NCBI GenBank assembly: GCA_029260215.1
Contig: JAJDDQ010000050.1
Location: forward strand, 1 to 41,236
From: Phycisphaerae bacterium
Lineage (GTDB): Bacteria > Planctomycetota > Phycisphaerae > UBA1845
Direction: 5' to 3'
Length of the DNA stretch: 41,236 bases
Shown: one piece after another, positions 1 to 41,236 of the stretch
Numbering within the stretch: the first letter of the stretch is position 1
Layout of the letters: every line of letters starts with the position of its first letter
Notes under the pieces: generated by a model
Told to the model about the DNA's origin: nothing
Database searches by the model: none
Seen by the model: the letters and a program-made list of their open reading frames with translations, nothing else
Position numbers and translations under genes: made by a program

Positions 1-26
1 TGAACATCGATTCCGATCGACCACAT
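1..26 (-). CDS. IS110-family transposase, N-terminal fragment (left copy)
   Basis: Read on the minus strand, the first eight codons give M-W-S-I-G-I-D-V, then the gene runs off the window. A good ribosome-binding site (AAGGAG, 7 nt spacing) precedes the ATG. An I-G-I-D-V start is typical of IS110-family DEDD recombinases, where this Asp is the first RuvC-like catalytic residue. The same start, with the same upstream 100 bp, appears inverted at the right end of the window, which supports a mobile element rather than a unique gene. The fragment is too short to exclude another RuvC-fold protein. The copy points outward, away from the rest of the window. Confidence 0.6.
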
Positions 27-134
27 AGTGAGTCTCCTTTTTGAGGTTCTGGGGCTTCCATGTCGGGGATACGACCCCCGATTCAAGACCCCGAACGTAC
101 CCAAGGGGAGGCTCGCTTCATAGTTTCACGGTCT
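18..134 (-). mobile_element. Left copy of a terminal inverted duplication: IS110-like upstream end
   Basis: This 117-bp stretch is identical, base for base, to the reverse complement of 41120-41236. It holds the start of the transposase, its ribosome-binding site and the non-coding region upstream. A stable hairpin (stem TCGGGG/CCCCGA, 7-nt loop) lies at 63-81. Identity stops at the foot of a REP-like palindrome, where the two loci carry the palindrome in opposite orientation. That implies an element end at, or a few bases inside, this boundary. IS110 elements are known to encode a bridge RNA in a non-coding end; whether this short region does is not decidable here. Confidence 0.65.
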
Positions 135-237
135 GGCGCAGCCAGGCCGTGGATATTCGCAATCCCCACGGCCTACCGACTGCGCCGGTAGACCGTGCCA
201 CCCTGCACTGCGAATTGCCACCCGTTTTGGGATGCAC
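127..237. repeat. REP-like nested palindrome, copy A (interrupted by the left IS)
   Basis: Positions 127-197 form a 71-nt imperfect palindrome whose ends read CACGGTCT and AGACCGTG. Positions 198-237 are the flank that is shared with the complete copy at 39603-39733 (CCACCC...GGGATGCAC). The opposite flank is missing because IS-like sequence begins at the palindrome foot. Open reading frames through this element are artefacts of its high G+C content. Confidence 0.8.
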
Positions 238-352
238 CCCTGCCGTGCAATCGGGCGGCCTGTCGCTCGCGGTCGGTACGATCGTTGGTTATCATACGGG
301 CGACAATGTGATTCCGTTCACACGTCGCGAAACAACACCGAGGATGACGCTC

Positions 353-826
353 ATGGTTCAGCCGGAACAACTCATGACCGCCGCGATTGAAGCCGCTCGC
401 CAGGGCATCGAAGCCGGTCAATCTCCGTTTGGGGCGGCCATCGCCCTCAAGACAGGTCAACTGGTCGTGGCCACCCACAATCGCGTGCGACTGACCATCG
501 ACCCCAGCGCCCACGCCGAGGTGACCGCCATCCGCGAAGCCTGCGCCAAGCTTCAAACCATCGATCTGAGCGCCTGCGTGATGGCTACCACGTGTGAACC
601 CTGCCCGATGTGCGCTTCCGCCATCCACTGGGCACGTTTGGACGCGGTCTACTTCGGTGCCCGCATCTCCGACGCTGCCGAAGCGGGCTTCAACGAACTG
701 CATCTGCCCATCGAGGAAATCTACGGTCGCGGCAGCAAGGTTGAAGTACACGCCGACATGTGCCGCGCCGAATGCGCCGGACTCTTCAAGGAATGGGCAC
801 AGGGGCCTAATCCTGCACCCTATTGA
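353..826 (+). CDS. guaD: Guanine deaminase-like nucleoside/base deaminase
   Basis: This 157-residue protein of the CMP/dCMP deaminase fold most resembles bacterial GuaD, which hydrolyses guanine to xanthine with a zinc-activated water. The zinc site is complete: HAEVTAIREA supplies His and the proton-shuttling Glu, and EPCPMC supplies two Cys. The stretch DAAEAGF after the Cys motif is characteristic of the GuaD subgroup rather than tRNA adenosine deaminase. I chose the ATG at 353 because GAGG lies 9 nt upstream and the length then matches the family (about 156 aa). An in-frame ATG at 344 has no spaced Shine-Dalgarno. The reading frame stays open further upstream only because it crosses the palindrome and IS end. 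The gene stands alone. Confidence 0.8.
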   Translation: MVQPEQLMTAAIEAARQGIEAGQSPFGAAIALKTGQLVVATHNRVRLTIDPSAHAEVTAIREACAKLQTIDLSACVMATTCEPCPMCASAIHWARLDAVYFGARISDAAEAGFNELHLPIEEIYGRGSKVEVHADMCRAECAGLFKEWAQGPNPAPY

Positions 827-1177
827 TCCTTCGGGGCTCAGCCGGGAAGCTGGCGGTCTCACCGGTTACTAACGCTTTGTCACGCGTGAATTGATGGGTA
901 ATTTGAACCGCGATCGTGCGTTTGAAAATGGGCGTAATGGACGATTGTCTCGGTCCACCGCTTCCTTACGGGCGCGGCTCTGTTTGTCTCTTCACATCGA
1001 ACGACGATTGACAGAGCACTAAAGTCACACTGATGCCGGCGGGGAAGACTTCGGGTTTCGCTGGATATTACGGGTCGAAACGGGGTTGTGGCACGCGGAT
1101 TGCTAACGATAAGGAGGCACCTGCGTATCGGCGGGGGCCTTGTGCGTGTGGGTTTTTTGACCCAAAGGAGGCATGTC
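827..1177. other. Intergenic region with a possible promoter
   Basis: About 350 bp without a convincing gene. A TTGACA hexamer lies at 1008-1013 but no good -10 follows at 16-18 nt. An AAGGAGG at about 1111-1117 looks like a strong ribosome-binding site but has no start codon at a useful distance. The same octamer recurs before the next gene at 1164-1171, suggesting a local duplication or a lost small frame. A small stem (TGGGT/ACCCA) sits just before that second site. Confidence 0.4.
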
Positions 1178-1384
1178 ATGTCGCTCAAATCATTTCATCT
1201 TGTGTTCATTCTGCTGGTAATCGTTGGGGCCGACATTTTCGGAGCATGGGGCGTTGGCCAGTTTCGACAAACCGGCGATCCTGTGATTCTCGCATTGTCG
1301 ATTTTCACGGTGCTGGGCGGGCTTGGTTTGATCTGGTACGTCTACCGGCTTGTACGCAAGTTTGAGTCTGCACATATCGAATAG
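1178..1384 (+). CDS. Small two-helix membrane protein
   Basis: A 68-residue protein with two predicted transmembrane helices (about residues 5-24 and 35-57) joined by a short polar loop, and a basic and acidic tail. The start at 1178 is fixed by a textbook AAAGGAGG at 1164-1171. The frame is open upstream, but the extra residues lack membrane character and a ribosome-binding site. The FHLVFILL-type first helix resembles small planctomycete membrane proteins often found near respiratory genes. No such genes are adjacent here, so the role is unknown. Confidence 0.65.
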   Translation: MSLKSFHLVFILLVIVGADIFGAWGVGQFRQTGDPVILALSIFTVLGGLGLIWYVYRLVRKFESAHIE

Positions 1385-1774
1385 CGATCGCCGTTGCTTT
1401 TCCGGCAGGTTGAAACCTTCCGGGAAAGACCTCGAAGAAAGTCGAAAGCAGAAAATCGACAGCCGACATTGGGCGGGCGCTGCTTTCACGGGGGAGGCCT
1501 TCTGATATCGCGGCGTCCGCTAAACGGCAAACCACGGTTGCACGCACTGACCCTTTGGGGGCTGACCAAGGCCACGCCACAAGAAATGGCCACACCCGCC
1601 ACAACGATTCGGGCGACGCGAGGCACGCCGAACCCCTGCCCGATCTACCGCCAATGGGGCATGAATAGGTGACGGCCCCGCGTATTCGAAGGGTTTTTGG
1701 ACTGCACGCGCAGGCATTAAGCCGCGGTTGGATTACACTGGTCGCCGTCGCCAACGCTTTGAACGGAGCAAACT
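1385..1774. other. Intergenic region carrying direct repeat R1 (left)
   Basis: No gene is supported. Positions 1435-1600 are one arm of a direct repeat described separately. The rest is unassigned G+C-rich sequence leading to the ribosome-binding site of the AlbA_2 gene. Confidence 0.5.
1435..1600. repeat. Direct repeat R1, left arm
   Basis: About 166 bp aligning colinearly with 3486-3651 (constant offset of 2051) at roughly 80 percent identity. The alignment begins at GAAGAAAGTCGAAAGCAG and ends at CAAGAAATGGCC. The two arms enclose the AlbA_2-type gene. Neither arm keeps an undisturbed frame, and the left arm has a stop in the minus frame that is open in the right arm. I therefore read it as a dispersed repeat or a decayed gene remnant rather than a gene. 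Confidence 0.75.
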
Positions 1775-3148
1775 ATGCAACACGCCCTTAATCTGCCAGC
1801 GGATAGCGTCACAGCCCCAAGCATCGTTGAATTCTGCTCGCTCGGGCTTCCAGAAAATGAGCGCCTTGAATACAAGCAAGAGTTCTCTTCCAAGAATACC
1901 GCGAGGAGCGTAGCCAAAGAGGTTTCCGCATTCGCCAACACACAGGGTGGTACGATCCTGTACGGCGTCGAAGAGGATGGTAATCGGAGGCCAGCGTCAG
2001 AGCAGCCCGGGCGAGACCTCGGCAAGAACCCACGGCAAACGGTGCTCACTGCTTGTGCGCAAAAAATCTTTCCGCCTGTACACGTGGAGGTATCCGAATA
2101 CGTCAGGGACAGCGACGATGATTCACAAGGGTTCCTTGTCGTGCGTGTCCCCCTAAGTGAAGACGTTCACCGTGTGCTTGGCGACGGTACAGGCGTGTAC
2201 ATCCGAATGGCTGACCAGTCTGAGCCTGTTCCCGCGCCGCTTGATACAATTGAGCTTTTGTTGAACCGACGTCGCCTTGCCCGCGAGCAACAGACGATCC
2301 GTCGTTTAGGGGCGATGGAATGCTTGCGTCTCGTTGTTGGCCCAGAGGAACAATGGGAAATGCGCGGCGGCGTAGTTTGGGTCTCCATCGGACCGGACGT
2401 GCTCGCGGAACGAATTGTCGCGAATGTTCGGGACCTTCAGGACAAACACGAAGACTACGTAATTCGATCCCAATACTTCCGAGACAGTAATTTCCCGGTT
2501 GACAGAACAGATCATTTACGTGGCTACTTGGACGGTGTCTATTCCGTCGGATACTCGCAAGATCATGGCGGTGCGATGGATGTGTTTGGAAACATTGCGG
2601 CGTTTTCGTGTTTGGCGAGATCGGGTGATCGATTCGAGTGGCCGTTGCACGATGAGGAAGTGAATCGGATAGGGCTGCGAATCGCGCTGCGATGGGGACG
2701 CGATCAGGATGCCTTTCTATCGGTACGCGCAGAAATGCTGGCCGAACGCCTGTTTGCGTCGATAAACGCAGCTCGCCAATTCGCCACGGCGACACAATTC
2801 GCGGGCGTACTACGCGGCAATGTTCGGGCGATCAGCAATCTTGTCCCAATCACTTGTAAAGGCAACTGGCAACGGAATGTTGTCGGCTGGTGTCCGACGA
2901 CAGAAGAAATCTGCTTCGACTTCACGCTGAGTACCGAAGAAATCCGAGACGTCTCGACGATCGCGACTCCTGTTGATGACGTCTTTCAGCGATTGATGTG
3001 GGCGTGGGGTTGCACGACAGAGGCAGCTTTCGAACAGGCAATCATCCTTGGCGAACGAAACCATTTCGGATCGAAGGCTTGCGCTCAATGCGATACCAAC
3101 GTGTCGCTCAATCGAACACTGTGTCCAAACTGCGGGAAGCGACGATGA
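1775..3148 (+). CDS. AlbA_2 (Schlafen-type) domain protein with C-terminal zinc ribbon
   Basis: A 457-residue protein. Residues about 25-135 match the AlbA_2/Schlafen nucleic-acid-binding fold: a leading ExK motif (LEYKQEF), then AFANTQGGTILYGVEEDG. The middle 250 residues are unassigned. The C-terminus ends in a treble-clef or zinc-ribbon motif with two CxxC pairs (CAQC and CPNC). The start is set by GGAG at 1765-1768, 6 nt before the ATG. AlbA_2 proteins in bacteria are often annotated as transcriptional regulators or ATP-binding proteins, and some occur in defence loci. The gene looks less G+C-rich than its neighbours and is enclosed by direct repeats, both consistent with acquisition. It has no operon partner. 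Confidence 0.75.
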   Translation: MQHALNLPADSVTAPSIVEFCSLGLPENERLEYKQEFSSKNTARSVAKEVSAFANTQGGTILYGVEEDGNRRPASEQPGRDLGKNPRQTVLTACAQKIFPPVHVEVSEYVRDSDDDSQGFLVVRVPLSEDVHRVLGDGTGVYIRMADQSEPVPAPLDTIELLLNRRRLAREQQTIRRLGAMECLRLVVGPEEQWEMRGGVVWVSIGPDVLAERIVANVRDLQDKHEDYVIRSQYFRDSNFPVDRTDHLRGYLDGVYSVGYSQDHGGAMDVFGNIAAFSCLARSGDRFEWPLHDEEVNRIGLRIALRWGRDQDAFLSVRAEMLAERLFASINAARQFATATQFAGVLRGNVRAISNLVPITCKGNWQRNVVGWCPTTEEICFDFTLSTEEIRDVSTIATPVDDVFQRLMWAWGCTTEAAFEQAIILGERNHFGSKACAQCDTNVSLNRTLCPNCGKRR

Positions 3149-3712
3149 ATCAACCGCTACCGTGCCTGCCTCGCCACCGACCCGCCGACCAAGCCACGAA
3201 CACGAACGTGGAAGGGATCCGATGACGACCTTTTGGAAATAGGGAATAGGGAAACATGAGACAGTCCCGAGAGGCACTGCCGGTTATTTGGCAAGGACTT
3301 ACATCAATTTTCCTTTCCGCTGTTCGGCTTTGGCTTGGGCGCGTGGTTTGGTGGGTAACGCATGCTCTTGGGGTCGGCGTTTGATCGCGCGCGGTTTGGG
3401 CGGTTGCCGACAACTTGCTGTACCATTCCGGCGGCGATGAGTCGGGCGGCCAACGCGCCGTCGCCCAGAGACACAAGAAGCCCTTGAAGAAAGTCGAAAG
3501 CAGAAAACCGACAGTCGACATTGGGCGGGAGCTGTTTCCACAGGGAACACATTCTGACATCGTAGCCTCCGCTAAACGGCAAGCCACGGTCACACCTACT
3601 GGCCCTTTCGGGACTGAGCAGGCCGTACCGCAAGAAATGGCCGCACCCCGCGCCTCGCGGGTGGGGGTTGTCCGCGTTGACTTTCCCGCGTTGGTTCGGG
3701 AAAATCGGTGGG
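3149..3712. other. Intergenic region with direct repeat R1 (right) and no clear gene
   Basis: 564 bp. After the AlbA_2 gene comes a stretch with GGGAATAGGGAAAC-like short repeats, then unassigned sequence, then the right arm of R1 (3486-3651). A minus-strand frame of about 190 codons crosses the arm and the start of the next gene but has no recognisable domain or ribosome-binding site, so I do not call it. Confidence 0.5.
3486..3651. repeat. Direct repeat R1, right arm
   Basis: The partner of 1435-1600 in the same orientation. Shared blocks include AAGTCGAAAGCAGAAAA, GACATTGGGCGGG, TCCGCTAAACGGCAA and CAAGAAATGGCC. Together the arms frame a 1.9-kb segment containing only the AlbA_2-type gene. 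Confidence 0.75.
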
Positions 3713-4597
3713 ATGAGCACGTCGATACGCACGCTTACCCTTCGCACTTTGGCTGCGTGGGCGTTGGTGTTCTTTGCCGGTGGGTGTGCGCAATTCCGCT
3801 GGGACTTCTGGAACACGCCGGCCAAAGATTCTCTTGCCAATTCCGAACTGACCCGTGTCCCCATCGAGGACAATCCGCTGGCGCGCCGCCGATTGGCTGA
3901 CGAAGCCCGCCCGGTCGTTGTTCAATTGATGTTCGACGTGTCGCGCGCGATCGTGCCGGCGGACAAGATGGTCGCGGTGCGCAAGGAATTATGGCGGCAT
4001 GCGGACGCTCTGCGCCTGTCGCCCGCCCGGGCAGCCGATCTGGCCCGCAACGGCTTCCACATCGGCGTGGCTGACGCGAGGGGTCGGGAGGCTGTTCGGA
4101 AGGTGCTTGATTCCGTCGGTGCCCGCTTTGAGCGGAAGCGACACATTGTGCAAAACGGTGTTCCGCTCACGCTGGACCTGGGCGGGATGACTTCGGGCGA
4201 GGATGTTTTTTACCTGCCCGCCAACGCCGGACCCGTAGGCACGACCTTCACCGGTGCGACCAGGCTTCTGCATGTCGATTATGAGGTATCCCTTGGTGCC
4301 CGGGCGGTCACCACGCTGATCCTGACGTGGGAGCTTTTCAAGGAAAGCGAGGGGCAATCCTGGAATATTCAGGATGGCCAACCCCGGTATCAAAAAAAGT
4401 ACGAAGGCAAGGTGTATAATGAGATGGCTGCGACATTTGACGTTCCGACTGGCGAAGCCATCCTCGTCGGGCCGATTGACGGGATAAGGCGAAGTTGGAC
4501 ACTTGGTGGTACGATGCTGACGGACACTCTGACCGGCGAAAAATGGGAGACCATCCTGTGCATTGAGCCGGTGCTGGTTCGGTTCGCAACGGAATGA
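3713..4597 (+). CDS. Putative lipoprotein of unknown function
   Basis: A 294-residue protein with a lipoprotein signal: basic start, hydrophobic stretch about residues 13-22, and lipobox AGGC with Cys25. The frame is open upstream, but the ATG at 3713 places the signal correctly. The Shine-Dalgarno is weak. The body has no transmembrane helix and no family I can name. It ends in a beta-rich part (SWTLGGTMLTDTL). The stop overlaps the start of the following histidine kinase by four bases (ATGA at 4594-4597), so the two are translationally coupled. The lipoprotein may act with that kinase, but nothing in the sequence shows how. Confidence 0.7.
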   Translation: MSTSIRTLTLRTLAAWALVFFAGGCAQFRWDFWNTPAKDSLANSELTRVPIEDNPLARRRLADEARPVVVQLMFDVSRAIVPADKMVAVRKELWRHADALRLSPARAADLARNGFHIGVADARGREAVRKVLDSVGARFERKRHIVQNGVPLTLDLGGMTSGEDVFYLPANAGPVGTTFTGATRLLHVDYEVSLGARAVTTLILTWELFKESEGQSWNIQDGQPRYQKKYEGKVYNEMAATFDVPTGEAILVGPIDGIRRSWTLGGTMLTDTLTGEKWETILCIEPVLVRFATE

Positions 4598-5721
4598 GCA
4601 CGATGATGGAAGAAAGCCATCCCAGGACATCGGAGGCGGTGCAAAGCGAGGCTGAGTCCGCGCTCTATCGCCAAATGGTTCAAAACGCGGGGGTCGCTAT
4701 GGTATCGAGCGACGATGCGTTGCACATTCGTACGTGGAACAATGCAGCGGCGGCGATGTTCGGTGCATCGGCTGAGAGCATGGTCGGAGCCTCGATCGTG
4801 TCGGTGATTCCGAACGAGGGGCGGGAGCAAGGCCGACAGTTGATCGCCCGGACGCTGGACGTCGGCACGTCTGACAGCTTTGAATTTGATCACCACGATG
4901 CCCAAGGGCAACCCTGCACACTGCTGGTTATCGTCTCACCGATTATCGACGACGACGGCCGGCGTACCGGTGTGCTGGCTTGTTTTCGCGATGTCACGGT
5001 TCGCGTGCGCATGGCTGCCGAACTCGCTCAGCAGGGCAAGATGGCTTCTTTGGGACGGATGGCCGGCGCGCTCGCTCACCATTACAACAACACGCTGGGC
5101 GGTGCGGTGACCAGCATCGATTTCGCGCTGGCTACCGACAGCCCGACACTACAGGCTCGATCGCTCAGGCAGACCAGCGAAGCGTTGGCCCGCACGACGA
5201 GGATCACAGACTGTCTTCTCGCGTTCGCAGAGGGGGATACACGACACCTGGACGAGTGCGATCTGACCGAGTTGATTTTCTCCGTAACGGATTACATGGA
5301 ACCGGAGATGGCTGCTCAAGGTGTTGAGATGACGTTGTCGCTGGAGGCTGACCGCGTCACGCGGGTGCCGCGTGCCCAACTTGTGACAGTGCTCGAAAAT
5401 GTTCTGCACAACGCCGTAGACGCCATGCCCAACGGCGGAACCGTGACCATTTCCACCTATTTCGACGATGACGACGTTGTCCTGGCGATTGACGATACGG
5501 GCTGCGGCATGGATGCGTCGCACCTGACGCACGTTTTCGAGCCGTTTTTCACCACCAAGGCGTCGGAATCGCTCGATTTTGAGGGTCATCCGGGTTTGGG
5601 GCTTACCGTGGTCCACGGGATTCTCAAGACGCTGGGGCTGCCGATTCTGGTCGAATCGAATGTGGGCCGATCGACCACGGTCACGATTCGCTTCCGAGCA
5701 ACCCCGGATTCGGACTCGTAA
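4594..5721 (+). CDS. PAS-domain sensor histidine kinase (soluble)
   Basis: A 375-residue kinase without transmembrane helices. Residues about 25-135 form a PAS domain (TWNNAAAAMFG at 47-57; ending ACFRDVTVR). The phosphoacceptor motif is ALAHHYNNTL, with the likely phospho-His at 162. The HATPase_c domain has an N box (LENVLHNAVDAM, 267-278), G1 (DDTGCGMD), F box (FEPFFTTK) and G2 (GLGLTVVHG). The residue after the phospho-His is His rather than Glu/Asp, a variant seen in other kinases of the HxFNN group. No response regulator is adjacent, so the partner must be elsewhere. The kinase is coupled to the upstream lipoprotein by a 4-nt overlap. Confidence 0.9.
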   Translation: MSTMMEESHPRTSEAVQSEAESALYRQMVQNAGVAMVSSDDALHIRTWNNAAAAMFGASAESMVGASIVSVIPNEGREQGRQLIARTLDVGTSDSFEFDHHDAQGQPCTLLVIVSPIIDDDGRRTGVLACFRDVTVRVRMAAELAQQGKMASLGRMAGALAHHYNNTLGGAVTSIDFALATDSPTLQARSLRQTSEALARTTRITDCLLAFAEGDTRHLDECDLTELIFSVTDYMEPEMAAQGVEMTLSLEADRVTRVPRAQLVTVLENVLHNAVDAMPNGGTVTISTYFDDDDVVLAIDDTGCGMDASHLTHVFEPFFTTKASESLDFEGHPGLGLTVVHGILKTLGLPILVESNVGRSTTVTIRFRATPDSDS

Positions 5722-5803
5722 GTCGCACCGATTCCTCCCTGACGCTGAATTTGCACTGGAAAACGTTCTCTATTTCGTGGTGTGTCCGAATGCGCGTTTG
5801 AGT

Positions 5804-5809
5804 TATAAT
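5804..5809 (+). promoter_or_regulatory. Perfect -10 hexamer upstream of the DUF1571 gene
   Basis: TATAAT stands out in a G+C-rich intergenic region 139 nt before the next start codon. No good -35 hexamer lies 16-18 nt upstream, so this is only a candidate. Confidence 0.3.
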
Positions 5810-5947
5810 CCATACTGTGTGAGGGGCTTGTGATTGGTGCGGTCGGTCGTTCTGACTTAGTCAGTCTTGCTTTAATTTGATCGGTCGGCGTGAATATGCG
5901 CCGCCGGTGCCGGGGTCGCGGCCTGTGTCGCGCGAGGGACGCTCCAT

Positions 5948-6829
5948 ATGATAATTAGCTGTTGGTTGGGTTTCTCGCTCATGGTGGGTGTGGTGTCGCA
6001 GGTGCCGCCCGACGCGAGCGTCGAAGCCGGTGCATCCACGGTGGCGAAGCGGTTCGTGCCGTCGCCTGTCGGTTTTGGCGAGCGTGCGAAGAAGCCGGGA
6101 CAGGCTGCTTCGGAAGACGAGCTGGCGAAAATGGCGGAGGCGGACCCGCTGGGATTCCTTCGATTCTGCCGGGCTGACTATCTGCGTCGCGATACGAAGG
6201 ATTACACCTGTCGTTTCAACAAGCGCGAGAACGTGGGCGGACGTCTCCACGCCAAGGAGACCATCCGCGTGCGCTGCCGGGAAAAACCGTTCAGCGTGGA
6301 CATGGTTTGGGTCAAGAACGCGTCAGCGGCTGAGCGGGCGATGTATGTCGAGGGTGCGTGGAAGGATAAGAAGGGCAACAGCCTCGCCTGGGTCAAGCCC
6401 AAGGGTGCGATTCTTCAACTCATCGTGCCCAAGATCAAGCAGCCGATTCACGGCAAGCGTGCCAGGAAAGCCGCCCGCCGTTCGATCGATCAATTCGGAT
6501 TTCGCAACACGCTGGACCTGCTGATTCGTTACGCGGAGCGCGCGTACGCGAACGGTGAACTGGAATTGAACATGGTCGGCGAAGGAATGATCGACGGTCG
6601 GCCGACGTGGGTTTTTGAGCGGTTTCTTCCCTACTCGGAGACTCGGAAGACCTATCCGGACGCCCTGCTGCGTTACCACATTGATCGTGAGTGGCTCGTG
6701 CCGGTGGCGTGCTACGCCTACGCGGATCGCGCGGGCAAGAAACTCCTCGGCAGCTATGAGTTTGGCGATGTCAGGTTCAATGTCGGCTTGACCAACCGCG
6801 ACTTCGATCCCAGCAAACCGGGGTTCTAA
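5948..6829 (+). CDS. DUF1571 exported protein
   Basis: A 293-residue protein with an N-terminal hydrophobic signal (residues 1-17), then a low-complexity linker and a DUF1571 domain. The domain hallmarks are present: DYTCRFNKRENVGGRL, KPFSVDMVWV, AMYVEGAWKDKKGN, and the repeated pattern around IDQFGFRNTLDLLIRYAERA. DUF1571 is largely restricted to Planctomycetota and related phyla, and its function is unknown. The LolA-like beta pattern (a protein that may bind lipid) is an inference from fold predictions in the family, not visible here. The start follows GAGGGA by about 12 nt. The gene is monocistronic. Confidence 0.75.
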   Translation: MIISCWLGFSLMVGVVSQVPPDASVEAGASTVAKRFVPSPVGFGERAKKPGQAASEDELAKMAEADPLGFLRFCRADYLRRDTKDYTCRFNKRENVGGRLHAKETIRVRCREKPFSVDMVWVKNASAAERAMYVEGAWKDKKGNSLAWVKPKGAILQLIVPKIKQPIHGKRARKAARRSIDQFGFRNTLDLLIRYAERAYANGELELNMVGEGMIDGRPTWVFERFLPYSETRKTYPDALLRYHIDREWLVPVACYAYADRAGKKLLGSYEFGDVRFNVGLTNRDFDPSKPGF

Positions 6830-6853
6830 GGCGGTTTGGGTTCGTGCTGTGGC

Positions 6854-6880
6854 GAGCCGCGCGCTTCAGCTCGCGCGGAC
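6854..6880. repeat. GAGCCGCG hairpin repeat, copy 1
   Basis: A 27-nt hairpin (stem CCGCGCG/CGCGCGG, loop around CTTCAG) just after the DUF1571 stop. The second copy at 21841-21867 keeps both 7-8-nt ends and the CTTCAG centre, while the stem bases between them differ in a paired way. It could serve as a terminator stem, but no T-tract follows. Confidence 0.6.
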
Positions 6881-6970
6881 TTGGACTCGGTTGCACGGCG
6901 CCCCTTCTCAGTCCCGAAATCTCGCCATTCTTGACCCTGTCGCGGGCGAGACCTATTCTTGGACACCACT

Positions 6971-8020
6971 ATGACTACCACCAACGAAATCAGTCTCGTT
7001 ACCGGCGCGAGCGGTCTGCTCGGCAGTCACCTTGTCGAGCAGCTTCGCCGCCGCGGTCGATCGGTCCGGGCGCTCGTGCGTGAGGGCAGCGACAGGAGTT
7101 GGCTTCGCACGCAGGACGTGGAATTCGCCGTGGGCGATGTGGCTGACCGCGCGTCGTTGGCTGCTGCGTGCGCGGGCGTGAGTACGGTGTACCACGCCGC
7201 AGCCCGCGTGGGCGACTGGGGCCCTTGGCGAGAATTCGTCAGCATCTCGATCGAAGGCACGCGCAACATGATCGATGCCGCCGCCGATGCGGGCGTGAAA
7301 CGGTTTTTGCACATCAGCTCCATCAGCGCCTATGGTCACGTTGACGGCGAAGGCCTGGTGCTTGATGAGACCGCGCCGCTGGGTCGGTGTTTGAACAAGT
7401 GGAGCTATTACAGTCGCGCGAAGGTTGCAGCCGAGGAGATCGTATGGGAGGCGCATCGCGCGGGGCGGATCGCGACGACGGTGATTCGCCCAAGTTGGCT
7501 TTACGGACCCAGGGATCGCGCGAGCCTTCAGCGTCTGATCACGGCCATTCGCAACCGGAAGACAAAGTTGATCGGCGACGGCAACAACCGTTTGAATCTC
7601 GTGCATGCCGCGAATGTGGCTGAGGGCGCGATATTGGCCGTCGATTCCGAACAGGCAGCCGGGCAGGCGTACAACTGTTGCAACGATGGCGTGATTACGC
7701 AGGCTGAGTTCTTCAACGCGGTGGCAGCCGCCATCGGCGAGCCGCCCGTTACGAAGAAAGTTCCCTACAAAGTGGTCAAGACAGCCGCGTTGGTCTTTGA
7801 GATCATCGGGCACCTCTTCGGTCAAAAGAAGCCGCCATTGGTTACCCGTTATTCCGTCTGGCTGATGGGGCGACGGTGTTTCTTTTCCGCCGAGAAAGCC
7901 CGCAAGGAGCTGGGTTGGAAATCGACCATCGGCTACAAGGAGGGCATCCCCGCCGCCGTCCGATGGTACTTGCAGGAGTCGCAAGGCGCGGTGTCGCCGT
8001 CCGCCGTCGCAGCCGCCTAA
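6971..8020 (+). CDS. NAD(P)-dependent epimerase / 3-beta-HSD-type extended SDR
   Basis: A 349-residue extended short-chain dehydrogenase. The nucleotide-binding motif GASGLLGS (12-19) opens the Rossmann fold. ISSISAYG holds the catalytic Ser, and YSRAK gives the Tyr-x-x-x-Lys pair. The downstream RPSWLYGPRDRASL segment matches the sterol dehydrogenase/UDP-sugar epimerase group. The substrate cannot be fixed and could be a nucleotide sugar, dihydroflavonol-like alcohol or sterol/hopanoid. I chose the ATG at 6971; a TTG at 6959 is in frame but adds nothing. The gene converges on the ligase gene, with only 23 bp between the stops. Confidence 0.85.
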   Translation: MTTTNEISLVTGASGLLGSHLVEQLRRRGRSVRALVREGSDRSWLRTQDVEFAVGDVADRASLAAACAGVSTVYHAAARVGDWGPWREFVSISIEGTRNMIDAAADAGVKRFLHISSISAYGHVDGEGLVLDETAPLGRCLNKWSYYSRAKVAAEEIVWEAHRAGRIATTVIRPSWLYGPRDRASLQRLITAIRNRKTKLIGDGNNRLNLVHAANVAEGAILAVDSEQAAGQAYNCCNDGVITQAEFFNAVAAAIGEPPVTKKVPYKVVKTAALVFEIIGHLFGQKKPPLVTRYSVWLMGRRCFFSAEKARKELGWKSTIGYKEGIPAAVRWYLQESQGAVSPSAVAAA

Positions 8021-8043
8021 CCGACCGTCGTTTCGCTATGGTT

Positions 8044-9408
8044 CTATTGTGGTTGGCCGGCTGATTCCGTTGCTTCGGAAATGACGTGTCGAAACTTGCC
8101 CGACGGTTGTTGTGCGATGCGGTCCACAATCTGAAGGCGCGTGGTCAGTGAGTCGCCGAGACATTTTCGCAGCCCGCCGAGCACATGCTCCCGGGTGTCG
8201 CGGCTGATCCCGCCGCCGGTGACGACCTGCACATCCAGCGAGCGATCTTTCTGCTGGCGAATTTGAAATTGCTGAATCTCGCACCGCTCGCGCATCAGAT
8301 AGATTACCGACAAGGCGTGTCGCAGGCTGCCGTCGGCTGCGACCAGGTGGTCGGTCCGGCGACCGTCGACGACGTCCAGCACTGAGAGATTTCGACCGCA
8401 GGGACAAGCTTCGCCGGAAAGTCGACCCATATCTCCCGTGCGGTAGCGTACGAAAGGCGTCGCGAAATTGTCCAGATTGGTAACCACGATTTCGCCGGTC
8501 GTGCCGTTTCGCACGGGCCGACCTTGAGCGTCCACGATTTCCAGAATGACGTGTTCGGATGTGATGTGCGTGGAGCCAGCAGGGCATTCGTGGGCACATG
8601 ATCCCGTGTCGCGCCCGCCGTAACCGTCCGCCACGGGCACGTTGAAGAAATCCCGCAGCAGACGCCGCTGCTGAGGGTCGAGTACCTCGCCGGTTGTGAA
8701 CACCGCGCGCAGCCCGGGCAGGCGAACGTTGATTTTTTCGTCCTGTGCGATGCGGCAGAACGTCGCGAGGCTGCTCGGGTAACCGAAGATGCAGGACGGT
8801 TTGAACCTGTTGAGTTTCGCGGCGTAAGTGCGCACGGTTTGCGGTGAAAGGTCAAACGCGCTCAGCAAGAGGTCATTGAGGAAGATGTCGCGAATCGCCC
8901 GGGCGCGGTCCTGTCGCCGGTTGCCGATCGCCGCTGCCCAGAGGTACGCCTCCCGGTCGCCCGGCTCGATACCGAACCACAGATGGGCGCGCATGCGGGC
9001 GGCTTTGTCGTACGCGCTGCGTGCCGGATCGACCCAGAATTGCAGCGGCTCCCCGGTCGACCCGCCGGTGCTCATGGGGCGGGTGCCCGCAACCGTTGGC
9101 ACCGGCGCACTCCGGGCGATCTGCTCTCGAAGCGAGCGTTTGTCCGTAGTCGGCAGGCGTTCGAGCACGTCGAACGGACCAGCTTCGGATGGGTCGATGT
9201 TCTGCAGGTCCAGAATCTCTGTAAAATGGGGCACTTTTTCGGCGAGATGCCGCAACAAGAGTGTGAGCTTGGCCGCTTGAAGATCGCGCATCGCGCGTTT
9301 CGAGTGCCATTGCGACGTCTCAAGCTCGTCGAGCAGCCGAAACGTCGGCCTGCGCATCAAGCGTTCTTGCAGCGGGTACAGGATTCCACGGACGAGCTTC
9401 GGGTGCAT
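8044..9408 (-). CDS. PaaK/CapK-like AMP-forming ligase (adenylate-forming enzyme)
   Basis: A 454-residue member of the phenylacetate-CoA ligase / CapK branch of adenylate-forming enzymes. The phosphate-binding motif is STGGSTGEP (113-121). YGGRDTG and FVRYRTGDMG are the adenine/ATP motifs, and a CPCG pair precedes the mobile C-terminal domain. This branch activates carboxylates, sometimes in capsule or exopolysaccharide clusters. The substrate here is unknown, and no glycan genes surround it apart from the convergent epimerase. The ATG at 9408 lacks a strong ribosome-binding site. Confidence 0.8.
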   Translation of the reverse strand: MHPKLVRGILYPLQERLMRRPTFRLLDELETSQWHSKRAMRDLQAAKLTLLLRHLAEKVPHFTEILDLQNIDPSEAGPFDVLERLPTTDKRSLREQIARSAPVPTVAGTRPMSTGGSTGEPLQFWVDPARSAYDKAARMRAHLWFGIEPGDREAYLWAAAIGNRRQDRARAIRDIFLNDLLLSAFDLSPQTVRTYAAKLNRFKPSCIFGYPSSLATFCRIAQDEKINVRLPGLRAVFTTGEVLDPQQRRLLRDFFNVPVADGYGGRDTGSCAHECPAGSTHITSEHVILEIVDAQGRPVRNGTTGEIVVTNLDNFATPFVRYRTGDMGRLSGEACPCGRNLSVLDVVDGRRTDHLVAADGSLRHALSVIYLMRERCEIQQFQIRQQKDRSLDVQVVTGGGISRDTREHVLGGLRKCLGDSLTTRLQIVDRIAQQPSGKFRHVISEATESAGQPQ

Positions 9409-9532
9409 AATGCGTGAACGTCACAACTCACGATGGCGATAGAGCTTCCTGTTCGTAAAAATCGGACATTCGGACCAACGAGTTGAGAACGGTGTTACGA
9501 AAAATGCGGCTGCGTTTCCGGGCGGGGTGTGC

Positions 9533-9590
9533 GTGCATCCCATTTCCGGGTGGCATGGCCTGCACAGCGAATTGTCACCTGTCTTGGCGT
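9533..9590. repeat. Degenerate REP-like element, copy D (core palindrome missing)
   Basis: The sequence GTGCATCCCATTTCCGGGTGG matches the outer arm of the complete element at 39603-39733. It is followed directly by the other flank (CAGCGAATTGTCACC), so the 71-nt central palindrome appears to have been lost or never gained. Confidence 0.5.
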
Positions 9591-9694
9591 GCGGCCTTTT
9601 CCGATTCGTCAGCGCAGTTCGTGGTGACACCCGGCGGGCGACGTGCTAGGATCGCGCCCGAGCATCGAACACAGCCACTTAATTGAGATTACTG

Positions 9695-10213
9695 ATGAAC
9701 CCAACGAGTCTTCTTGAGCAAATCGATCTTCGTGATGTTTTTGGTGCGGCCGTGCGGTGGATCCACCTGTTGTCGGTGATCGCCGCGATAGGCGGAGTCA
9801 TCTTCGCCCGCGTTGCATTGCTGCCGGCGATGTCCGAAGTGTTGCCCGACGATCAACGCGATCGCTTGCGCGCGAGCGTGGCGAAGCGATGGAAGATGGT
9901 CGTGCATGTGTCTGTCACGCTGATTCTGGTGACCGGTGGCATCAACTTCTACCTGACGTTCGGCGACGGTGTGAAGCCAATTCCGTATCATCCGATTTTC
10001 GGTCTGAAGCTCATCAGCGCGTTCGTGATTTTCTTCCTCGCCATCGCCCTTTCGGGGTCAAGCCCCGGATTCGCCGGGCTGCGCTCCAACGCGAAGACAT
10101 GGCTTGGTGTAATCATCACGCTGGCTGTTTTGATCGTGTTCCTCTCGGGCGTGTTGAGGTTGATCCACCAGGCGACAATGGTCGGGGTCGCGACCGCTGC
10201 CGCCGGTGGATGA
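9695..10213 (+). CDS. Four-helix membrane protein, CopD-like
   Basis: A 172-residue integral membrane protein with four hydrophobic segments at about residues 17-42, 70-90, 105-123 and 136-158. The first helix carries RWIHLLSVIAAIGG, the His-bearing pattern of the CopD/DUF2269-like family, which includes proteins that bind copper or haem with transmembrane His. A second His (RLIHQ) follows the last helix. The function is uncertain. The ATG at 9695 is preferred over an in-frame TTG at 9683. The upstream 286 bp carry the degenerate REP-like copy and nothing else recognised. Confidence 0.65.
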   Translation: MNPTSLLEQIDLRDVFGAAVRWIHLLSVIAAIGGVIFARVALLPAMSEVLPDDQRDRLRASVAKRWKMVVHVSVTLILVTGGINFYLTFGDGVKPIPYHPIFGLKLISAFVIFFLAIALSGSSPGFAGLRSNAKTWLGVIITLAVLIVFLSGVLRLIHQATMVGVATAAAGG

Positions 10214-10256
10214 CTCCATCAGTACTTCTTAAAGCAAAACGACTTGCGTGCAGCCG

Positions 10257-10745
10257 TCAGATCAGGACGGGCTTGTTCAGTTGGCGGCGAAGCGGCACGA
10301 ACTGGCCTGCGTGCATGAGCAGGTGCGCACCGAGCATGATCAGCACGTCGCCCACGGTAGCCCTGAACGCACGCATGGATTCGGGTGTGGGTTTGTCGAG
10401 GTCAGCCTCCGGCATTGCGTCCAGTGCAGCCAAGGTTGCGGTGTTCTGTTCATCGAGCCACTTCAGGTATTGCTCTTTCCTGTGAAACTTGGCTGGGTCG
10501 TCGGACGTGGCGGTCTCCTTGGTGTACGCCTCCGCGACGCCGTCCGCCAGCGGGGCGGCTTCCAAACCACAACTGACCAGAATCTGATTGCACGACGAGA
10601 TGATGTGTCCAAGCTGCCAGGCGATGTGGTTGGTGCCCGGCGTGGAGCGTTTCATTAGCTCCTCGTCGGTGAAATCGCTCACGTATTGTGTGAGTATCAT
10701 GTTGCAAAGATCGAAATTGCTCTTGATCGCATCCTTGGACGTCAT
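10257..10745 (-). CDS. DinB-family protein
   Basis: A 162-residue protein with the DinB four-helix-bundle pattern. Conserved metal-ligand histidines appear in NHIAWQLGHI and in HLLMHAGQFVPLRR. Members are metal-dependent, often thiol-S-transferases (for example bacillithiol- or mycothiol-dependent), though many have no known reaction. The start has CGGAG 8 nt upstream. It is divergent from the JAMM protease gene. Confidence 0.8.
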   Translation of the reverse strand: MTSKDAIKSNFDLCNMILTQYVSDFTDEELMKRSTPGTNHIAWQLGHIISSCNQILVSCGLEAAPLADGVAEAYTKETATSDDPAKFHRKEQYLKWLDEQNTATLAALDAMPEADLDKPTPESMRAFRATVGDVLIMLGAHLLMHAGQFVPLRRQLNKPVLI

Positions 10746-10919
10746 TCCGCAAGCTCCGTTAGGGGTTCGATTGGCTATTCGTTGATTCGCCGGGATTGTA
10801 GCGAGCTGTCGTCATTGGCCAACCGGATTTCGGTCGTGTTTTGTCGGTCGAGGGTTTCAGGACGACGGTTGACGGGCAACCAGCCGTGATTCCGCCGGCA
10901 AAACCGGTATCATGCGCGT

Positions 10920-11351
10920 GTGTGCAGGATTCAAGTTGACGATCAATTTCGACAGATCATGGCCCAGGCAGCCATCGACGCCTACCCCGAAGAGGCCTGC
11001 GGAATCCTCATCGGTCGTGATTCCGGCGGTGTGCGCACGGTGGAGCGCGTTGTGGTGACGGGCAACCTGGCTGATCGAAATCGCGGGCGACGGTACGAAA
11101 TCGATCCGCAGCGCGTTTTTGAGTCGCAGCGTCAGGCGCGCGAAGAAGGGCTTGTGGTGATCGGGTTTTTTCACTCCCACCCGGACGGCACAACGACGCC
11201 CTCGGCGCGTGACGCGGAGGCAGCGTGGGTGGATCGATCCTACCCGATTGTGGGCGTCGCCGGCGGGTCCGATGGAGTTCGCGTTACGGGGTTTCGATCC
11301 TGGCGACTGGTGCAGGCTGGGCAGGCGATGGTGGAAGAACGGTTCGTTTGA
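10920..11351 (+). CDS. JAMM/MPN+ metalloprotease, Mec-like
   Basis: A 143-residue Zn2+ isopeptidase of the prokaryotic JAB family. The JAMM motif is intact: Glu in PEEACG (24-25), then HSHPDGTTTPSARD, with His85, His87, Ser95 and Asp98. The GTG start at 10920 gives the usual family N-terminus; the next in-frame ATG at 10959 would cut into the first strand. Mycobacterial Mec releases cysteine from the carrier protein CysO after O-acetylserine-type synthases load it. Here the next gene is a cysteine synthase, which fits that pathway, but no CysO/ThiS-like carrier is in the window. Release of other ubiquitin-like conjugates is also possible. Confidence 0.85.
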   Translation: MCRIQVDDQFRQIMAQAAIDAYPEEACGILIGRDSGGVRTVERVVVTGNLADRNRGRRYEIDPQRVFESQRQAREEGLVVIGFFHSHPDGTTTPSARDAEAAWVDRSYPIVGVAGGSDGVRVTGFRSWRLVQAGQAMVEERFV

Positions 11352-11377
11352 CATTTGATCGAGGAATCGGCTAGGCT
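11348..11377 (+). promoter_or_regulatory. Candidate sigma-70-type promoter for cysK
   Basis: TTGACA (11348-11353), an 18-nt spacer, then TAGGCT (11372-11377). It begins inside the JAMM gene stop codon. It would give cysK its own transcript with a leader of about 155 nt. Confidence 0.45.
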
Positions 11378-11408
11378 CTCAAATCGGTGGTGCATCGTCA
11401 TTTCTGGA

Positions 11409-11511
11409 GGTGCGGTTTCGCACCGTCCGCCCCCTTGTGGTCGTGGCGAAGAAAGAGCGGACGAAGCCTGTAACAACAATGTTGACGCTGCACCAGGCTG
11501 TGATCGTCAAC
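11409..11511 (+). promoter_or_regulatory. Structured 5' leader of cysK
   Basis: Three stems follow one another: GGTGCG/CGCACC (11409-11424), GTCCGC/GCGGAC (11425-11430 with 11457-11462), and GTTGACG/CGTCAAC (11481-11487 with 11505-11511). The last ends 26 nt before the start codon, leaving the ribosome-binding site free. It does not match a riboswitch class I can recognise by eye. Confidence 0.4.
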
Positions 11512-11537
11512 CGGAAATTCAAAGCGGAGTAAACATC

Positions 11538-12479
11538 ATGGGGAACCATTTCAGCAACATCATTGAAACGGTCGGCAACACGCCGATGGTGAAGATCAAC
11601 CGCCTGATCGATCACCCCAAGGTTTACGCGAAGCTGGAGTTTTCCAACCCGCTCGCGAGCGTCAAGGATCGCATCGGAAAATCCATGATCGAAGCGGCGG
11701 AACGCGATGGCAAGGTCAACAAGGACACGATGATCATCGAGCCGACTTCGGGCAACACCGGAATCGGATTGGCGTTCGTTTGTGCCGCCAAGGGATACAA
11801 ACTCACGCTGACCATGCCCGAGAGCATGTCGATGGAACGTCGCACGCTGCTCCGCTCGCTCGGGGCGGAACTTGTGTTGACGCCCGCGGCTGAGGGCATG
11901 CCCGGTGCGATTCGCGCCGCGGAAAAGCTGGTGGCGGACATGCCCAGCGCGTTCATGCCTCAACAATTCAAGAACCCCGCCAACCCTGAAGCCCACCGCA
12001 AGACAACGGCGTTGGAAATCTGGGAACACTCAAAGGGAGAAGTGGATATTCTCGTTTGCGGCATCGGCACGGGCGGTACGATCACCGGCGTCGGGGAAAC
12101 ACTCAAGGAGAAGAAGCCGTCCTTCAAGTGCATCGCGGTCGAGCCGGCGGATTCACCGGTGATTACGCAGACGCGCAACGGCGACGCGGTCAAACCAGGC
12201 CCACACAAGATTCAGGGCATCGGCGCGGGGTTCATCCCCGAAGTGCTGAACCTCGACGTTATTGACGACGTTGTGCGCGTGACCAACGAAGACGCCTTCC
12301 AGTGGGCGCGTCGCGCTGCCCGCGAAGAAGGTCTGCTGTGCGGCATTTCGTCGGGTGCAGCCCTCGCAGCCGCGAACCAGGTCGCGTCCATGCCCGAAAA
12401 CAAAGGTAAATACATCGTTACGGTGTTGGCCAGCAGCGGCGAGCGTTATCTCTCCACGCAGCTTTTTCAGCAGGGGTAG
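11538..12479 (+). CDS. cysK: Cysteine synthase A (O-acetylserine sulfhydrylase)
   Basis: A 313-residue PLP enzyme that makes cysteine from O-acetylserine and sulfide. The Schiff-base lysine is Lys43 in SVKDRIG. The substrate loop is PTSGNTG (68-74), the phosphate loop GTGGTITG, and the C-terminal active-site segment CGISSGAA. The length fits the family. The frame is open to 11355, but GGAG 8 nt before the ATG at 11538 and the family alignment fix the start. It follows the JAMM protease and probably has its own promoter and leader. CysM-type use of a thiocarboxylated carrier cannot be excluded. Confidence 0.95.
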
Positions 12480-12504
12480 GACTTCCCATAAAAACGGCAT
12501 TCTG

Positions 12505-12531
12505 ATCGGCCACCGCCCAAGGGTGGCCGAT
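12505..12531 (+). terminator. Strong hairpin after cysK
   Basis: A perfect 10-bp stem (ATCGGCCACC / GGTGGCCGAT) with a 7-nt loop starts 26 nt past the stop. No T-tract follows, but the stem is strong enough to be the transcript end. Confidence 0.6.
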
Positions 12532-12643
12532 TGCTTGCGCGGTTACCGGACGCCTGCGCTTTCCGCGCGCGGGCGTATCGTAATCTGATCGTGCGCGTCG
12601 AACGGGGGAGACGCGCTCGAACGCAACGCAAGGGGAACGAAGC

Positions 12644-13474
12644 ATGGCCTTCCGCTCGGAATTGGCTGTTCGCGAGCACCGCATCCCGGCGCCGGGGCTT
12701 CCTGAAGGCGGCGTCGGGCTGCGTATCGCGCAGGTGACGGATTTTCATTTTCGGGGCTGGTCGCCGCTGTTGGACGAGACGCGGCGGTGGCTTCTGCGTC
12801 AGGATTACGACGTCCTGGTCGTGACCGGAGACATCTGTTTCCTGCCCAACAAATGGCGGCAGGCAGCCTCGATGTGCAGGCGATTCTTCGAGGGTATCGA
12901 ACCCCGATTCGGCACGTTCGCGGTTATGGGCAACCATGACAGCCGCCGCCTCGCCGATCAACCGGGGCTTCCGTTTCACTGGCTTCACGACGAACACATC
13001 CGCATCGAGACGGACGATGGCGCGATTCAGCTCGCCGGTGTGGATCAATCGGACGGCTCGCGCGGCGACGTTTCCAAAGCCCTCGCGGGCACATGCGACA
13101 AAACACCGACCGTTCTGCTCGCTCACTACCCGTCAACCGTCTTCGATCTTGAGTCCGTCCACGTGACGGTTCAGTTATCGGGCCATACGCACGGCGGGCA
13201 GATCGTGCTGCCGCGCGTCGGGTGCCTGTTCACCAACGACCGCATCCCGACACAGATGGCCCAGGGCTGCCACCACGTCTCCGATGTCTGGCTTTGCGTG
13301 AGTGCGGGCATTGGCACGTCGGGGCCGAAACCGATGCGTTTCAGGTACCGCTGCCCGGCGGAATTGTCATTTGTGACGCTGGAGGGCGTCGATGCACCCC
13401 AGCCGGCCGTCTCGCGAGAGCGCGTTGAGGTCCGTAAACCGCAGTCCCGCAAAGAATTGGCACAGACCGTTTGA
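12644..13474 (+). CDS. Calcineurin-like metallophosphoesterase (YkuE/LpxG type)
   Basis: A 276-residue metallophosphoesterase with all five motifs: DFH (33-35), GDI (62-64), GNHD (96-99), AHYP (160-163) and GHTHGGQ (180-186). The order and spacing match the YkuE/LpxG-like group, some of which hydrolyse UDP-2,3-diacylglucosamine in lipid A synthesis. Unlike many members it has no N-terminal membrane anchor. GGGGA 7 nt before the ATG supports the start. The basic tail (residues 250-276) is not part of the fold. Confidence 0.85.
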   Translation: MAFRSELAVREHRIPAPGLPEGGVGLRIAQVTDFHFRGWSPLLDETRRWLLRQDYDVLVVTGDICFLPNKWRQAASMCRRFFEGIEPRFGTFAVMGNHDSRRLADQPGLPFHWLHDEHIRIETDDGAIQLAGVDQSDGSRGDVSKALAGTCDKTPTVLLAHYPSTVFDLESVHVTVQLSGHTHGGQIVLPRVGCLFTNDRIPTQMAQGCHHVSDVWLCVSAGIGTSGPKPMRFRYRCPAELSFVTLEGVDAPQPAVSRERVEVRKPQSRKELAQTV

Positions 13475-13500
13475 CCGTTGCGAACGCCTCGACCTATACT
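13471..13500 (+). promoter_or_regulatory. Candidate sigma-70 promoter for the Ser/Thr kinase gene
   Basis: TTGACC (13471-13476), an 18-nt spacer and TATACT (13495-13500). It overlaps the stop of the phosphoesterase gene. It implies a 230-nt leader. The leader contains a 7-bp hairpin (13623-13641) and a longer stem (CCCTGCC at 13696-13702 with GGCAGGG at 13725-13731) that would cover the translation start region. Confidence 0.5.
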
Positions 13501-13738
13501 TAAACGGTAACGCTGCGGTGTGAGCGTCGGGGGACATTATCCCAATAACGGCATTTTCCGTATTTTCCCAATCCGCCGGCCTTCACATTTTGCGATAACT
13601 TTGATGTCTCGCTAACTGGTTCGCGCTCGCTGTTCGAGCGCTGAGTCGCGGTGACAGGCCGCGGTGCGTCTGCTCAATCAAACCCACTTGGGAACCCCTG
13701 CCGCTCGTGGTGGAGGTTTCGGCGGGCAGGGTTCAGCC

Positions 13739-14632
13739 ATGAGTCTGATTCTTCCGGATTACCGCGTCATTCGCGAGCTTGGTCGCGGGGCCAGCAGCCA
13801 GCTTTATTGCGTGGAGGATATCAAGACGGGCGAACTGCGCACCGCGAAGCACATCATCCTCGGCGACGCCGACGAGAAGAAATTCATCGAGCAACTGCGG
13901 GCCGAGCAGGCCACCGGGCAACTCCTGGACCACCCCACCCTGCGAAAAGTCTTCGAGCTGCGCTACATTCGAAAGCGCTTTCGCGTGCAAGCCGCCGTCC
14001 TGATGATGGAGTACGTCGACGGCATCGATATGGGCAGCAGCCAGTTTCGCTGGTCACTTCCGCAACTGCTCAGCTATTTTCGGTCGGCGGCTGAGGGGCT
14101 GTCGGCCATGCACCACCACAAATTCGTACATGCCGACCTCAAACCCGGCAATCTCATGGTCACGCCGAGCGACGAGGTCAAGCTGATCGACTTCGGCCAA
14201 AGCTCGACGCTGTTGCAGGCCAAGGAACGCATTCAGGGCACACCGGACTACATGGCCCCCGAGCAGGCCAAACGTTCCGTGCTGGATCAGCGGACGGACG
14301 TCTTCGGGTTCGGAGCGACGTTGTACAAGGTTCTCACGGGGATGGCCCTCAAAACCGAGATGAACAAAACAGCGGGCCTGCACCTTGAGGGGCGCATCGG
14401 CAAGCGCGTGACCGAGATGAGTCGCGGCTCGACGGACGAAGTGCCCACCTGCATACTCCGCTTCATTGAGGACTGCTGCCGCGAAGACCCGATGGACCGC
14501 CTATCGGACATGCGCGCGGTAATCAATCGCATCGACCTGAGTCAGACCATTCTCGAGCACCAGGCAGCCAACCGCGAAAAAGAAGAAAAAAAGAAGAAGA
14601 AAAAGAAATCTTCCACGCGATCCGAATCGTGA
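13739..14632 (+). CDS. Hanks-type serine/threonine protein kinase
   Basis: A 297-residue soluble kinase. Glycine loop GRGASS (15-20), ATP-binding Lys37 in TAKHI, catalytic loop HADLKPGN (Asp133), DFG at 151-153 and APE at 173-175 are all present. The HRD Arg is Ala, which usually means activation-loop phosphorylation is not needed. The kinase domain fills the protein. It ends in a highly charged tail with a run of lysines (after residue 280) that could bind nucleic acid or membrane. There is no transmembrane helix or sensor domain. The frame upstream of 13739 is leader sequence. Confidence 0.9.
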   Translation: MSLILPDYRVIRELGRGASSQLYCVEDIKTGELRTAKHIILGDADEKKFIEQLRAEQATGQLLDHPTLRKVFELRYIRKRFRVQAAVLMMEYVDGIDMGSSQFRWSLPQLLSYFRSAAEGLSAMHHHKFVHADLKPGNLMVTPSDEVKLIDFGQSSTLLQAKERIQGTPDYMAPEQAKRSVLDQRTDVFGFGATLYKVLTGMALKTEMNKTAGLHLEGRIGKRVTEMSRGSTDEVPTCILRFIEDCCREDPMDRLSDMRAVINRIDLSQTILEHQAANREKEEKKKKKKKSSTRSES

Positions 14633-14638
14633 GATTCG
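14623..14638. terminator. Small hairpin at the kinase stop, between convergent genes
   Basis: CGAATC/GATTCG with a 4-nt loop encloses the stop codon. It is the only inverted repeat between the convergent stops, so it is a weak bidirectional terminator candidate. Confidence 0.25.
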
Positions 14639-14661
14639 TCTCGTCGCAGGCGAAATAGTTC

Positions 14662-16101
14662 CTATTCCACCGCCGCCTGATCGTCACCGTCGTTCGACTC
14701 CACATTCAGCAGTCGAAATCCCACGTCCGGCGCTCGGCGTGGACGGCCTCCAAAACCTATCGGCTTTGCGAGTGCTCCACCGTCGTCGACACCGTCGTGT
14801 CCGATTGAGTAGATGGCGACATACCCGTCCTTGATCGCGTAGCGCAGCGGCTGCTCGTCGAACGGATCGAGCGGCACGGCGTCGAGGTACTCCGAAACCA
14901 ACTCGTCGAGTGATGTCGGCCACCGACCGTTGTTCAACCGAAACCGTTCCACAGCCATCGCCGTGACGGCACAACGCATCCGGGCCATTCGCGTCGCCAA
15001 GTCTTGGCACGCCCACAGCAATCCGGGCGTCAACGACTGTGCGAGAAAGTACCGCCAGTCGCCCGGAGCATTCGCGTCGAACGCTTTTCCCATTCTCTTG
15101 GCCGCACGAATTACCTGCATATGAGAATCAGAGGCTTCAACCACCGGCGTTATCAATTCGAGTGACTTGGCCAGATTCAGGTCGACGATGCCCCTCAGTG
15201 CCCAGCTCAATGACTTTGGCCAACCTGACCCTGCCCCGGTCATTTTCGCGGTCGTGTCGGTCCCATGTTGTCGCATGTAGGTGTAAATCTCGATTTGAGC
15301 GACCCGTTCACCGGACAAACTCCACTTGATCAGATTGATGTCTGCGCGCTCGGCGAACGCCTGCTGCAATAATTCCAAAGTCGGTGCATCGAATCGGTTC
15401 TGAGCGAGTATGTGCTCCAGCAATTCAGCTGCAAGCGAGTCAACGCGCGCAACCGAGTATACGGACGCCAAGCATCGGCTGTCTTCAAGCGACCGGCCGA
15501 TGTTCAACGTGGTCAACAGGCGACGGACAGCCTGATCCGTGTCGCCACGCCGCGCGTCGCGTTCGGCAGCAATCGCCATTAATCTCGAAGTCGTCCGTAC
15601 GGGCGACAGTTCTGGCAGCATCACCTCAAGCGGATTGCCGCTGTAGTCATGATCGAACCGCCCGCGCGGCATGTCCGCGATCACATCAAGCTCTACGAGC
15701 AACGCTTCGTGATCGGACAAGAGTTCATCCGCCGCCTCGGCCATCTCCTCCGGCCAACGCGCCGGCCAACCCGGCCGCGTCGCCTTCCCAAGCCAGGGAA
15801 GGTCTTTGTTTTTCGAATGCGCTCCGCGGAACGCTCGCAATTGGTCGGCGACGGCCAATATCACGCGCGCCGAATTCTCGTCATCCGGTAACGGCGGCAA
15901 TTCGGCCAGCCATTCTTCAAATGTCAGTGCACCACCGGCTTCGCGAATCCGTTCGATCTCCGGTGCCAACGCCGCCCGCCCCATGTGCAGCGTCACACCG
16001 ATCGCGACCGACAAGAGAATCGCAACGGCAACCAGCACGCAAACGATCGACAATATCCACTTCCCCACCGTCGAGCGACGCACGCTTTTGTTTTCACTCA
16101 T
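14662..16101 (-). CDS. Planctomycete membrane protein with a pseudopilin-like C-terminal motif
   Basis: A 479-residue protein with one N-terminal transmembrane helix (about 14-36) and a long, mostly helical extracytoplasmic part. The last 90 residues carry a pattern seen at the C-terminus of GspG-like pseudopilins: RLNNGRWPTSLDELV, then VPLDPFDEQPLRYAIKDGYVAIYSIGHDGVDDGG. In pseudopilins that segment forms the calcium-binding end. The protein lacks the prepilin leader, so it is a membrane-anchored relative rather than a pilin. It lies downstream of the MNIO cluster on the same strand but beyond a large palindrome. The function is unknown. Confidence 0.65.
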   Translation of the reverse strand: MSENKSVRRSTVGKWILSIVCVLVAVAILLSVAIGVTLHMGRAALAPEIERIREAGGALTFEEWLAELPPLPDDENSARVILAVADQLRAFRGAHSKNKDLPWLGKATRPGWPARWPEEMAEAADELLSDHEALLVELDVIADMPRGRFDHDYSGNPLEVMLPELSPVRTTSRLMAIAAERDARRGDTDQAVRRLLTTLNIGRSLEDSRCLASVYSVARVDSLAAELLEHILAQNRFDAPTLELLQQAFAERADINLIKWSLSGERVAQIEIYTYMRQHGTDTTAKMTGAGSGWPKSLSWALRGIVDLNLAKSLELITPVVEASDSHMQVIRAAKRMGKAFDANAPGDWRYFLAQSLTPGLLWACQDLATRMARMRCAVTAMAVERFRLNNGRWPTSLDELVSEYLDAVPLDPFDEQPLRYAIKDGYVAIYSIGHDGVDDGGALAKPIGFGGRPRRAPDVGFRLLNVESNDGDDQAAVE

Positions 16102-16204
16102 CGCGGCTGATCTCCATGACTACCAACCCCATCATACGGAAACCACTCGCCGAAACATCAAGATGACGCAGGCGAGACGATTGCTGTCCGACTGTCGCCT
16201 GCTT

Positions 16205-16300
16205 GTGTGGCACCGGTTTTCAACCGGTGCAAACGATGGTGTTCCGCGTGGCAATCAAGTCTTGGCCAGTCAACACACAGGTTGAAGACGCTTGCCACAC
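16205..16300. repeat. Nested palindrome directly after the MNIO operon
   Basis: The outer arms GTGTGGCA (16205-16212) and TGCCACAC (16293-16300) enclose a perfect hairpin with stem GCACCGGTT-like at 16210-16230, plus a GGTTGAAGAC that echoes the hairpin loop. The right arm touches the stop codon of the DUF2063-like gene. It probably ends that transcript and also looks like a small mobile palindrome. Confidence 0.6.
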
Positions 16301-17205
16301 TATTCCACGCCAAGGTACAGCACGCCCGCATGCGCCCATCGGGCCAGGGCGATAAGGAATGCCTCGAACGCCTGCGCTTCGTCGGCGAACGTGTCGGGCG
16401 GAGCGGATTCGATGTAGGCGGTGGCCAGCGTGTTCAGATCGGTAAACACACCAGCCGGGGCGGCGGAAATCGCAGCGAACTCTTGCTCGTCAAGCCGAAG
16501 CCAGGCCGGCATCAGGTTGGCGGGCGAACGACCACAGACGGTTAGACACACGTTGGCGGGCGGCAGCGCGTCGGGAAGCGCGCCATCCTCGTGCCACGTC
16601 TCGTGGATGGATAGAACGTCGTGAGTGTAGCGTTTGGGAACGATGTACGGCGGGCGGGCCACCGGCTTGGCGAGTAAATCACCCACGGACAGTTCAGCCA
16701 ACTCGGCTACGTCAATCGCTCGGCCTGCGAAATCAAGCGCGTAGAAAACATCCAGCTCGGTACGCTCGAAATTGATCAGGTCAACCAAGCCAGGCCAAGC
16801 GTCGGTAAGATCGCGTAGGTGCTCAAGTGCGTAGGATTGAAAATTAGCAGCCAACGCGCGCTGCGACGAGTTGTGCCACGGCCGCGTGCGGTGCAGGTCG
16901 CGGGTGAGGTCGTACAGGATGTCGCCCTCGTCGCGCGCCTCGCCGCCAATGCGTTTCAGACGAACGACAGCCTCAAGCGACTTCGGGAAAATCCAGCGCA
17001 ACATGCCGCGCTCACCAGCGAACACCAGATTCGTGTAAACGCCCATGCGCTCGGGCGGCACGTTGGCAAGGTCGGCAATCTCTGTCTCGGTCAAATCGGG
17101 AAAACGCTCGTGCAAGCAGGCTCTGCGCGCTGCGAGGCCTCCGTCCGGAGGCGCGTCGTCGAGAATCAGCGTGCGCATGGCTGACAGCAGATCAGGCAGT
17201 GACAT
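16300..17205 (-). CDS. DUF2063-like partner of the MNIO enzyme (BufC/HvfC type)
   Basis: A 301-residue protein placed with DUF2063 by the N-terminal part (ERMGVYTNLVFAGERGMLRWIFPKSLEAV), which resembles the family pattern RxxIYRNN...LxxxFP, and by its position. In bufferin, HvfABC and methanobactin clusters this type of protein binds the precursor and presents it to the MNIO oxidase. The start overlaps the MNIO stop in a TAATG, so the two are made in a fixed ratio. No transmembrane helix is present. The sequence is divergent from the usual family, so the family call rests partly on context. Confidence 0.7.
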   Translation of the reverse strand: MSLPDLLSAMRTLILDDAPPDGGLAARRACLHERFPDLTETEIADLANVPPERMGVYTNLVFAGERGMLRWIFPKSLEAVVRLKRIGGEARDEGDILYDLTRDLHRTRPWHNSSQRALAANFQSYALEHLRDLTDAWPGLVDLINFERTELDVFYALDFAGRAIDVAELAELSVGDLLAKPVARPPYIVPKRYTHDVLSIHETWHEDGALPDALPPANVCLTVCGRSPANLMPAWLRLDEQEFAAISAAPAGVFTDLNTLATAYIESAPPDTFADEAQAFEAFLIALARWAHAGVLYLGVE

Positions 17206-18062
17206 TATCCTGTCACCTTCGTCTGGTGGCTGACCGTTTCGTCCATCAACCGCTGAGCCATCTCTGCTTCCTGAAGAAGGCGATCCAGCGACGGCAACTC
17301 AGCGTCCCATTCGACCAGCACGGACGAAGGCCCGGTGAGTTTGATGACTTCGCGGAAGAGTTCCCACGTGTCGTCGGAGACGGGCTTGGCGTGCGTGTCG
17401 AGGAGCATGTCGCCCTGCTTCTCGAAACCGGCTAAGTGCATCTGCCCGACGCGCTCGAGCGGGATCGTCTCGATAAACGCGATCGGATCGAAGCCGTGAT
17501 TCTTGGAATTGAGCAGCACGTTGGACACGTCAAGCAGCAGGCCGCAATCGGCGGACTCGAGGATTTCCGCGATGAATTGCGGTTCGGTCATTTCTGATTT
17601 GGATACAGTCATGTAGTACGTGACGTTTTCGAGCAGGAACGGTCTTTCCAGGATGTCGCGCACGACGCGGACGCGCTCAGCCACGTTGCGGACAGCTTCG
17701 CGGGTAAAGGGCAACGGAATGAGATCGTTGAGGTTCACATGATCGACCATAGTGAAGCAAAGATGGTCGCTGAACCACGGGCTGCCGATTTCATCGCAGA
17801 ACTGCTTGACGCGACGGACGTGTTCGACGTCCAGCGGATCGGTACTCCCGATCGAGAGTGACACCCCGTGGCCTACGGTCGGATAGTTGGCGCTGATCTT
17901 GCGGAGCGCGTCGGCACAGTACCCGCCCCGTCCGATGAAATTCTCGGGGATGACCTCGAACCAGTTGATGTCCGGCTGCCGGTCGATGATGTCGTCGAAG
18001 TGCTCACGTCGCAGGCCCACGCCCGCGCCGAGCCGCCGGAGTCCGTAGTTGGTATTGCTCAT
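17205..18062 (-). CDS. MNIO-family multinuclear non-haem iron oxidase (DUF692; BufB/HvfB type)
   Basis: A 285-residue TIM-barrel oxidase. Family motifs run in order: GVGLR (15-19), WFEVIPENF (34-42), VGHGVSLS (63-70), SDHLCF (98-103), LLENVTYY (143-150), LLLDVSNV (175-182), NHGFDP (188-193), MHLAGF (208-213), DTHAKPV (222-228) and VEWD (250-253). Likely iron ligands are His65, His100, Glu145, Asp178, His189, His209, Asp222, His224 and Glu251, so the metal site looks complete. Known members (MbnB, BufB, HvfB) oxidise Cys in small precursor peptides to make metal-binding groups. The gene lies between a Cys-repeat precursor and a DUF2063-like partner, which points to the same chemistry here. Confidence 0.9.
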   Translation of the reverse strand: MSNTNYGLRRLGAGVGLRREHFDDIIDRQPDINWFEVIPENFIGRGGYCADALRKISANYPTVGHGVSLSIGSTDPLDVEHVRRVKQFCDEIGSPWFSDHLCFTMVDHVNLNDLIPLPFTREAVRNVAERVRVVRDILERPFLLENVTYYMTVSKSEMTEPQFIAEILESADCGLLLDVSNVLLNSKNHGFDPIAFIETIPLERVGQMHLAGFEKQGDMLLDTHAKPVSDDTWELFREVIKLTGPSSVLVEWDAELPSLDRLLQEAEMAQRLMDETVSHQTKVTG

Positions 18063-18122
18063 GGTGGGATTCTAACCGGTGCGGGCGAATTGTCCGCCGC
18101 TGCGACACACCATCGGCATCCG

Positions 18123-18163
18123 AAAAACCACGGGGTCGCCGCGGACGAACCCGCGACGACCCC
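18123..18163 (-). terminator. Intrinsic terminator/attenuator between precursor and MNIO genes
   Basis: On the minus strand, a stem of 7 plus 5 bp (GGGGTCG/CGACCCC, one mismatch, then CGCGG/CCGCG) with a 6-nt loop is followed 5 nt later by TTTTT. It starts 50 nt after the precursor stop and ends 61 nt before the MNIO start. Partial readthrough would give more precursor than enzyme. Confidence 0.65.
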
Positions 18164-18212
18164 GAAATGTCTGTCTTGTGCATCAGATGATGCGCAATCT
18201 CAGGCGGGCGGG

Positions 18213-18304
18213 CTACTTCTTGTCGCCACCGCACTTCTTGTCGCCGCCACATTTCTTATCACCACCGCACTTTTTGTCACCGCCACACTTCTTGTCGCCG
18301 CCAG
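18213..18304. repeat. 18-bp tandem repeat coding CGGDKK
   Basis: Five units of a Gly-Gly-Asp-Lys-Lys(-Cys) repeat lie in tandem. They vary only at third codon positions (for example GGC/GGT, AAG/AAA, GAC/GAT), so selection has kept the peptide while the DNA drifted. Confidence 0.85.
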
Positions 18305-18449
18305 CCTTCATCTGGCAGGAGGAGCAGGAAGAGCACTTCTTCGTCGATGCGCAACCGGTCGTGCTGAGTGTCGTAAGCGCCGCGCCGGAAATGAAAGCAC
18401 CGACCGCGAGAGACCTGATACCGTTGAATGCGAGTTTCTTCATGTTCAT
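18213..18449 (-). CDS. Exported Cys-repeat precursor peptide of the MNIO cluster
   Basis: A 78-residue peptide with a basic start, a hydrophobic signal (about 11-28) and a possible lipobox (TTGC, Cys33). The mature part has three spaced Cys (39, 42, 45: KKCSSCSSC) and then an exact six-residue repeat, CGGDKK, with Cys at 55, 61, 67 and 73. HvfA-type precursors carry repeated EGKCGG-like motifs, and this is the same theme with Asp-Lys-Lys. AAGGA about 12 nt before the ATG supports the start; a second ATG at codon 3 is possible. It is first in a precursor-oxidase-partner order. I infer a secreted or lipid-anchored copper(I) buffering RiPP. The metal and the modified residues are not shown by sequence. 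Confidence 0.8.
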   Translation of the reverse strand: MNMKKLAFNGIRSLAVGAFISGAALTTLSTTGCASTKKCSSCSSCQMKAGGDKKCGGDKKCGGDKKCGGDKKCGGDKK

Positions 18450-18507
18450 GGATTCAAATTCCTTTTTTTGACTATGAAACGTTTCTACACCGATTCGACA
18501 TTTCGTC

Positions 18508-18527
18508 GGCCGACACGTCCGTCGGCC
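18508..18527. promoter_or_regulatory. Perfect hairpin upstream of the precursor gene
   Basis: GGCCGAC and GTCGGCC form a 7-bp stem with a 6-nt loop about 60 nt before the precursor start. It may be an operator or a leader hairpin. The remaining upstream 180 bp show no clear promoter. Confidence 0.35.
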
Positions 18528-18705
18528 TGAACGCCAACCGTCGTACGTCGCGTTTTGTTACCTTGTTCGTCGCGAATGGTCGCCGACCCTGACAAATCCT
18601 CCGCGCTTTCCGTATTGTGACTCAGCCACGCCGTTCCCGCAACCATCGCGCTCGATGAGGTAAAACACCCATTCGCCACGTGGTTCAGCACCTTGCGAAA
18701 CCCTT

Positions 18706-20430
18706 CTAATACCCGGATGGACGCCCACCCTTGCGCGGATCGGAGACACCGACCCATCCTTCCGGTGTGCGTTGGATGGCTTGCACGATGCCCGTACGGC
18801 GTTTCTCCGAAATAGTGTGGCCGCTGGTGGAAATCGCGCGTTCAAGGTTATCAGGCGGGGCTTCGTCGAAAAAAACCATGTTTGGCTGCCACTGATGGTG
18901 GATGCGCGGAGCTTCGACCGCCTCCGGGAGCGACTTGCCGTTGTGCAAAACGTTGCGCAACACGTTGAGCACGGAACTGATGATTCTCGGCCCGCCGGAA
19001 GCGCCGAGCATCATGTAAGGTTGGCCATCGCGCAGGACGATCGTCGGGCTCATGCTGGAAAGCGGGCGTTTGCCGGGTTCGGGAGCGTTTCGGTCAGACT
19101 GCGTCAGGCCGTAGGCATTGGGCCGGCCGGGATGGGTAGTGAAATCATCCATCTCGTTGTTGAGGACAACACCCCATTCGTCGACAGCGGCCAACGAACC
19201 GAAAGCGGTGTTGATGGTCTCGGTGGCCACCACGACGTTTCCCCATCTGTCGACGATACAATAGTGACTCGTGCCGGCATCGACGGGCAGGGGAAGTTTG
19301 TTGGGCGGAATCGCTGCGTCCCTGAGTTGGGTCGATCCGTAGTCATCCGCGTTGGGTAGCGGCGTCCTTCCGACGCGCGCAGCCAGAGACCACGCGTAGG
19401 CTTTGGACGTGAGTGTATCGACAGGCACGTCGGCGAAATCGGTGTCCGCCATCCAGCGTGAGCGGTCGGCGAATGCGTGCTTCATGGCTTCGATGAACGC
19501 ATGCGGGCCGGGGGGTTCGAGCGTGACGGCTTCGAGGATGTTAAGCGTTTCGAGGATGGTCGTTCCGCCCGACGAGGGCGATGGCATGGTGATCAGTGTG
19601 TAATCGTCGTACAGGCCGACAAGCGGTTCCCGCTTCTTGACTTTGTAGTGGGCGAGATCATCGACAGTCACGATGCCGCCGTGGTCACGCATGGTTCGCG
19701 CAAACGCAGTGGCGAAATCTCCGGTGTAGAAGAACTCGGGGCCTTCAGTCGCCAACCGTTCGAGAAATCGTTCAAGCCTGGGCTGACGCAATTGGGTACC
19801 GAGCGCGGGCAGCGTACCGCCGCCGAGGTGCAAGTCGTACACGTATCGGCAGGACTCTATGAGCGAGGGGTCGGTTTCGTATTGGCCCAGCGCGTTTTCG
19901 GCGGAATCGAGGTAGTGGGCGTCGATTGGGAACCCGTCGCCTGCCAAACGAATGGCCGGTCGCAGGACGCGCTGCCACGACATGGTCCCGTATCGTTTGA
20001 GCGCTTCGGCTTGACCGGCTACCTGACCGGGTACAGCCACGGCGAGATACCCGTTGCGACTGGGGCTGAGTCGTGCGCGTTCGCCAGTGGCTGCTCGGAC
20101 GAACATATCCGGCGTCGCCGCAGCCGGTGCGGATTCGCGATAGTCGAGCACAACCGTTCGGCCATCGGCGAAGCGGATAATCATGAACCCACCGCCGCCG
20201 CACCCCGTGCTGTTGGGACGGGTGACACCGAGTGCGAAAGAAACAGCCGCGGCTGCATCGACGGCGTTGCCCCCGGCGCGCAGGATTTCAACGCCGGCCC
20301 GCGAAGCATACGCGGAGTCCGTCGCGACCATGGCCTGCTTTCCGACGGCGACCCACGTTTGTTGCGGCGCACGGCAGGCAGTGAGGCTGAGCGTGGCGAT
20401 TGAAGCAAGTGCAAGGTAATGGCGCATCAT
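18706..20430 (-). CDS. ggt: Gamma-glutamyltransferase (lipoprotein form)
   Basis: A 574-residue N-terminal-nucleophile hydrolase that removes or transfers the gamma-glutamyl group of glutathione-like peptides and cleaves itself into two subunits. The nucleophile is Thr387 in GTSHYCIVD, where most family members have TTH. Other hallmarks are SAYASRAGVEILRAGGNAVDAA, the FGS turn, and PLSSMSPT with its oxyanion Ser pair. The ATG at 20430 gives a lipoprotein signal (SLTAC, Cys19); the open frame upstream to 20565 lacks coding character. The gene precedes the Cys-rich peptide locus on the same strand with a 256-bp gap. A link (cysteine supply) would be speculative. Confidence 0.92.
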   Translation of the reverse strand: MMRHYLALASIATLSLTACRAPQQTWVAVGKQAMVATDSAYASRAGVEILRAGGNAVDAAAAVSFALGVTRPNSTGCGGGGFMIIRFADGRTVVLDYRESAPAAATPDMFVRAATGERARLSPSRNGYLAVAVPGQVAGQAEALKRYGTMSWQRVLRPAIRLAGDGFPIDAHYLDSAENALGQYETDPSLIESCRYVYDLHLGGGTLPALGTQLRQPRLERFLERLATEGPEFFYTGDFATAFARTMRDHGGIVTVDDLAHYKVKKREPLVGLYDDYTLITMPSPSSGGTTILETLNILEAVTLEPPGPHAFIEAMKHAFADRSRWMADTDFADVPVDTLTSKAYAWSLAARVGRTPLPNADDYGSTQLRDAAIPPNKLPLPVDAGTSHYCIVDRWGNVVVATETINTAFGSLAAVDEWGVVLNNEMDDFTTHPGRPNAYGLTQSDRNAPEPGKRPLSSMSPTIVLRDGQPYMMLGASGGPRIISSVLNVLRNVLHNGKSLPEAVEAPRIHHQWQPNMVFFDEAPPDNLERAISTSGHTISEKRRTGIVQAIQRTPEGWVGVSDPRKGGRPSGY

Positions 20431-20552
20431 GCATGGCGATTCTAAGGCGAATTCGATGCGCGCGTAGTGGTTGGCGGTTGCTACTTTGGAAAATCCGCGC
20501 GAACTGAAATTCGCGGATCGCAACGCATTGGATTGAGAATGCTCTAATATCT

Positions 20553-20681
20553 TGTCACAACTCAATTGACGGGTTGGGTCCCCTACGGCTTTAGCCGTGG
20601 GAGAGTCGAATCCAAGGGACTATTCGATTCCCCCACCTCTGAAGAGATGGGGCACCCGCGCGTGATTTCAGGCTTGACAAA
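20553..20681. repeat. IS200/IS605-like palindromic repeat, copy 1
   Basis: 129 bp aligned along its length with 21925-22052 in the same orientation. It folds as a cloverleaf: outer arms GGGTCCCC/GGGGCACCC, an inner hairpin ACGGCTTTAGCCGT, a central TCGAAT/ATTCGA pair, and a second hairpin ACCTCTGAAGAGAT. The TTTAGCC hairpin resembles the end hairpins of IS200/IS605 elements. It ends 2 bp from the stop of the coiled-coil gene. Confidence 0.75.
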
Positions 20682-20683
20682 GC

Positions 20684-21679
20684 TCAGTCGTCGGCGATGA
20701 GACGCTTGCGCTCTTTGGTGTAGGAATCGAGAGCTCGCTTGGATTGCTCAACTTTTTCCTCGATGTGTCCGATCAAATCCACCACGTCTCGCTCGATGGG
20801 ATGGCCCGAGTCGGCAAAGTGGACAGCCCACTGCTCCCAGCCTTTGGTCAGCTCTTCGCTGTAGAGGTGCTCGATCACGGGGACGTAGCGATTGATTTCG
20901 AGATCGTGGTGCGCGTCCGAGCCGGTGTCCATGTCGGTCAAACGCTCGTGCAGCCTGCGCAATCCGTCGCGAACGTTGCTTACGTGACCTTTGGCACCGT
21001 GGGCTTTGAGCGTGTTCCAACCAGCCGCCACCATCGGAGCCCCTCGCACAAAAATCTGGTTCTTGCGCGCTCGGGAAAGTGCCCGGCTCATGGTCTGCAA
21101 GCGCTTGGCCACGTTTTCCGCCGCCTCCAACGCGCGCTTGGCGGTACGCGATTGCTCGGACGCCCATTCAGCGTACCCCGCGACTTCCGCGAGTTTTTTC
21201 GCACGCTCATCGTCGCCTGCTAGGATCGCCTGTTCGCGCGTGGCGAGGGCGTCTTCAAACTCCTGCTCCACATCGCTCAGCCCACCCAACTCCTGTTCGA
21301 GCTGCTGGGCACGGGCGTAGAGTGAGTCGAGCGTGCGTTCGACGTCATGAAACTCAGTCTGAATGGCGGCCTGCTCGTTCTGCATCTCCCGAATTTTGAC
21401 TTCCTTGCCGCCGAACAGAGCGTGCATGAGTCCGGTAAGCGTCGGGCGTTGAAGCGTGTCGATATCGTCCTCCACGGCTTCGAGCGCGACCTGAAGCCGG
21501 CGAAGGTGGTATTCCTCCTGCGTGAGCGAATCCTGATTCCGCACTCGCTCGCCACGCAGGTGGTCACGCTGCTCCAGATTCTCCCGCGCTTGCCTGTAAC
21601 GATCCCCGTGTGATTCGGACAAGGTGACGAACTCCCGATGGCCGTTTGGGTTCTCCGGGCGATACCCCGTATTGAACAT
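20684..21679 (-). CDS. Coiled-coil protein of unknown function
   Basis: A 331-residue soluble protein made almost wholly of heptad-rich helix: about residues 30-100, 110-210 and a last stretch at 300-328. A short hydrophobic break (LTGLMHALFGG) lies near residue 85, and a segment rich in His and Asp (about 245-275) separates the last helix. No enzyme motif is visible. The ATG at 21679 is preferred over the TTG at 21688; neither has a strong ribosome-binding site. The gene is alone between two copies of a palindromic repeat, each close to its border, which suggests it moved or was inserted as a unit. The sequence gives no functional clue beyond a scaffolding or oligomerising role. Confidence 0.65.
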   Translation of the reverse strand: MFNTGYRPENPNGHREFVTLSESHGDRYRQARENLEQRDHLRGERVRNQDSLTQEEYHLRRLQVALEAVEDDIDTLQRPTLTGLMHALFGGKEVKIREMQNEQAAIQTEFHDVERTLDSLYARAQQLEQELGGLSDVEQEFEDALATREQAILAGDDERAKKLAEVAGYAEWASEQSRTAKRALEAAENVAKRLQTMSRALSRARKNQIFVRGAPMVAAGWNTLKAHGAKGHVSNVRDGLRRLHERLTDMDTGSDAHHDLEINRYVPVIEHLYSEELTKGWEQWAVHFADSGHPIERDVVDLIGHIEEKVEQSKRALDSYTKERKRLIADD

Positions 21680-21840
21680 TTTCGTCAAGGGTCGCCACGG
21701 GCTTGAAACGGAGAATGGTTACGGGAACACAGCCCGCGGCTTGGAACGTTTGCGGACGGCGTGTGCGTCCGAAAACCAGAGTGTGCGACCGTCATGCCGC
21801 CAGCGCGGCGGTGTCAGAGCGGTCCCAATTCGTGCGCAAC

Positions 21841-21867
21841 GAGCCGCGGACTTCAGTCCGCGCGGAC
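21841..21867. repeat. GAGCCGCG hairpin repeat, copy 2
   Basis: The same 27-nt frame as 6854-6880 (GAGCCGCG at one end, CGCGGAC at the other, CTTCAG centre). The stem bases changed from CG..CT..CG to GA..TC, keeping the pairing. Confidence 0.6.
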
Positions 21868-21924
21868 CCCCCAACCGCCAAAGTCGCAATCCGCCACGCG
21901 CGTTTTCATCTCGCTCCGGCGCAA

Positions 21925-22052
21925 TGTCACGACCCAATTGACTGATTGGGTGCCCCACGGCTTTAGCCGTGGGGAAGTCGAATCCAAGAACCAATCGAAT
22001 TCCCACCTCTGAAGAGGCGGAGCACCCGCACATCATTTCAAGCTGGACAAAA
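21925..22052. repeat. IS200/IS605-like palindromic repeat, copy 2
   Basis: The partner of 20553-20681. Here the first hairpin is CCCCACGGCTTTAGCCGTGGGG, a perfect 9-bp stem, and the second is CCACCTCTGAAGAGGCGG. The outer arms GGGTGCCCC and the final GAGCACCC are slightly imperfect. No transposase gene accompanies either copy. Confidence 0.75.
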
Positions 22053-22073
22053 CACCAGCGAATCGCTCCCGCG

Positions 22074-25000
22074 TCAATTGCGGTCCGCCTGCCCGTAAGG
22101 CCCCATGACGCGCGGGCCGACGCGACGCGGCAACCGGTTGTTGAAGAAGCTCGGCAGACGATCCACCGTCTCCTGAAAACGGACAGCCTGCCCATCCACC
22201 GCCGACTTAGGCCCAGCCCCACGCAGCGTGCCGTAGACCGTGAAAACATGCGACTTCGTCGTCACCCAATCGCCCAGCGCGACAAGGACGGAAATGGCAT
22301 TGATGTAATCGGCGTCGGTGTCGTCGATGATCCCGCTGTCAAACGAATAGAATTCCGACGGTGCAGACCCACCGCGCACATTCGCCAATTCACCTACTGT
22401 CAAGAATCCCGTGCCGGGGCGTAGTCGCGTGGCACCGCTGAAATCTGCGGTTTCGTCGCCTGAGAACAAGACTTTTCGCGCTTCGCGGTAAGCGACAATG
22501 GACTGGGCCAACTCGACGTTTAGCTCCGTCGGGTTGGTTGAAGTCATGTCAAGACTCGCGGTCATAACAATCCTATCGACCACGCTCGCCGGGTAAGCGG
22601 CGAACGCTTCCGACGGCACCAGTGGCAGACCAGCCAGCACGGACCACGGTGCCGCATTGATGTCGATCCGCCCGTGGACGCGCAAACCGCCCTGATCGAC
22701 CGTAGGCATATGCTCGGTAATCGTGAATGGCGGATCGGATAGGGCGATCGTCGGATCATACTCGTTATCAAGCGGCAGCGCCGTGAAATAGTCAAACACC
22801 AACTGGCCCCACGGAATACCCAAATCGAGCGGCAGCAGCGGGTCAATGTCTGACGCAAGTTGAGTCTGATCGAACACCGGCATACGTCCGTTGTCGATCT
22901 GCTCCGGCGTGGCCGCAAGTGTGCTGTTAAACGGAGCCGCAATCGTGTTAGCGTATCGACTCAAGAGCAACAACGAACCTGTCGTTGGAAGAGCGGCTGC
23001 GACCGACGAAGACGCTTCGTTGACGAGGACTATCTCAACCGGAAGGATATTGTCGTCGAACGTCGTGTTCGCATTGATCGCACCCAATGTGTGGCCATTC
23101 AACTCTTCCGACATCGGCACAACGACCTTCCACGGACTGTCGGTGCCATCTACGCCGTTTTTCATCACGCGTTGGAGTGATTTGCCAGACGCGCTGCCGC
23201 TGAACCCTCCCGCATCAAACCGATCAACGATGATACTCGTTCCGATCACGTCGCGATTCAACACAACGGTTGAGCCGGACGTCAACATTCCGGTAGCGGA
23301 CCCGTCATAGTTACTAATCCCGATTATGCTTGGGCCGCTGTTATGCACAACAAGGAATCCACCCGCCGGAACACTCAGGGAATTCCAATTCACAGCGGAA
23401 AAATCAAGATCACTGCCGGCGTCGAGCGAGAAATTCGCCATAGAAACGCTCGTCGAAAACGGATTGTACAGTTCGACAGCCGACGAACCATCTCCGTGCA
23501 GAAACAGTTCCGAAATGAACGGCTGCGCTTCGATTCCGTATGCCGACGGAAAAATAGGGAGTTCCATTCCGCTGACCGGGTGTCTTGGCACAATTTCCGT
23601 CGGAACGTCGTCGCTGTCGATGAAGTCTATCAGATTCGCGGTCAACGCAGCCGCTGTATTCGCTTGAACGGAAGCGGCCATAGAGTCAACGTTGCGCAGC
23701 ATCAGCAGGAACCCATCCTGAATCGTCTGAACAAACCTAGTCCGGAAGGGGTCGGCCACAGGCAGTGCCATCAGGTCGTCGAGGTTCGTCAGCGGTGGTG
23801 CCGGATCATTCGCGAAGTTCCATTCCGCAATGGTTTGATCAACCAACCCCGGCAAACTGATTTTAAGTCGCCCATTCAGCGGATCGGTCGAATCGCTTGA
23901 ATTAGGCCAATCATCAATGCTGAACGCATCGGGGTTGTCAGTCTTGATGTCATCGATCCAATCAGTTGCCCAATCCATCATCAGACCGGGATCGCGCCCT
24001 ATGCGCATCAAATTGTCATCATGACTAACCGTCGTCATAACGTGGCGGTAGTCGTACTTCGCCGAGTTCGGATCGACCCAGTTAAGCCAGAACGGCTCAT
24101 TGGTCACACCCGCCGGCGGAACGATCTCGCTGGCGTCGCCGCCGTCGTCGCCCGTATCGATAGGCCACCAGCGCGCGACGATGTCAGAATTCGCCGGCAA
24201 AAAGTTGGGCCAATCGGGTTCGCTCACGAACGCACGATACAACGACTCCGGTATCTGGCCGCCCGCTTCCATGCCCGGTGTACAGTCCGGCATGACGCGG
24301 CTCTGAAGCTGCGACAGCGGAATCTGCTTCGGTGGCAGCAGGAATCGCCGGCGGAGCACAGGCTCCTCACCTTCGGGAATGTAGCTGGCACTCATGCAGC
24401 CAAACGTGGTCGTGCCCATATCATCGACCAAGAATTCCGGCAGTTGTGCAAGCAGCGTGCGATGGGCGGCGGCTACGTTGATCATCGCACCGTGCGGAAT
24501 CACACGCAGCGCGTAATACAACGCTTCCCGATCGCCGAGGAAAGTCTCATCGTACTCCGGCCCACCGTCGGGCGGCACGTCGGCCCGCAGACGCTCAACA
24601 ACATTGCCGCGCACCGCGTCCGGAAAACGATCCCTCGAAAGCAGGCGTTCGTAACTGTCCCACACACCGTCGCCGTCCGCGTCACGACGATAGATTCGAT
24701 AATCCCGGTCGGCGAGAACGGGTGAAGTAGGATCAACACTTAATTGCGTATCACCCTCGAACCTCTCACGCCAACGGGGTGAATTGAAATTGAAGTTGTC
24801 GTACAGCGGGTCAGGGTTCGGATGCGTCAACCCGATCAGCCCGATCGGCGCGTCGACCAAAACCATGTTAGCAATTGAGATTTCGTTCCCGCTGCCTGGG
24901 ATCAAGTCGGGATCAAGACCCTCGAAAACCGGAACCGGCGGACTCGCCAGCGCCATTTCCAAATCACTGGTCGTCAAAAACGCCCACTGACCATTCATAG

Positions 25001-25499
25001 GCGGAGCCGAAGCGTAGGCTTCGTGCGGCTCGATCGACGCGATCAGCGGATGCACGCCCGGCAACTCACCGTAAAGGTCCGCCCCGATCGGGCTGACAAC
25101 CCCACCGCCGGATTCGCTGTCCCGGTTCCAAGCCTTCCCATCGTCGCCCAGAAACCCCTGCCGCAAGACGGTGCGAACTTCGCGACTCAAGCGGTCGATA
25201 ATCTCGGATTGCTGCTTGGCCTCCGACTGCCCTTTGAGCGAATCCGTCTCGAATTGCACCGTCGACAGGAACGTAAGCCCCACGATGAACAGCATCGACA
25301 GCATCGCCACCACCATGACCAAAACCGTCCCCGCCCGCCTCGCTTCGCCCAACGCGAACGGCGGACGCAGCCCAGCGCTTCCCCCCCTTGCGAAGGGGGG
25401 ATACAGGGAGGTCGCGCGATCGGTATCGACAGCCTCCGCTGCGAGCGTCACGCCCAGCCAACCCAAGAATTTGTTTGTGTTACCCCTACACATCATCAT
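22074..25499 (-). CDS. gspK: Giant GspK-like minor pseudopilin with lamin-tail-like insert
   Basis: About 1140 residues, three times the usual GspK. The pilin-type segment is RRAG followed by TVLVMVVAMLSMLFIVGLTFL; it lacks Glu at +5, as GspK does. A GspK-type helix-hairpin motif, DINAAPWSVLAGLP, lies near residue 955. Between them sit a DADGDGVWDS EF-hand-like loop (about 275) and a lamin-tail-like domain (about 655-780: SSAVELYNPF, SVPAGGFLVVHNSG). The start is uncertain: three ATGs occur in a row at 25499-25491 without a Shine-Dalgarno, and the leader then runs through a dispersed repeat (25382-25412). A TTG just before GEARRAG would give a normal short leader. It is last in the pseudopilin cluster and presumably caps the pseudopilus tip. 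Confidence 0.8.
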   Translation of the reverse strand: MMMCRGNTNKFLGWLGVTLAAEAVDTDRATSLYPPFARGGSAGLRPPFALGEARRAGTVLVMVVAMLSMLFIVGLTFLSTVQFETDSLKGQSEAKQQSEIIDRLSREVRTVLRQGFLGDDGKAWNRDSESGGGVVSPIGADLYGELPGVHPLIASIEPHEAYASAPPMNGQWAFLTTSDLEMALASPPVPVFEGLDPDLIPGSGNEISIANMVLVDAPIGLIGLTHPNPDPLYDNFNFNSPRWRERFEGDTQLSVDPTSPVLADRDYRIYRRDADGDGVWDSYERLLSRDRFPDAVRGNVVERLRADVPPDGGPEYDETFLGDREALYYALRVIPHGAMINVAAAHRTLLAQLPEFLVDDMGTTTFGCMSASYIPEGEEPVLRRRFLLPPKQIPLSQLQSRVMPDCTPGMEAGGQIPESLYRAFVSEPDWPNFLPANSDIVARWWPIDTGDDGGDASEIVPPAGVTNEPFWLNWVDPNSAKYDYRHVMTTVSHDDNLMRIGRDPGLMMDWATDWIDDIKTDNPDAFSIDDWPNSSDSTDPLNGRLKISLPGLVDQTIAEWNFANDPAPPLTNLDDLMALPVADPFRTRFVQTIQDGFLLMLRNVDSMAASVQANTAAALTANLIDFIDSDDVPTEIVPRHPVSGMELPIFPSAYGIEAQPFISELFLHGDGSSAVELYNPFSTSVSMANFSLDAGSDLDFSAVNWNSLSVPAGGFLVVHNSGPSIIGISNYDGSATGMLTSGSTVVLNRDVIGTSIIVDRFDAGGFSGSASGKSLQRVMKNGVDGTDSPWKVVVPMSEELNGHTLGAINANTTFDDNILPVEIVLVNEASSSVAAALPTTGSLLLLSRYANTIAAPFNSTLAATPEQIDNGRMPVFDQTQLASDIDPLLPLDLGIPWGQLVFDYFTALPLDNEYDPTIALSDPPFTITEHMPTVDQGGLRVHGRIDINAAPWSVLAGLPLVPSEAFAAYPASVVDRIVMTASLDMTSTNPTELNVELAQSIVAYREARKVLFSGDETADFSGATRLRPGTGFLTVGELANVRGGSAPSEFYSFDSGIIDDTDADYINAISVLVALGDWVTTKSHVFTVYGTLRGAGPKSAVDGQAVRFQETVDRLPSFFNNRLPRRVGPRVMGPYGQADRN
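25382..25412. repeat. CCCCCCTTGC-AAGGGGGG repeat, copy 1 (inside the GspK leader)
   Basis: A hairpin of C6/G6 followed by ATACAGGGAGGT. It matches 37024-37054. On the minus strand it is translated as SLYPPFARGG in the predicted GspK leader. Confidence 0.6.
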
Positions 25500-25580
25500 C
25501 ACTGCTTATTGGTTCTGTTCGCTGCTTCTTTCGCTGCTCGTATCCATCACATCCACCGAATCCGGCACCTCCGCCGACCG

Positions 25581-26969
25581 CTAGCCACCCCCGACCGGCA
25601 GCACCATCACATGCCGCAAAGGCTTGTTCAGCCGACCAGGCCTATCGAAAATATCAACCGTAATCCGCAACACCCTCGGAAAAAGCGGATCGGGCGCGTC
25701 AGTGTCACCCAGAAAGTCGAAGTCCTTCGCGAAGAACATGTGCGTTGATGCGTCGCTATAGTCAGCGGGATTCATAGTAGGGCCGTTGGGGTCGAACCGG
25801 CGGAGTCCTTCGAATTCCATCCGGACCGGATTGGTAGCAGGCACACTAAGCCGATCAAACGCGGCAATGACACTGCCCCCCACATTGCCAGGATCAACCC
25901 AAATGATCTCATCGGCGGCTATTGGGTGCGTGAATCCCCATTCAACTTTGAACGATGCACAATTGTTCAGAAAGTAGTGCCCCAGCCGATTAGCGACAGC
26001 GGGCGGCGGTGCGAGATCGATGCGGCTGCGACGCGACCACCGGAGTAGCGTATCAAAGTCCGGGATCATCTCGGTCGGTTCGCCAATGACCTGACTGTGG
26101 AAGAACAACTCGTTGCCCCCCAACTCGTCCTTCGCAATGACATCAACCATGCCGTCACTGAGCGGATAAACCATCGGGGCCATGCCCTCATCTGGAGAAG
26201 GCCTCAAATCGTCGTTACCAGCCATGAATGTTGAGTCCAGCGCGTCTTCGTTATCATCGACAAGAATGATCTTGCGACGTGCCAAGTGCCAATTCTGTGC
26301 CGGTGTCGAAAAATATGTTCCGGCAACTGGAAACGGAATCGGCATCGTCGTCCAGGCGCCCGTGTTGTCCAATTCGCCGATCTCCGCATGGCCGTAGACC
26401 ACTTGCACGAGGTTGGACGACGCAGCGGGATAGGTTTCACTCGTCGCAGGATTGGTCGTGAAGAACATCAGCACGTCCGCCCGCGGCTTGTGCAACGGAT
26501 AGGGCGGTGCGGGGTTCCCGTTGATTCCAATCTCATCTCCCGTGCCGGGTAGCCCATCCGGGCCGACGAGATCTTCTCGTTCAGGATCGGGGTCGTGCGG
26601 ATAGCCGTTCAGCGGATCACCATCAATGTCGCCCTCCTGCTGGAACCCCGTCCAGTAGGCGTCGATCGGGTTGGCTGATATCACCATCATCGATCGTTCC
26701 GGATCGATCCCCGCAAGATCCTCCCGCAGCGCCTCCTCCAGCAGGCGGAACGACTGGTTGATCTCGATCAGCGAGGTAGCCTGGCTTGTCGAGTCGATGG
26801 ACAGCTTGAACACCTGGCCAGCCAGCAGCATCATGATCGTCAGTACGCCGATCGACACCACAAGCTCCACCAATGAAAAACCCGACCGGCGGACCGCAAC
26901 CCGCCGCCCGAAGCCTCCACAGGCCGATAAAACACCCGCCACGTTACGTTGTGATTCGTTCGCTTTCAT
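25581..26969 (-). CDS. Minor pseudopilin, GspJ-like
   Basis: A 462-residue protein with a class III prepilin signal, RRSG/FSLVELVVS, with Gly at -1 and Glu at +5. The helix is followed by QSFRLLEEALREDLAGI, the pattern of GspJ (PilW-like) proteins. The mature part is much larger than enterobacterial GspJ and is rich in Asp/Pro loops. The ATG at 26969 is chosen over a GTG at 26972. It sits between the GspI-like and GspK-like genes, the expected order for the pseudopilus tip complex. Confidence 0.75.
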   Translation of the reverse strand: MKANESQRNVAGVLSACGGFGRRVAVRRSGFSLVELVVSIGVLTIMMLLAGQVFKLSIDSTSQATSLIEINQSFRLLEEALREDLAGIDPERSMMVISANPIDAYWTGFQQEGDIDGDPLNGYPHDPDPEREDLVGPDGLPGTGDEIGINGNPAPPYPLHKPRADVLMFFTTNPATSETYPAASSNLVQVVYGHAEIGELDNTGAWTTMPIPFPVAGTYFSTPAQNWHLARRKIILVDDNEDALDSTFMAGNDDLRPSPDEGMAPMVYPLSDGMVDVIAKDELGGNELFFHSQVIGEPTEMIPDFDTLLRWSRRSRIDLAPPPAVANRLGHYFLNNCASFKVEWGFTHPIAADEIIWVDPGNVGGSVIAAFDRLSVPATNPVRMEFEGLRRFDPNGPTMNPADYSDASTHMFFAKDFDFLGDTDAPDPLFPRVLRITVDIFDRPGRLNKPLRHVMVLPVGGG

Positions 26970-27017
26970 CACGCCTAAAGTATGGGCTGAACCAAGTGTC
27001 GGTCCAGCCGTGAGTCA

Positions 27018-28301
27018 TCAAGGTGCAAAGACCATCTGCCGGGTTTCGACCGCCACCACCGGCTGTTTGCCCGTAAATTCCGGAAAAGCGACAGGCGTCG
27101 TAATGCTCCGATCCACCGGCGGCGGAAAAACCCAAAAATCACGACGATCCCCGCCCAACATTACTGGCGTGCCGTCGTCGATGGTGTCAATCCGCACCAA
27201 GGGAGGCGGGGTCGTGGAAGGCAATCCCAAATCTGTGAACAGGATTTCGCGATCCAGCGTAATCGCAGCTTCCTCGTCATAAGTTAAATTCGGCCCAACG
27301 TATCGATGGTCTTTGACCGTATAAACGGCACCCGTTAGGCGATCGATCAATATGGCTCCCGGCTGGAGCATTCGTCCGATCAGCCGCGCTGCCGGATCGG
27401 ACGTTGGGTTGGTCAAGGCCTCTGACGGAACACCCGTTGACGCAGCTGAATCGCCAGTCATCGGATCCCAGTTTCCAATAACCTTCAGATTGATAAGCCA
27501 CGGAACAGGGAAAAGCATGTCTTGGTTGAGAACCAAAGCTTGTGGAGCCGTAGTCGGTGCGATTGAAGCGTATTCTTGACGAGCGAATCGATGTGACGAT
27601 TGCGTCCGCCGAAGCGTGAAAAAAAACATTGTGACGGAACGGGTCTCCGTGCCCGTAACAGGTACGGGATCGTCGAATTTGTAAAGCACGGACCAGATGT
27701 AACGGCGTGCGCCAAGAAGCTCGTCCCAACGATTTTGTTCGGGACCTGCCATTGCCGGTCGCGGACGGAGGGGAGGAATCAATCGTTGTTCCAACGAAAC
27801 CAGAGGCGGAGGGATTGCCGCATTGAGGCCACTAAGGAGGATCAATCTTGGATCGACCAAGATGTTGGTCATATCGATATCCGTCGACTCCGGCCAGACT
27901 AAACCGAATGCACCGACCGTCGCTGGAAATGCGAAGGCATTAGAGAGCTCCAAGGCGTGGACATTCGAGTCCCCAGCTTGCACTATACTTGCCAGAGGAA
28001 TGTCAAGTGCCACGTCACCGATAAAGCTGGAAAGAGTGCCAGCTTGTGGATTGGTGACGCGCCCCAGCAGCCCCACCGTAGTCTCCGCCGTCTCCGCAGC
28101 CGTCGCATGCACGGTGAATTCCGTCAGATCGCGCGCCCGCGACCAGGCCACCGGGAACATGGACGCGATCATCAGGAACCCCAGGCCCAGAATGACAATC
28201 GCGATCATCAACTCCGCCAGGGAGAAGGCCGATCGGCGGCGCGCTCCCGGCGCGTGGGTGGCTGCGAATTGAAATGTCGCCCGCGTTTCGCGCATCAGCA
28301 T
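27018..28301 (-). CDS. Minor pseudopilin, GspI/PilV-like
   Basis: A 427-residue protein whose prepilin segment is RRRSA/FSLAELMIAIVILGLG, closest to GspI/PilV by the AELMIA...GLGFL pattern. The residue before the cleavage site is Ala, not Gly, while Glu +5 is kept. The large extracytoplasmic part has no recognised domain. A GAGG lies about 9 nt before the ATG. Order (I then J then K in the direction of transcription) matches type II secretion operons. Confidence 0.75.
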   Translation of the reverse strand: MLMRETRATFQFAATHAPGARRRSAFSLAELMIAIVILGLGFLMIASMFPVAWSRARDLTEFTVHATAAETAETTVGLLGRVTNPQAGTLSSFIGDVALDIPLASIVQAGDSNVHALELSNAFAFPATVGAFGLVWPESTDIDMTNILVDPRLILLSGLNAAIPPPLVSLEQRLIPPLRPRPAMAGPEQNRWDELLGARRYIWSVLYKFDDPVPVTGTETRSVTMFFFTLRRTQSSHRFARQEYASIAPTTAPQALVLNQDMLFPVPWLINLKVIGNWDPMTGDSAASTGVPSEALTNPTSDPAARLIGRMLQPGAILIDRLTGAVYTVKDHRYVGPNLTYDEEAAITLDREILFTDLGLPSTTPPPLVRIDTIDDGTPVMLGGDRRDFWVFPPPVDRSITTPVAFPEFTGKQPVVAVETRQMVFAP

Positions 28302-28353
28302 GCAAACCTCAAAATCGCCGTTCTTGTCAACCTTCCGAAATTCCCCCGCAGCA

Positions 28354-29304
28354 TTACGGCGGTGGCGGTTCGCTCTCCCCGACCGGGCCTCTGATGATCG
28401 CCCCGGTCTGCCGGCTGATGTACAGCGGGCGGGCGTACTGAATCAGATACTGCCGTTTGTCCAGCTCGCCGGGCACCGACGTGGTATCCGGGAACTCCGT
28501 AAACAAAGAATCGTCATAAACCAGGAGTCCGTCTGCGCTGGGAAAGTTAATCGCGGGATTCGTACCCTTGTTCGTACCAAGAAGAACCAAGCTCTCAAGC
28601 CCGGAAAAGAATGGCTGAACGCTGCCATCGGTGGCCTGAAAGTCTCCGTTGCCGATCAAATCATCGTACATCGACACAGTCAGCCCCACGGTATCGCCTT
28701 GGGTGGGGCCTTCGTTGAAATCATGCCCTTCGGCGTCGTCGCCGATCAAGACTCCCGGCTCCTGAGAGAGTCTTCCGTCGGAGAAGATGATCACGAAGAA
28801 GTTGCGATGTGTTTGGTTGCCAACGTTATCCAGTTCTATGTCGGTGTAGTCTTCGTTGGCCAACTCATCGTCAGACCAGACGAACTCCGGCGGCGGGCCG
28901 ATCATTTCCAAGTCAAGCACTCCGCGCGGCACGACGCGAAACGGCTTGGGGAATTCGTGGACCTTCTCGCCTTCCATAACGCGATAGATGGGCACTTCGT
29001 TTCCGTTAGCGGGCGGGCCTTCCGTAATGAACGCCATCCGCTGCACACCATCGGTAACAAAGAAGAACAGTCCCGTCGCATCGTTGGGTTTGTTCGAGCG
29101 CGCACGGGCCGAGGTGAGCAATCCGCGAATCCTGTTTTCTGAATTGGCACCCTTCGACTCCTCCCACATGCGCGAGACAGCCGGCAGTGTGATGGCAGCC
29201 AATATGCCGATGATGCCGATTACCACCACAAGCTCGATCAGCGTGAACCCGTGCTCTGTCGAGCGGCAGCGTCTTGCGGAAGGATGACATTGGTTCGCGT
29301 TCAT
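28354..29304 (-). CDS. Pseudopilin, GspH-like
   Basis: A 316-residue protein with the prepilin segment EHG/FTLIELVVVIGIIGILAA, Gly at -1 and Glu at +5, then RIRGLLTSARARS, the helix pattern of GspH (FimT-like) pseudopilins. Ends in a proline-rich tail. It starts 13 bp after the stop of the previous gene with no strong ribosome-binding site, so it may be coupled to it. Confidence 0.7.
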   Translation of the reverse strand: MNANQCHPSARRCRSTEHGFTLIELVVVIGIIGILAAITLPAVSRMWEESKGANSENRIRGLLTSARARSNKPNDATGLFFFVTDGVQRMAFITEGPPANGNEVPIYRVMEGEKVHEFPKPFRVVPRGVLDLEMIGPPPEFVWSDDELANEDYTDIELDNVGNQTHRNFFVIIFSDGRLSQEPGVLIGDDAEGHDFNEGPTQGDTVGLTVSMYDDLIGNGDFQATDGSVQPFFSGLESLVLLGTNKGTNPAINFPSADGLLVYDDSLFTEFPDTTSVPGELDKRQYLIQYARPLYISRQTGAIIRGPVGESEPPPP

Positions 29305-29317
29305 GGGCTTGAAACTG

Positions 29318-30184
29318 CTATGGATTGCCGTGAGCGATCTCTCGACTCAACCGGCTCTTGACCTTCTCGTCGATGTACACGTTTTCCAGATTGAGCACGT
29401 TATCAATCACATGCGGAAAGGCCTCGAAGTCCGCCAGCAGCGGCGATGTAACACCGTCGATCATGCGATCAGGCCCGCTCGGACCGAACGAAACCAGCAG
29501 AGGCCTGTTGTAGTTGGCGGCCACCAGAAACGCAGACAAATCCCACCGCTCGCCAAGTTCGCCTTCATAGCCTTTCTTGACCGCGTAGTATTCCAGCGGC
29601 GTACCCCATGCATCGACGTAATGTTCCAACGGAACGTCGTCCGTGTTGAGCGTGCCGTCACTGCCGCGATCGAAGAACTCACTGGCTGTCACGCGACGGA
29701 ACTTGTTGGAAACCTTGTCCAGCACCGCAGCCGCTTCGCCACCATAAAGGCGGATGGCCAGCGACATCGCTTTCGTATCTCGGTAGAGCAGGTCGCTAAT
29801 CCCCAGGCTGTCAGGGTAGTCAAGCGTGCCCCCGCCCGGGCCGATGCGCACCCAACTGGCAGGCGGCAATGCTTCGGGGATACCAGTGGCGATGTCGAAC
29901 GGCTCAAGCTCATCGCACGGAAAGTCACCGTAGCGACTGCGATACTGCACGACACCCTTGAGCGGCGAATCATCCGCGAACTGCCCAATAGCGGTATCGA
30001 TCACGCTCATCGTCATGATGGATTCTTTGATCTTGGCGTCATCGATTACGGACGAGCCGACCGAGATCAGAATCGTCAGCAACAGGCCGATGATGGCCAC
30101 CACGACAACAATCTCAACGAGGGTAAAGGCCCGTGCGCGCAGCCGCCTCGCTGCGCCAAGTTGTCCGTGTGGTGCAGCAATCAT
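29318..30184 (-). CDS. Pseudopilin, GspG-related (paralogue 3)
   Basis: A 288-residue protein with RARA/FTLVEIVVVVAIIGLLL as the prepilin segment; Ala at -1 and Glu at +5. The C-terminal part has DAWGTPLEYYAVKKGYEG and LLVSFGPSGPD, the pattern of the GspG major pseudopilin, but without the full calcium-site sequence of its two neighbours. The ATG at 30184 follows the upstream stop by two bases (TAA-CC-ATG), so the gene is probably translated by restart. A TTG at 30202 is the alternative. Confidence 0.75.
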   Translation of the reverse strand: MIAAPHGQLGAARRLRARAFTLVEIVVVVAIIGLLLTILISVGSSVIDDAKIKESIMTMSVIDTAIGQFADDSPLKGVVQYRSRYGDFPCDELEPFDIATGIPEALPPASWVRIGPGGGTLDYPDSLGISDLLYRDTKAMSLAIRLYGGEAAAVLDKVSNKFRRVTASEFFDRGSDGTLNTDDVPLEHYVDAWGTPLEYYAVKKGYEGELGERWDLSAFLVAANYNRPLLVSFGPSGPDRMIDGVTSPLLADFEAFPHVIDNVLNLENVYIDEKVKSRLSREIAHGNP

Positions 30185-30186
30185 GG

Positions 30187-31254
30187 TTATTCGCGCGTCC
30201 AATTGACGATGTCGTCTGTCGTTCCGTAAACCGCATCCTCGCCCGCGCTGATCAAAAGGAACGAACTGCGATTGACGGGTTCGTTGCGCTGCTTGACGGC
30301 TGGGTTAAGGATGAACCGCTCCATCGTGTTGCTGTACGACATATCGTTTACGAGGATGTCGTGAACTCCGGTCGTCTCGTCGAGCATGGGATCCGCCGGC
30401 GGCACGTTGGTCGTCGCCATTGCACTGTAGAACCCTGTATTAGCCACCATCCCATGCCCGAAATCCGCACCCTTGAATGGCAACAACGATGATCCCGTGA
30501 GAAAACCGTTGTCACGATTGTCGTACACGCCGACGGAAACTCCGGGGTCGGTAATCATTCGTCGCCCGGCCCGGTTGGCGCGATAATACAAGTAGGGTCG
30601 CCCCCAAGGATCGGTAAAGACAGGCTGCAGTGCAGAACCGTCAACGAAGCCGTCCGGGACTGTCATCAGCCCCTCGTCTTCAAGCTCGCGAAAGGACTTG
30701 ATGGAGGTTCGCGTGGTTTCGTCAACGTAGCTGCCGCCGACGGACGGGTAGCGCGGGAAGAGTGGTTCACGAGTCGTCAGATCAACCTCATACAGGCCGC
30801 CACCATCCAATGTTGAATCCTGATTATTCCACCAGTCGCTGTCCGTGTCGGCGGCGGTATCGCTAAATCCGGGCGTGCCCAGACGATCCGCACCGACCAG
30901 CGCGTATACGAGCAGGTTTGCACCGGTCATCGCTCGATTTACGACCTCCAGAAACGGATTGGCAACCGTAATGACGCCCAAAGCACCATCGGGATTGTCG
31001 CTGTGCGATGGCGGATAGGTCTGCCCCAAAGCAGGCTCGTTGCGGAAGCTCTCCAGCCCGCGCTCAAGATTCTGAATCCTGGCCATAGCCACGGTCTTCT
31101 TCGCGTTTGACGTAACAGCCGAGAAGGCTGGAACGAGAATGCCGATGAGCACCGCAATAATCGAAATGGTGACAAGCAATTCGATCAGGGTAAATGCACC
31201 CGGGCGACGAGCGGTTCGTAAACAGGGTAGACTGGCGAATGGCAGACGAATCAT
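30187..31254 (-). CDS. Pseudopilin, GspG-related (paralogue 2)
   Basis: A 355-residue protein; prepilin segment RRPGA/FTLIELLVTISIIAVL, with Ala at -1 and Gly at -2. The C-terminus carries TDPWGRPYLYYRAN and then FLLISAGEDAVYGTTDDIVNW, which matches the calcium-binding end of GspG (GxDxxxGTxDDI). GGAG lies 7 nt before the ATG. It differs from enterobacterial GspG by about 200 extra residues in the globular part. Confidence 0.8.
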   Translation of the reverse strand: MIRLPFASLPCLRTARRPGAFTLIELLVTISIIAVLIGILVPAFSAVTSNAKKTVAMARIQNLERGLESFRNEPALGQTYPPSHSDNPDGALGVITVANPFLEVVNRAMTGANLLVYALVGADRLGTPGFSDTAADTDSDWWNNQDSTLDGGGLYEVDLTTREPLFPRYPSVGGSYVDETTRTSIKSFRELEDEGLMTVPDGFVDGSALQPVFTDPWGRPYLYYRANRAGRRMITDPGVSVGVYDNRDNGFLTGSSLLPFKGADFGHGMVANTGFYSAMATTNVPPADPMLDETTGVHDILVNDMSYSNTMERFILNPAVKQRNEPVNRSSFLLISAGEDAVYGTTDDIVNWTRE

Positions 31255-31283
31255 GGACGCTCTCCGTGCGTTCGGGGCATTGA

Positions 31284-32318
31284 TTACCTTAACTGGTCGA
31301 TATTGCTGATGTCGTCACGCGTTCCGTAAATACCATCCTTGCCGGGTGTTATGAGAAGGAACGAATCTTTCCGAAAAGGCCTGACCGTGCGGCGGTCCAA
31401 CTGCCCGGGGAGGTTGGCGCCCGATTGCTCCAGCAAGTTGATGTCGGTCAGATAGTGAACAAAGGAGCCGACGTTTTCGATGGAATCGACATTCTGGGGC
31501 AACGGATCACCGAAGGTGGCCAATGGATGCCTCTTCCTCGGCGTGAAAATCCAACCGTCCGTAACTTGAATGCTCCCTGATACGGACAGCGCGCCGTCCG
31601 AGCCGGCGAACCCCAGATTGTCCTCCTGAATGTAGATCCCAGGAGGGGAGGCGTCGCGCGTGGGTTGGGCGATTACCCGGCCCAACGGATTGGCGACGTA
31701 GTAAAGAGTCGGTCGGCCAAACGCATCCACGATAACCGGAGCCGTCAAACCGCTGTCTATAACAGCTTCGCTCGAAGGAGGAGGCGAGCCCGGAAGCTCG
31801 TCCGTTCGCACGAGTTTTAGTGAATCTGGAGCAATGTAAGGGCCTACGCGATCCAGCGGGCTGCCGTTCAGTGCGTCAGACCGATACCAAAGCTCGGGGG
31901 CGCTGGCCAGACTCGCAGGGACAGCCCGTTTGGGCACAAAACCCTGAAAGTCAAATCCCATCAAGTGTCGCACGAGCCAATGCGCACCGTACATGGTATT
32001 AACCGGCTGGTAGGCAATCGTCGTCGCGTCGTGAATCTCTTCGCCGCGGGCCGACGGCGGATACCCGTTTGTACGCCGGAAATCTTTCTCATTCTCGCTC
32101 TTGAACGATTCCAAGGCCGTCGAGATGGACTTCAGCGTAGCGCGGGTCTTGACGTTCTTGGCTTGATCGCGGGCACCACTAATCGCGGGCAGCAATATCC
32201 CGACAAGCAGCGCAATGATGCTCATTACCACGAGCAGTTCAATGAGCGTAAACGCCGCATTCGAGGACACCGACTGCTTCAAAACCGACACCGGCCTGCG
32301 AGCCGTCCGAGTTTCCAT
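31284..32318 (-). CDS. gspG: Pseudopilin, GspG-related (paralogue 1)
   Basis: A 344-residue protein; prepilin segment SNAA/FTLIELLVVMSIIALL, Ala at -1 and Glu at +5. The C-terminus reads FLLITPGKDGIYGTRDDISN, the same calcium-site pattern as in the next gene. It is the first pseudopilin after GspF, the usual place of the major pseudopilin. The start at 32318 has AGGAG 8 nt upstream; the frame extends 12 codons further but without a ribosome-binding site. Confidence 0.8.
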   Translation of the reverse strand: METRTARRPVSVLKQSVSSNAAFTLIELLVVMSIIALLVGILLPAISGARDQAKNVKTRATLKSISTALESFKSENEKDFRRTNGYPPSARGEEIHDATTIAYQPVNTMYGAHWLVRHLMGFDFQGFVPKRAVPASLASAPELWYRSDALNGSPLDRVGPYIAPDSLKLVRTDELPGSPPPSSEAVIDSGLTAPVIVDAFGRPTLYYVANPLGRVIAQPTRDASPPGIYIQEDNLGFAGSDGALSVSGSIQVTDGWIFTPRKRHPLATFGDPLPQNVDSIENVGSFVHYLTDINLLEQSGANLPGQLDRRTVRPFRKDSFLLITPGKDGIYGTRDDISNIDQLR

Positions 32319-32356
32319 GACACCTGCTCCTGGGTTCTGAATCCGCAAACGCATTA

Positions 32357-33616
32357 CTATCCACCCGACGAAACCGACTCGATCAGCGAGACCAGCGGCA
32401 TGAACAATGCCACAACAATAAAACCGACAATACCGCCCAGAACGACCACCAGGATCGGTTCGAGCAACGAGAACAACGAACCGACCAGCGTGTCCACCTC
32501 GTCGTCGTAGTTGTCAGCCACCTTAATCATCATATTGTCCAGATCGCCCGTTTCCTCGCCGACGTCGATCATGTTGACCACGATCGAATCCACCACCTTG
32601 CTCGCCCGAAGCGGGTTGGCGAACGTGTCGCCCTCACGAATCGAGTCGTGAACACCCTCAAGCGCCCGGGCGATCACCTCATTGCCGGAAGTGTCCTTCG
32701 TAATGTTGATGGCTTCCAGAATGGGCACACCCGCATTGATCAGCGTGCCCAGCGTACGCGTGAAACGCGCGACGGCTGTCTTGCTGATGATCGAGCCCAT
32801 GACCGGCAACTTCATCATCACAGTATCCGTCGCATACCGCCCGCCTCTGGACTGCCGGGCCAACCGGAAAAAGACCATGGACGCAATCGGTGATATCAGG
32901 ATGATCGACCACCCCGGCGGCGTGCCACCCACGATCCAACTGCTGAAATTAATCAAGAGCTGCGTCACACCCGGCAACGTTGTATCGAAGTCCTCGAAAA
33001 TCTCCTTGAACTTCGGAACCACCACAATCATGATGCCCGTCACGATACCCATCGCAAAAAACACCACCACGATCGGATAGATCATAGCCCCAACAACTTT
33101 ACGCTTCAGCCGTTGGGATTTCTCCATAAACTCCGCCAATCGCTGGCAAATCACGTCCAACACACCGCCCGTTTCGCCAGCGGCGATCATGTTCACATAA
33201 AGTCGATCGAAGGCCTTGGGGTGTTTGGCAAATGCCTCGGAAAGCGTCGAGCCGCCTTCGATATCCTCGCCGACCGCAGCCAGCGTGTTCTTCAGCAATC
33301 CGGGTTTCTGCTGCTCACCCAAAATCTGGATACTGCGCAAAATGGGCAAACCCGCGTCCTGAAGCGTCGAGAGCTGGCGGGTAAACTGCGTGACCACCTT
33401 CGACTTGACCCCGCCGATGCTGAATCCGCCGCCCTTTTTCTTCTTGGCAACCGCCCCCGGCGCAGCCGCCTTCTTCCCGCCCTTCTCGCGAATGCGCGTG
33501 GGGAAGTAGCCCATATTTCGGATCTTGGCCAGCGCGTCCTTGCTGTTCGGAGCCTCAATCTCGTCCTTGACCTCTTGGCCCGCCTGATTCATGGCCTCGA
33601 AGACATACTTGGGCAT
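32357..33616 (-). CDS. gspF: Inner-membrane platform protein GspF/PilC
   Basis: A 419-residue protein of the GspF family, the polytopic inner-membrane platform that the assembly ATPase acts on. It begins MPKYVFEAMNQAGQ, then two T2SSF domains around three hydrophobic segments (about 175-205, 225-250 and 385-410). VTQFTRQLSTLQDAGLPILRSI and its echo VARFTRTLGTLINAGVPILEAI mark the two domain starts; GETGGVLD and GEETGDLDNM are the conserved repeat signatures. The lysine-rich linker near residue 60-75 is typical. It follows the ATPase gene by 73 bp. Confidence 0.95.
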   Translation of the reverse strand: MPKYVFEAMNQAGQEVKDEIEAPNSKDALAKIRNMGYFPTRIREKGGKKAAAPGAVAKKKKGGGFSIGGVKSKVVTQFTRQLSTLQDAGLPILRSIQILGEQQKPGLLKNTLAAVGEDIEGGSTLSEAFAKHPKAFDRLYVNMIAAGETGGVLDVICQRLAEFMEKSQRLKRKVVGAMIYPIVVVFFAMGIVTGIMIVVVPKFKEIFEDFDTTLPGVTQLLINFSSWIVGGTPPGWSIILISPIASMVFFRLARQSRGGRYATDTVMMKLPVMGSIISKTAVARFTRTLGTLINAGVPILEAINITKDTSGNEVIARALEGVHDSIREGDTFANPLRASKVVDSIVVNMIDVGEETGDLDNMMIKVADNYDDEVDTLVGSLFSLLEPILVVVLGGIVGFIVVALFMPLVSLIESVSSGG

Positions 33617-33689
33617 AACTGATAAATCTCCCCGGAGGATCACCTGAGTCGTCGTTGCCGCCCGGCATTCTCACGCGGACTGGCCGACG

Positions 33690-35432
33690 CTACTCGTCCT
33701 CCATGATCGTTTCCTTGACGACTTCCTCAATCGTGGTCAAACCGTCGAAAATCGACAGCAACCCCGACTCGCGAAGCGTGCGCATGCCGCGCTTCTTGGC
33801 TTCGGCACGGACCAATGCGGTGGACGCCTGCCGCATGACCAGATCGCGAATCGGGTCGTCAACCACCAGAATCTCGTAAATAGCGGTCCGACCACGGTAC
33901 CCGGTGTTGTTGCAAAAATCGCAACCCTTGCCGTAATAGAACGTCTGCCCCGCGACTTTTTCCTCGGTCAGGCTCAATTCCATCAACAGCTCTTCCGTTG
34001 GCTCAAACTTCGTTTTGCAGTTCTTGCAGATACGCCGCACAAGCCGCTGAGCGATGATCGCCTCAACCGTCGCTGTGATCAAAAAGGCCTCCAGGCCCAA
34101 ATCGAGCATACGCGCAAACGTCGACGGAGCATCGTTCGTATGCACGGTCGAGAATACCAGGTGTCCCGTCAACGCAGCCTGAACCGCGATCTGGGCCGTC
34201 TCGAGGTCGCGAATCTCACCAATCAGCACCGTATCGGGGTCTTGACGCAGAAAACTACGCAACGCCCGAGCGAATGTCAGTCCCACTTCAGGACGAACCT
34301 GACACTGGATCAATCCGTCGATATCGTACTCAACCGGATCCTCAGCCGTCAAAAGCTTGACTTCCGGCGTATTCAGCGTGTTCAGAGCTGAATACAGCGT
34401 GGTCGTTTTTCCCGATCCAGTCGGCCCGGTGACGATGACGATGCCGTTCGGGCGACGGATGATCTGATCGATGACCGAAAGATCGTCTTCACGCAGGCCC
34501 AGCTTGTCGAGATCCAGATTGACGTTGGCCCGGTCCAGAACACGCATGACCACGCTCTCGCCGAACAGCGTGGGCAGAACAGCCACGCGAAGGTCCACCG
34601 GATTTCCACCCACCACCAGCTCAATACGACCGTCCTGAGGCAGGCGGCGCTCGGCAATGTCGAGGTTGGCCATCACCTTAATACGCGACGAAATAGCCAT
34701 TGCGATGTAGCGCGGCGGCGGGATCATCTCGTACAAAACGCCGTCGATGCGATAACGCATCTTGAACTCGTCCTCGAACGGCTCGAAGTGGACGTCGCTC
34801 GCTTTGTCGCGAATCGCCTGCAACAACACGAGGTTGAGCAGCCTCTTGACCGGGTTGGAGTCCGCCGCCTCCTTCAACTGCTCAAGGTCGATGCTCTCGC
34901 CCCGCCCCGCCAGCGATGCCAGGTCCGCGTCGGACTCGATTTCGTCGATGATGGCACTCATCGATTCGATCGAACCCTCGGGATAGCACTTTTGCAGGGA
35001 CTGCTGCAACATCGCCGGGTCGCAGATGGCAGCCACCACGTCGAAACCCATCAGCGTTTTCAGATCGTCCGTAGCCCGAAAGTTGTCCGGAGAGGACATC
35101 GCGACGTGAATCTGATTCTTCTCCGCCACGAACTTGAAGGGCACGATCTTGTACGTGTTGGCCATCTGGGCCGGGATCATATCCACGACTTCCTGCGGAA
35201 TGTCCATCGACCCGAGGTCCACCGCGACCATACCCACTTGGGCGGCCAGCGCGTAATTCAACTGTTCCTCGGTGATTTGGCCCGATTCGACCAGAATCGC
35301 CCCGATAGGCCCCCCACGCTGCTTCTGGATGTCCAGGGCGTCATGCACGTCGCGCCGACGCAGAATGCTCATCTTGATGAGGATTCTGCCAAGCTGTCGC
35401 CCGCGCAGTTGTTCGATCGGCGGCATGTCCAT
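33690..35432 (-). CDS. gspE: Assembly ATPase GspE/PilB
   Basis: A 580-residue hexameric ATPase that powers pseudopilin or pilin assembly. The N-terminal T2SSE_N/MshEN-type domain (about 10-150) includes GAILVESGQITEEQL. The core has Walker A GPTGSGKTTT (336-345), the Asp box AEDPVEYDIDG, Walker B VLIGEIRDLET and the His box VHTNDA. Two CxxC pairs (CKNC and CDFC) form the zinc site of GspE/PilB. The MshEN-like domain often binds cyclic di-GMP in other systems; that is not tested here. GAGG lies 11 nt before the ATG at 35432. Confidence 0.95.
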   Translation of the reverse strand: MDMPPIEQLRGRQLGRILIKMSILRRRDVHDALDIQKQRGGPIGAILVESGQITEEQLNYALAAQVGMVAVDLGSMDIPQEVVDMIPAQMANTYKIVPFKFVAEKNQIHVAMSSPDNFRATDDLKTLMGFDVVAAICDPAMLQQSLQKCYPEGSIESMSAIIDEIESDADLASLAGRGESIDLEQLKEAADSNPVKRLLNLVLLQAIRDKASDVHFEPFEDEFKMRYRIDGVLYEMIPPPRYIAMAISSRIKVMANLDIAERRLPQDGRIELVVGGNPVDLRVAVLPTLFGESVVMRVLDRANVNLDLDKLGLREDDLSVIDQIIRRPNGIVIVTGPTGSGKTTTLYSALNTLNTPEVKLLTAEDPVEYDIDGLIQCQVRPEVGLTFARALRSFLRQDPDTVLIGEIRDLETAQIAVQAALTGHLVFSTVHTNDAPSTFARMLDLGLEAFLITATVEAIIAQRLVRRICKNCKTKFEPTEELLMELSLTEEKVAGQTFYYGKGCDFCNNTGYRGRTAIYEILVVDDPIRDLVMRQASTALVRAEAKKRGMRTLRESGLLSIFDGLTTIEEVVKETIMEDE

Positions 35433-35499
35433 CGCTTCGGTTACCTCGGGGCGTTTCGTCGTGCGCTAAATTCGTCGTTCGTCGTCTCGGACGCTGGCA

Positions 35500-36639
35500 T
35501 CAGGAATTCCGCCGGAACAGAGCGTCGGTGTCGTCGTCGCCATGATCCTCGTCGAAGTTGACTTCCAAACCGCGACGATGGGCGTCGATCTTATCCTGCA
35601 TCTCGCCGGGGCGACGGGCTTTGTCCACCGTCTCCTCAGCCGAGATAAGATTCGCGGAGAAAAGCTCCCACAGGTGCTCATCGAGCAACCGCATGCCGTA
35701 CTTCTTACCCGTCTGGATCGCTGAGTCGATACGATAGACCTTGTTCTCGCGAATCAGGTTGGCGACGGCCGGCGTGACCAGCATAAACTCATAGGCAGCC
35801 ACCATGCCCTTCGGCTGTCTGGGGCAAAGCGCCTGTGACAGCACGGCGATCAGCGTAACGGAAAGCTGCACGCGAATTTGGGCCTGCTGATTCTGCGGAA
35901 ACGCGTCAATAATACGGTTGATCGTGCCCTGGCAACCCGTGGTGTGCAGCGTGCCGAAGACAAGGTGACCGGTCTCCGCCGCCGTAACAGCAGCCTCAAT
36001 CGTCTCAAGGTCGCGCAGCTCGCCGACGAGAATCACGTCCGGGTCCTGCCGCAGCACGCGACGCAACGCCTCCGAAAAGCTCGGCACGTCCACGCCCACT
36101 TCACGCTGGTTCACAATCGACTTTCTGTGCGAGTGGTAATACTCGACCGGGTCTTCCACCGTCACAATGTGACGATCCAGCTCCCCGTTGATGTAATTCA
36201 CCATCGACGCCAGCGTCGTAGTCTTGCCCGATCCCGTGGGGCCTGTGACCAGGAACAGTCCGCGCGGACGCCGGCACAACGCCGACACGATCGTCGGCAG
36301 GCCGATGTCCTCAAACGACAGCAGCCGCGACGGAATCAGTCGCAACACCAATGCGAGGTTGCCCTTCTGCCGGAACACCGACACGCGAAATCGGCCATGC
36401 TCGCCGAAAGCGAAGCCGAAGTCCGTCCCGCCCTCCTCCTGAATCTCCTGCTGGCAGCGTTCAGGGGTGATCGCCTTCATCAGGGCGGTGGTGTCGTCCG
36501 GCGTGAGAGTCTTCGTCTCCAGCCGCCGCATGCGCCCGTGAAGGCGGATGACCGGCGGCGTGCCGACGGTCAGGTGCAGGTCGGACCCGCCCTGCTTGAT
36601 GACGGTTTCCAGCAGCCGGTCAATATGCAACGTGGACAT
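35500..36639 (-). CDS. pilT: Type IV pilus retraction ATPase PilT
   Basis: A 379-residue PilT. Walker A is GPTGSGKT (133-140), followed by TVEDPVEYYH, the Walker B region VILVGELRDLET and the His box GTLHTTGC. It begins with the PilT-type start (SDLHLTVGTPPVIRLHG) and lacks the zinc CxxC pairs, which separates it from GspE. The C-terminal 40 residues are an acidic tail beyond the usual length. It is the first gene of the cluster. A retraction ATPase is not part of a standard type II secretion operon, which argues for a pilus-like machine. Confidence 0.95.
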   Translation of the reverse strand: MSTLHIDRLLETVIKQGGSDLHLTVGTPPVIRLHGRMRRLETKTLTPDDTTALMKAITPERCQQEIQEEGGTDFGFAFGEHGRFRVSVFRQKGNLALVLRLIPSRLLSFEDIGLPTIVSALCRRPRGLFLVTGPTGSGKTTTLASMVNYINGELDRHIVTVEDPVEYYHSHRKSIVNQREVGVDVPSFSEALRRVLRQDPDVILVGELRDLETIEAAVTAAETGHLVFGTLHTTGCQGTINRIIDAFPQNQQAQIRVQLSVTLIAVLSQALCPRQPKGMVAAYEFMLVTPAVANLIRENKVYRIDSAIQTGKKYGMRLLDEHLWELFSANLISAEETVDKARRPGEMQDKIDAHRRGLEVNFDEDHGDDDTDALFRRNS

Positions 36640-36714
36640 AGCGTCGTTTCCGATTCAACCCGAGAAAATCCCATCCTACGCTCGAAAAAACCGCCTCAAC
36701 CGGCAGCCCAAGCG

Positions 36715-36720
36715 ATTATA
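36715..36720 (-). promoter_or_regulatory. Candidate -10 for the pilT-gsp cluster
   Basis: A perfect TATAAT on the minus strand in an otherwise G+C-rich region, placed at a sensible distance from pilT. The -35 region is poor, so an activator-dependent promoter or chance are both possible. Confidence 0.35.
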
Positions 36721-37023
36721 CCGGTCTTGGACCATCCTAGCGAGCGGTTAGCGTCGTTTGGAGCGATCTGCGTATCATTTGAGAAGCCGGGGCGTCCTAA
36801 CGGGACGTAAGAAACTTCCGGCGGCGGCAGAGATGCATGCGAATCAACCGTACAACGCTCAGCCAGGGGCGCGCGCACCGCGCGAATCAGCACCGACGTT
36901 CTATTGGTAGAAGCTGATTCGTTTCAAACGCCGGATTCGGGGGCTGCTTCGATGGTAACAGGTCAGTCATGTGCAAAGCGTGAGTATCTTTTGGCAACCC
37001 CTCACGACAGGGAGCAATCTTTT

Positions 37024-37054
37024 CCCCCCTTGCAAAGGGGGGATACTGGGGGGT
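37024..37054. repeat. CCCCCCTTGC-AAGGGGGG repeat, copy 2
   Basis: CCCCCCTTGCAAAGGGGGG followed by ATACTGGGGGGT, nearly identical to the copy in the GspK leader. It is a short mobile-type hairpin repeat rather than a terminator, as no T-tract follows on either strand. Confidence 0.6.
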
Positions 37055-37207
37055 CTGGATCAGAGAAACGCTTTGGTTTGCGAGAAGAACCTGATTCTGG
37101 ACGCTCCCGGTTTGGTCACGTCCAGCCTCCTGCGCATGGAGGGGAGGAAGAGGGTTATTATCGCCATTCGACATAGCATATGGCTGAACTCTCACGCGGC
37201 CTGGTTG

Positions 37208-39388
37208 TCAGACTCGGGAGCAGGCTTGGGCTTCCTGCTGGTCGGCCAGGAAGTGGTCCGTATATCGCCGGTCGACGCGTACGCATACTTCCGTCGCGCG
37301 GGCGGCGATTTCCGCGTACTCCGGATCGCCGCCGGTGAACGCTCCGAACTCGCCGGCCAATATGATGAGACGCAGCAAATGTCGCAGGACCAGCCCCTCG
37401 TGCTTGGCCAGGTCTCGGTTGCGGCAGAATTTGTAGAAGTCGCCGCCGGTTTCGAAAATGCCGCCGGCTACCCAGTGTGATTGGACCGTTACCTCTTCCG
37501 GAGATGCCAATTGTGCGTCGAAGAGCAACTTGAGCATTTCGGGCAGCGTCAGAGGCCAGCGCCTCGGTTCGTCTTCCATGAAGTCCTCATACTCATCGTC
37601 ATTCGGTTTGACCAGTTGCCCGTCCTCGTCCAATATCGCCAGTCCCTTCTTGAGCAACGCGGGCGCGAGGTGTTCGGTGTACAGTGGCCCTTTCTCCAGA
37701 TCATGCGGCAGGCGAACGCCTCTGAGCAGTGCGGGCGGAATCGGCAGCACAGACTGCAAGGCCTGCAACTTCTCTTCAGTGCTGGAGTATTTCAGTTGTT
37801 TACCCAGAAACGCGCCGTACAACGGATCGATACTGCGGAATTCGAGCAATTCCATCACCGAGTCGCTCAGCGTGACGTGGTCGCTCTCGGCGTCGCGGGT
37901 GAGGTAGCCGAAGGCAGCCAGATTGTCGAGCATGAAGTTGAGCTGCTCCTGAAACTTCTCGTTGCGCTCCGGTGTGTTGAATCGTTTGGAGAGAAATTCC
38001 CGCGTTTCGCGAACCGTGCCCGACCGCGTCAACAGGTAGATCAACACCTGATAGGGAATCATGGACCGGCTGAACAGCTTCGCAGGGCCTGCTTTGATCA
38101 GCGTCTGAAACTGCCCTTCGGCCCAATACGCATAACCTTTTCGGCGTGTGGGGCGTTTCTTTTCGAGTTGCTTGCGCTGCCGCATAATGCCCGGGTCTTT
38201 CGAGTTCGGATCGATTTTTTCGAGCTTGATCTTCCACTTGGCGATCTTGACGTCGTCTTCGTGGGCCAGCACACAGACGTAGCCCTTGGTGTCGAATTGA
38301 GGCCTGCCCGCCCGACCGAACATCTGATGGGCCGACGACGACGCGATCAGTTTGCGGTCATCTCTGGGGCCTTTCATGAGCGATGTGATGACCACAGCCC
38401 GCGCGGGCAGGTTGATGCCGGCGGCCAGCGTCTCCGTGCAAATGACGAATGGCACGAGTTTCTTGAGAAAAAGTTTCTCAATGACTTCCTTATGCTTCGG
38501 AAGAATGCCCGCGTGATGCACGCCGACCCCGCGAATCAGCATCTGCTTCAGCTTGGGGCCTATGCCGTCTACAAACGTGTCAGCCTCCAGATGTTCCTCG
38601 ATTTTTGCGCGCGTTTCCCTGCTGATCAGCGACAGTCCCTTCAGCCGCTCAGCCACATCCCAGCATTCATTTCGGTTGAAACAAAAGACCAGTGCGGGCG
38701 AACGGTTGTCGGCGTCGTTCTCGGAAACCATGCCGGGCAGCAATTCCGTTACAAGTCGCTCGCCTTCCCAGATAAACTCCAGCGGCACGCGCCGCTCGTC
38801 GGTTTGCACGAGGCGCAGATTGCGGCCGTGTTCCTTTTTGAGCCAGATCACAAAGTCGGTTGCGTTGCCCACTGTGGCGGACAGCAGCATCAGGCGGACC
38901 GTTTTGGGCAGCAGGACGAGCGACAATTCCCAGACGATCCCGCGTTCCCACTCGTTGAAATAGTGAAATTCGTCCATGACGACAGCCGACGTGTCGCCGA
39001 GCATCTCGTCGTCGGCCAACAGGTGATTCAGGAGGATTTCGGCCACAACGACGCGCACGACGGCATCGGGATTGACTTTGCGGTTGCCGGTGATGAGTCC
39101 GACCGCGTCGCGCGGAAACCCCCACGATTCCGCCAGGTCTTGAAATTCGCGAAATTTTTGATCGGTCAGGGCGATGAGCGGCGTTGTGTAGTACATGCGT
39201 CGCCCGGTGCTGAGTGCTTCGAAAATGGCGGCTTCGGCGATGAGCGTCTTGCCCATGCCGGTCGGCGCGGTCACCAGCAGGCCGTCAAACGCGTCATCGA
39301 ACCAACTGAGAAGCGCCTCTTCCTGAAACGGATAGGGGTCGAAGGTCAGCCGATCGAGGAAGCCGTCACAGATTTCGTTGCGGTCCAT
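37208..39388 (-). CDS. Ski2-like DEAD/DEAH-box helicase
   Basis: A 726-residue superfamily 2 helicase. PYPFQEEAL acts as the Q-like motif, Walker A is APTGMGKT (41-48), motif II is DEFH (139-142), motif III is SAT (170-172), then TETLAAGINLPAR (motif V) and QMFGRAGRPQFD (motif VI, 355-366). The last motif fits the Hel308/Brr2/ASCC3 side of the Ski2-like group rather than Mtr4. The C-terminal 300 residues form a helical region with no known domain. It probably unwinds RNA or branched DNA. It is not in an operon; a transcriptional link to the pilus cluster is unlikely given the 568-bp gap. The start has only a weak ribosome-binding site. Confidence 0.85.
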   Translation of the reverse strand: MDRNEICDGFLDRLTFDPYPFQEEALLSWFDDAFDGLLVTAPTGMGKTLIAEAAIFEALSTGRRMYYTTPLIALTDQKFREFQDLAESWGFPRDAVGLITGNRKVNPDAVVRVVVAEILLNHLLADDEMLGDTSAVVMDEFHYFNEWERGIVWELSLVLLPKTVRLMLLSATVGNATDFVIWLKKEHGRNLRLVQTDERRVPLEFIWEGERLVTELLPGMVSENDADNRSPALVFCFNRNECWDVAERLKGLSLISRETRAKIEEHLEADTFVDGIGPKLKQMLIRGVGVHHAGILPKHKEVIEKLFLKKLVPFVICTETLAAGINLPARAVVITSLMKGPRDDRKLIASSSAHQMFGRAGRPQFDTKGYVCVLAHEDDVKIAKWKIKLEKIDPNSKDPGIMRQRKQLEKKRPTRRKGYAYWAEGQFQTLIKAGPAKLFSRSMIPYQVLIYLLTRSGTVRETREFLSKRFNTPERNEKFQEQLNFMLDNLAAFGYLTRDAESDHVTLSDSVMELLEFRSIDPLYGAFLGKQLKYSSTEEKLQALQSVLPIPPALLRGVRLPHDLEKGPLYTEHLAPALLKKGLAILDEDGQLVKPNDDEYEDFMEDEPRRWPLTLPEMLKLLFDAQLASPEEVTVQSHWVAGGIFETGGDFYKFCRNRDLAKHEGLVLRHLLRLIILAGEFGAFTGGDPEYAEIAARATEVCVRVDRRYTDHFLADQQEAQACSRV

Positions 39389-39778
39389 GCGTCGCTTTCA
39401 ATTGAAGACGTCTCGCACCGTAACGCTTTCCGTCATCCGATACCGTGGCGGGTGATATCCTGCGAGTCGGGAATTCTTGAACGTCTATCGCGAGGGCGGG
39501 CCTTGTACCTGGGTTGCGAAGCGTCGGGCACGCCGTCCGCCGCCTCGCAAAGCCCCAACATACATACGTCCCCCAACGGGGTAAAGGATGGCCTTGGTGA
39601 GCGTGCATCCCAATACGGGTGGCAATTCGCAGTGCAGGGTGGCACGGTCTAACGGCGCAGTCGGTAGGCCGTGGTAGTTGCGGAGCTCCACGGCCTGGCT
39701 GCGCCAGACCGTGCCACCCAGAATGGGATGCACCCCCTTGGTGATGGGCGACGAGCGGGTGCGACTCAGGCGATTGAT
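39389..39778. other. Intergenic region holding the complete REP-like element
   Basis: 390 bp with no gene. The complete nested palindrome (39603-39733) fills a third of it. The part nearest the helicase start shows no clear promoter. Confidence 0.5.
39603..39733. repeat. REP-like nested palindrome, copy B (complete)
   Basis: 131 bp. Outer inverted repeat of 20 bp (GTGCATCCCAATACGGGTGG against GTGCATCCCATTCTGGGTGG read from the far end, 17 of 20 matching). A GCAATTCGCAGTGCAGGGTGG spacer is followed by the 71-nt core palindrome at 39643-39713. This is the uninterrupted form against which copies A, C and D can be read. Confidence 0.8.
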
Positions 39779-40819
39779 TCAGCGTGTGTTGTTGCAGGTC
39801 GATATTTCGCAACAGGGCGCACCAAACTTATTGTTGATGAGGCAGCTGAAGACCTCAAGGTCACATCCGTCGATGAAGCCGTCGCAATTGATGTCTGCTG
39901 CAAGGCATCTGGGGTCGCACACCGTGCTGTTATTCAGGGCCTGCCTGAGAAGCAGATAATCGAAAACACCGATTGAGAGACTTTGATCGAGATCGCCGCT
40001 GCACGCGCAGGGCGGGGCCGCGGCGGAATCGATGATGAGCTGCAGGCGATAGAAGTCGTGGAAGTCCACATCATCGTCAAAATCGAAATCGAACGATTCG
40101 CAGCCGTCCGCATAAGGGCCGGCGTCGGGGCCTGTTCGGCAGTTTCGGAAGCTGAGGAAGTCGATGAGGTTGCGCTGGCCATCGCGGTTGGCGTCGCCGG
40201 GCAGGACGCGCACCAACTGCAGGCCGTTGATCATGGCGTCGGACGACGACGTAGCCAAGCTGCAAAACCATTCTCGTCCCCCGAGTACGGAAACGACATC
40301 GCGAGCGTGGGTAACGCCCTGTTCGAGTTGCCCGGGGAAAGCGCCTCCGACGGAAACGTCGGACGAGCCGCAGCTTGTGTCGAAAGCGTTGAAGTAAATC
40401 GTCGTGGTAGCGTCGGGCTGGCCCGGCGACCAAGCGTACACGATGAGCTTGTACGTGCCGCTGGCGAGATTCTCGAATTTCCAGAGGCAGGTGTCGGTGT
40501 CGCCGACTCGCGTGCCGTCGTCGAGCAGGCGTTCATCGTCTTGATTCGTGGCTGGATCGTCCTGACTGGCAGGGTCGAACGCGCAGCCCGACATCAAACT
40601 GACGGTCACGGGAATCGGCATCCCGCTGAGGTCGACGAGTCCATCGGCAGGGAACGCGGTCACGGCGTTCCAGACTCCGGGCAGGCCTGCGGCGGCGTAG
40701 CTTTGCTGCGGCACGCCAGCCTGATTTCCAAAGTCGATGTTCAGTGATTGGCCGACGGACGCGGCGGAGCATGCAAAGAGTGCTGCGGCGGTTTTGTGAA
40801 GTAGTGCGAGGTGTTTCAT
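39779..40819 (-). CDS. Secreted dockerin-type repeat protein
   Basis: A 346-residue exported protein. A Sec signal (residues 1-24) is followed by a beta-rich domain (about 25-225) with paired Cys and LNIDFGNQAG near the start. Then come dockerin-like calcium loops: PGDANRDGQRNLIDF, FDFDFDDDVDFHDF, SGDLDQSLSIGVFDYLLL and ADINCDGFIDGCDLEVF. Four loops in two pairs is one more pair than a classical cellulosomal dockerin, a form widespread in Phycisphaerae surface proteins. The C-terminus is Cys-rich. The ATG at 40819 has GAAAGGTG upstream; the open frame before it is not coding. The function of the N-terminal domain is unknown. Confidence 0.8.
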   Translation of the reverse strand: MKHLALLHKTAAALFACSAASVGQSLNIDFGNQAGVPQQSYAAAGLPGVWNAVTAFPADGLVDLSGMPIPVTVSLMSGCAFDPASQDDPATNQDDERLLDDGTRVGDTDTCLWKFENLASGTYKLIVYAWSPGQPDATTTIYFNAFDTSCGSSDVSVGGAFPGQLEQGVTHARDVVSVLGGREWFCSLATSSSDAMINGLQLVRVLPGDANRDGQRNLIDFLSFRNCRTGPDAGPYADGCESFDFDFDDDVDFHDFYRLQLIIDSAAAPPCACSGDLDQSLSIGVFDYLLLRQALNNSTVCDPRCLAADINCDGFIDGCDLEVFSCLINNKFGAPCCEISTCNNTR

Positions 40820-40922
40820 GTTGCACCTTTCGGGCAAAGCCAATTTTGGAACGAAATGACATGTTCGCCGCCCGCTACCGGAGGGCGACAGCACTGCGAT
40901 GGTTCGACGACCACCGCCCAAT

Positions 40923-40952
40923 ACAGTAGCGCCACAGTAAGCAGGTTTTCAA
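40923..40952 (-). promoter_or_regulatory. Candidate promoter for the dockerin-type gene
   Basis: On the minus strand TTGAAA (40952-40947), an 18-nt spacer and TACTGT (40928-40923). It gives a leader of about 97 nt. Confidence 0.35.
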
Positions 40953-41038
40953 TCACTTTGCAGTTGGATTGTATCAATTGAGCGGGCGGGGACCGGGTGG
41001 AGCGGCGCAATAGCGGAGATCGCTTGACCGGGCCGGGC

Positions 41039-41127
41039 GCATCCCATTCTGGGTGGCACGGTCTGGCGCAGCCAGGCCGTGGAGCTCCGCAACTCCCACG
41101 GCCTACCGACTGCGCCGTTAGACCGTG
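41039..41127. repeat. REP-like nested palindrome, copy C (interrupted by the right IS)
   Basis: The flank GCATCCCATTCTGGGTGG (41039-41056) plus the 71-nt core (41057-41127). The far flank is replaced by the IS-like sequence AAACTATGAAG. Relative to the IS, the core lies in the opposite orientation to copy A. Confidence 0.8.
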
Positions 41128-41236
41128 AAACTATGAAGCGAGCCTCCCCTTGGGTACGTTCGGGGTCTTGAATCGGGGGTCGTATCCCCGACATGGAAGC
41201 CCCAGAACCTCAAAAAGGAGACTCACTATGTGGTCG
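41120..41236 (+). mobile_element. Right copy of the terminal inverted duplication: IS110-like upstream end
   Basis: Reverse complement of 18-134 with no mismatch. A hairpin (TCGGGG/CCCCGA) is at 41173-41191 and a weaker CCCC/GGGG stem at 41146-41165. It ends with the ribosome-binding site AAGGAG and the transposase start. Confidence 0.65.
41228..41236 (+). CDS. IS110-family transposase start (right copy, 3 codons)
   Basis: Only M-W-S is inside the window. It is called because its upstream 108 bp are identical to those of the left copy, where the reading continues as I-G-I-D-V. It points outward. Confidence 0.5.

Follow-up and report, generated by a model that had tools for sequence, protein, structure and literature searches.

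The closest described systems are the HvfABC, FonABC and gonophorin clusters (PMC13097082, PMC13419390), EGKCG captophorins in which a signal-peptide precursor with tandem units is followed by an MNIO and by a partner with DUF2063-like and RRE-like parts. In HvfA, the Sec signal acts as the leader and 5-thiooxazoles form with a loss of 4 Da (PMC13419390), while FonA binds copper, and FonBC fully modifies a DGKCG variant, takes only G or A at position 5 and does not accept Ser after Cys (PMC13097082). In NedABC of Neisseria dentiae (Pseudomonadota), the precursor NedA carries a lipoprotein signal and three EGKCG motifs, and the product is tri-acylated and changes by -4 Da per motif (PMC12636315). 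The Buf1 (DUF2282) and Buf2 bufferins have an export signal and a BufB-type MNIO, and signal-peptide precursors are paired with PME-type 1 partners (PMC12452194). In Rhodanobacter, a DUF2282-DUF692 cluster adjoins mer genes.

The window (the whole 41,236-nt stretch of Phycisphaerae DNA that we analysed) holds three conserved genes, the last encoding a partner with a predicted two-part domain make-up, and a conserved hairpin (Table 1). The first-pass annotation had proposed an MNIO RiPP locus with the bufferin/HvfABC order of precursor, MNIO and partner, and this is borne out, although the position at which it began the locus, 16205, lies 95 nt past the partner stop. The TAATG overlap it described is also there, with one nucleotide shared by the MNIO stop and the partner start. 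The locus resembles the EGKCG captophorins in gene order, signal peptide, tandem units in which Cys follows a basic residue and precedes Gly, a two-part partner, and an Arg-Arg pair in the MNIO. It resembles NedABC in having a Lys-Cys repeat precursor with a probable lipoprotein signal, followed by MNIO and partner. We consider it probable that the cluster makes a lipoprotein captophorin (a 5-thiooxazole RiPP) in which the Lys-Cys (EGKCG-like) cysteines would become copper-binding 5-thiooxazoles, where we infer the chemistry, the metal and the lipidation.

Table 1. Features of the MNIO locus in the window
Feature	Position	Strand	Basis
RiPP precursor gene	18213..18449	-	78 aa, 8 Cys; no Pfam/NCBIfam match at E up to 1
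Terminator-like hairpin with T-run, between precursor and MNIO	18131..18164	-	Compensatory pairs in 6 species
MNIO maturase (PF05114/NF050167 BufB-like)	17205..18062	-	285 aa; profile scores, aligned ligands
MNIO partner protein, predicted DUF2063-like helical part and RRE-like part	16300..17205	-	301 aa; AlphaFold model
Ribosome-binding site region (AAAAAAAGGA) ahead of precursor ATG	18450..18469	-	GAAAGGA-like 8-mer, 10/10 order members

Precursor repeat and export signal

The precursor consists of a signal peptide/leader (about residues 1-32), a probable lipobox STTG-C33, a CSSCSSC block and four exact CGGDKK units, with GGDKK just before the first. Searched with a degenerate pattern of the repeat DNA, the 4.97-Mb genome gave matches only at the precursor locus (three, overlapping; none for the reversed pattern), and the gene recurs beside orthologous MNIOs, which together indicate that the Cys-repeat precursor is not a product of chance. 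The repeat is exact in the protein, as had been stated, but not in the DNA, where neighbouring units use different codons at 12 of 18 positions (13 of 18 in the G033 precursor), always synonymous ones. This is indicative that selection maintains the peptide repeat and that recent slippage is unlikely; the suggestion that unit number changes by slippage of an 18-bp repeat is thus unsupported. To the eye, a unit resembles the next but one more closely, and copying in the past, if any, may have gone in steps of 36 bp.

The DKKCGG units have a basic residue before Cys and a small residue after it and fall within a broad Lys-Cys captophorin group, into which relatives with KGC or KSC fit more loosely. 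Since the unit is the hexad GDKKCG rather than the pentad EGKCG, the peptide stands outside the Buf_EGKCG/oxazolin precursors in the narrow sense. Two relatives (G438, G462) have pentad EKSCG/DKSCG repeats that form a bridge to the EGKCG peptides already described, and NedA is a published example of a lipidated oxazolin; the earlier label of a new precursor class is therefore too strong. The KKCSSCSSC block singled out earlier is likewise no family feature, as the stretch from the lipobox Cys to the repeat varies among relatives in length and Cys number, with no Cys there in G096. Unlike Buf1, the precursor gave no DUF2282 match in Pfam at E up to 1, and, read beside the Buf2-like precursors of the class, it lacks the Buf2 pattern (6/12 Cys, Cys-Lys CKG motifs). 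Its AlphaFold model (pLDDT 43) has no usable structure and gives no reading on the beta-helix proposed for some EGKCG proteins. Kinship with SbtA (radical-SAM thiooxazole precursors) was rejected: one of ten precursors (one of L002, L004 and L018, outside the follow-up set) matched TIGR04081 at E 0.02, which we treat as chance, and the follow-up of ten named proteins gave no such match.

Lipoboxes usually carry L, V or I at position -3, and the precursors were scored against a strict and a relaxed lipobox pattern. Cys33 after STTG, without such a residue, fits the relaxed pattern and not the strict one. The precursor could instead be secreted in soluble form after cleavage by signal peptidase I, a reading to which we give a minor probability: the -3 residue is weak (T, Q, S, N or A) in nine of the ten order members, and only subsets of bufferins and oxazolins are described as lipoproteins (PMC12452194, PMC12636315). 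Against this, the signal peptide ends at a Cys that follows G, S or A in all 17 tabulated precursors and in an 18th, the boxes of G104, G480, G627, G764 and one of the two G580 precursors are strict, and relaxed boxes (SSGC, DSGC) are present in other genes of the same genome. The strict matches nevertheless amount to only five of the 17, a point against lipidation, and the relaxed ones to 13, counted at the Cys picked by the script, which in G009 was an earlier one. The lipoprotein suggested earlier from TTGC is thus probable.

The MNIO and its partner

The MNIO scored 342 bits against PF05114 (cut-off 25) and 322.5 against NF050167 MNIO_BufB (cut-off 310), scores that place it in the BufB/HvfB branch as defined by these two profiles, and 280 bits against the HvfB profile, below its cut-off of 360; in this it differs from the EGKCG captophorins. 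The complete set of metal ligands noted at first reading holds: the ligand and catalytic positions, including N181, D222, H224 and D253, are invariant in 16 of 16 aligned MNIOs. N181, D222 and H224 correspond to HvfB N175, D242 and H244 (mapped through 3BWW), and D253 of EWD is read as FonB D249; the FonB correspondence was made by motif, with 3BWW/HvfB numbering for the other sites. The site of FonB Phe250 varies among MNIOs (A, V, F, S).

An Arg-Arg pair stands at the start of the MNIO (LRR), as it does in 3BWW, and we equate it with FonB R15/R16, the proposed contact of the acidic residue at unit position 1. Among 15 MNIOs whose precursors are of the Lys-Cys type, 13 have the pair (exceptions G104, LRG, and G764, LRH), against none of the 11 planctomycete loci whose precursors are Buf2 Cys-Lys peptides; these loci have LRT, LRI or LRV. 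The Lys-Cys count includes G462, with its unlinked precursor. No Buf2 gene is visible at the G170 MNIO, which was therefore removed from the Buf2 row (13/15 against 0/12 with it). Left out of the count were G438 (LRR), G611 (LRS; an NGCGG repeat without Lys or acid), the second G580 MNIO (LRR), and the plasmid loci L118 (LRS) and L125 (LRK) with Buf2-like precursors. The association amounts to one phylogenetically independent contrast only, in a run with G170 labelled Buf2. In the tree, built by a quick method without bootstrap, the long branches G480, G627 and P_L124 are unsure.

The partner had been called divergent from DUF2063, and rightly so: it scored 17.5 bits (cut-off 27.2), without the PME-type 1 signature, and 26.9 bits against HvfC (cut-off 142). 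At E up to 0.1, DUF2063 was nevertheless found in eight of 11 partner-family members, our own included (best 0.0014). The AlphaFold model (pLDDT 89.8) matched TglI at Z 15 and NGO1945/3DEE at Z 14.3, well above the other structures compared, and the protein is predicted to have DUF2063-like and RRE-like parts; a PDB sequence search with it gave a chance match only. A fold of this kind that does not pass the Pfam signature is like the PME-type 2 partners (PMC12452194). Unlike the pairing in that paper, however, the sub-threshold partner here accompanies a signal-peptide precursor.

Distribution, neighbourhood and the intergenic hairpin

In a sample of one genome per species, over-cut-off BufB occurred in 10 of 114 genomes of the order, and all ten carry the precursor, while the other 104 yielded one weak precursor match (Fisher p 1.6e-13); as eight of the ten supplied the precursor profile, only G053 and G060 are new presences. 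The earlier test of whether related MNIOs have a Cys-repeat gene upstream came out in favour: the precursor is adjacent in eight, with gaps of 102-186 nt, and on other contigs in G053 and G060. Among class members outside the order with over-cut-off BufB, 10 of 11 genomes have Buf2-like genes. The viral contigs searched held no relative.

These unlinked genes bear on the reading that the MNIO has another substrate and that the peptide stays unmodified, as a lipoprotein resembling a metallothionein. The peptide gene lies away from the MNIO in G053, G060, G438, G462 and G764, and in G012 Cys-rich probable lipoproteins occur with no MNIO at all. Yet enzyme and peptide agree in ten of ten order genomes, the ~900 nt upstream of the MNIO in G053 and in G060 contain no small ORF with at least four Cys, and linked loci run from precursor to MNIO, so that we regard this reading as very improbable.

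It is somewhat less improbable, though still unlikely, that the peptide is modified by the MNIO for another metal or stress (iron, zinc, mercury, oxidants), or carries a modification other than 5-thiooxazole. Neither DoxX (adjacent in the HvfABCX operon) nor a copper gene was found among the five flanking window proteins scanned (12644-21688, both next neighbours included), and no copper family appeared among the Pfam matches listed (25 of 104 families) for 60 picked neighbours (58 of the 89 ORFs that a crude gene finder called across 12 loci, plus two small ones). MNIO chemistry is varied, and the Rhodanobacter cluster beside mer genes and the MerC-bufferin fusions (PMC12452194) point the same way. 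On the other side, our MNIO scores as BufB, and in the characterised MNIO-PME1 products with EGKCG repeats the modification is 5-thiooxazole, and as a rule these products bind copper (PMC13097082).

The hairpin, with a T-rich tail, is present in seven of eight loci and shows compensatory base changes, although on two of five measures (pairs in which both partners changed, additional pair types) 75 of 500 shuffles did at least as well. A sigma-70 scan gave four sites on both strands against 0.6 expected, with no minus-strand site ahead of the precursor and one (18096-18069) between hairpin and MNIO; the enzyme genes could thus have their own promoter. Upstream of the ten precursors, a search for a copper operator or a common promoter motif raised nothing but the ribosome-binding site above the shuffled control, and such a motif was rejected.

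Proposed function and its implications

As a captophorin, the precursor would be produced in excess over the enzymes, because the partial terminator parts it from their genes. The conserved signal-peptide start (KKLAF.G..) may also be the leader bound by the RRE-like part of the partner. The di-iron centre of the MNIO would then oxidise the Cys of the DKKCGG hexads successively to 5-thiooxazoles, with an expected change of about -4 Da per hexad Cys and about -16 Da for four. After Sec export, the peptide would be cut and lipidated at Cys33 and held at the membrane facing the periplasm, where its soft S/N ligands could bind copper(I) and act as a buffer for it, and the N-terminal Cys block, left unmodified, might supply extra thiolate sites.

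Beyond this locus, and with somewhat less than even confidence, we suggest that lipidated captophorins with (D/E)K-x-C-(G/S) units of five or six residues form a branch that crosses phyla, represented in Planctomycetota and in one MAG named Deltaproteobacteria. One MNIO-partner pair would modify a membrane-anchored two-zone metal trap (thiooxazole repeat and free thiolate block), acting in trans in several genomes where the precursor gene lies elsewhere, and in linked loci of the order an attenuating hairpin would set the precursor:enzyme ratio. We did not find the hexad branch, the unlinked precursors or the partner subtype in the literature searched.

The proposed function would extend copper-buffering thiooxazole peptides to a planctomycete branch. 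Its natural unit variants (D or E at position 1; K, G or S ahead of Cys; G or S behind it) allow a test of the published substrate rules, for which MNIOs whose FonB-Phe250 site is A, V, F or S are also natural material. Several relatives (G104, G580, G764) have Ser after Cys, so the FonBC rules cannot hold across the whole branch. The locus is an exception to the published pairing of signal-peptide precursors with signature-positive partners, and precursors unlinked from their MNIO would be missed by neighbourhood-based genome mining.

A three-gene cluster with a hexad-repeat precursor

The precursor, the MNIO (DUF692 enzyme), and the partner proposed in the first-pass annotation were present at the claimed place on the minus strand, and the eight Cys (positions 33, 39, 42, 45, 55, 61, 67, and 73) and four CGGDKK units (hexads) of the precursor were confirmed. 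The MNIO is the single PF05114 gene of its genome (4.97 Mb, 97% complete), where a degenerate nucleotide pattern written to capture the repeat matched the precursor gene only. On the HvfB model the enzyme scored 280 bits, below the cut-off of 360. The gene just before the precursor, likewise on the minus strand, encodes a gamma-glutamyltranspeptidase; a possible internal start would give this protein a canonical lipobox (LTAC).

Coordinates of the cluster genes and of features noted in other genomes
Feature	Location	Strand	Description
Precursor	window 18213-18449	minus	78 residues, eight Cys, four CGGDKK units
MNIO	window 17205-18062	minus	PF05114 342 bits; NCBIfam MNIO_BufB 322.5 bits (cut-off 310)
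Partner	window 16300-17205	minus	start within MNIO stop (TAATG)
Gamma-glutamyltranspeptidase	window 18706-20565	minus	
Partner gene of genome G096	locus L018, 842-1453 / locus L013, from 4846	minus / plus	
P-type ATPase-like gene	locus L015 (genome G060), 1-1708	minus	CPC motif, by reading only
Small Cys-rich gene	locus L034 (G012:C45), 1498-1707	minus	probable lipoprotein, STGC, CSKDCKGDCKNCSGC
Tandem precursors	locus L098 (G580:C29), 828-1420		two unlike CSGDKS-repeat probable lipoproteins before one MNIO
Signal-peptide protein	locus L109 (G728:C4), 7318-7686	minus	repeated CGGEGKCGG units

Adjacent repeat units differ at 12 of 18 codons in the window's precursor and at 13 of 18 in that of genome G033, all synonymously, and thus selection acts on the peptide; other members carry some non-synonymous change between units, the extreme being G060 (8 non-synonymous vs 4 synonymous). 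Across ten precursors, M1, A7, F8, G32, C33, and the repeat Cys 55, 61, and 67 show no variation, and C73 is almost invariant; the stretch from C33 to the repeat is variable and, in G096, Cys-free. A GAAAGGA-type 8-mer (≤1 mismatch), at the ribosome-binding position as judged by eye, was found in 10 of 10 upstream stretches (maximum 6-7 of 10 in shuffled controls). The Sec signal of the precursor would double as leader, a role supported by PMC13419390 and the bufferin study cited there, which would explain why the start of the signal peptide is well kept.

The Cys after the hydrophobic stretch is preceded by G, S, or A in all 17 tabulated precursors, and an 18th (G438) has AC at the same spot. 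Lipoboxes are described by a strict pattern, [LVI][ASTVI][GAS]C, and by a relaxed one; scored at script-picked Cys (in G009 an earlier Cys was chosen), the strict pattern matched 5 of 17 precursors and the relaxed one 13 of 17. A crude filter applied to 371 kb of the same organism (20 stretches plus the window) flagged 17 of 290 ORFs as lipoprotein-like, ten of them with G or A before the Cys, SSGC and DSGC included. Judged from these sequences, lipidation of Cys33 is likely; a lipidated oxazolin, NedA, has been demonstrated (PMC12636315).

The MNIO and its partner

Using 3BWW, a close HvfB homologue, as a bridge, N181, D222, and H224 correspond to HvfB N175, D242, and H244 (numbering of PMC13419390), and D253 of EWD was matched by motif to FonB D249, which is catalytic according to PMC13097082. 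All four are unchanged across the 16 MNIOs aligned, in agreement with the complete metal-ligand set annotated earlier. R18-R19 of GLRRxH are taken as the putative equivalents of FonB Arg15-Arg16, and 3BWW likewise has Arg-Arg there. This pair occurs in 13 of 15 MNIOs with Lys-Cys-type repeats (Lys before Cys) vs none of 11 planctomycete Buf2-like (Cys-Lys) loci (Fisher p 2e-5), a count of MNIOs whose precursor type was seen and which holds one independent contrast only. At the FonB Phe250 site, the ten MNIOs of the order to which the window's organism belongs (114 genomes) carry A (5), V (2), F (2), or S (1). In a quick tree a single branch set these ten apart from the rest (SH-aLRT 92; 98 including the MNIO of G764), and 15 Lys-Cys-type enzymes stood apart from 12 Buf2-type ones (SH-aLRT 94).

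The annotated divergence of the partner from DUF2063 was borne out by low scores on DUF2063 (17.5 bits) and HvfC (26.9 bits). With its AlphaFold model (11 sequences, mean pLDDT 89.8), Foldseek returned only two matches at E ≤0.001, both TglI; VIA-align gave Z 15.2 and 15.0 for TglI and 14.3 over 199 residues for NGO1945 (3DEE). RRE-bearing TbtB (Z 7.6) and PqqD (Z 4.9) aligned to residues ~165-301 among unrelated proteins, at Z values (≤7.6) that chance arrangements often reach. These structural matches make it very probable that the modelled protein is an MNIO partner, combining a DUF2063-like part with an RRE-like one. DUF2063 matched 8 of 11 family members weakly and three not at all; the partner of G480, a genome of the phylum sample, did exceed the cut-off (37.5 bits). 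According to PMC12452194, signature-positive partners accompany signal-peptide precursors; the order, in contrast, pairs such precursors with sub-threshold partners and is an exception.

Distribution in the order, class, and phylum

Among 60 relatives, eight genomes (own counted) gave an MNIO match. The GTDB collection held eight loci with MNIO, seven titled Phycisphaerae, Planctomycetota, or planctomycete and one Deltaproteobacteria. Cys-repeat genes do lie upstream of MNIO in related genomes: in six of these eight loci and in eight of the order's ten genomes with BufB above its cut-off. L015 showed no precursor-type gene upstream of its MNIO, and the contig of L017 starts 126 nt before the MNIO. 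The P-type ATPase-like gene of L015 and the MNIO are on opposite strands, the former ~2.3 kb ahead of the latter.

BufB (NF050167) exceeded its cut-off in 10 of the order's 114 genomes. Precursor profile A1 matched 11, namely these ten and, weakly (E 1.2e-5), G012, which is without MNIO; A1 was built from the window's precursor and those of seven of the ten, so the new presences are G053 and G060 only, and the absences are independent of its construction. Genomes with sub-cut-off MNIOs (G032, G105, and G109) gave no A1 match. Profile A2 added two weak matches without MNIO in the same family of bacteria, G093 (E 7.5e-4) and G097 (E 7.9e-4); the L034 gene of G012 also comes from this family. In 8 of 10 genomes a gap of 102-186 nt separates the precursor from the MNIO downstream; the precursor is on a different contig, far from contig ends, in G053 and G060; the partner starts ≤27 nt from the MNIO end in all ten. 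The G096 partner gene is interrupted by an in-frame stop after residue 203, beyond which homology continues in the same frame; decay, read-through, and assembly error are candidate explanations. The sub-cut-off MNIO genes of G105 (L021) and G109 (L022) are overlapped by ORFs that resemble membrane proteins and end in Cys-Gly tails (for example CGGGGCGGCGG); these ORFs presumably resemble TIGR04222-type precursors.

Across the 397 genomes of the class, only the order's ten BufB-positive genomes gave strong precursor matches (E <1e-18). BufB exceeded the cut-off in 21 genomes, 11 outside the order, ten of which carry a Buf2-like precursor beside the MNIO; none was seen there in G170. G165 has two separate Buf2-like precursor/MNIO loci (L042 and L058). 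The phylum sample (392 genomes, own counted) gave nine precursor matches at E ≤1e-3, and six of the eight other matching genomes have an MNIO. The precursor adjoins it in G480, G580 (two in tandem), G611, and G627, and is on a different contig in G438 and G462, where EKSCG/DKSCG pentads are among the repeats. No MNIO was found in G437 or G728; the L109 gene of the planctomycete G728, where PF05114 finds none, is an orphan EGKCG-type precursor. In the MAG named Deltaproteobacteria (L017, G764), the precursor and the MNIO are on different contigs; this precursor carries KCSG units and a lipobox, ISGC.

Hairpin, substrate rules, and the likely product

A strong hairpin with a T-rich tail follows the precursor in seven of the order's eight linked loci; in G033 the hairpin is present and the T-run missing. 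Its stability exceeded all 30 shuffles in six loci and 29 of 30 in G059. The stem could be aligned in six species, with 90.9% of cells paired (a level reached by 2 of 500 shuffles), ten cells changed on both sides (1 of 500), and a covariation score of 0.48, compared with 0.30 on average in shuffles (0 of 500) and 0.09-0.20 in slid controls; both-side change affects 5 of 13 pairs, but 75 of 500 shuffles matched this. The structure was derived from the same sequences, which biases these tests in its favour. The hairpin is most naturally read as a partial terminator that lifts precursor levels above those of the enzyme, and it could equally terminate a separate precursor transcript; a promoter-like site is located after it.

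PMC13097082 unites MNIO-PME1 products as 5-thiooxazole captophorins and demonstrates copper binding. As described there, FonBC processes DGKCG fully, tolerates positions 1 and 2 broadly (barring Arg at 1 and Pro) and position 3 partly, and accepts G or A only at position 5. By these rules the window unit, read D1-K2-K3-C4-G5, conforms; the CSSCSSC block of the same precursor does not, and neither do the units in G104, G580, and G764 in which Ser follows Cys. Planctomycetota MNIOs already known include ChrH-like ones (PMC12636315) and the case of a Pirellula TIGR04222 protein (PMC12452194). The hexad-repeat branch was not found in the papers covered from the MNIO, DUF692, bufferin, and captophorin literature and that on Planctomycetota thiooxazoles or RiPPs (PMC12452194, PMC13097082, PMC13419390, PMC12636315, and passages of PMC8692599 and PMC12538549); members of the branch may be listed among the hundreds of unclassified signal-peptide precursors in a supplementary table of PMC12452194. 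In essence, this is a real, conserved MNIO RiPP cluster, and the best reading of its product is a Lys-Cys captophorin that is lipidated and built on a hexad repeat.
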